Part shown: piece by piece, positions 1-21,830 of the stretch
Numbering within the stretch: the stretch's first letter is position 1
How the letters are laid out: each line of letters begins with the position of its first letter
Virus record (IMG/VR): IMGVR_UViG_3300032282_003033
Location: 1-21,830 of that record
Length of the DNA: 21,830 bases
Reading direction: 5' to 3' (one strand)
Origin: a virus
Notes under the pieces: model-generated
Database searches by the model: none
Seen by the model: the letters and a program-made list of their open reading frames with translations, nothing else
Told to the model about the DNA's origin: nothing
Position numbers and translations under genes: made by a program

Positions 1-1
1 A

Positions 2-607
2 GTTACCCTTTCTTTCTGGGTTCGCAGCTCACTGACTGGCACGTTTGGGGGCTCACTAGCGAATAATGACGCCAGCCGTTCCTACCCTTTTTCTTACACC
101 ATTTCTTCTGCCAATACATTTGAATACAAAACAGTAACCATTGCTGGCGACACATCTGGAACGTGGCTGACGACAAACGGTATTGGTATTCGCGTAACGT
201 TTGGTTTGGGTGTTGGATCGACCTTTTCAAACACAGCCTCTGCGTGGGCAGGCGGTGAGTATTATTCCGCCACCGCAGCCACCTCTGTCGTCGGCACCAA
301 CGGCGCGACCTTCTACATCACCGGCGTGCAACTTGAAGCCGGCAGCGTCGCCACACCGTTTGAACGCAGGAGCTACGGGCAGGAGCTGGCGTTGTGTCAG
401 AGGTACTTTGTCTCCGCATCCATCAACGTTAGTCCTAGCGCCTGGAACGCAACGCCATACTATTTTCCCGTGACAATGAGGGCGACGCCAACAGTGACAG
501 GGACCGGCGCTGGTTACACGGTATCTGGAAGTGCCACAAATTCAGGCATTTATCACTATCAAAACTCTTTTGGTATTTCGACTGTCAACGCCGCAATCGA
601 GCTGTAA
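2..607 (+). CDS. Tail fibre / receptor-binding protein, C-terminal part (5' end outside window)
   Basis: The frame is open from the first full codon of the window to TAA, giving 201 residues with no obvious internal start, so the gene begins upstream. The protein is rich in Thr, Ser, Gly, Ala and aromatics, as in the beta-structured ends of phage fibres. The stretch GVQLEAGSVATPFERR followed by SYGQELALCQRYF (about residues 109-139) is a signature I know from the C-terminal domain of many cyanophage and other tail fibre proteins; just before it lies a carbohydrate-binding-like beta sandwich. The role is inferred to be host surface recognition at the fibre tip. Its GC content is clearly higher than that of the genes after about 780, which suggests acquisition by recombination. 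A small fibre-associated gene follows after 3 bases. Confidence 0.8.
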   Translation, partial: VTLSFWVRSSLTGTFGGSLANNDASRSYPFSYTISSANTFEYKTVTIAGDTSGTWLTTNGIGIRVTFGLGVGSTFSNTASAWAGGEYYSATAATSVVGTNGATFYITGVQLEAGSVATPFERRSYGQELALCQRYFVSASINVSPSAWNATPYYFPVTMRATPTVTGTGAGYTVSGSATNSGIYHYQNSFGISTVNAAIEL

Positions 608-610
608 ACC

Positions 611-841
611 ATGACCTACCAACTCACCACCGGCGACAACATCCTCCGCCTAGCGGACAACGCCTTCATCCCACCCGACCCCACCAACACCGACTACGCC
701 GCCTACCTGGAGTGGGTCGCGCAGGGCGGTGTGCCCGAGCCTGCACCAGAACCCGAACCAACACCAGAACCAACACCTCAACAAAAACTTGAGGCTGCTG
801 GTCTTACAGTAGAAGAACTTAAGGAACTTCTAGGTCTCTAA
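611..841 (+). CDS. Small tail-fibre-associated protein with Pro-Glu linker
   Basis: This 76-aa protein starts 3 bases after the fibre gene. The N-terminal part (about 1-40) contains FIPPDPTNTDYAAYLEWV, a motif common in short proteins encoded next to phage tail fibres. A Pro/Glu repeat linker follows (PEPAPEPEPTPEPTPQ), then a short helix ending EELKELLGL. Its function is not established; a fibre accessory or assembly role is inferred only from position. The DNA of the first two thirds is GC-rich like the fibre gene, while the last third is AT-rich like the genes downstream, so the composition break falls inside this gene at the repeat-coding stretch. The stop codon overlaps a late-promoter-like TCTAAATA. 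Confidence 0.7.
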   Translation: MTYQLTTGDNILRLADNAFIPPDPTNTDYAAYLEWVAQGGVPEPAPEPEPTPEPTPQQKLEAAGLTVEELKELLGL

Positions 842-844
842 ATA
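837..844 (+). promoter_or_regulatory. Candidate late promoter TCTAAATA
   Basis: TCTAAATA differs at one base from the T4-type late promoter TATAAATA and lies 16 bases before the start of the structural gene at 860. It overlaps the stop codon of the gene before it, which lowers its information value because TAA gives part of the match. Confidence 0.4.
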
Positions 845-859
845 TTTAAAAAAGGACCA

Positions 860-1261
860 ATGGGAATTCAAATCAGCGGTACAACAAATACAATCAGTCC
901 CACGTCAAATGCATTGAAGTTTCTTGCAATTGCTGCATCAGAATATGTCAATGCACTTGCAAACACTGGAGCAACTCCAACGATTGATTTGTCATTAGGA
1001 AACTTTGTGACCGCAACATTGAATCAGAATGCAACTTTTACATTCTCCAATGCTCCTTCTCAAGCGTGTTCTTTTACATTGGTTCTTACAAATGATGCAG
1101 TTGGTGGAAGAACCATTACTTGGCCTGCATCAGTCAAATGGCCAAACGGAACAGCACCCACAAGAACCTCAACAGCAAGTAGGACAGACATTTATACATT
1201 CTTTACCTACGATTCAGGAACAACCTGGTGGGGTCAATTATCAATGTACAATTACTCATAA
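860..1261 (+). CDS. Beta-rich phage tail/fibre structural protein
   Basis: The protein has 133 aa and a good ribosome binding site (AAAGGA) before ATG. The repeated beta-strand pattern, with FTFSNAPSQACSFTLVLTND, then GRTITWPASVKWPNG and the C-terminal DIYTFFTYDSGTTWWG, matches a short domain I recognise from many phage tail fibre or virion proteins. There is no signal peptide or membrane segment. It sits between the fibre genes and the first oxygenase. I infer a virion location, probably in the fibre or baseplate periphery; the exact role is unknown. Confidence 0.7.
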   Translation: MGIQISGTTNTISPTSNALKFLAIAASEYVNALANTGATPTIDLSLGNFVTATLNQNATFTFSNAPSQACSFTLVLTNDAVGGRTITWPASVKWPNGTAPTRTSTASRTDIYTFFTYDSGTTWWGQLSMYNYS

Positions 1262-1267
1262 TTTCTT

Positions 1268-1858
1268 ATGGATATTCGTTATCATGAATTCATTGGAATG
1301 TATGACAATGTATTTCCTGATGGATTCTGCTCTCACATGATCGAAGAATTTGAGCGTCTTCTGAGTCGGGGTATGTGTGCAAATCGTCAAGACTCAGAAG
1401 GTGCTCGAAAATATAAAAAACAAGATAACTTTTATTTCTTAAACGTTAAGAATCATTCTTTTACATCATTTAACAATATTTCAGTTATTGATATTTTTAC
1501 AACTGGATTGCAAAATTGTTTTGATGAATATGTAAGTGAATATGATATACTGAAAGATATGTCATTAAATTCTACAGTAATTAAAATGCAAAAAACTGAA
1601 CCTGGCGGTGGATATCATATTTGGCATTCAGAACAGGGGAATGGAGAGCAAGCAAATCGTTGTTTAGTTTACTCTGCATATTTGAATAATATTGATGAAG
1701 CGGGAGAAACGGAGTTCTTATATCAACGAGTGAGAATACCTCCAAAAGAAAATACAATGGTAATCTGGCCTGCAGGATTCACTCATACACATCGCGGCAA
1801 CGTTGTGCATGGCAACAAATCTAAATATATCATGACTGGTTGGTTTTATCTGGATTAA
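1268..1858 (+). CDS. 2OG-Fe(II) oxygenase (prolyl 4-hydroxylase-like), copy 1
   Basis: The 196-aa protein has the double-stranded beta-helix signature of Fe(II)/2-oxoglutarate dioxygenases. The first iron ligands are His120 and Glu122 in YHIWHSEQ, an HxE variant of the usual HxD. The distal His is His175 (or 173) in GFTHTHRGN, and a basic residue (Lys184 or Lys186) about ten residues later is placed to bind the 2OG carboxylate. The segment NTMVIWPAGFTHTHRGN is typical of the viral P4H-like group. Such enzymes hydroxylate a protein or small-molecule substrate using O2 and 2OG; the substrate here is unknown. It begins 6 bases after the tail protein gene and ends 3 bases before a Gly/Pro-rich adhesin gene, so co-expression and a possible protein substrate are plausible. 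Confidence 0.85.
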   Translation: MDIRYHEFIGMYDNVFPDGFCSHMIEEFERLLSRGMCANRQDSEGARKYKKQDNFYFLNVKNHSFTSFNNISVIDIFTTGLQNCFDEYVSEYDILKDMSLNSTVIKMQKTEPGGGYHIWHSEQGNGEQANRCLVYSAYLNNIDEAGETEFLYQRVRIPPKENTMVIWPAGFTHTHRGNVVHGNKSKYIMTGWFYLD

Positions 1859-1861
1859 AAG

Positions 1862-2782
1862 ATGTCTTTAAATGCTAGAAAAATTTATCGTGGAAACATG
1901 ACTGCTGCTGGCAGTGTGACTTTTAATGCGCCAGGAACCTGGACAACTCCTGCAAGACTTCTAAGTGTTGATGTTCAAGGTCAAGGTGATGCAGGAAATG
2001 CAGGAAATGCTGGAACCGCAGGAAATGGAGGCACTGGAGGCACTGGAGGAGCCGGTCAAGCAGGTGGCGCCGGTGGTGGCGGCTCTGGAGGGCAATCGAC
2101 CGCCGGCGGAGGCGGCGCAGGACAAGGTGGATCTTTTTCTGGGGGAGCTGCCAATGGAAATAGTGATCAAGCGGGTCAACCGGGATCTGCTGGATCATCG
2201 CAACCAGGATCTGCAGGAAATCCTGGAGGCCCAGGAAGCGCAGGAACAACAGGACAACCATCTTCAGCTCTTGGAGTAATTTTCACTGGTGGATCTGGAG
2301 GTGCTGCAGGATCTGGAAATTCTGGAAACCCAGGAAATGCCGGAGTAGGTGGTAACGGAGGTGCAGCAGGAAATGGCGGTGGTGCCGGCCAGCCGGGTGG
2401 CCCCATAACAAATCACCCTGGAGGCGGAGGTGGATCTCCTGGAGGTCAACCAGGTCAAGCGAGCAACTCTCAAGCAGGTGGAGCAGGAGGTCTTGGTGGA
2501 AGCCCAGGAGGCGGTGGCGGTGGCACCGGCGGCCGGGGGGCTCGAGTAGGAACAATCAATCTCTACGGCGCCGGTGGTGGCGGTGGAGGCGGCGGTTCTC
2601 AAGCGGGCAATCCGGCTGTGTCCAATGGAAACCCAGGAAATGCCGGCACATCAAACCCAGGGCAAGCAGGACAACCAGCAACGCCAAGCACAACACCAGG
2701 AATTGCTGTAACACCACAAACATCTTATCCAATTTCAGTATCTCCAGCAGGATTTGTAACCATCTCTTGGAACTCACAATAA
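1862..2782 (+). CDS. Long glycine-rich tail adhesin-like protein
   Basis: The 306-aa protein starts with a short non-repetitive beta segment (SVTFNAPGTWTTPARLLSVDV, roughly residues 18-38). About 220 residues of Gly-rich sequence follow, with runs such as GNAGNAGTAGNGG, GGAGGGGSGG and GAGGGGGGGGS, then a C-terminal beta end (SYPISVSPAGFVTISW). Short breaks (ALGVIFTG, ARVGTINLYGAG) interrupt the repeats. This pattern resembles the polyglycine-II sandwiches of T-even gp38-type adhesins and similar cyanophage fibre proteins. I infer a receptor-contacting virion protein. I count about 14 Pro-Gly pairs, many preceded by Gln, Asn or Ser, which is notable beside prolyl-hydroxylase-like genes. No cleavage site or membrane segment is seen. 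Confidence 0.75.
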   Translation: MSLNARKIYRGNMTAAGSVTFNAPGTWTTPARLLSVDVQGQGDAGNAGNAGTAGNGGTGGTGGAGQAGGAGGGGSGGQSTAGGGGAGQGGSFSGGAANGNSDQAGQPGSAGSSQPGSAGNPGGPGSAGTTGQPSSALGVIFTGGSGGAAGSGNSGNPGNAGVGGNGGAAGNGGGAGQPGGPITNHPGGGGGSPGGQPGQASNSQAGGAGGLGGSPGGGGGGTGGRGARVGTINLYGAGGGGGGGGSQAGNPAVSNGNPGNAGTSNPGQAGQPATPSTTPGIAVTPQTSYPISVSPAGFVTISWNSQ

Positions 2783-2785
2783 ATA
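2778..2785 (+). promoter_or_regulatory. Candidate late promoter AATAAATA
   Basis: One mismatch to TATAAATA, 22 bases before the gene at 2808 and overlapping the previous stop codon. The match is weak and position-based. Confidence 0.35.
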
Positions 2786-2807
2786 TCAAAAGATCTGAAG
2801 ATTCATT

Positions 2808-3233
2808 ATGGCATCAAAGAAAATATCAAAAACTCGTCAACAAATTCAAGATATCTATGAGGAAAATGAACTTGCGGGATTAAAACAAGGACAATCTCGT
2901 GGACGCTCATTAACTGTTGGAACCGCTGGAGGAGGTATTATTGAACTTTGTATTCGTGGTGATTTTTCGAGTCTCTGGTATCAACTTCCACCAACAGAAG
3001 CAGTCGAACTCATTGGACAATTAGCAGCTGCATCAGGTGTTGAGATTGCAATGCGTCCAAGAAACGATTTTGCTTCGTGGAGATCTTGGGATGCAACACT
3101 TCCAACATCCGTTGCATGGATGGGTGCAGCTCCATGGCAACTTACAGAAGAAGATCGAGCACTCCTAGCAGAAGCAAAAGCAAAAAATATAAAAGCAATT
3201 GAAGGATCTGATAATGACTCAAAACCTGAATAA
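2808..3233 (+). CDS. Conserved phage protein of unknown function
   Basis: The 141-aa protein has a basic N-terminus (MASKKISKTRQQIQDIYEEN), a central mixed segment with GGGIIELCIRGDFSSLWYQL, then an alpha-helical region (TEAVELIGQLAAASG) and an acidic Lys/Asp-rich tail. I do not recognise a named family. Its position between the Gly-rich adhesin and more fibre-region genes suggests expression in the late block. The tail overlaps the next gene by 20 bases. Confidence 0.65.
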   Translation: MASKKISKTRQQIQDIYEENELAGLKQGQSRGRSLTVGTAGGGIIELCIRGDFSSLWYQLPPTEAVELIGQLAAASGVEIAMRPRNDFASWRSWDATLPTSVAWMGAAPWQLTEEDRALLAEAKAKNIKAIEGSDNDSKPE

Positions 3234-3759
3234 TTTTTATGTTTTAGTTGAGATTAAAGAAAAAATAATTATCGATAAAATTCAAAAATTACCAGAATGT
3301 TGGAGAAACATTTCAGGACTACCTGGTTTGTCTGGTGATGAACTTTGCAATCTGACATGGGCAGGATGGAATAATCTTGCGTGGATCAATATTAAATCTG
3401 AAGAACTTAAGAACTTCACATCATCAAAAGAAAATTTAGAATTAAACAAAAACGCATTTAAAGCATTGATATCAGAGATTCGTGAAGAACAACAATCAAA
3501 TGCGATTGAGTATCAAGGTGCAAAAATCAAATCAAATATTAAAACTCTTTATTCGTTATTCCTTCTCAAAGAAAAAAAATCAGTAAACTTTAAGTGCATC
3601 AACGGTTACCATACATTTACGTCCGAGCAAATTAAAGAATTATATGATAGAATGGAATCAAATATGCAAGAATGGTTTGATTGGGAAATGAATGTTTATT
3701 CTCAAATTGATTTGTGTCAAACTATTTCTGATTTTTTAAATGTAAATTATGACTTCTAA
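3214..3759 (+). CDS. Possible DUF4376-like tail accessory protein
   Basis: I chose ATG 3214 because GAAGG lies 8 bases upstream; an earlier in-frame TTG at 3199 has no better signal. The 181-aa product begins with a short beta part (NNFYVLVEI, then LPECWRNISGLPGLSG and LTWAGWNNLAWI). A long helical region follows, with IREEQQSNAIEYQGAKIK and INGYHTFTSEQIKELYDRM. The second half resembles the DUF4376 domain found in phage tail accessory proteins, where a short beta hairpin sits between helices that can form coiled coils. A fibre assembly or virion role is inferred. The gene overlaps both neighbours (20 and 11 bases), which fits translational coupling. Confidence 0.65.
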   Translation: MTQNLNNFYVLVEIKEKIIIDKIQKLPECWRNISGLPGLSGDELCNLTWAGWNNLAWINIKSEELKNFTSSKENLELNKNAFKALISEIREEQQSNAIEYQGAKIKSNIKTLYSLFLLKEKKSVNFKCINGYHTFTSEQIKELYDRMESNMQEWFDWEMNVYSQIDLCQTISDFLNVNYDF

Positions 3760-4399
3760 GTTTTTTTCAAATAAAAACTCTTTTGATTCAATTACTGATC
3801 CAGTTCAACAATCTTGGGGACCTTACTGGCATTTGAATAGTCAAGTTTATGAACCTTATTGTTGGAACACTGGTTCTTTTACTTGTGATGAAATTGAAAA
3901 CATCAAAGTAATTGGTCGAAGACTTGAAATGAATCGAGCTCAAACAGGTGGTGTTGGAGAAAATTGTTTGGATCATCGACGTTCATTTACTTCTTGGATT
4001 ACGTCAAATCAACATACTGCGTGGATATATCAAAAACTGACAAATCTTGTGCTTGAAAATAATGAAAAGTTTTTTAATTTTGATTTAACAATGATTGAAA
4101 ATCTTCAATTTACTTATTATAATTCAAATGAACAAGGATGTTATAAAGCTCACGTAGATCCAAATGTTTGGCAACTACCACATAATCGTAAATTGAGTTT
4201 GGTGATGCAACTTTCGGATCCATCAGAATATGAAGGTGGTGATCTTTTATTGCATACCGCACATAATCCAATCGTGATTAATAAACAAAAAGGAATGCTT
4301 GTAATGTTTCCTTCTTATACATTGCATGAAGTTACTCCCGTCACAAAAGGTGAACGATATTCGTTGGTCGCATGGGTTCATGGTCCAAAGTTGAGGTGA
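3749..4399 (+). CDS. 2OG-Fe(II) oxygenase (P4H/PKHD-like), copy 2
   Basis: The 216-aa protein has a complete dioxygenase motif set. His135 and Asp137 lie in CYKAHVDPN, the distal His193 in YTLHEVTPV, and Arg203 in GERYSLVAWVHG is the 2OG-binding arginine ten residues later. The segment LSLVMQLSDPSEYEGGDLL is typical of the prolyl/lysyl-hydroxylase-like group, in which the GGDL strand forms part of the jelly roll. The reaction class is clear but the substrate is not. It overlaps the preceding gene by 11 bases and is followed 4 bases later by another oxygenase, so the two are very likely made together. Confidence 0.9.
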   Translation: MTSKFFSNKNSFDSITDPVQQSWGPYWHLNSQVYEPYCWNTGSFTCDEIENIKVIGRRLEMNRAQTGGVGENCLDHRRSFTSWITSNQHTAWIYQKLTNLVLENNEKFFNFDLTMIENLQFTYYNSNEQGCYKAHVDPNVWQLPHNRKLSLVMQLSDPSEYEGGDLLLHTAHNPIVINKQKGMLVMFPSYTLHEVTPVTKGERYSLVAWVHGPKLR

Positions 4400-4403
4400 T
4401 ATT

Positions 4404-4970
4404 ATGAGTTTTAAAGAAAATGGTTATTATATCATTCGTGATTTTTTGGAACCAGATTTTGTTAAATTTATTCAGCAATATTTTTTCACAAGAATTAACG
4501 CAGGACAAGCAGAACTTGGTGATGTGCAAGCACCAAACTCTTATATTTTTTATGGGGATCCTTTAATGGATACAATTCTTGGAGAAGCAGCAAAAAAATT
4601 AAGCGAAGTCGCAGAGTATCCTCTGCTTCCCACTTATACTTACACAAGACTTTATGGGAAAGGTGATGAACTTGTCATTCATCGTGATCGACCATCATGC
4701 GAATTATCAGGTACTTTAGCCCTTAGTACTCCTGAAGGAGAAGAAATTAATCCAATTTACTTCAGTCGTAATGAAGATAAATCTGATGCAATTGCTATTC
4801 ATTTAAATCCAGGAGATCTTTGTTTGTATCATGGATGTGATTTATATCACTGGAGGGAACCATTTACACAAAAATGGTATCTTCAATCGTTTCTTCATTA
4901 TGTAAATGCAGAAGGACCACATAAGGACTTTTTATATGATAAGAGACCTTATTTGGGAATGCAGAAATAA
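4404..4970 (+). CDS. 2OG-Fe(II) oxygenase-like protein, copy 3
   Basis: The 188-aa protein begins FKENGYYIIRDFLEPDFV, the usual opening of this fold. Its iron motif is His93-Arg-Asp95 in ELVIHRDRPSCE. The segment PGDLCLYHGCDLYHWREPF supplies the distal His149. The usual Arg/Lys after the distal His is replaced by the WYLQSFLHYVN strand, so the 2OG-contacting residue is less certain. The C-terminus (GPHKDFLYDKRPYLG) matches a subgroup I know from phages and marine bacteria. The substrate is unknown. Its sequence differs strongly from the gene just upstream, so they are not a simple recent duplication. Confidence 0.82.
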   Translation: MSFKENGYYIIRDFLEPDFVKFIQQYFFTRINAGQAELGDVQAPNSYIFYGDPLMDTILGEAAKKLSEVAEYPLLPTYTYTRLYGKGDELVIHRDRPSCELSGTLALSTPEGEEINPIYFSRNEDKSDAIAIHLNPGDLCLYHGCDLYHWREPFTQKWYLQSFLHYVNAEGPHKDFLYDKRPYLGMQK

Positions 4971-4973
4971 ATA
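4966..4973 (+). promoter_or_regulatory. Candidate late promoter AATAAATA
   Basis: One mismatch to TATAAATA, 17 bases before ATG 4991, in an A-rich gap. It overlaps the preceding TAA stop. Confidence 0.35.
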
Positions 4974-4990
4974 AAAATAAAACAGTAACA

Positions 4991-5308
4991 ATGGATAAAC
5001 AAAAAATTTTTGCTTCATTAAATGAAAGTGGTGTGGTTGAAAATTGTTCATCAATCAATTATTCTCATAGTGTAATAGATTGTTCAGCAACAAATAATCA
5101 ACCAGAAATTGGTGCAACGTATGATGCAGAATTAAATGCATTTGTTCCACCACAACCACCCAACACTGACTTCTTTAGCACAGAAACTTATCAATGGGAA
5201 GCAGATCCCAATGTTGTGCATGATATTGATGGTGTAGATTGTCGCTGGAGCCCTAAGTTACAAAACTGGATTCGAGTAGAAAACTGGTCTGACTCAGAAC
5301 ACCTATGA
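4991..5308 (+). CDS. Conserved small phage protein (last gene of late block)
   Basis: The 105-aa protein contains QPEIGATYDAELNAFVPPQP, a Pro-rich stretch seen in many short T4-like cyanophage virion-region proteins, and a C-terminal segment with several tryptophans (CRWSPKLQNWIRVENW). There is no membrane segment. The function is unknown; virion association is inferred only from location. A strong terminator follows 23 bases after the stop, marking the end of this transcription unit. Confidence 0.65.
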   Translation: MDKQKIFASLNESGVVENCSSINYSHSVIDCSATNNQPEIGATYDAELNAFVPPQPPNTDFFSTETYQWEADPNVVHDIDGVDCRWSPKLQNWIRVENWSDSEHL

Positions 5309-5331
5309 CACTTTAAGAAGTGTCTCCATGA

Positions 5332-5358
5332 CCCCTCAGAGCGCCTCTGAGGGGTTTT
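5332..5358 (+). terminator. Intrinsic terminator, 10-bp perfect stem
   Basis: CCCCTCAGAG at 5332-5341 pairs perfectly with CTCTGAGGGG at 5345-5354 around a 3-base loop, followed by TTTT. It ends the structural block. The last T is also the first base of a TATAAT box. Confidence 0.88.
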
Positions 5359-5363
5359 ATAAT
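5358..5363 (+). promoter_or_regulatory. Sigma70-type -10 box TATAAT fused to terminator
   Basis: TATAAT is followed by GGC, as in other promoters of this window (TATAATGGCC). I see no good -35 at 16-18 bases, where the terminator stem lies. A start near 5370 would give a short leader with an AGGAG site before ATG 5385. Confidence 0.6.
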
Positions 5364-5384
5364 GGCTGCAGATAGCAGGAGTCC

Positions 5385-5492
5385 ATGCGACTGTCTTTAA
5401 CCGAAAAACTGGTCTTTATCGGTGCATTTGTGAACTTTTTGCACTGGAGTGTTAAAGTAACTGAATCGGTATTGAATTATGCTCTTTCTTGA
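5385..5492 (+). CDS. Tiny hydrophobic protein (35 aa)
   Basis: A strong AGGAG site lies 3 bases before ATG. The reading frame encodes MRLSLTEKLVFIGAFVNFL and continues to a TGA inside the next gene. The middle (LVFIGAFVNFLHWSV) could span or associate with the membrane. It overlaps the metallopeptidase gene by 14 bases, so a second possibility is that its translation mainly couples ribosomes to that gene, which lacks its own clear binding site. The function is unknown. Confidence 0.55.
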   Translation: MRLSLTEKLVFIGAFVNFLHWSVKVTESVLNYALS

Positions 5493-5916
5493 TATTTCTG
5501 GTTACAACTATTCCAAACGCCGCTGTGAGCGTATTGTAGAGTGGTTTATACAGAAGCACCTTCCCAGACACAAACTGGATATTGTTGTGCATCATCGTGG
5601 CCTGTATCGTGAAGGTGTTTATGGATGGTGTTCTGTAATGGATTGTGATCATCGTCCTCGTGCATTTGAGATTGAGATGCACAACTTCATGACACCAGAA
5701 AACTATACTAAAACCCTTCTACATGAACTCTGGCATGTGTATCAGCATGTCAAAGGTGCTCTAAGAGACAAAGGTCAAAAGAGACTGTGGAAGGGTATTG
5801 ATTGCTCTGAACTTGACTATGAAGATCAACCATGGGAGATTCAAGCATCTCAAATGGAAGAAGTGTTGTATGAAGAATATCTGTGGTACTTGACAGAGTG
5901 TAATAAATCCCTGTAG
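5479..5916 (+). CDS. Predicted zinc metallopeptidase (SprT-like, HExxH)
   Basis: The 145-aa protein has LLHELWHVYQH with the HELWH zinc motif at residues 82-86. A downstream acidic region, DQPWEIQASQMEE, contains Glu120 as a likely third zinc ligand. This arrangement fits small zincins of the SprT/M48-like kind found in phages. The N-terminal half (MLFLDISGYNYSKRRCERIV) forms a predicted alpha/beta start. It should act in the cytoplasm because no signal peptide is present; the target is unknown. A consensus sigma70 -35 lies within its 3' end and the -10 of the next promoter contains its stop codon. It is next to a predicted cysteine peptidase gene. Confidence 0.75.
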   Translation: MLFLDISGYNYSKRRCERIVEWFIQKHLPRHKLDIVVHHRGLYREGVYGWCSVMDCDHRPRAFEIEMHNFMTPENYTKTLLHELWHVYQHVKGALRDKGQKRLWKGIDCSELDYEDQPWEIQASQMEEVLYEEYLWYLTECNKSL

Positions 5917-5919
5917 AAT
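5890..5919 (+). promoter_or_regulatory. Sigma70-like promoter TTGACA-18-TAGAAT
   Basis: A perfect TTGACA at 5890-5895 and TAGAAT at 5914-5919 are 18 bases apart. The TAG of the -10 box is the stop codon of the upstream peptidase gene. It should drive the gene at 5941 with a start near 5926. Confidence 0.7.
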
Positions 5920-5940
5920 ACCTTTGTCCGGGTTCATGAG

Positions 5941-6450
5941 ATGGCTAAGATCGTAGAGAGACACAAATATAACGGAGATCAGATCTATAAGACTCGTCGA
6001 TTAGAATTTGAACCTTACAGATACTCAGAACATAACATGTGTCTGGTGATGGGATTGATTAAACGCAATCTCACATCAGATCTTTTATCAACAAGGTATC
6101 GTGCAGAGAATCAAACAAATCCAACATATGGACATTGCTATCACTCTACACAGGCATTGTTCTATCTGATGGATACTGATAAGTTACAACCGATGAGTGG
6201 TATTGATTACCGTGGTGAGACTCATTGGTGGTTGCAAGATGGAGACAATATCTATGACCTTACTGCGGAGCAGTATCTTTCCGTAGGAAAGCTTCCACCA
6301 TATGCTGTAGGTAAGAAAAGCAAATGGTATGGATGGAAGGGTCGTCCACATCAGAGATCGTTGGATCTCATGGTGAGAGTGCTTGGTGATAAGGTGACTG
6401 ATACTGTGACAGTTGCCGAACTGGTCGGGGGCCTTGACGAGTTCTTCTAA
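5941..6450 (+). CDS. Predicted papain-like cysteine peptidase/amidase-fold protein
   Basis: The 169-aa protein contains GHCYHSTQALFYLM with Cys66 at the start of a helix, then ETHWWLQDGDNIYDLTAEQY with His95 and Asp106. Order and spacing (Cys at a helix N-terminus, His on a strand, then Asp before LTAEQ) match the Cys-His-Asp layout of papain-like and transglutaminase-like folds. The family assignment is inferred from this motif pattern. There is no signal peptide, so it should act in the host cytoplasm. No clear ribosome binding site is seen before ATG. The C-terminal end encodes the -35 of the next promoter. Confidence 0.6.
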   Translation: MAKIVERHKYNGDQIYKTRRLEFEPYRYSEHNMCLVMGLIKRNLTSDLLSTRYRAENQTNPTYGHCYHSTQALFYLMDTDKLQPMSGIDYRGETHWWLQDGDNIYDLTAEQYLSVGKLPPYAVGKKSKWYGWKGRPHQRSLDLMVRVLGDKVTDTVTVAELVGGLDEFF

Positions 6451-6462
6451 ATCGGTTATATT
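6434..6462 (+). promoter_or_regulatory. Sigma70-like promoter TTGACG-17-TATATT
   Basis: TTGACG at 6434-6439 and TATATT at 6457-6462 have 17-base spacing, with GGCCAC following as in other promoters here. The predicted leader to 6533 is about 64 bases and holds a small hairpin (GGAAC-TTA-GTTCC, 6483-6495). Confidence 0.7.
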
Positions 6463-6532
6463 GGCCACATGGTTGAAGGACGGGAACTTAGTTCCTCCCC
6501 AATCATGCTAGAAGTTTCGATTTTACTTAATT

Positions 6533-7702
6533 ATGTCCACTCAAGTTAACACTATTTCGGCTCAAATTTCTTTGGTTTGGGAAAAAACTGCCCAAACAAC
6601 GGCAAACCCTCTTGGTCTGACTGAAGAAATTGTGCAAGAGTCTCTGGTAATGTGCCCTCCTCGTGCGTATGAAGGCGCTACTTTTCTGGGTCGCTATCTG
6701 ATTCCTCGCGTTTTTGTTCGCTACGACTTGAAAGAACAACCGCGTGACAAAAATAACGAACCCGACCACGTTAACAATCTTGTTAACAACTACGAAGTGT
6801 ACGGTTACAAAACCGATTGTCCTCCTCCCATATGTTCCTTTGATGGAGAAGACATGAACCCGACTTCGCTTAAAGCACAGTCTGGTTATAACCGCTTCGA
6901 AGCTCTGACCCGTATTGGTCAAGATCTGTACGTCTTCGATGTTTATAAGTTTGATTCCCTATATTGGGAAATTGTTGCTCGCAACCAGTCTAATCATCAT
7001 GCCAATCCTCAGCTGACTCAAAAAGTCACTGACTACATCAAAGAGGTCTGCAATGCAGTGGATCGTGGTGTGATCGAGCGCACTGAAGATTCTATCAATA
7101 ATTTTGTGGATCTGATTGCTTCTGATCGTTCTGCCAAATCTCGTAAAAAAATTAAAGTTGATTGCTACAACAACTGCCAAGTTTTTCCAAACTTCCGTAC
7201 CTACAACTCTGTTGGTCATTCCGAAAATACTCTGAATGGTTTTATCAAAAACAATGGATTTGCTAAGCAAGGTATTGAAGGTCGTACCGATTCTGAGTTG
7301 ATTGCTCAAGGATATATTTCCTATTGTTGTGGTGCTGGCGACAACAAAGCTACATGGGGTCGTGCTGTAGCACATGCACAACGCCTTGGTATTCCTGTGT
7401 ATATCTTTGGTTACGCACAAAATCGTGTGCCTAATCTGGAAAAGTTCCGCGAAAACTTTATCAATGAGTTCAATGAAATGAAAGCGTTGATGGTTGAATT
7501 TGCCGCAGAACTGTGCGACGTGGATGTTTCCACAATTGATGAGGAATACTTTCCTATCAAACTTGCTGGATTCCTTGCACAATATGTGAAGCCTAATCCT
7601 CAAGATAAGGGTCGCCCGACTGAAGTTGGTCTGGTTGATATGTATGGCAACACGATTGAGTTCGATGGCACTCAAGATTGCTTGTCCCTGACTCAACCCT
7701 GA
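6533..7702 (+). CDS. ParB/sulfiredoxin-like domain protein
   Basis: The 389-aa protein has an N-terminal domain (about 55-160) with ParB features. LIPRVFVRYDLKEQPRD is followed by a segment predicting the LAxSI-like helix (HVNNLVNNYEVYGY), PPPICSF, then the box LKAQSGYNRFEALTRIG, equivalent to the ParB GERRxRA motif, and VARNQSN, resembling the ENLQR end. The C-terminal half has a possible Rossmann-like piece (KATWGRAVAHAQRLGIPVYI) that I cannot place. Phage ParB-like proteins may bind DNA, cleave it or use CTP; which applies here is unknown. It has its own promoter and is followed by a terminator, so it is a single-gene unit. I see no clear Shine-Dalgarno before ATG. Confidence 0.6.
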   Translation: MSTQVNTISAQISLVWEKTAQTTANPLGLTEEIVQESLVMCPPRAYEGATFLGRYLIPRVFVRYDLKEQPRDKNNEPDHVNNLVNNYEVYGYKTDCPPPICSFDGEDMNPTSLKAQSGYNRFEALTRIGQDLYVFDVYKFDSLYWEIVARNQSNHHANPQLTQKVTDYIKEVCNAVDRGVIERTEDSINNFVDLIASDRSAKSRKKIKVDCYNNCQVFPNFRTYNSVGHSENTLNGFIKNNGFAKQGIEGRTDSELIAQGYISYCCGAGDNKATWGRAVAHAQRLGIPVYIFGYAQNRVPNLEKFRENFINEFNEMKALMVEFAAELCDVDVSTIDEEYFPIKLAGFLAQYVKPNPQDKGRPTEVGLVDMYGNTIEFDGTQDCLSLTQP

Positions 7703-7724
7703 TCCAGTCCTAAAACCGTCACAG

Positions 7725-7746
7725 GGGGTCCACAGCGACCCCTTTT
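7725..7746 (+). terminator. Intrinsic terminator upstream of helicase
   Basis: GGGGTC (7725-7730) pairs with GACCCC (7737-7742) around a 6-base loop, followed by TTTT. It ends the ParB-like gene unit. Confidence 0.75.
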
Positions 7747-7751
7747 CGCTG

Positions 7752-7757
7752 TATAAT
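7752..7757 (+). promoter_or_regulatory. -10 box TATAAT for the helicase gene
   Basis: TGTATAATGGCCAT lies right after the terminator T-run. No convincing -35 is visible at 16-18 bases, where the terminator loop lies. It precedes ATG 7779. Confidence 0.65.
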
Positions 7758-7778
7758 GGCCATATTGAAACGCAATCC

Positions 7779-8960
7779 ATGATCACGCTCCGCCCACATC
7801 AACACCGCGCTGTTGCTGCGATGCAGAAGTATAAGAAAGGTCAGATTTTGGTGCCAACGGGAGGGGGTAAGACCCTAAAGATGATCTATGATGTTCTGCG
7901 CCTGTTTCAATCAGAAACTGCCAAGACTGTTGTAGTCTGTGCGCCGCGCATCTTGCTGGCAGAGCAGTTGTCTAGTGAATTTCTTGAGCATATCACTAAT
8001 GCTGAAGTGATGCACGTCCACAGCGGTGAGACCCATCACTACAGCACCACTAAAGTGTCTGAAATTCAGGCACATGATGTTGCTTGCGAGATTGTAAATA
8101 AGCATCAACTGATCTTCACCACCTACAACTCTCTGCAGCGTCTGCAACAGGCAGATATTCACGTCGATACGATTTACTTTGATGAAGCACATAACAGCGT
8201 TCAGCGTCACTTTTTTCCAGCAACCGAGCACTTTGCTTCTACTGCTGACCGCTGCTATTTCTTCACTGCTACTCCTAAGCATTCTACTACTATTTCCAAA
8301 CCTGGCATGAACATGCCTGAAGTTTATGGCCAAGTAATCTGTCAGGTTCCTGCACCTGAACTGGTGGAGCAAGGTTATATTCTTCCTCCTAAGGTTGTTG
8401 TCAAGCAACTGCCGATGGTTAAGGGTAAGCAGGTGATCTTCTCCCGCGATTCTGACAATCTGATTGAGACAATCGACGAGCAAGGTGTTCAGAAGATTCT
8501 GATTTGTGCTCGCACCACCAAACAGATCATCGGTCTGGTATCAGAATCTGATTTCTGTGTGCAACTACAACAGCGCGGTTATTCTTGGATGATGATTACA
8601 TCCAAGACTGGTGCTGTGATTGATGGTCAGAAGGTCAATCGTGAGCAGTTCTTTGACACTCTCAACGCATGGGGTAAAGATTCCTCTAAGAAGTTTGTTG
8701 TGATGCATCATAGCATCCTGTCTGAAGGTATCAACGTCAACGGTCTTGAAGCAGTGTTGTTCATGCGAAACATGGACTACATTGGCATCAGTCAGACCAT
8801 TGGCCGTGTCATTCGACTTGGTGATAAATCCAAGACATTTGGGTTGGTTTGTGTGCCAGTGTATGATAATGTAGGTATCAGCACCTCCCGCAAAGTGCAA
8901 GCGGTGGTCGATACTATCTTCCATCAAGGTCAACCTGCTGTCTCTGTAATCAAACGCTAA
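7779..8960 (+). CDS. uvsW: SF2 DNA helicase, UvsW-like
   Basis: The 393-aa protein carries the ordered SF2 motifs: Q-motif region LRPHQHRAVAAM, Walker A PTGGGKT (26-32), motif Ia CAPRILLAEQ, DEAH (135-138), motif III FTATP (162-166), motif V LSEGINV (314-320) and motif VI SQTIGRVIRLG (338-348). T4 UvsW is an ATP-dependent helicase that unwinds branched DNA and R-loops and helps the switch from origin-dependent to recombination-dependent replication. The present protein is shorter than T4 UvsW (about 500-590 aa), lacking the extra N-terminal domain, so it could instead be another phage SF2 member. It has its own terminator-promoter upstream; the next gene overlaps its stop by one base. Confidence 0.8.
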   Translation: MITLRPHQHRAVAAMQKYKKGQILVPTGGGKTLKMIYDVLRLFQSETAKTVVVCAPRILLAEQLSSEFLEHITNAEVMHVHSGETHHYSTTKVSEIQAHDVACEIVNKHQLIFTTYNSLQRLQQADIHVDTIYFDEAHNSVQRHFFPATEHFASTADRCYFFTATPKHSTTISKPGMNMPEVYGQVICQVPAPELVEQGYILPPKVVVKQLPMVKGKQVIFSRDSDNLIETIDEQGVQKILICARTTKQIIGLVSESDFCVQLQQRGYSWMMITSKTGAVIDGQKVNREQFFDTLNAWGKDSSKKFVVMHHSILSEGINVNGLEAVLFMRNMDYIGISQTIGRVIRLGDKSKTFGLVCVPVYDNVGISTSRKVQAVVDTIFHQGQPAVSVIKR

Positions 8961-9205
8961 TGTTAGAACTCTGGTTATGGCAATTAAATGCAATCGCACC
9001 CTTTGTGGGTGGATTGTGTGTTGACAATTATATCAAGATGCAGGGTGAGCTCTGTAACTTCAGACAACCACCAGCACAGGTTCTTAAGTTTGATAAACAA
9101 GATCCCAAAGATGCTTGCTATCGAGATGGTATCTTCTATCCCCGTTGCAAAGACCTAGATAATCCAGAGGTATTATACTATCACAATCTGTTGAGGGAAA
9201 AGTAA
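8960..9205 (+). CDS. Small protein of unknown function (81 aa)
   Basis: ATG overlaps the helicase stop (TAATG), so translation is likely coupled. The N-terminus (MLELWLWQLNAIAPFVGGLCV) is hydrophobic and could be a membrane anchor. The rest is polar with several Cys (LCNF, ACYRD, YPRCKD). I recognise no family. Confidence 0.6.
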   Translation: MLELWLWQLNAIAPFVGGLCVDNYIKMQGELCNFRQPPAQVLKFDKQDPKDACYRDGIFYPRCKDLDNPEVLYYHNLLREK

Positions 9206-9642
9206 TGGGGATGTTTGACCATCTAAGAAGCTCGTATGATCTGGGAGAACAATTTACAGACGTAGAACTTCACACCAAAGATATTGAAGATGGTATTGGT
9301 GGCACAATGTCACACTACTGGTTAGATCCTGCTGGATACTTATATCACATTGATTATACACACACTGCAGACTTTGTAGTCATTGATGAGAATGATCCTG
9401 AATACAATCATACTTACAAATGGAGAAACTTTAAGTGGGTTCCGAATGGCAATCATGGTAAGATTCGACCATGGATGATTACCAAATATGTGGAAGTGTA
9501 TCCATCTAGATGGGATGGATCATGGGAAAGTTGGCCACGCTTGCGTATTCACTTCAGGTATGGTAAACTTGTAGACTATACTAAAGAAAAGCGAGACTAT
9601 CAAGGCCCATTGTATGCTCCACATCCTGATCTAAAACAATGA
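9205..9642 (+). CDS. Conserved phage protein, MGMFDH family
   Basis: The 145-aa protein starts MGMFDHLRSSYDLGEQF, followed by ELHTKDIEDG and HYWLDPAGYLYHIDYTHT. This opening is familiar from a family spread among many phages, whose function is not known. It is acidic and aromatic-rich with no membrane segment. ATG overlaps the previous stop, and its own end overlaps the next gene by 4 bases, within one early-type operon. Confidence 0.65.
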   Translation: MGMFDHLRSSYDLGEQFTDVELHTKDIEDGIGGTMSHYWLDPAGYLYHIDYTHTADFVVIDENDPEYNHTYKWRNFKWVPNGNHGKIRPWMITKYVEVYPSRWDGSWESWPRLRIHFRYGKLVDYTKEKRDYQGPLYAPHPDLKQ

Positions 9643-9911
9643 ACTTCATTCAATTCAAGCATCGCTATGATTTTGGGCATGAGTATTATGTCCAAATTCT
9701 AAACATCAAACGTAAAAGTTTGCTTCAAGTCTCCGTAAGTTGGAACGATAGTCCATCTTGGCCCTACATTCAAGTCACTTCTGGCAGTGGATCCTTATTG
9801 GGTGCTCTATTCTGGGTATATAAGTTTGGGTTTGATCTTGATCTATTGGGTAGAACTTGGAACTGGGATTACATGGGGAAGGTAGATGGCAAAGAAACTG
9901 AACTGGTTTGA
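9639..9911 (+). CDS. Small protein of unknown function (90 aa)
   Basis: ATGA overlap with the previous stop. The sequence is rich in aromatics and beta-forming residues (HEYYVQILNIKRKSLLQVSV), followed by a weakly hydrophobic stretch (SLLGALFWVYKFGFDL). I recognise no family. The last 26 bases overlap the next gene. Confidence 0.55.
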   Translation: MNFIQFKHRYDFGHEYYVQILNIKRKSLLQVSVSWNDSPSWPYIQVTSGSGSLLGALFWVYKFGFDLDLLGRTWNWDYMGKVDGKETELV

Positions 9912-10239
9912 GTATTGGATTGGTCACTGCTGGATGACAGGGTGGCAGAACATTCGCGGTTCATTTCGCATCTGGGCAGACTTGATGACAGGAAACTATA
10001 AGGATTATGCCCTGATGTGGTATGATGATCCTTATGAGGAGTGTGTTGATTGGTTCTGGCAATGTTTAGGTGATGATGATACTCTGCCCAAAGAGTTTCT
10101 TGAAGGTCTGTTAGAAATGTGTGATAGAATTGATAGAGGTGAAGAGAAAACATACTCTATGGATGAAGTAATGGATCAGTTGAGAGACAGTTTGAAAACT
10201 GACCATCTGGATGTTGATTCTGATTTGGAAGATGTATAA
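9886..10239 (+). CDS. Acidic protein of unknown function (117 aa)
   Basis: A GGGGAAGG site stands just before ATG 9886, supporting this start despite the 26-base overlap. The N-terminal part is Trp-rich (KKLNWFEYWIGHCWMTGWQ). The second half is strongly acidic and helical (DDDTLPKEFLEGLLEMCDRI to the end DVDSDLEDV). Strong acidity is common in small phage proteins that mimic DNA or bind host proteins, but this is only a possibility. The stop codon lies within a TATAAT box. Confidence 0.6.
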   Translation: MAKKLNWFEYWIGHCWMTGWQNIRGSFRIWADLMTGNYKDYALMWYDDPYEECVDWFWQCLGDDDTLPKEFLEGLLEMCDRIDRGEEKTYSMDEVMDQLRDSLKTDHLDVDSDLEDV

Positions 10240-10240
10240 T
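10235..10240 (+). promoter_or_regulatory. Candidate -10 box TATAAT spanning a stop codon
   Basis: TGTATAATAGCC resembles the other TGTATAATGGCC promoters here. The TAA of the upstream gene is inside the hexamer. A weak TTGATT lies 15 bases upstream. Transcription would start at or very near ATG 10247. Confidence 0.4.
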
Positions 10241-10246
10241 AGCCCT

Positions 10247-10441
10247 ATGAGAAAAGTCACCGTTCGACCGAAAAGCAAGAAGGCTAAGAACCGCCTTGCG
10301 AATATGATGGAAAACAATCCTATCTGTATTGTAGAGCAGGACAAAGGTGATGGTATGCTGTTTCTTGCTAGTGAGAACCAGAAATACTTCTTCTGGGTGA
10401 ATATCAACGACTTCTGGGAATGTGATTGGGAGGTATTATGA
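10247..10441 (+). CDS. Small basic protein of unknown function (64 aa)
   Basis: The start is uncertain: ATG 10247 and in-frame ATG 10232 both lack a Shine-Dalgarno at proper distance. The product begins with a Lys/Arg-rich helix (MRKVTVRPKSKKAKNRLAN). A beta-type segment follows (ICIVEQDKGDGMLFLASENQ) and the protein ends in a Trp-rich region. Such a basic start could bind nucleic acid. It ends with an ATGA overlap to the next gene. If the TATAAT box just upstream is active, its mRNA may be leaderless. Confidence 0.55.
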   Translation: MRKVTVRPKSKKAKNRLANMMENNPICIVEQDKGDGMLFLASENQKYFFWVNINDFWECDWEVL

Positions 10442-10620
10442 AACCTAAAATCTTTTATATACTCAATCTTGCTGTTGAGGAAGGTGTCAAACGTGGATGG
10501 CATCGTGCTCACAAGCATGTTGAAAAACCTACTGAAGAAAGTATCAAGGAAGCCATTGAGGATGCAGTGATGTCCGCAATTCATGAATACTTTACATTTG
10601 ATGAGAGTGAATACCAATGA
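10438..10620 (+). CDS. Small helical protein of unknown function (60 aa)
   Basis: GGGAGG lies 5 bases before ATG 10438, which overlaps the previous stop as ATGA. The product is mostly helical (NLAVEEGVKRGWHRAHKHV, then ESIKEAIEDAVMSAIHEYF). It may form a helical bundle, and I recognise no family. Confidence 0.6.
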   Translation: MKPKIFYILNLAVEEGVKRGWHRAHKHVEKPTEESIKEAIEDAVMSAIHEYFTFDESEYQ

Positions 10621-10790
10621 ACTACTTGTGCCTTGTTGATGGTCTTTTAGAATACGCCAGCACTTCTGAAAGTAGTTTTGCTCACTATCAGTTGGTGTAT
10701 GCCGAAGAACACCAAGATGCTGATGTTCAGTATCTTACTCTGACTGATGAGGAGTATGATGCTCTCTTTCCACCAGAAGAAGATGAATAA
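10617..10790 (+). CDS. Tiny acidic protein of unknown function (57 aa)
   Basis: ATGA overlap with the previous stop and a clean frame to TAA. The sequence MNYLCLVDGLLEYASTSESS leads into a strongly acidic end (LTDEEYDALFPPEEDE). It is the last gene before the first homing-endonuclease cassette. Confidence 0.55.
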   Translation: MNYLCLVDGLLEYASTSESSFAHYQLVYAEEHQDADVQYLTLTDEEYDALFPPEEDE

Positions 10791-10822
10791 ATAATAATAC
10801 CTGTAAGTCGCATTATAGGTGG

Positions 10823-10846
10823 AAGAGGTGCTTTCGGGCACCTTTT
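10823..10846 (+). terminator. Intrinsic terminator inside inverted repeat 1
   Basis: AGGTGC (10826-10831) pairs with GCACCT (10838-10843), extendable by AAG/TTT with one G-U pair, and TTTT follows. It should stop early transcripts coming from the upstream operon. Confidence 0.75.
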
Positions 10847-10850
10847 CTTG

Positions 10851-10858
10851 TATAAATA
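10851..10858 (+). promoter_or_regulatory. T4-type late promoter TATAAATA, cassette 1
   Basis: Perfect match to the T4 gp55-dependent late promoter. The expected start, about 6 bases downstream, falls at the beginning of the right repeat arm, after the left arm has been excluded. Confidence 0.8.
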
Positions 10859-10881
10859 GTATTGCGACTTACAGAGTAGAA

Positions 10882-11571
10882 ATGAACTATCTAAAAGTTT
10901 ATTGTAATCTCATCAGGAAAGCAGAGAACCGAATTCCTCCTGATGGATATACAGAAAAACACCATATCTTTCCAGTAAGCATTTATGGAGAGAATAATAA
11001 AATTATAGTTTTGACCGCAAGAGAACATTATATTGCTCACGCATTACTTGAAAAAATTTGTATTAAAAGATATGGATTGAACGACCAAAAAACCATAAAG
11101 ATGGTTTATGCTCACACAAGTATGAAAGCAAATGGAAATTATGTAAATTCTTATCTTTATGAAAGTGCGAGGATAAGAAGAAAAATGTTGATGAGTGGTA
11201 AAAATAATCCTATGTATGGTATTTCAAGATACAAGTGTTCTAATCCTTGGTATGGTAAAAAACATAGTGAAAGAACAAGAATGATGATGAAGGAAAGATG
11301 GAGATTGAGATTAGAAAATGGTTTTGTTTCTCACTCTATTGGTAGAAAAATGAGTGAGGAACAAATACTTTCTATGAGTAAGGAGTTTTGTGTAGTTAGT
11401 CCTGATGGTGAAGTGGTAAGAGGAATAAATCAAAGTGAATTTTGTAGAAAAAATAATTTAGACCAAGGTGGATTTAATAGAATGATAAATGGAAAAAGCA
11501 AAACCTGTAAAGGATGGACACTTTACAAACTGGTACAGGAGGCACCAAAACCTTGTACGGATGCTGTATAA
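10882..11571 (+). CDS. HNH homing endonuclease with NUMOD DNA-binding domains
   Basis: I chose ATG 10882 because it lies downstream of the late promoter and gives the usual start MNYLKVYCNLI. The 229-aa protein has an HNH nuclease domain with KHHIFPVSIYG (His27, His28) and VLTAREHYIAHALL (His49, His53), a typical beta-beta-alpha metal arrangement. NUMOD3-type motifs follow (SGKNNPMYG, NPWYGKKHSERTRMMM). The C-terminal IENR1/NUMOD1-like helix-turn-helix is INQSEFCRKNNLDQGGFNRM with KGWTLY. It is a free-standing homing endonuclease that should cut cognate DNA lacking the insertion and spread by repair. It is more AT-rich and Lys-rich than nearby genes, consistent with mobility. Its stop codon lies inside the TATAAT box of the next gene. 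Confidence 0.88.
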   Translation: MNYLKVYCNLIRKAENRIPPDGYTEKHHIFPVSIYGENNKIIVLTAREHYIAHALLEKICIKRYGLNDQKTIKMVYAHTSMKANGNYVNSYLYESARIRRKMLMSGKNNPMYGISRYKCSNPWYGKKHSERTRMMMKERWRLRLENGFVSHSIGRKMSEEQILSMSKEFCVVSPDGEVVRGINQSEFCRKNNLDQGGFNRMINGKSKTCKGWTLYKLVQEAPKPCTDAV

Positions 11572-11572
11572 T
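11567..11572 (+). promoter_or_regulatory. -10 box TATAAT spanning the endonuclease stop codon
   Basis: GCTGTATAATG resembles the GCTGTATCTTGG promoters elsewhere in the window. TAA 11569-11571 is the endonuclease stop. No clear -35 is seen. The predicted start is about 20 bases before ATG 11600. Confidence 0.5.
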
Positions 11573-11599
11573 GACTTCATATACAACCAAACTAATCCT

Positions 11600-11860
11600 A
11601 TGAGGTTTCGTAACATAGAGTTCCGTTGGTGCGAACTCAACAACAAGTATGAACTCGTCAAGTGGCATCGTGACAATGGTTCTCAAAAAGAATATTGTTA
11701 TGTGATTGCCTTCTTCAATAAAGGTAAAGAGTATTATGATATGTGGACTATTGGTGATCGGTTCTTTGAGGATAAAGATGCTTGGGTCGTAGGTAAGTAT
11801 GCTCTAGAATTTCTAAATGCTATCTTTCAGATTGAACAACAAGAAGAGGAACTGAAATGA
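11600..11860 (+). CDS. Conserved small phage protein (86 aa)
   Basis: ATG 11600 is preferred because it follows the TATAAT box by about 28 bases; an in-frame ATG at 11561 lies inside the endonuclease gene and upstream of that promoter. The product has FRWCELNNKYELVKWHRD, then KEYCYVIAFFNKGKEYYDMW, TIGDRFFED and a C-terminal helix. This layout matches a beta-sheet plus helix family I have seen in cyanophages, without known function. The sequence CCTATGAG at the start recurs at 10244, where another TATAAT-led gene begins. Confidence 0.6.
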   Translation: MRFRNIEFRWCELNNKYELVKWHRDNGSQKEYCYVIAFFNKGKEYYDMWTIGDRFFEDKDAWVVGKYALEFLNAIFQIEQQEEELK

Positions 11861-12132
11861 CTGACTTTCAACCAAAACCACAAACACCAGAGCAAATAGA
11901 TGAAGGTCTGCGTGATGCTATGAAACAAGCAAAGAAAGATGGTGTATTTGATTGGGATCGTTTAAGTGAAATGAATATTCAACCAATAGTAAAATACATT
12001 TGTACCTGTGATTTCTTTGGTGGAGGACAATTTTGTATTCACTTTACAGAACGTCAACTTATTCCTAATCGTTGGATTAGATTTTGGACACGAGTATTCT
12101 TCAATAGTAAATGGGAGTTTATAAATGACTGA
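11857..12132 (+). CDS. Small protein of unknown function (91 aa)
   Basis: ATGA overlap with the previous stop. The N-terminal half is helical and charged (PEQIDEGLRDAMKQAKKDG). The second half has aromatic and Cys residues (YICTCDFFGGGQFCIHF, RWIRFWTRVFFNSKW). CTC and FC could form a metal or redox site, but this is speculative. It overlaps the next gene by 8 bases. Confidence 0.55.
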   Translation: MTDFQPKPQTPEQIDEGLRDAMKQAKKDGVFDWDRLSEMNIQPIVKYICTCDFFGGGQFCIHFTERQLIPNRWIRFWTRVFFNSKWEFIND

Positions 12133-12445
12133 ACCACTTCACGCAAAAGTATCCGAAGAAGATTATCAGAAGGTATTGGACCTTATGAACAATCAAGAGC
12201 CTTATCCGGATGCAATGTTTGAGGAAGCTGAGCGTCGTGAGAAACTAAATGCTGGTTTCAAACAAGATGCTGATGGTAATTGGTATCGTCCTACACTACA
12301 AGAACTCACCAGAAATGAGAGAATTGAACTTGCCGAAAAAGAGATTGCTTACATTGTGATGGGTGGGCAAGATGGGCGAGAGTATGCTAACTCGATTGCT
12401 TTTATTCTTCAAGTGTTGGATAGTTTGAGAGATGAAAGTAACTGA
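12125..12445 (+). CDS. Helical protein of unknown function (106 aa)
   Basis: The product is acidic and helical, with SEEDYQKVLDLMNNQEPYPD, FEEAERREKLNAGF and a beta-turn DADGNWYRPT before a C-terminal helix pair. I recognise no family. It overlaps both neighbours (8 and 14 bases), which indicates operon translation. Confidence 0.55.
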   Translation: MTEPLHAKVSEEDYQKVLDLMNNQEPYPDAMFEEAERREKLNAGFKQDADGNWYRPTLQELTRNERIELAEKEIAYIVMGGQDGREYANSIAFILQVLDSLRDESN

Positions 12446-12599
12446 ACATAACGTTGATGCTGATTGGCATCTAGATGAGATCGAAGCACTGATGAAACTT
12501 GTAAAGAGTGAAATTGGTGACAAGAATGACAAGCAAACTCAGTTCTTTTATGCTAAGATCTATGGTAAACTGATGGGAATGAAACACGATTTATCATGA
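12432..12599 (+). CDS. Tiny helical protein (55 aa)
   Basis: ATG 12432 overlaps the end of the previous gene by 14 bases and the frame runs to TGA, which overlaps the next ATG (ATGA). The sequence MKVTEHNVDADWHLDEIEAL, then helices with IGDKNDKQTQFFYAKIYGKL, is well formed for a small folded protein. The function is unknown. Confidence 0.5.
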   Translation: MKVTEHNVDADWHLDEIEALMKLVKSEIGDKNDKQTQFFYAKIYGKLMGMKHDLS

Positions 12600-13138
12600 A
12601 AGACTGGAAATCCTATTGTGAAACCGCATACAATAGTCTCAAGGCCAATTTGCATAACTGGGGGAAACCTGAGTTTGCTCGCCCGATTACTAGAATCTAT
12701 TACATCGGTGTCTTTGACTCGGGTATCCCCAATCCTACTGGTCTGATCAGCGAAAATGCACTGAAAAACAAAAGTGTAAAGAAAAAGGTCGTACATGACC
12801 ATTGTTTGTCTCCACAATTCATTTCGCGCATGATTCTGGACAACCCAGACGTGTATCTGTCCAACCTTGACAAGTTTCAAGAGATCTTTTTGCTCTCTTG
12901 CCAGACCATTGTGGTCACAGCGGAGGAGAACCTGGAGCTCAGTTACCTGACATCAAACGATGGTGATACTTATCAGGTGAAAGTTCCCACACATCTGAAG
13001 TATAATCATCTGGGCATTAAACTTTACAAACGACCAGAGAATACTGTAAGATGGAACAAATCTATGCCGATTGATTCTAACATTCTGGATGTTCCTGAGG
13101 AACTGAAAGAATATGAAAAACAGTTTTTAGTATCATGA
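12596..13138 (+). CDS. Unknown protein, possibly HNH/endonuclease-like (180 aa)
   Basis: The 180-aa protein has a central VVHDHCLSPQFISRMILDNP and later IFLLSCQTIVVTAEENLELS. A His-containing DHC turn followed by a TxEEN-type helix resembles the two ends of some HNH nuclease domains in phage proteins, but the canonical His-Asn-His cannot be assigned with confidence. N-terminal helices (YCETAYNSLKANLHNWG) and a lysine-rich C-terminal region flank it. The assignment rests on weak motif similarity; it may be an unrelated conserved cyanophage protein. ATGA overlaps at both ends place it in the operon. Confidence 0.5.
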   Translation: MKDWKSYCETAYNSLKANLHNWGKPEFARPITRIYYIGVFDSGIPNPTGLISENALKNKSVKKKVVHDHCLSPQFISRMILDNPDVYLSNLDKFQEIFLLSCQTIVVTAEENLELSYLTSNDGDTYQVKVPTHLKYNHLGIKLYKRPENTVRWNKSMPIDSNILDVPEELKEYEKQFLVS

Positions 13139-13308
13139 GAGAAGGTTTCATCACTGACGACGGCTATGCTGCTGTTCCTTATGGCAAGAAGAACCTAATT
13201 ATCATCTATGGTGGACATCAATTAGAGATGGTTTCTACAGTGCGTCAGGCACACAAATATATAAAAGACCATCGCACACAGTCACAACCAGGGACTGTAT
13301 TCTTATGA
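13135..13308 (+). CDS. Tiny protein of unknown function (57 aa)
   Basis: ATGA overlaps at both ends and a clean frame. The N-terminal part is a probable beta hairpin (FITDDGYAAVPYGKKNLIII) and the C-terminal part a helix (MVSTVRQAHKYIKDH). It may be a one-domain DNA- or protein-binding module; no family is recognised. Confidence 0.5.
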   Translation: MREGFITDDGYAAVPYGKKNLIIIYGGHQLEMVSTVRQAHKYIKDHRTQSQPGTVFL

Positions 13309-13544
13309 TCTCACTATACTTTTGGTTAGGACTATTTTTAATCATTGGATACTTCGTTGTCACGGATAGTTCCTTGGCAACTTTTTTAGTATTAACACAG
13401 AAAAGAATTGAACTGGAATATGAGAAACTCAAGTGGAGAATCATGCAGAGTCCTGATAATCCTATCGTTAAATACATGATATGGAGAAGATCCATCAAAT
13501 TAGCAAAAGAACTTCGTAAAGAATTGGAGAACAAAGATGTATGA
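13305..13544 (+). CDS. Small membrane-anchored protein (79 aa)
   Basis: One N-terminal transmembrane segment (LYFWLGLFLIIGYFVV, residues 4-19) is followed by a long charged helix (TQKRIELEYEKLKWRIM and IKLAKELRKELENKD) that could form a coiled coil on the cytoplasmic side. The role is unknown. Confidence 0.6.
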   Translation: MISLYFWLGLFLIIGYFVVTDSSLATFLVLTQKRIELEYEKLKWRIMQSPDNPIVKYMIWRRSIKLAKELRKELENKDV

Positions 13545-13710
13545 ATTTGACGCATTTGAGAAAGCTCTTGCCCACTTCGGCACAAGGGTTGATATCATCA
13601 TTGCTCTCGAAATGGGAGGAAAGATTGATTCTCTTGCCGCCTATAAAGAGATCAAAGCAGAACTCAAAGAACTTAAACGAGCAAAGAAACAGTATGGAAA
13701 GGACATGTAG
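13537..13710 (+). CDS. Tiny helical protein (57 aa)
   Basis: The frame from ATG 13537 reads MYEFDAFEKALAHFGTRVDI and continues into a Lys/Glu-rich helix (YKEIKAELKELKRAKKQYG). It overlaps the previous gene by 8 bases and the next by 17. The pattern MGGKIDSLAAYKEI fits a helix-turn-helix of unknown purpose. Confidence 0.5.
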   Translation: MYEFDAFEKALAHFGTRVDIIIALEMGGKIDSLAAYKEIKAELKELKRAKKQYGKDM

Positions 13711-13825
13711 TAAATGTGGTGAAACAAAGCCACTTGACAAAAATCACTATCAAGTGGTAAAATCTTTCAAGACTGGTTTCTCATACTATTGCAATGAGTG
13801 TAACAAACCAAAACCAAGAGATTGA
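13694..13825 (+). CDS. Mini zinc-ribbon protein (43 aa)
   Basis: ATG 13694 starts inside the previous gene. The product has two CxxC pairs, TCSKCGETKPLDKNHY and YYCNECNKPKPRD, forming a treble-clef-like zinc site of four Cys. This looks like the N-terminal zinc ribbon of phage HNH nucleases of the endonuclease VII type, but no nuclease domain follows. It could be a free-standing zinc finger or the surviving end of a lost endonuclease. A longer frame upstream is out of phase with the better gene at 13537 and is not coding. Confidence 0.6.
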   Translation: MERTCSKCGETKPLDKNHYQVVKSFKTGFSYYCNECNKPKPRD

Positions 13826-13827
13826 TT

Positions 13828-14301
13828 ATGGATTATAAAAAGTATTCGCTTGAACAACTTGAAAACTGGGTGCATGATGCAATCAATGGAGATGCATCAC
13901 CGCATGAAATTTATTCTACTATTCGTACTGTAGTTAAAGAGAACTTAGATCATCATAAAGAATATCATCAAAAATGTCTTGGTTTGTATGAACTGTTGAG
14001 TGGTCATCGTCCTGTCAAGCTTCAGTGTGATAAAGATGATCCATCACCAGAATGTCAACGAGCATGGAATAGTTTTTGGGAAGAACATTACTATCCAGAA
14101 GAAGTAGAAGCAATTCGTAAAGAGGGTGGATATGAATGGACACCTGAACCTAAGGTTAGTAATAAGTATGAAACAAAAAATGGTGTAACATACTTAGAAT
14201 ACATAAAAGCAAAGATTGAAGCAGACTCTGCATGGAATGATGGTTGGACAAAAGAACATTACCAAAAAATTGTAGACAAATATGAAAAAAGAATTGTTTG
14301 A
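13828..14301 (+). CDS. Conserved phage protein of unknown function (157 aa)
   Basis: The first ATG is preferred over a TTG two codons upstream; a weak AAGAG site precedes it. The helical N-terminus (YSLEQLENWVHDAINGDASP, then a helix with HHKEYHQKCLGLYELLSG) resembles a family in T4-like cyanophages without known function. Several His residues lie between the helices. The C-terminal part is acidic with Trp residues. It overlaps the next gene by 20 bases. Confidence 0.6.
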   Translation: MDYKKYSLEQLENWVHDAINGDASPHEIYSTIRTVVKENLDHHKEYHQKCLGLYELLSGHRPVKLQCDKDDPSPECQRAWNSFWEEHYYPEEVEAIRKEGGYEWTPEPKVSNKYETKNGVTYLEYIKAKIEADSAWNDGWTKEHYQKIVDKYEKRIV

Positions 14302-14545
14302 GGTGGGATCACCAGAAACTCCACAAGTTTTATGGGCATTGCCTGTCGAAAAAGTAACAAATGAAAAGGGTGAAGATGAGTATATCATCTCACTATCTGA
14401 AAAGGTTAGAAAGCACATGAAACTCAAACAAGGAGATAAGGTATTCTTTGGTGAACGTGCTAATAATTCATTTGAGGTTCGCAAAGCCACTCAGGAAGAG
14501 TTAATCTACTATAAGATAGAGAAAGAACGTCAAAAAGGAATGTAA
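14282..14545 (+). CDS. AbrB/SpoVT-like small protein (87 aa)
   Basis: The middle reads EYIISLSEKVRKHMKLKQGD, then KVFFGERANNSFEVRKAT. A strand, a short helix ending in LKxGD, and two further strands are the pattern of the AbrB/SpoVT swapped-hairpin DNA-binding domain. Such proteins are dimeric DNA-binding regulators or antitoxin-like factors. No toxin gene is adjacent that I recognise, so a role as a phage regulator is inference. An acidic 35-residue N-terminal extension precedes the domain. Confidence 0.5.
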   Translation: MKKELFEVGSPETPQVLWALPVEKVTNEKGEDEYIISLSEKVRKHMKLKQGDKVFFGERANNSFEVRKATQEELIYYKIEKERQKGM

Positions 14546-14596
14546 CGTGATCCCAAAGAAAACATTAAGTTTATAGATAGTGCAGAATATCAATGT

Positions 14597-14602
14597 TATG
14601 AT
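14597..14602 (+). promoter_or_regulatory. Candidate -10 box TATGAT in 78-base gap
   Basis: TTATGATAGCC resembles TGTATGATGGCC at 18542. No -35 at 16-18 bases is convincing. A GGAGG site 4-8 bases before ATG 14624 follows. Confidence 0.45.
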
Positions 14603-14623
14603 AGCCGCACATTTGGAGGAATT

Positions 14624-14830
14624 ATGACTCTTGCTCGCACTGGATCTGACAATCTTACCACAGAAGAATGGAATGAACTGGTAGCATTAAAAGACGCAAT
14701 CAGTTATGCTCCACAGACAGTCTCAGCAGATAAAATGGAAAAGTTTGCAGAACTTATGGTGCGATCTTTAGAGGGAAAATGTGATCCTCCTCCGCCGAAG
14801 AATTGGCGTGGATCAGCATTGAGTGACTAA
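14624..14830 (+). CDS. Small protein of unknown function (68 aa)
   Basis: A strong GGAGG lies 4 bases before ATG. The product has two helices (TTEEWNELVALKDAISYA and ADKMEKFAELMVRSLEG) and a Pro-rich end (CDPPPPKNWRG). It is the last gene before the second endonuclease-type cassette, whose left repeat arm begins 5 bases after its stop. Confidence 0.6.
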   Translation: MTLARTGSDNLTTEEWNELVALKDAISYAPQTVSADKMEKFAELMVRSLEGKCDPPPPKNWRGSALSD

Positions 14831-14865
14831 ATACTAACGCTTATGTGTCGCAGCTAAGCAAATCT

Positions 14866-14889
14866 GGGGAGCAGAAATGCTCCTCTTTT
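14866..14889 (+). terminator. Intrinsic terminator inside inverted repeat 2
   Basis: GGAGCA (14868-14873) pairs with TGCTCC (14878-14883) around a GAAA tetraloop, extended by G-U and G-C pairs, then TTTT. It should stop RNA entering from the upstream operon. Confidence 0.75.
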
Positions 14890-14891
14890 AA

Positions 14892-14899
14892 TATAAATA
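14892..14899 (+). promoter_or_regulatory. T4-type late promoter TATAAATA, cassette 2
   Basis: Perfect late-promoter match, followed by four bases and TGCGAC as in cassette 1. RNA started here lacks the left repeat arm, leaving the start codon of the gene at 14923 free. Confidence 0.8.
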
Positions 14900-14922
14900 A
14901 CTCTGCGACACATAAAGCAGTT

Positions 14923-15333
14923 ATGGAAGACTTATTCGCATCTCTGAAAGATGTTGTAGTTCCTGATGATTGTTGGCAACCATTTGAGGATGGTTGGAAA
15001 GGTGATTGGATTTATTTCCAAAAAGGTCACATTCCGTGGAATAAAGGAAAGAAAGGAACTTGCCCTCTTCATCAAAAAGAAATAAACAGACAAATGATGA
15101 AGAAAAGATATGAAAATGGATTAAATGTTAGCGGTGCAAATAATCCGAGAGCAAAAACTTGGAGAGTAGTTTATAATGATGGTAGAGAACTCATCATCAA
15201 ATCTATTCATGATTGGGCAATAATGCGAGGTTATAGTAAATCTGGGATTTATAATCTTCGCACAAAGAAATGGAAAAGATACCGAGATCTTGTGACGGTT
15301 GAAGAAGTGTCACAAGCCCCCTTGTCTTTGTGA
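14923..15333 (+). CDS. NUMOD-type homing-endonuclease-like protein without visible nuclease domain
   Basis: ATG 14923 is chosen because it follows the late promoter; an upstream in-frame extension would read through the hairpin. The 136-aa protein starts with LKDVVVPDDCWQPFEDGW, then HIPWNKGKKGTCPLH (NUMOD3-like, about 36-50). It ends with a DNA-binding-like HTH region, SGANNPRAKTWRVVY and KSIHDWAIMRGYSKSGIYNL with KWKRYRDL. No HNH or GIY-YIG catalytic motif is seen. It may be a truncated homing endonuclease, or a DNA-binding partner or repressor. The last codons (SQAPLSL) are encoded by the palindrome of the downstream promoter cassette, and TGA lies beyond its -35. Confidence 0.7.
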   Translation: MEDLFASLKDVVVPDDCWQPFEDGWKGDWIYFQKGHIPWNKGKKGTCPLHQKEINRQMMKKRYENGLNVSGANNPRAKTWRVVYNDGRELIIKSIHDWAIMRGYSKSGIYNLRTKKWKRYRDLVTVEEVSQAPLSL

Positions 15334-15377
15334 TTTGGCTGCTGTATCTTGGCTATGTTGAGAGGAACACAACCGCA
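15309..15377 (+). promoter_or_regulatory. Repeated promoter cassette, copy 1
   Basis: A GTCACAAGCCCCCTTGTC palindrome contains TTGTCT (15322-15327) as -35, then 17 bases to TATCTT (15345-15350), followed by GGCTATGTTGAGAGGAAC. The GAGAGG serves the gene at 15378. The first part overlaps the end of the NUMOD gene. Confidence 0.7.
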
Positions 15378-15764
15378 ATGGCAACTCGCGGCCGCATTGG
15401 TATTGAACTTAAAGACGGTTCTATTCTGTCTGCTTATTCACATTGGGATTCCTATCCCGAATGGTTGGGTCGTATTCTGAAGACACATTACAACAGCAAA
15501 GATGCTGCTGCTGAATTGATTGATGGCGGCGACATGTCTGCTGCTTGGAATGACAATCACGAACCAGAGTATTATTCCGCTCGTGGTGAAGATGTTCCTC
15601 CTCGCCTTGATAAGGATCTGTGTGAGTATCTTCTGCCTGATAATAGCGAAGAGTATGCTTATGTGTTCCGTGCTGGTGAGTGGGTTTGCTACAACATGCA
15701 CCAGTTCGATGATAGCAAACTTCCTGAAGTTGTTGAAATCCCCTCTGGAGCTCTTGCAGCATGA
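15378..15764 (+). CDS. Conserved phage protein, MATRGRIGIE family (128 aa)
   Basis: ATG 15378 follows the GAGAGG of the promoter cassette, so longer in-frame reading upstream is rejected. The product begins MATRGRIGIELKDGSILSAY, then HWDSYPEWLGRILKTHY, and has LIDGGDMSAAWND. This is a family I know from many cyanophages and other phages, of unknown function. It is acidic, without membrane segments. Its GC content and codon choice (GCT, GGT, CGT, CTG) are more optimised than its neighbours', suggesting higher expression. Confidence 0.7.
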   Translation: MATRGRIGIELKDGSILSAYSHWDSYPEWLGRILKTHYNSKDAAAELIDGGDMSAAWNDNHEPEYYSARGEDVPPRLDKDLCEYLLPDNSEEYAYVFRAGEWVCYNMHQFDDSKLPEVVEIPSGALAA

Positions 15765-15889
15765 AATACTATCTCACACTCACTCTTGCTTTCGGTGCTA
15801 TTCTTGGTTGGAATGCATTTCTAATCACGAGAGACAACAAAATGTTTGAGGCATACTATCATCAAACAGAGTATGGACAAAAAAACTAA
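15761..15889 (+). CDS. Tiny membrane protein (42 aa)
   Basis: ATGA overlap with the previous stop. The N-terminal hydrophobic segment YLTLTLAFGAILGWNAFLI (4-22) should span the membrane, followed by a short charged tail. It overlaps the next gene by 17 bases. The function is unknown. Confidence 0.6.
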   Translation: MKYYLTLTLAFGAILGWNAFLITRDNKMFEAYYHQTEYGQKN

Positions 15890-16052
15890 ACTGATTCTAG
15901 CACTACAACAAATCGAAAATGTCACAGAATTGGTAAAAGATAATCAATGGGAGGGATTCTTCTCCTCCCATCTTTTACCTGTTAAGTATGAAATTGAGCG
16001 TCAGATTTCTTGCTTGACAGGCAAGAGCAAATACATTACAATTAAGGAGTAA
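15873..16052 (+). CDS. Small conserved helical protein (59 aa)
   Basis: ATG 15873 is used because the family begins MDKKTKLILALQQIENV. The helix-turn pattern QWEGFFSSHLLPVKYEIERQ is familiar from short cyanophage proteins. The longer upstream frame lies within the previous gene and is unlikely. No function is known. Confidence 0.6.
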   Translation: MDKKTKLILALQQIENVTELVKDNQWEGFFSSHLLPVKYEIERQISCLTGKSKYITIKE

Positions 16053-16065
16053 TTAGCACAAACAG

Positions 16066-16299
16066 ATGAAATCTATTTACATTGTCGATTATTGGGTTGG
16101 GTTTCCTACTTCAGAATACGGTGGCACAATTAACGTTATTGCATCAGACGATAATGAATGTCACGATTTGTTACTGAATTGGCGCGATGAATACGCATCT
16201 GCATACGATGATCGTATCATGGCCAATGTAGTTAAAGCACCACGTTTTATTCTTTCTGAAGAACAAGACTCGCGTATTGTTGATTCCTTCATCACCTGA
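16066..16299 (+). CDS. Small protein of unknown function (77 aa)
   Basis: The product has a beta start (MKSIYIVDYWVGF), a Ser/Asp-rich turn (IASDDNECHDLLLNWRDE) and a C-terminal acidic helix. I recognise no family. A possible GGAG is 16 bases upstream, too distant to be certain. Confidence 0.5.
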   Translation: MKSIYIVDYWVGFPTSEYGGTINVIASDDNECHDLLLNWRDEYASAYDDRIMANVVKAPRFILSEEQDSRIVDSFIT

Positions 16300-16301
16300 T
16301 T

Positions 16302-16583
16302 ATGGCAGTTAAGTTTCCTCACAAGGCACCGAACAATTATCATTATGAGCAAAATCAATTTAAGCGTAACGTCACCGCTATTTGGATATGTGATGAGCGC
16401 ACTTATGACTACAATAATGGTGAGCCTGTTCGCTGTATCTGGGGATTCTACAACTCCAAAACAGGACAATACCATGCCCCAATCAATTCATCGACAGTGG
16501 GTAATGTAGTAGATCCAAACAAAACTACACCTTACTCCGCGATGCAAATCAAACAAACTCCCCTTGAATCTGCTTTCTCATGA
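16302..16583 (+). CDS. Small protein of unknown function (93 aa)
   Basis: The start lies 2 bases after the previous stop. The central part is beta-rich with aromatics (AIWICDERTYDYNNGEPVRC, IWGFYNSKTGQYHAPINSST). An SH3-like or OB-like barrel is possible but not shown. Its stop overlaps the next gene as ATGA. Confidence 0.55.
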   Translation: MAVKFPHKAPNNYHYEQNQFKRNVTAIWICDERTYDYNNGEPVRCIWGFYNSKTGQYHAPINSSTVGNVVDPNKTTPYSAMQIKQTPLESAFS

Positions 16584-16759
16584 CTAATCTACAGCGCCAA
16601 ATCTTGGTCGAAATTGAAGATCATTGGAATCATCAAATGTGCTATCTAGTGGATAAAGATCGTCTGGATGATGCTGATGCACTATACCTAGAGTTTGTTG
16701 TTGATGGCAAAGAGCCTGATCAGTGGATGTTCTTGGAGGATCTTGATGCTGTTATCTGA
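16580..16759 (+). CDS. Tiny acidic protein (59 aa)
   Basis: ATGA overlap with the previous stop. The sequence MTNLQRQILVEIEDHWNHQM leads into an acidic region (KDRLDDADALYLEFVVDG) and ends DLDAVI. It overlaps the next gene by 14 bases, which reads GGAGG near its end as its ribosome binding site. Confidence 0.55.
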   Translation: MTNLQRQILVEIEDHWNHQMCYLVDKDRLDDADALYLEFVVDGKEPDQWMFLEDLDAVI

Positions 16760-16922
16760 GGGTGATTCTGTTAAATATAAAGAGATTGAGGGAGTGATTG
16801 CTTTTGTCGGTGATCACTCTATTTCCATACTTGTTCGTCAAGGAAAACATAAATCACAAGATGTTCGTGTTGTTGTCTATAAACAAGATTATAGTAAAGT
16901 GGTAAAATTGGGAGAAAAATGA
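16746..16922 (+). CDS. SH3/KOW-like small conserved protein (58 aa)
   Basis: GGAGG is 6-7 bases before ATG 16746, which decides the start. The product is beta-rich: LLSEGDSVKYKEIEGVIAFV, GDHSISILVRQ, VRVVVYKQDYSKVVKL. The GDxV...I.G.I.FV order suggests a small SH3-like barrel, and the RQGKHKSQDVRVVVY segment recurs in a cyanophage family without known role. It precedes the fourth oxygenase with an ATGA overlap. Confidence 0.6.
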   Translation: MLLSEGDSVKYKEIEGVIAFVGDHSISILVRQGKHKSQDVRVVVYKQDYSKVVKLGEK

Positions 16923-17500
16923 AGATCTATAATCACACTGTATTTCCATCAATTATCTCAGAAACTGAGTGTGATTTGTATCATTACATTCGTAATGATT
17001 TGATTGAGTGGATTTATAAGTATCAATTAACAACTAAAGGTGTAATTCATAGTAATCGTGGTGGTTGGCAGTCTCCATCAGATTTTTGGCAACAAGAATC
17101 TTTTCATGAGTTCAAAAATTATATTTGGAACAACACATTTGAGACCCTCGCTCACTACAAACGTAGATTTGAGTTGAGTAACATGTGGATCAACATCAAT
17201 CAGAAAGGTAATTATAATGTATCACATAATCATCCTAACTCTATCATATCTGGCGTCTTTTGGGTAAAAACACCAGCAAATTGTGGAAAATTAGTATTTG
17301 AGAATCCTCATTCGTTTTCTGAAATTCTTTTAATCGAATCTGCAGATGATGAAGTTAAAAAAAGACTCAATTATTATCGTACTTTTGAGTTCACGCCGCG
17401 TGAAGGATTATTAGTAATGTTTCCTTCGCATTTGCGTCATCTAGTTGAACCAAATGAATCTGATGAAGATAGAATTTCAATCGCATTTAATCTATCATGA
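16919..17500 (+). CDS. 2OG-Fe(II) oxygenase (TIGR02466-like), copy 4
   Basis: The 193-aa protein contains YNVSHNHPNSIISGVFWV with His103 and His105, LVFENPHSF, and MFPSHLRHLVEPNESDEDRI with distal His174 and Arg185. These match the family of putative 2OG-Fe(II) oxygenases common in cyanophages, where the HxH before PxS is characteristic. The start is supported by GGGAG and the ATGA overlap. Hydroxylation substrate and partner are unknown. Unlike the three early-window copies it lies among small non-structural genes, so its target may differ. A small membrane protein gene follows directly. Confidence 0.85.
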   Translation: MKIYNHTVFPSIISETECDLYHYIRNDLIEWIYKYQLTTKGVIHSNRGGWQSPSDFWQQESFHEFKNYIWNNTFETLAHYKRRFELSNMWININQKGNYNVSHNHPNSIISGVFWVKTPANCGKLVFENPHSFSEILLIESADDEVKKRLNYYRTFEFTPREGLLVMFPSHLRHLVEPNESDEDRISIAFNLS

Positions 17501-17727
17501 AAAGACCAAATACAATTTGGAGACTATGGTGCAAAGCTTTAGGAGAGAAGGCAAGTAAAGATGACAGAGAAGCAGATCACATTGCTCACATACGGACTTT
17601 TATATTCATCACTTATCTCATTACTAATTGTTTCATTGTTGTGGGGGTCATAAGACACTTCAATGACAATAAACCAATCTACATTCAGATTGATGTAACA
17701 GAAAAGGACAAGGGTCTAAATATCTAA
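17497..17727 (+). CDS. Conserved small cyanophage membrane protein (76 aa)
   Basis: The opening MKRPNTIWRLWCKALGEKAS is very characteristic of a family in T4-like cyanophages. A single membrane segment (TFIFITYLITNCFIVVGVI, about 34-52) follows a Lys/Asp-rich cytoplasmic part, with a short tail beyond. ATGA overlap with the oxygenase. The role is not known. Confidence 0.7.
   Translation: MKRPNTIWRLWCKALGEKASKDDREADHIAHIRTFIFITYLITNCFIVVGVIRHFNDNKPIYIQIDVTEKDKGLNI
17715..17722 (+). promoter_or_regulatory. Candidate late promoter TCTAAATA
   Basis: One mismatch to TATAAATA, located 19 bases before ATG 17741 and within the end of the membrane protein gene. Confidence 0.4.
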
Positions 17728-17740
17728 AAAGACGAAAGAA

Positions 17741-17959
17741 ATGAAGACGTTTAGTGAGTTTAATGAGCAACTTGAGCGTGGTAGATTAACACCATCCACC
17801 CCTGCACAAACTCAACAGCAACGCGCTACAAGCGCCCGGAGAGCGAATGTAATTGCTCGCAGGATGCGTAACCGCGCTGAAGATGAATTATCAGCTCATC
17901 AGTCAAACATGAGAACATTACTCAAAAAAAGTGGCGATGACATGAGAAGCAGCCACTAA
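17741..17959 (+). CDS. Small basic protein with MKTFSEF start (72 aa)
   Basis: The start MKTFSEFNEQ is shared by several cyanophage late proteins. The rest is Gln/Arg-rich and helical (TQQQRATSARRANVIARRMR), suggesting binding to nucleic acid or to acidic partners. A late-type promoter upstream suggests a virion or late role, but this is inference only. Confidence 0.55.
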   Translation: MKTFSEFNEQLERGRLTPSTPAQTQQQRATSARRANVIARRMRNRAEDELSAHQSNMRTLLKKSGDDMRSSH

Positions 17960-17976
17960 TTGAACTGTCCACTGTC

Positions 17977-18006
17977 TTGACCACTGCACCCTGGTTCATG
18001 TATTAT
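17977..18006 (+). promoter_or_regulatory. Sigma70-like promoter TTGACC-18-TATTAT
   Basis: TTGACC (17977-17982) and TATTAT (18001-18006) have 18-base spacing; AGCCATGTTCTTGAGGG after it resembles the leader of the repeated cassettes. It drives the gene at 18029 with a GAGGG binding site. Confidence 0.7.
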
Positions 18007-18028
18007 AGCCATGTTCTTGAGGGACACT

Positions 18029-18151
18029 ATGTACGACGAACTTTGGTCTGAGATTGTTGATGCTCCTGGGGAGATCTTTGACATTCCCGAACTTCGTGAA
18101 GACGAAGGCTTTGACTTCAATGAATACCTTACTGCTGATTACGATTACTGA
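18029..18151 (+). CDS. Tiny very acidic protein (40 aa)
   Basis: Promoter, GAGGG site and a clean 40-codon frame support this gene. The product MYDELWSEIVDAPGEIFDIP is followed by many Asp/Glu to the end YLTADYDY. Small strongly acidic phage proteins often inhibit host nucleic-acid-binding enzymes, but nothing specific shows that here. Confidence 0.6.
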   Translation: MYDELWSEIVDAPGEIFDIPELREDEGFDFNEYLTADYDY

Positions 18152-18153
18152 TC

Positions 18154-18360
18154 ATGAATCCTGACACTTACACTTTTAATGGTGATGCTGTTACCTTCCT
18201 TGGTTTGGTTGGTGTTGTTTCAGCATTTATCATTATTGTTACAGCGTTTCGTCGCTTTTTCAATTCCCCCTATAACATCCGTTATGTAGCACCTAAACAA
18301 TTTAAGAGCGATCTGGACACTATTGATTCTGTTATGGAGAGTAATGATGAAGTCGTCTGA
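18154..18360 (+). CDS. Small membrane protein (68 aa)
   Basis: It starts 2 bases after the previous stop. One strong membrane segment (VTFLGLVGVVSAFIIIVTAF, about 13-32) follows a short polar start. The C-terminal part is basic then acidic (RRFFNSPYNIRYVAPKQF to ESNDEVV). The function is unknown. Confidence 0.6.
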   Translation: MNPDTYTFNGDAVTFLGLVGVVSAFIIIVTAFRRFFNSPYNIRYVAPKQFKSDLDTIDSVMESNDEVV

Positions 18361-18505
18361 AGTATTGAAAGAAATGAAAGAATTGCGTGGTGAATGGCAC
18401 CGCAATAACTTTCAACTCACAAAAGAACAACACAAACGTTATCTTGAACTGCGTAATCTACGTTATGAACGTGTGAAAGAACTTCAGGAGTGTGCCACTG
18501 CCTAA
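18347..18505 (+). CDS. Small helical protein (52 aa)
   Basis: GGAG is 7 bases before ATG 18347, chosen over the adjacent ATG 18344. The product is a charged helix throughout (VLKEMKELRGEWHRNNFQLT, EQHKRYLELRNLRYERVKEL), probably a coiled coil or helical hairpin. A terminator follows its stop. Confidence 0.6.
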   Translation: MKSSEVLKEMKELRGEWHRNNFQLTKEQHKRYLELRNLRYERVKELQECATA

Positions 18506-18515
18506 ACTGTCACAT

Positions 18516-18539
18516 GGGGTCTTTACAGATCCCTTTTTT
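18516..18539 (+). terminator. Intrinsic terminator with six-T tail
   Basis: GGGGTC (18516-18521) pairs with GATCCC (18528-18533), one G-U pair, 6-base loop, then TTTTTT. The loop is exactly the -35-like TTTACA of the next promoter. Confidence 0.78.
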
Positions 18540-18549
18540 CATGTATGAT
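18522..18549 (+). promoter_or_regulatory. Sigma70-like promoter TTTACA-16-TATGAT
   Basis: TTTACA (18522-18527) and TATGAT (18544-18549), 16 bases apart, followed by GGCCAC. The start is predicted very near ATG 18556, so the leader is extremely short or absent. Confidence 0.65.
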
Positions 18550-18555
18550 GGCCAC

Positions 18556-19482
18556 ATGAAGAATCTCCATTTGTCCCATCCTGAAGATTCTGCACTCCTC
18601 GGCAAGAAAGCCGTGCAGAATACTATCAACTATCTTCGCAACTGTAAGGGTAATTGCACTGTCAAATACGATGGCGCTCCCGCGATTGTTTTCGGTATCA
18701 ATCCTGAGAATGATAAGTTCTTCGTAGGAACGAAAAGTGTATTCAACAAGGTCAAAGTTAAGATCAATTATACTCACTCGGACATCGAGAAGAATCATAG
18801 CAACAATCCGAAAGTTGCTGCAATTCTTCATACCTGCCTCGCTGAGTTCCCGAAAGACATTAAAGGGATTTATCAGTGTGATTTTATTGGTTATGGTGGT
18901 GAAGTATGCTTTACGCCTAATACTCTTACCTATGACTTTAGTGGGTGCGAAGGTGTATCTGAGTCTTCTATTGTTGCTGTGTGTCATACATCTTATTCTG
19001 GCACAAAGATCTCAGAACTTTATGCAAGCTTTGTTGACTATGCCCATGGTGGTATTTTTGATTCCAATTCTTCTGTTTATTTTGTAGATTGCAATGCACA
19101 ATTTACCACCCGTCGCCGTCGAGTTGATTACATTCTTGGTCTTGCAAGTGTGGTTAGCAATTTTGTTAAGTATCCTGAGACAAAGAAAGAAATCGAAGCG
19201 TTGAAGATTGCGGTCAATAAGTGTATCCGTGAGAATCGTCCAGTTTCTGATGTTCTGAGTGGTAATCTGCTTCTGTTGTTTAATCTGTTGACTCATGCTA
19301 AAATGTTGATCATGGAGGGAATTATGGTCACTGGTGATCAGGTTGATGCAAGAATTGACTTTGACATTGATTACATCCCTGGTCATGAAGGTTATGTTCA
19401 TTCCAACGATTATGGTGCATTTAAGTTAGTCAATCGTCAAGTATTCTCACACTATAACTTCACAATGCCCAAAGGTTGGTAG
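18556..19482 (+). CDS. Predicted nucleotidyltransferase/ATP-dependent ligase-like protein
   Basis: ATG 18556 is used because it lies just after the promoter. The 308-aa protein contains VKYDGAPAIVFG with a KxDG motif (37-40), FFVGTKSVFN, GIYQCDFIGYGGE (104-116), and near the end GHEGYVHSNDYGAFKLVNRQ with EGYV (278-281) and FKLVN (289-293). Motif I (KxDG), a central acidic strand, motif IV (EGxV) and motif V (KxV) appear in this order in ATP-dependent DNA/RNA ligases and capping enzymes. This suggests covalent AMP transfer with Lys37, but the family is annotated in phages as unknown and the middle region (residues 120-250) does not match ligases I know. Promoter and terminator make it a single-gene unit. 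Confidence 0.6.
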   Translation: MKNLHLSHPEDSALLGKKAVQNTINYLRNCKGNCTVKYDGAPAIVFGINPENDKFFVGTKSVFNKVKVKINYTHSDIEKNHSNNPKVAAILHTCLAEFPKDIKGIYQCDFIGYGGEVCFTPNTLTYDFSGCEGVSESSIVAVCHTSYSGTKISELYASFVDYAHGGIFDSNSSVYFVDCNAQFTTRRRRVDYILGLASVVSNFVKYPETKKEIEALKIAVNKCIRENRPVSDVLSGNLLLLFNLLTHAKMLIMEGIMVTGDQVDARIDFDIDYIPGHEGYVHSNDYGAFKLVNRQVFSHYNFTMPKGW

Positions 19483-19497
19483 ACAGCCTGAAAACTG

Positions 19498-19560
19498 GCA
19501 CAAGCCCCCTTGTGCTGAGGAGCCAGATGCTGTATCTTGGCCATGTTGAGAGGAATCCAC
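19498..19560 (+). promoter_or_regulatory. Repeated promoter cassette, copy 2
   Basis: GCACAAG-CCCC-CTTGTGC palindrome with TTGTGC (19510-19515) as -35, 17 bases to TATCTT (19533-19538), then GGCCATGTTGAGAGGAAT before ATG 19561. Confidence 0.72.
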
Positions 19561-19794
19561 ATGACCCACATCATCGCAGAACGCACCACAATGTCGCAAG
19601 GGATGCCCATCACCGTTACCACTGTAGACGGTTTGGATCGTATTCAGATCAACAACAAACTGCACGATCTTGGTGAGCAAATTTTAAAGCTTCGTATGGA
19701 ACAAGATGCTCTCCTGCAGATGCGTAACATGATCGACGCTGAGTGTGATCGCCGCGAGATGGGTGATCTGTTCGATGAAATGTTCGGAGGTTGA
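19561..19794 (+). CDS. Small protein with helical C-terminus (77 aa)
   Basis: ATG 19561 follows the GAGAGG of cassette 2; a longer upstream frame is rejected because it would span the promoter. The product has a beta start (HIIAERTTMSQGMPITVTTV) and a coiled-coil-like helix (INNKLHDLGEQILKLRMEQD) ending in an acidic tail. The function is unknown. Confidence 0.65.
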   Translation: MTHIIAERTTMSQGMPITVTTVDGLDRIQINNKLHDLGEQILKLRMEQDALLQMRNMIDAECDRREMGDLFDEMFGG

Positions 19795-19798
19795 TGTC

Positions 19799-20233
19799 AT
19801 GACTGCCACTACACTTTCCAAGTATTCTGCACAACAAATGGAACAAGGTAACATCGAAAATGCTATCCTTGGTCACACTTACGCATTGTGTGAAGCATTG
19901 CGTCAGAATTACATCGACTATTCTATTCGTTCTCATGCACTTGCCACTGAAGGTATAGAGTATCACGATGAGTGTATTGCTCAACTTAAGCAAGGCATTT
20001 GTGACTATGATTTTTACCCTGAGACTGGTAAAAAGTATCACAAAGTTATCATGAGCGTTCGTGGATCTCGCTCTGTTCATTGTTTCATTGACAAGAAAAC
20101 TGGCGAGGTTTATAAGTCTGCATCGTGGAAAGCTCCTGCCAAAGGTGTTCGTTATGATCTGCGAATCATCGAACAACGTGAATGGTTGCTTGAAAATGCA
20201 ACCTGGCATGGAGATTACCTTTACGCACGATGA
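19799..20233 (+). CDS. Conserved cyanophage protein of unknown function (144 aa)
   Basis: GGAGG lies 8 bases before ATG 19799, which decides the start. The N-terminal half is helical (YSAQQMEQGNIENAILGHTY, ALCEALRQNYIDYSI). The second half is a beta domain with KYHKVIMSVRGSRSVHCFID, KTGEVYKSASWKAPAKGVRY. The WKAPAKGVRY signature is frequent in cyanophage proteins of unknown function. There is no membrane segment. Its stop overlaps the next gene as ATGA. Confidence 0.68.
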   Translation: MTATTLSKYSAQQMEQGNIENAILGHTYALCEALRQNYIDYSIRSHALATEGIEYHDECIAQLKQGICDYDFYPETGKKYHKVIMSVRGSRSVHCFIDKKTGEVYKSASWKAPAKGVRYDLRIIEQREWLLENATWHGDYLYAR

Positions 20234-20412
20234 ATAAGTTTTACCGCGATGAATGTGACCAATTCTACTCATGGTGGAATCAAAATAAAGAGAGAATTGA
20301 GAGAAAAAATCTCCATTCTTTCTCTGGAATGTATCGTAATACTTTAGGTCCACAGTATTATCGAGATGGATGGGCTTTTCGACAAATGATTCAACCTGCC
20401 TACAAACGATGA
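20230..20412 (+). CDS. Small protein of unknown function (60 aa)
   Basis: ATGA overlaps on both sides. The product is aromatic and basic (MNKFYRDECDQFYSWWNQNK, GPQYYRDGWAFRQM). No family is recognised. Confidence 0.55.
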   Translation: MNKFYRDECDQFYSWWNQNKERIERKNLHSFSGMYRNTLGPQYYRDGWAFRQMIQPAYKR

Positions 20413-20672
20413 CTTACTCTAATCTTTCCAAGATTCGTCCGAAACTGAGAACATCTGGCAATGTGACTGGTAACTTCGGACGCCCAAAAGCTAAAGCAGG
20501 TTCTTCACTCAATGATCTAGGAATGACCAACGCAAAGACTGTCAAATGCACCACACAAGATGAATACCTGATGCGTCTACATTCTGCATTTGATAATACT
20601 GACGATCCAAAGCTGCGTCAGTTCATTTATACTGAGATTCGTAAAATTCATGTGCAGCGTGGAACTTGGTGA
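20409..20672 (+). CDS. Small basic protein of unknown function (87 aa)
   Basis: ATG 20409 in the ATGA overlap is used rather than an upstream in-frame start. The N-terminal part is basic and Gly/Ser-rich (SKIRPKLRTSGNVTGNFG, RPKAKAGSSLND), followed by helices (TTQDEYLMRLHSAFDNTD, DPKLRQFIYTEIRKI). It may bind nucleic acid. The function is unknown. Confidence 0.55.
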   Translation: MTYSNLSKIRPKLRTSGNVTGNFGRPKAKAGSSLNDLGMTNAKTVKCTTQDEYLMRLHSAFDNTDDPKLRQFIYTEIRKIHVQRGTW

Positions 20673-20866
20673 TGATTGAATTACTTTTAGCAACAACAAT
20701 CGCAGTCAAACCTTACACTCAGATTGATGAATCCATCGACCGTATGTGTGCCTATCGTCTGAACATTCCTTATGCTTCAGATAACATTACTGATCGTGAG
20801 TGGGCACAATTTAAGCTATGCCGTAAAATTATGAACAATGCGATCTACAGTGTGCCAGTCAAATAA
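20672..20866 (+). CDS. Small protein with N-terminal hydrophobic segment (64 aa)
   Basis: TGATG overlap with the previous stop. MIELLLATTIAVKPYTQIDE could be a short signal or anchor. The rest is helical with two Cys (MCAYRLNI, QFKLCRKIM). The function is unknown. Confidence 0.55.
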   Translation: MIELLLATTIAVKPYTQIDESIDRMCAYRLNIPYASDNITDREWAQFKLCRKIMNNAIYSVPVK

Positions 20867-20870
20867 CTGT

Positions 20871-20933
20871 CACAAGCCCCCTTGTGTTGGTTCGTTATTT
20901 CATGTATCTTGGCCATGTTGAGAGGAATCACCC
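20871..20933 (+). promoter_or_regulatory. Repeated promoter cassette, copy 3
   Basis: CACAAG-CCCC-CTTGTG palindrome (20871-20886), TTGTGT (20882-20887) as -35, 17 bases to TATCTT (20905-20910), and GGCCATGTTGAGAGGAATC before ATG 20934. Confidence 0.72.
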
Positions 20934-21146
20934 ATGACTTTCGCTGATGCTCTGATTGCTGCAGGTTATGTATTCGATGCAGAGGATTATGATGGTTGTT
21001 TTGTAAAAGTTGACTCTGAAGGTTTCATTCATTGTTATCAGGAAGGTGAGGATGATAATGAGTGGAATTATGTCAAAATGACCAATGAGTTTGATGTTAT
21101 TTCCGAGGTGACTTTCGATCCTGATTCTAACACCGTTGTCAACTGA
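20934..21146 (+). CDS. Small acidic protein of unknown function (70 aa)
   Basis: The gene follows promoter cassette 3 and a GAGAGG site. The product is acidic and beta-rich (FADALIAAGYVFDAEDYDGC, FIHCYQEGEDDNEWNYVK). No family is recognised. Confidence 0.62.
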   Translation: MTFADALIAAGYVFDAEDYDGCFVKVDSEGFIHCYQEGEDDNEWNYVKMTNEFDVISEVTFDPDSNTVVN

Positions 21147-21153
21147 AACTATC

Positions 21154-21315
21154 ATGAAACTCACCAACACTGTTCGCATCATTGACAAGATGGGATTGTT
21201 CCCTGAAACGAAAGGAAAAGCGCGTTACATTTCAGTGAAAACTTATAGTCATGCGATGGAGATTGTGGATGAACAGAATAAACTAGGTAACATAGCTACA
21301 CACATGAACTGGTAG
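21154..21315 (+). CDS. Tiny basic protein (53 aa)
   Basis: It begins 7 bases after the previous stop, with a clean frame to TAG. The sequence MKLTNTVRIIDKMGLFPETK, then ARYISVKTYSHAMEIVDEQN, is a plausible small fold. The function is unknown. Confidence 0.5.
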   Translation: MKLTNTVRIIDKMGLFPETKGKARYISVKTYSHAMEIVDEQNKLGNIATHMNW

Positions 21316-21327
21316 TGTGACAGTTGT

Positions 21328-21366
21328 CTGGCTGTCCACCATTCTCCCCACTGGGCAGCCAGGTTT
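21328..21366 (+). terminator. Hairpin terminator before cassette 4
   Basis: CTGGCTGTCCA (21328-21338) pairs with TGGGCAGCCAG (21352-21362), one G-U pair, 13-base loop, then GTTT. The T-run is short, so termination may be partial. Confidence 0.6.
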
Positions 21367-21368
21367 GG

Positions 21369-21399
21369 TATCTTGGCCATGTTGAGAGGAATCACCCCG
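21369..21399 (+). promoter_or_regulatory. Repeated promoter cassette, copy 4 (lacks the palindromic -35)
   Basis: TATCTTGGCCATGTTGAGAG is identical to copies 2 and 3, but the upstream palindrome is replaced by a longer hairpin and I see no -35 at 16-18 bases. Confidence 0.6.
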
Positions 21400-21624
21400 A
21401 TGGATCAAGTCTACTCCTACGTCACCAGCTGGAAGGAAGGCAAAGTCTGCCAAATGTTCATTCAGAAAGTGACACCTGAATGGCAAGAATGTGGTCACCA
21501 GTATGTTGCGATTGCTCTCAATCCTGAGACCAATAAAAGTATGGTGATGAGCAAGCCACGCTCCCATTATGATACTCTCCAATGGGTTCGTCGCTTCTGT
21601 GGTTCATTCTCTTTACTCTACTGA
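21400..21624 (+). CDS. Small protein of unknown function (74 aa)
   Basis: ATG 21400 follows the GAGAGG of cassette 4; longer upstream reading would cross the promoter. The product starts MDQVYSYVTSWKEGKVCQMF, has ECGHQYVAIALNPETNKSMV, and ends with SFSLLY. The function is unknown. Its stop overlaps the next start (TGATG). Confidence 0.6.
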   Translation: MDQVYSYVTSWKEGKVCQMFIQKVTPEWQECGHQYVAIALNPETNKSMVMSKPRSHYDTLQWVRRFCGSFSLLY

Positions 21625-21830
21625 TGTATCAAGATCCCTGCACAATCGCTCTCGAAATGAACAACAACATGCACACTGGTTTCACTCTGAATCGCGTAAG
21701 TTTCACTCAAGATGAAGAAACCTGCATCCTCAAGTTTCTCAACAATGCAAGAGAATGTGGCCACCCAAGTGCTAACGAACAGTGGTATCCAGTTATTGAT
21801 AGTATTCTGCAAAAGTATTTCGATTCTGAT
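21624..21830 (+). CDS. Protein of unknown function, 3' end outside window
   Basis: The frame from ATG 21624 stays open to the window edge (69 codons). The visible part begins MYQDPCTIALEMNNNMHTGF and has LKFLNNARECGHPSANEQWY. It cannot be classified from this fragment. Confidence 0.5.
   Translation, partial: MYQDPCTIALEMNNNMHTGFTLNRVSFTQDEETCILKFLNNARECGHPSANEQWYPVIDSILQKYFDSD

Follow-up and report, generated by a model that had tools for sequence, protein, structure and literature searches.

The 21.8-kb virus record analysed here, referred to throughout as the window, has its relatives among T4-like Synechococcus phages and contains two cassettes with the same order of parts, each placed directly before a gene that we annotate as a homing endonuclease (Table 1). 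The gene behind cassette 1 matches PF07460 (E 2.6e-8) and PHROG 655, a homing endonuclease family (E 3.9e-33). The ORF behind cassette 2, which has relatives at 21 IMG/VR loci, matches PHROG 1891 (HNH endonuclease) with E 4e-4 over 31 residues and has no Pfam match; here as elsewhere in this study, some gene labels rest on motif similarity because family matches are weak for several small proteins. The TATAAATA element before the endonuclease gene of cassette 2 can be set beside the late motif reported for phage S-PM2, NATAAATA (PMC2984593). In cassette 2, the TAA at 14828-14830 within CTAAATA doubles as the stop codon of the preceding ORF (14624-14830).

Table 1. Parts of the two cassettes and the genes that follow them, in window coordinates.
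Feature	Position	Strand	Remarks
Cassette 1, up to its gene	10786-10881	+	same order as cassette 2
Cassette 1 AATAAATA, predicted left promoter	10786..10793	+	TAA also ends the preceding ORF
Cassette 1 predicted antisense sRNA, 52 nt	10799..10850	+	hairpin 10799-10820, terminator 10825-10849
Cassette 1 TATAAATA, predicted late promoter	10851..10858	+	
Cassette 1 right arm and mRNA leader	10863..10881	+	TGCGACTTACAG, then AGTAGAA
Mob-like HNH homing endonuclease with NUMOD3 motif	10882..11571	+	Pfam, PHROG
Cassette 2, whole	14827-14922	+	
Cassette 2 CTAAATA, predicted late-type promoter of the left RNA (sRNA)	14827..14833	+	
Cassette 2 predicted antisense sRNA, ~53 nt	14839..14891	+	+1 is the 6th base after TAAATA
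Cassette 2 5' hairpin GCTTATGTGTCGCAGCTAAGC	14839..14859	+	GCTTA...TAAGC; five bases after CTAAATA
Cassette 2 left arm TTATGTGTCGCAG	14841..14853	+	antisense to the mRNA leader
Cassette 2 intrinsic-terminator-like hairpin	14866..14889	+	GGGGAGCA-GAAA-TGCTCCTC plus TTTT
Cassette 2 TATAAATA, predicted T4-type late promoter of the endonuclease gene	14892..14899	+	
Cassette 2 right arm CTGCGACACATAA	14903..14915	+	
Cassette 2 predicted mRNA leader GCGACACATAAAGCAGTT, sRNA target	14905..14922	+	+1 = 14905; five bases after TATAAATA
Small putative homing endonuclease, NUMOD/HNH-like, 136 aa	14923..15333	+	ATG at 14923; PHROG match

The original prediction had described cassette 2 as a left arm, a terminator with a GAAA loop, TATAAATA, four bases and TGCGAC, with 50 nt in the loop of cassette 1 and 49 nt in that of cassette 2, and we find parts, order and both loop lengths exactly so. 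It also extended the stem to the A of the ATG (TAAC/GTTA); this extension is real, and we gave it no weight because it is short, lies behind bulges, and has a left side that precedes the predicted +1 of the left RNA. The window contains nine N[AC]TAAATA sites, and strong upstream complementarity is found only at the two TATAAATA sites of the cassettes (-22.7 and -22.0 kcal/mol; -12.5 at the next best site), while a 12-bp perfect arm at such a place was met in none of 20,000 random contexts. RNA reading through either cassette folds far better than its shuffles (z -5.9 and -7.1). The left RNA by itself folds at -25.3 kcal/mol in cassette 1 (z -5.9) and at -19.4 kcal/mol in cassette 2 (z -3.5), where it forms a 5' hairpin plus the terminator and holds the TCGC of the antisense sequence in the 5' hairpin loop. 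The cognate duplexes between left RNA and leader reach -20.6 kcal/mol (cassette 1) and -21.1 kcal/mol (cassette 2), and the two cross pairings -9.6 and -11.9 kcal/mol. No clear Shine-Dalgarno sequence was found in the mRNA leader of cassette 2, and with an E-value limit of 1 none of the covariance models of Rfam 15 matched at either cassette.

Two further features of the window deserve mention in their own right. A repeated unit, TATMWTGGCCA, is present at 6457, 7752, 15345, 18544, 19533, 20905 and 21369, with nine matches at up to one mismatch compared with 1.3 expected in the window; several copies are embedded in a 43-66-nt repeat together with CACAAGCCCCCTTGTG and GTTGAGAGGAA, before short ORFs, and the whole resembles a terminator joined to an early promoter of the sigma-70 type. 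This repeat accounts for the short 'distant' matches obtained in many cyanophages. Among the structural or tail genes lies a collagen-like low-complexity ORF of 306 aa rich in Gly, Ala and Gln (1862-2782).

Relatives of both window genes were taken from IMG/VR and their upstream regions read. The architecture is constant, and the arms are swapped wholesale (TAAGTC|GCA, TTGGTACT|GCA, TTTGGACG|GCA, ATTTGACC|GCA), each replaced arm remaining complementary to the bases 3' of TATAAATA. Within these loci an upstream 8-nt complement accompanies 153 of 430 TATAAATA sites, against 8 of 430 for a downstream control of the same length. A second scan yielded 188 anchored type I cassettes with 68 target seeds, from IMG/VR contigs as well as cultured Kyanoviridae (S-SRM01, B23, S-B68); the idea of a general element is upheld. 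The cognate duplexes of 60 non-redundant cassettes average -21.5 kcal/mol (weakest -16.6), whereas non-cognate combinations average -8.6 kcal/mol and permutations -8.8 (sd 0.5). Perfect pairing from +1 to +7 in this set of 60 stems partly from the search with exact 8-mers; the onset of pairing, the 5' hairpin and the covariation are not consequences of that search.

For counting, the arms were set in register by their predicted +1. The set of 88 distinct arm pairs scores 0.797 for covariation, compared with 0.201 (sd 0.016) after shuffling and 0.11-0.18 when the arms are slid, and all nine pairs vary on both sides; about 11 sequences shifted by one column by MAFFT stayed in the set, which lowers the observed covariation. 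RNAalifold run on the MAFFT alignment of the cassettes found no pair, because the diverged arms are out of register there. The duplexes contain G-U pairs (51 of 933), also in otherwise typical cassettes (L242, L252 and L288). As to the orthogonality of arms within genomes, which action in trans might favour, the numbers (1/53 within, 2.6% across) are too small. The two window cassettes are thus not recent copies lacking covariation, given 68 different target seeds and the strength of the signal, and the proposal that selection acts on RNA pairing holds over the 88 pairs; we regard selection on leader pairing, in one mode or another, as close to certain.

The genes downstream of type I cassettes comprise HNH (MNYLK), four GIY-YIG-like groups and NUMOD-type genes, almost all of them homing endonucleases of several unrelated families. 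In an unbiased scan that used only the terminator end and late promoter (CCTTTTCTNNTATAAATA) before any gene, 107 sites were recovered, 62 of them with perfect 8-nt arms and nearly all of these before endonuclease ORFs. Roughly a third of the other 45, by reading the list, also precede endonucleases and form wobble duplexes in the range of about -19 to -25 kcal/mol, and at one further site the gene is gone. Where the same terminator and late promoter stand before tail genes, arms are lacking (about -6 to -10 kcal/mol). The arms therefore occur almost only before homing-endonuclease ORFs, and the linkage to homing genes that had been anticipated is seen in a scan blind to gene identity.

Cultured phages carry the element too. 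Phage S-SRM01, from a Singapore reservoir, whose whole genome was scanned, has seven cassettes, all with different pairing; its cognate duplexes range from -18 to -28 kcal/mol and cross-duplexes are mostly weaker than -14 kcal/mol. A cassette also precedes a GIY-YIG gene in B23, S-B68, S-CREM2 and Sf-CH5, the last being of a second type described below, and none was present at the sites checked in S-N03, ACG-2014f, RN05-S and the T6 mob-like gene.

The second type, type II, has the scaffold GGGCAGCA-antisense-TGCGTAAGTCCC with a late-type promoter after it. It is unrelated to type I, is found before genes of the same kinds and repeats the same logic. Among 70 distinct scaffold matches 54 have the promoter, and in all 54 the duplex with the leader lies between -18 and -30 kcal/mol; the 16 others look mostly like chance matches. 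A clear TAAATA lies upstream in only 14 of 50, so that a promoter of its own is uncertain for type II. Its RNA (GGGCAGCAA...TTGCGTAAGTCCC) has an internal loop that is asymmetric, carries the antisense sequence in the apical loop and forms a distinct conserved RNA motif before homing genes, examples being L333:27776 (S-SRM01), L336:817 (Sf-CH5), L252:2033 and about 50 others.

Some left units stand without a gene. Three contigs (L479:4075, L486:12101 and L519:3233) keep the left unit at one shared site behind an Hsp20 gene, where promoter and target are gone and little of the endonuclease gene remains; in L484 the terminator is missing as well, and L470 and L529 are broken copies. We considered whether such halves are independent sRNAs and rejected this in view of the shared Hsp20 site, the apparent tail of a lost endonuclease and the broken copies. 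They look like decayed elements, and the cassette appears to decay along with its gene; the left unit at the Hsp20 site could be a remnant of simple decay or could have been kept to silence incoming elements.

The left unit lies upstream of the endonuclease gene on the same strand. A TAAATA is found 11-15 nt upstream of the left 8-mer in 110 of 118 matches, 60 of them at 13 nt; seven matches lack it, three or four of them belonging to type II and the remainder seemingly spurious. Since S-RIM50 and DSL-LC02, whose sites for cassette 1 are empty, have no TAAATA there, this motif belongs to the element. At T4 late promoters, transcription starts at the 6th base after TAAATA. With both start sites predicted from this spacing, the +1 of the left RNA falls at the left arm and that of the mRNA at the right arm, and the 8-nt match begins 3-5 nt past the motif in most matches; arm pairing is still present at mRNA position -1 in 53 of 60 cassettes and at -2 in only 15. 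Taken alone, the left RNA folds into a 5' hairpin plus a terminator hairpin in 60 of 60 cases, whereas shuffling its first 28 nt leaves a 5' hairpin in a mean of 28.7 of 60 (maximum 38), and a U-rich tail is matched in 53 of 60 left units. The stem of the 5' hairpin varies in sequence with its pairing kept, the left arm pairing also with its own inner partner. Covarying complementarity to the 5' region of the mRNA and a compact, terminated RNA with an antisense loop are thus both present.

We think it rather probable that the left half is an antisense sRNA of about 52 nt acting mainly in trans on the 5' end of the endonuclease mRNA. The cassette would then be the portable control region carried by the free-standing homing-endonuclease genes of T4-like cyanophages. 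Its left TAAATA promoter would drive transcription from the left arm to the terminator, yielding an sRNA of about 50-60 nt whose antisense sequence is exposed in a small hairpin loop and next to it. Transcripts from the inner TATAAATA promoter would begin with the right arm and constitute the endonuclease mRNA, with a leader of 16-25 nt. The sRNA would pair with the first 14-17 nt or so of this leader, ending 2-8 nt before the AUG, and would block translation initiation, so that the nuclease would be made at a low level. RNA reading past the terminator would hold both arms and sequester its own leader in cis. It is from the anatomy of the cassettes that we infer the existence of the sRNA, the activity of both promoters and translational repression by pairing, and the trans action of the predicted sRNA is likewise proposed on anatomical grounds.

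The most serious alternative is that the element is solely a cis switch, as had originally been suggested. In the manner of T4 I-TevI, segB and Aeh1 mobE, a hairpin in early or middle read-through RNA would hide the translation start, a late promoter in the loop would make mRNA free of the left arm, and the terminator would just lower read-through. The late promoter does lie between the arms in all cassettes, the same arrangement is established for T4-type homing genes (PMC2988022; PMC3014915), and read-through RNA folds as a cis hairpin with the leader paired in 60 of 60 cassettes, so that cis control alone would explain the covariation; the z scores of the two window cassettes also speak for it. 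The cis hairpin of the original suggestion is thus quite possible. The picture is incomplete, however, because a cis switch predicts neither a second promoter-like element at a fixed distance before the left arm, nor a separate left-arm hairpin that competes with the long stem, nor a terminator between the arms, nor pairing that stops at the predicted mRNA start; moreover, the AUG is unpaired in all 60 read-through folds and no clear Shine-Dalgarno sequence is hidden. The four features fit a free antisense sRNA better, and we consider a cis switch acting by itself possible and on the whole unlikely. Both modes may act, as the read-through RNA would form the long hairpin in cis.

An inverted repeat read at the DNA level is very improbable. 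The arms would be operators through which the endonuclease represses its own promoter, as I-TevI does by binding to an operator that overlies its late promoter (PMC2988022), and the right arm is indeed directly behind the promoter. Yet HNH and GIY-YIG proteins that are not related have the same arms before their genes: 21 of the 68 target seeds are common to two or more ORF families, and a single HNH family has 21 seeds, which argues that it is pairing that is kept and not a DNA site of the protein. The G-U pairs and the pairing of the left arm with its inner partner also speak against operators, which we reject as the main role. Least probable of all, and likewise rejected as the main role, is a left unit that mainly insulates neighbouring genes by supplying a terminator and a stop codon, with arm pairing a minor by-product: the terminator hairpins are strong and the TAA of TAAATAA provides the upstream stop codon in 28 of 60 cassettes, but insulation needs no arms that covary at every position, and the armless tail genes have the same terminator and late promoter.

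The general idea is already known, since for I-TevI, segB and mobE it is established that a late promoter lies within a hairpin which conceals the start of the gene (PMC2988022; PMC3014915). As in T4 I-TevI, I-TevII, I-TevIII and segB and Aeh1 mobE, the genes concerned encode homing endonucleases and the late mRNA would be free of the left arm. In those systems a hairpin covers the translation start region of longer RNAs (PMC2988022); in the cassettes it may do so in part, the leader being paired and the AUG free in the read-through folds. Unlike those systems, the cassette has a terminator between its arms and a left arm with its own promoter-like element and hairpin, covers no consensus Shine-Dalgarno sequence, and is common to unrelated endonuclease families. 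It would work at least like the T4 hairpins, and probably as an antisense-RNA pair.

In IS10/Tn10, the loop of a short structured RNA, RNA-OUT, pairs with the 5' end of the mRNA for the mobility enzyme (RNA-IN). The cassette resembles this in that a mobile element's short structured RNA would pair through its loop with the 5' end of the enzyme mRNA; RNA-OUT, however, is made from the opposite strand of the same DNA, whereas the antisense RNA of the cassette would come from a separate upstream copy on the same strand, so that both arms must co-evolve. In tisB/istR-1 and shoB/ohsC, a small RNA transcribed from an adjacent promoter is complementary to the leader of a potentially harmful gene. The cassette is like these type I toxin-antitoxin systems in setting an adjacent small RNA against the leader of a potentially harmful gene, and unlike them in its product, a homing endonuclease, its tandem order and its phage late-type promoters. 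Small RNAs and a structured leader also control a mobile-element enzyme in ISPpu9 (Asr9/Ssr9), although there Asr9, an antisense RNA, promotes expression, and its pairing partner Ssr9 is located downstream of tnp (PMC8450116). CfrI of S-PM2 is likewise a cyanophage RNA tied to a homing-endonuclease gene, but it is about 225 nt long and antisense through the gene and psbA, while the RNA of the cassette would be about 52 nt, on the same strand and upstream (PMC2984593).

No description of the cassette was found in a search that covered the open-access literature. Control of T4 homing genes is, to our knowledge, exerted in cis or via proteins. A review of T4 states that no small trans-acting regulatory RNA from this phage had been functionally characterised (PMC3014915, 2010). 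Since the cassette is found on unrelated HNH and GIY-YIG genes and in two unrelated scaffolds, RNA-guarded homing genes may be general in these phages; that it is a portable two-promoter module with sRNA and target in tandem on one strand, the sRNA loop co-evolving with the opening bases of the nuclease mRNA, and that such guarding is general, we hold to be an evenly balanced proposition. It is in any case a simple, frequent and testable module in many cyanophages, cultured ones included. If the proposed action in trans is true, it would explain how a phage can tolerate many nuclease genes at once, as S-SRM01 does with its seven cassettes, and would provide ready-made pairs of sRNA and target. 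It would also raise the question of whether, in a mixed infection, the RNA of a resident element might silence an incoming one.

What the first reader, a model, noticed from the sequence alone, without database searches (positions are those of the whole stretch)
18556..19482. Ligase-like motif set in a protein family of unknown function
KYDG, GIYQCDFIGYGGE, EGYV and FKLVN occur in the order of motifs I, III, IV and V of covalent nucleotidyltransferases. T4-like cyanophages as a group often lack a recognisable T4 DNA ligase, so this could supply ligation, RNA repair or protein AMP transfer. It has a private promoter and terminator.
Basis: partly seen in the sequence, partly recalled or inferred. 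Interest (0 to 1): 0.7.

Follow-up and report, generated by a model that had tools for sequence, protein, structure and literature searches.

The report
Cyanophage protein with RNA-ligase-like fold
A protein of unknown function that nearly all known T4-like ocean cyanobacterial viruses carry is predicted to fold like the enzymes that join broken RNA or DNA, with the active-site lysine conserved, and may belong to a repair kit that some related viruses seem to carry inside their particles.

Summary
The motifs are real and belong to a real enzyme fold. The 308-aa protein is Pfam DUF6267 (E 5.9e-73), a family of unknown function found in nearly all T4-like cyanophage records. An AlphaFold2 model (pLDDT 93.2) from 86 diverse relatives resembles only nucleic-acid ligases and related nucleotidyltransferases: Naegleria RNA ligase Z 9.2, T4 Rnl1 8.8, T4 Rnl2 8.2, T4 DNA ligase 6.2. 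Lys37, Asp39, Gly40, Lys60, Asp109, Glu278, Gly279, Lys290 and Arg294 are invariant in 86 of 86. Departures from canonical ligases: Asp for Glu in motif III, one lysine in motif V (K-x-V-x-R), no OB domain, no C-terminal domain.

Relatives are fused to, or followed by, a HIGH-superfamily nucleotidyltransferase (72 of 78 long forms), often with a P-loop kinase (23 of 46). Long forms start with a peptide like T4's capsid-targeting sequence (68 of 77; 0 of 81 short forms). Short forms, including this one, tend to have a private promoter just before the start codon.

Best reading: an RNA-ligase-like enzyme that adenylylates itself on Lys37 and serves nucleic-acid end repair. A simple gp30 replacement is less likely, because 3 of 9 further records carry both genes. 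Activity is unproven.

The parts
18556..19482 (+). DUF6267 (PF19782) protein, 308 aa; predicted covalent nucleotidyltransferase fold
18664..18675 (+). motif I KYDG (Lys37 predicted nucleophile); K37, D39, G40 86 of 86
18733..18735 (+). Lys60, motif Ia position (FVGTK-SVFNK; compare LFKSKGSI of T4 Rnl1); 86 of 86, but part of a search pattern
   Evidence: correspondence by eye
18874..18882 (+). motif III QxD (Gln107, Asp109), Asp in place of the Glu of T4 Rnl1, Rnl2 and gp30
18916..18933 (+). PNTLTY strand after motif III (compare PTNRIVLAY of T4 Rnl1); Tyr126 86 of 86
   Evidence: correspondence by eye
19387..19398 (+). motif IV EGYV; E278 and G279 86 of 86; aromatic third residue as in Rnl1 and Rnl2 of T4
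19423..19437 (+). motif V K290-L-V-N-R294; single lysine plus invariant Arg instead of K-x-K
18522..18549 (+). sigma-70-like promoter; the -10 match ends 6 nt before the ATG, so the transcript is likely leaderless
18516..18539 (+). terminator-like hairpin plus T run that overlaps the -35 element

Best explanation
DUF6267 is an unrecognised, minimal (OB-less) branch of the covalent nucleotidyltransferase superfamily, closest in motif layout to T4 RNA ligase 1. Inferred mechanism: Lys37 attacks the alpha phosphate of ATP (or of a dinucleotide donor) and forms lysyl-AMP, with Lys60, Asp109, Glu278, Lys290 and Arg294 lining the pocket; the AMP is then passed to a 5'-phosphate end, most likely of RNA, for sealing. 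In relatives it is coupled to a HIGH-superfamily nucleotidyltransferase and often a P-loop kinase, which fits a nucleic-acid end-healing module. Shown: sequence, family, predicted fold, invariance, gene linkage. Inferred: all chemistry and substrate. Rough odds: fold 0.93, lysyl-nucleotide chemistry 0.8, RNA-end sealing as the main job about 0.45.
For: Model pLDDT 93.2, pTM 0.89. All 50 chains shown by VIA-align are nucleic-acid ligases or ligase-fold domains: NgrRnl Z 9.2, 3.4 A, 177 aligned; T4 Rnl1 Z 8.8, 3.5 A, 163; T4 Rnl2 Z 8.2, 3.9 A, 175. Foldseek's 14 best rows are ligases. Invariant motif residues. hhalign, without structure, aligns E278 with E227 and K290 with K240 of T4 Rnl1 (weak). 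EG[YF]V in 79 of 86, against EGYV in T4 Rnl1 and Rnl2 and EGII in gp30. Linkage: HIGH nucleotidyltransferase fused or downstream in 72 of 78 long forms; P-loop ORF downstream in 23 of 46; the HTVC008M kinase gene has Zeta-toxin and AAA_33 Pfam matches and a polynucleotide-kinase PHROG match at E 8.5e-8.
Against: Foldseek E-values are weak (best 0.04) and Z about 9 lies near the middling range the tool warns of. Profile search of the PDB found no ligase; hhalign with Rnl1 and Rnl2 is not significant. Motif V lacks the second lysine and motif III has Asp. There is no domain that would bind nucleic acid. The HIGH partner matches PPAT- and NadD-type small-molecule adenylyltransferases, which points as much to nucleotide metabolism as to end repair. 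No activity data.
Confidence: 0.55

Rival explanations
1. It is the missing replicative DNA nick ligase of T4-like cyanophages, replacing gp30.
For: In cyanophages the gene lies just after the gp43/uvsX/gp41/mazG block and in Vibrio phage EniLVp02 between replicative helicase and primase genes. It is near-universal: 369 Synechococcus-named and 61 Cyanophage-named records against 375 and 61 with UvsX. DNA ligase families are over cut-off in 0 of 7 Kyanoviridae genomes; T4 has the ligase and no DUF6267.
Against: No OB domain or motif VI. PF01068 DNA ligase co-occurs in 3 of 9 further DUF6267 records, EniLVp02 among them. EG[YF]V and a lysine at the Ia position look RNA-ligase-like. The structure match to T4 DNA ligase is lower (Z 6.2). 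Host ligase can substitute (PMC2984593 passage).
Confidence: 0.15
2. It is an AMP (or other nucleotide) transferase that does not seal strands: with the kinase and the HIGH enzyme it forms a nucleotide or cofactor pathway (for example the kinase makes X-P, the HIGH enzyme makes X-pp-A, DUF6267 uses X-pp-A or modifies a host protein or RNA end).
For: The HIGH domain models closest to PPAT (Z 14.5) with NadD-type enzymes within 1 Z unit, and the best Foldseek rows are NadD and NMNAT. A HIGH enzyme followed by a kinase-like part in one chain recalls NadR (recalled). Non-canonical motif V and no nucleic-acid-binding domain.
Against: The kinase's PHROG matches include polynucleotide kinase. The motif layout matches RNA ligases point by point.
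Confidence: 0.22
3. It is a catalytically dead or scaffolding relative of ligases.
For: Altered motifs III and V; no accessory domain.
Against: The nucleophile and the other core residues are invariant in 86 of 86 sequences at down to 27% identity; a dead enzyme would be expected to lose them.
Confidence: 0.05
4. The motif resemblance is chance in an unrelated fold.
For: Sequence-only profile methods do not link the family to ligases.
Against: High-confidence model whose best structural neighbours are all ligases and motif residues placed on the expected strands.
Confidence: 0.03

Closest known systems
Pfam PF19782 (DUF6267) / phrog_455
   Same: Member by score (E 5.9e-73 and 8.2e-100); phrog_455's own profile also spans a C-terminal cytidylyltransferase-like part.
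   Different: Both are annotated as unknown function; the window protein is the short form, without the fused partner and without the N-terminal targeting-like peptide.
T4 RNA ligase 1 (gp63, PF09511)
   Same: Fold (Z 8.8); KxDG, Ia lysine, acidic motif III followed by a P-(T)-N...Y strand, EGYV and a lysine 12-13 residues after the Glu; in T4 it acts with PseT polynucleotide kinase (record annotation).
   Different: No Rnl1 C-terminal domain; Asp for Glu in motif III; K-x-V-x-R for K-x-K; no detectable sequence-family match.
Naegleria gruberi RNA ligase (NgrRnl, Rnl5 type; type name recalled)
   Same: Best structural match of the nucleotidyltransferase domain (Z 9.2, 177 aligned).
   Different: The aligned part is residues 142-339 of NgrRnl; its N-terminal domain (an OB domain, recalled) has no counterpart here.
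T4 gp30 / ATP-dependent DNA ligases (PF01068)
   Same: Same superfamily fold (Z 6.2) and KxDG/EG/K motifs.
   Different: No OB domain or motif VI; both genes co-occur in 3 of 9 phage records tested.

Membership tests
PF19782 DUF6267 | Score over the curated cut-off | tested here: met
   246.8 bits against 27
Covalent nucleotidyltransferase superfamily | Fold | tested here: met
   AlphaFold2 model and VIA-align; predicted, not solved
Covalent nucleotidyltransferase superfamily | Motif I KxDG | tested here: met
   86 of 86
Covalent nucleotidyltransferase superfamily | Motif III acidic residue (Glu in T4 Rnl1, Rnl2, gp30) | tested here: inconclusive
   Acidic but Asp, 86 of 86
Covalent nucleotidyltransferase superfamily | Motif IV EG | tested here: met
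   86 of 86
Covalent nucleotidyltransferase superfamily | Motif V K-x-K | tested here: not met
   First Lys 86 of 86; second position V 76, I 7, N 3; Arg294 86 of 86. For this reason I call it a variant branch
Covalent nucleotidyltransferase superfamily | Covalent lysyl-nucleotide intermediate | not testable with these tools
   Needs protein
T4 RNA ligase 1 family (Rnl1) | Sequence-family match (PF09511) | tested here: not met
   Only PF19782 matched at E up to 10; hhalign not significant
T4 RNA ligase 1 family (Rnl1) | C-terminal domain after motif V | tested here: not met
   Protein ends 18 residues after Lys290
ATP-dependent DNA ligase | OB domain with motif VI after motif V | tested here: not met
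   No sequence for it: 308 aa, ends 18 residues after Lys290
NAD+-dependent DNA ligase | PF01653 match and Ia domain | tested here: not met
   Only PF19782 matched; 36 residues precede Lys37
mRNA capping guanylyltransferase | C-terminal OB domain and GTP specificity | not tested
   GTP specificity not testable here; there is no sequence for a C-terminal OB domain

The most novel reading that the evidence does not exclude
DUF6267 long forms and their HIGH-nucleotidyltransferase partner are packed into the phage head by a T4-like capsid-targeting peptide and injected with the genome, an RNA/DNA end-repair or nucleotide-transfer kit that works before any phage gene is expressed; short forms such as the window's lack the peptide and instead are made at once from a leaderless private promoter. 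The ligase-like enzyme may even take its AMP from a dinucleotide made by the HIGH partner.
Probability: 0.25. Interest if true: 0.87.

Novelty: new variant of a known kind. Interest (0 to 1): 0.68.

Why it matters
DUF6267 (cluster T4-GC71 in three annotated genomes) is near-universal in T4-like cyanophages yet has no assigned function. Published work notes that these phages have no recognisable DNA ligase and asks whether distant homologues were missed (PMC2984593, passage). A ligase-fold enzyme tied to a kinase and a HIGH nucleotidyltransferase, with signs of virion packaging in relatives, makes that question testable with one autoadenylylation assay.

Tried and rejected
Sequence-only homology to ligases: hmmsearch of A3 against the PDB gave one chance hit, an LptH at E 0.64. 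hhalign gave Probab 0.85 and E 0.065 with Rnl1 (16 columns), 0.16 and 0.36 with Rnl2. These are not support on their own; the fold is.

DUF6267 as strict replacement of gp30: the 7-genome pattern suggested it; one search weakened it (3 of 9 records carry both; the other six include fragments, so their lack shows little).

Sigma-70 scan alone: not above shuffles, so I tested position across relatives instead (mononucleotide, not dinucleotide, shuffles).

The downstream hairpin as a terminator of this gene: rejected, since it lies in repeat D4 shared with 15291 and 20851.

NCBIfam gave nothing; no tRNA in the window. Pfam on nine of the ten neighbour proteins that are not the kinase gave nothing above cut-off except for the HTVC008M HIGH protein (DUF5824; PF01467 just below cut-off).

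Limits: the HIGH-domain HMM was built from hits in the same loci; Pfam PF01467 matched over cut-off in four of the six proteins tested and below cut-off in the other two. Relatives were fetched by pattern scans that stop at 600 stretches and keep 80, so counts are of those samples; many loci are near-identical or share contigs. A3 is 86 of 165 full-length stretches, thinned at 75% identity. One Rnl2 row with stops (L249) was dropped, and not all loci were used there.

Full report
WHAT IS THERE. The open frame 18556-19482 (+) encodes 308 residues. The protein is Pfam DUF6267 (PF19782, 246.8 bits, cut-off 27) and phrog_455, unknown function. Its nearest isolate match is Synechococcus phage S-CREM1 at 62%. 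The window shares only short pieces with 16 phage records, all named Synechococcus phage, so it is most likely a fragment of a cyanophage. Of 50,697 phage records 467 encode a relative: 369 named Synechococcus, 61 Cyanophage, 24 Prochlorococcus, 13 others. UvsX of S-SM1 at E 1e-20 finds 375 Synechococcus and 61 Cyanophage records, so DUF6267 is close to universal in T4-like cyanophages. In S-SM1, P-SSM4 and Syn1 the gene is annotated as cluster T4-GC71.

MOTIFS. Alignment A3 holds 86 sequences, identity of the relatives to the window protein 27-76%. K37, D39, G40, K60, Q107, D109, Y126, E278, G279, K290 and R294 are 86 of 86. All hold in 7 of 7 phage records outside A3 and, except Q107 (Met), in Vibrio phage EniLVp02. 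K60 lies in a peptide used as a search pattern, so its count is biased; K37, E278, K290 and R294 were in no pattern of the viral scans that supplied A3, and D109 only in the narrow scan. Read by eye against T4 proteins fetched here, the layout follows T4 Rnl1: KEDG / LFKSKGSI / FEFVAPTNRIVLAY / EGYV-x9-K against KYDG / FVGTKSVF / YQCDFIG..FTPNTLTY / EGYV-x8-K. Differences: motif III has Asp instead of Glu, motif V is K-x-V-x-R instead of K-x-K. The third residue of motif IV is aromatic in T4 Rnl1 and Rnl2 and in 79 of 86 DUF6267 (EG[YF]V) but Ile in T4 gp30 (EGII).

FOLD. The AlphaFold2 model from A3 has mean pLDDT 93.2 and pTM 0.89; K37 ends strand 33-37, D109 lies in strand 105-113, E278 just precedes strand 279-284, K290 lies in strand 287-292. 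Foldseek against the PDB is weak by E-value (best 0.04), but its 14 best rows are all ligases. VIA-align on 930 of Foldseek's chains: Naegleria RNA ligase Z 9.2 (3.4 A, 177 aligned), T4 Rnl1 8.8 (3.5 A, 163), T4 Rnl2 8.2 (3.9 A, 175), T4 DNA ligase 6.2 (4.1 A, 164); all 50 rows shown are ligases or ligase-fold domains. Z values differing by under 1 are ties, so the model does not choose between RNA-ligase types. Sequence-only methods do not reach ligases, although hhalign independently aligns E278-K290 with E227-K240 of T4 Rnl1. The protein has 36 residues before Lys37 and 18 after Lys290, so there is no OB domain and no C-terminal domain.

NEIGHBOURS. Two forms exist among 165 full-length stretches: short (87) and long (78, with a larger insert before motif IV). 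A HIGH-superfamily nucleotidyltransferase is fused (16), adjacent (32) or within about 2.3 kb downstream (24) in 72 of 78 long forms; 4 have none and 2 end too soon. Short forms: adjacent in 10 of 87, none seen in 74, contig end in 3. phrog_455's own profile ends in such a domain. In S-SM1, P-SSM4, P-TIM40 and Syn1 the gene after DUF6267 is this cytidylyltransferase-like gene, present in 376 Synechococcus, 61 Cyanophage and 24 Prochlorococcus records. A model of the HIGH domain (pLDDT 92.6) matches PPAT at Z 14.5 (3.0 A, 156 aligned) and NadD-type enzymes at 13.4-13.6, a tie; Foldseek puts NadD first. Both halves of the HIGH signature are present in variant form, N-P-P-T-x-G-H and S-x-x-K-x-R. 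A P-loop ORF lies downstream in 23 of 46 long forms with at least 2.9 kb of downstream sequence, 0 of 46 short forms; in HTVC008M it is a separate gene with Zeta-toxin and AAA_33 Pfam matches and a polynucleotide-kinase PHROG match. A kinase that heals ends beside a ligase-fold enzyme would be the pairing of T4 PseT and Rnl1 (annotation).

DELIVERY. Long forms begin with M-x-x-F-x-x-F-[LI]-x-E or close to it in 68 of 77 distinct cases, short forms in 0 of 81. The same pattern occurs in 20 of 244 other frames of 150 aa or more in long-form loci and 5 of 190 in short-form loci. In T4 it fits 2 of 72 CDS examined, and these two are ipII and ipIII, internal head proteins (MKTYQEFIAEA; 72 CDS from three stretches, one of them fetched because it holds the ip genes, not the whole genome; ipI and alt do not fit the pattern). 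PMC3012670 (passages) says internal proteins share a conserved capsid targeting sequence and act against host restriction enzymes. PMC3037559 (passages) reports that the cytidylyltransferase T4-GC190, the neighbour of DUF6267, was detected in purified S-SM1 virions; its N-terminus MKKFSAFLNEA has the pattern. So the partner is in the virion, and long-form DUF6267 plausibly is too (inference). I did not see T4-GC71 named in the passages read; the proteome table is a supplement that could not be opened.

EXPRESSION OF THE SHORT FORM. Upstream of the window gene a hairpin with a T run overlaps the -35 match and the -10 match ends 6 nt before the ATG. Among 77 distinct short-form upstream stretches 53 have a -10 match ending 4-12 nt before the ATG (shuffles mean 16.5, maximum 28), 33 have a full promoter (3.6, maximum 11), and 3 of 77 have a Shine-Dalgarno-like string against 31 of 73 long forms. 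The short form thus looks like a leaderless, privately transcribed gene; the long form like an operon gene with a targeting peptide.

FUNCTION. The most likely chemistry is covalent nucleotidylylation of Lys37. RNA-end sealing is favoured by motif layout, the missing OB domain and the kinase; DNA sealing by the position beside replication genes and the lack of DNA ligase families in 7 of 7 Kyanoviridae genomes (PF01068 over cut-off 0 of 7, PF01653 0 of 7, PF09511 0 of 7, PF09414 1 of 7, the S-CREM1 RNA ligase, which also gives sub-cut-off hits to PF01068 and PF09511; DUF6267 7 of 7; T4 has PF01068, PF09511 and PF09414 and no DUF6267). Against DNA: PF01068 co-occurs with DUF6267 in 3 of 9 further records, including EniLVp02, whose DUF6267 gene lies between replicative helicase and primase genes. 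Non-sealing AMP transfer remains a serious rival because the HIGH partner resembles cofactor adenylyltransferases.

LITERATURE. PMC2984593 (passages) states that homologues of T4 rnh and g30 are not found in cyanomyoviruses (rnh except in S-PM2) and leaves open missed distant homologues. PMC7824862 (section 3.4.9 read; other passages) lists phage ATP-grasp RNA ligases as Rnl1, Rnl2 and rare divergent versions; DUF6267 is not named in the parts I read. PMC9503650 was seen as passages, PMC5349666 as passages. Full-text searches for DUF6267, PF19782, phrog_455 and T4-GC71 returned 0 papers; the library holds open-licence PMC papers only, so this does not show that the idea is unpublished.

Noticed in passing
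window 15291-15367, 19479-19555, 20851-20927 (related 21351-21393, 17995-18015, 18538-18558): Repeated sequence modules (AACTGTCACA-hairpin-...GTATCTTGGCCATGTTGAGAGGAA), likely a family of terminator-promoter units with near-leaderless starts.
   Followed up: partly
L262 295-10196: A 188-kb contig filed under Nonlabens xiamenensis encodes UvsX, gp41-like helicase, DUF6267 and the HIGH enzyme in the same order and at nearly the same spacing as cyanophage P-TIM40: probably phage DNA in a bacterial assembly.
   Followed up: partly
L101 4166-4945 and L015 2235-2948: The gene directly before DUF6267 (phrog_26930 in both) has a D-x(n)-E-x-K...Q pattern like PD-(D/E)XK nucleases; by eye only, no Pfam match.
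   Followed up: no
L015 2950-4127 (also L016-L018): DUF6267 split into two overlapping frames of 215 and 177 aa, motif I/III in the first and motif IV/V in the second; a two-subunit version or a frameshift site.
   Followed up: no
JN371769.1 145353-146258 (H36): A DUF6267 relative is annotated as 'NrdB ribonucleotide reductase A subunit' in Synechococcus phage metaG-MbCM1 (also BFVD H8ZNG8), apparently a wrong name.
   Followed up: no
window 1862-2782: 306-aa frame rich in 9-nt repeats (glycine-rich by its repeats) with no PHROG match.
   Followed up: no
L251 7155-7745, L102 3881-4966: Other cyanophage and methylophilales-phage proteins near DUF6267 carry the same internal-protein-like N-terminal peptide; the pattern could be used to list candidate injected proteins genome-wide.
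   Followed up: partly
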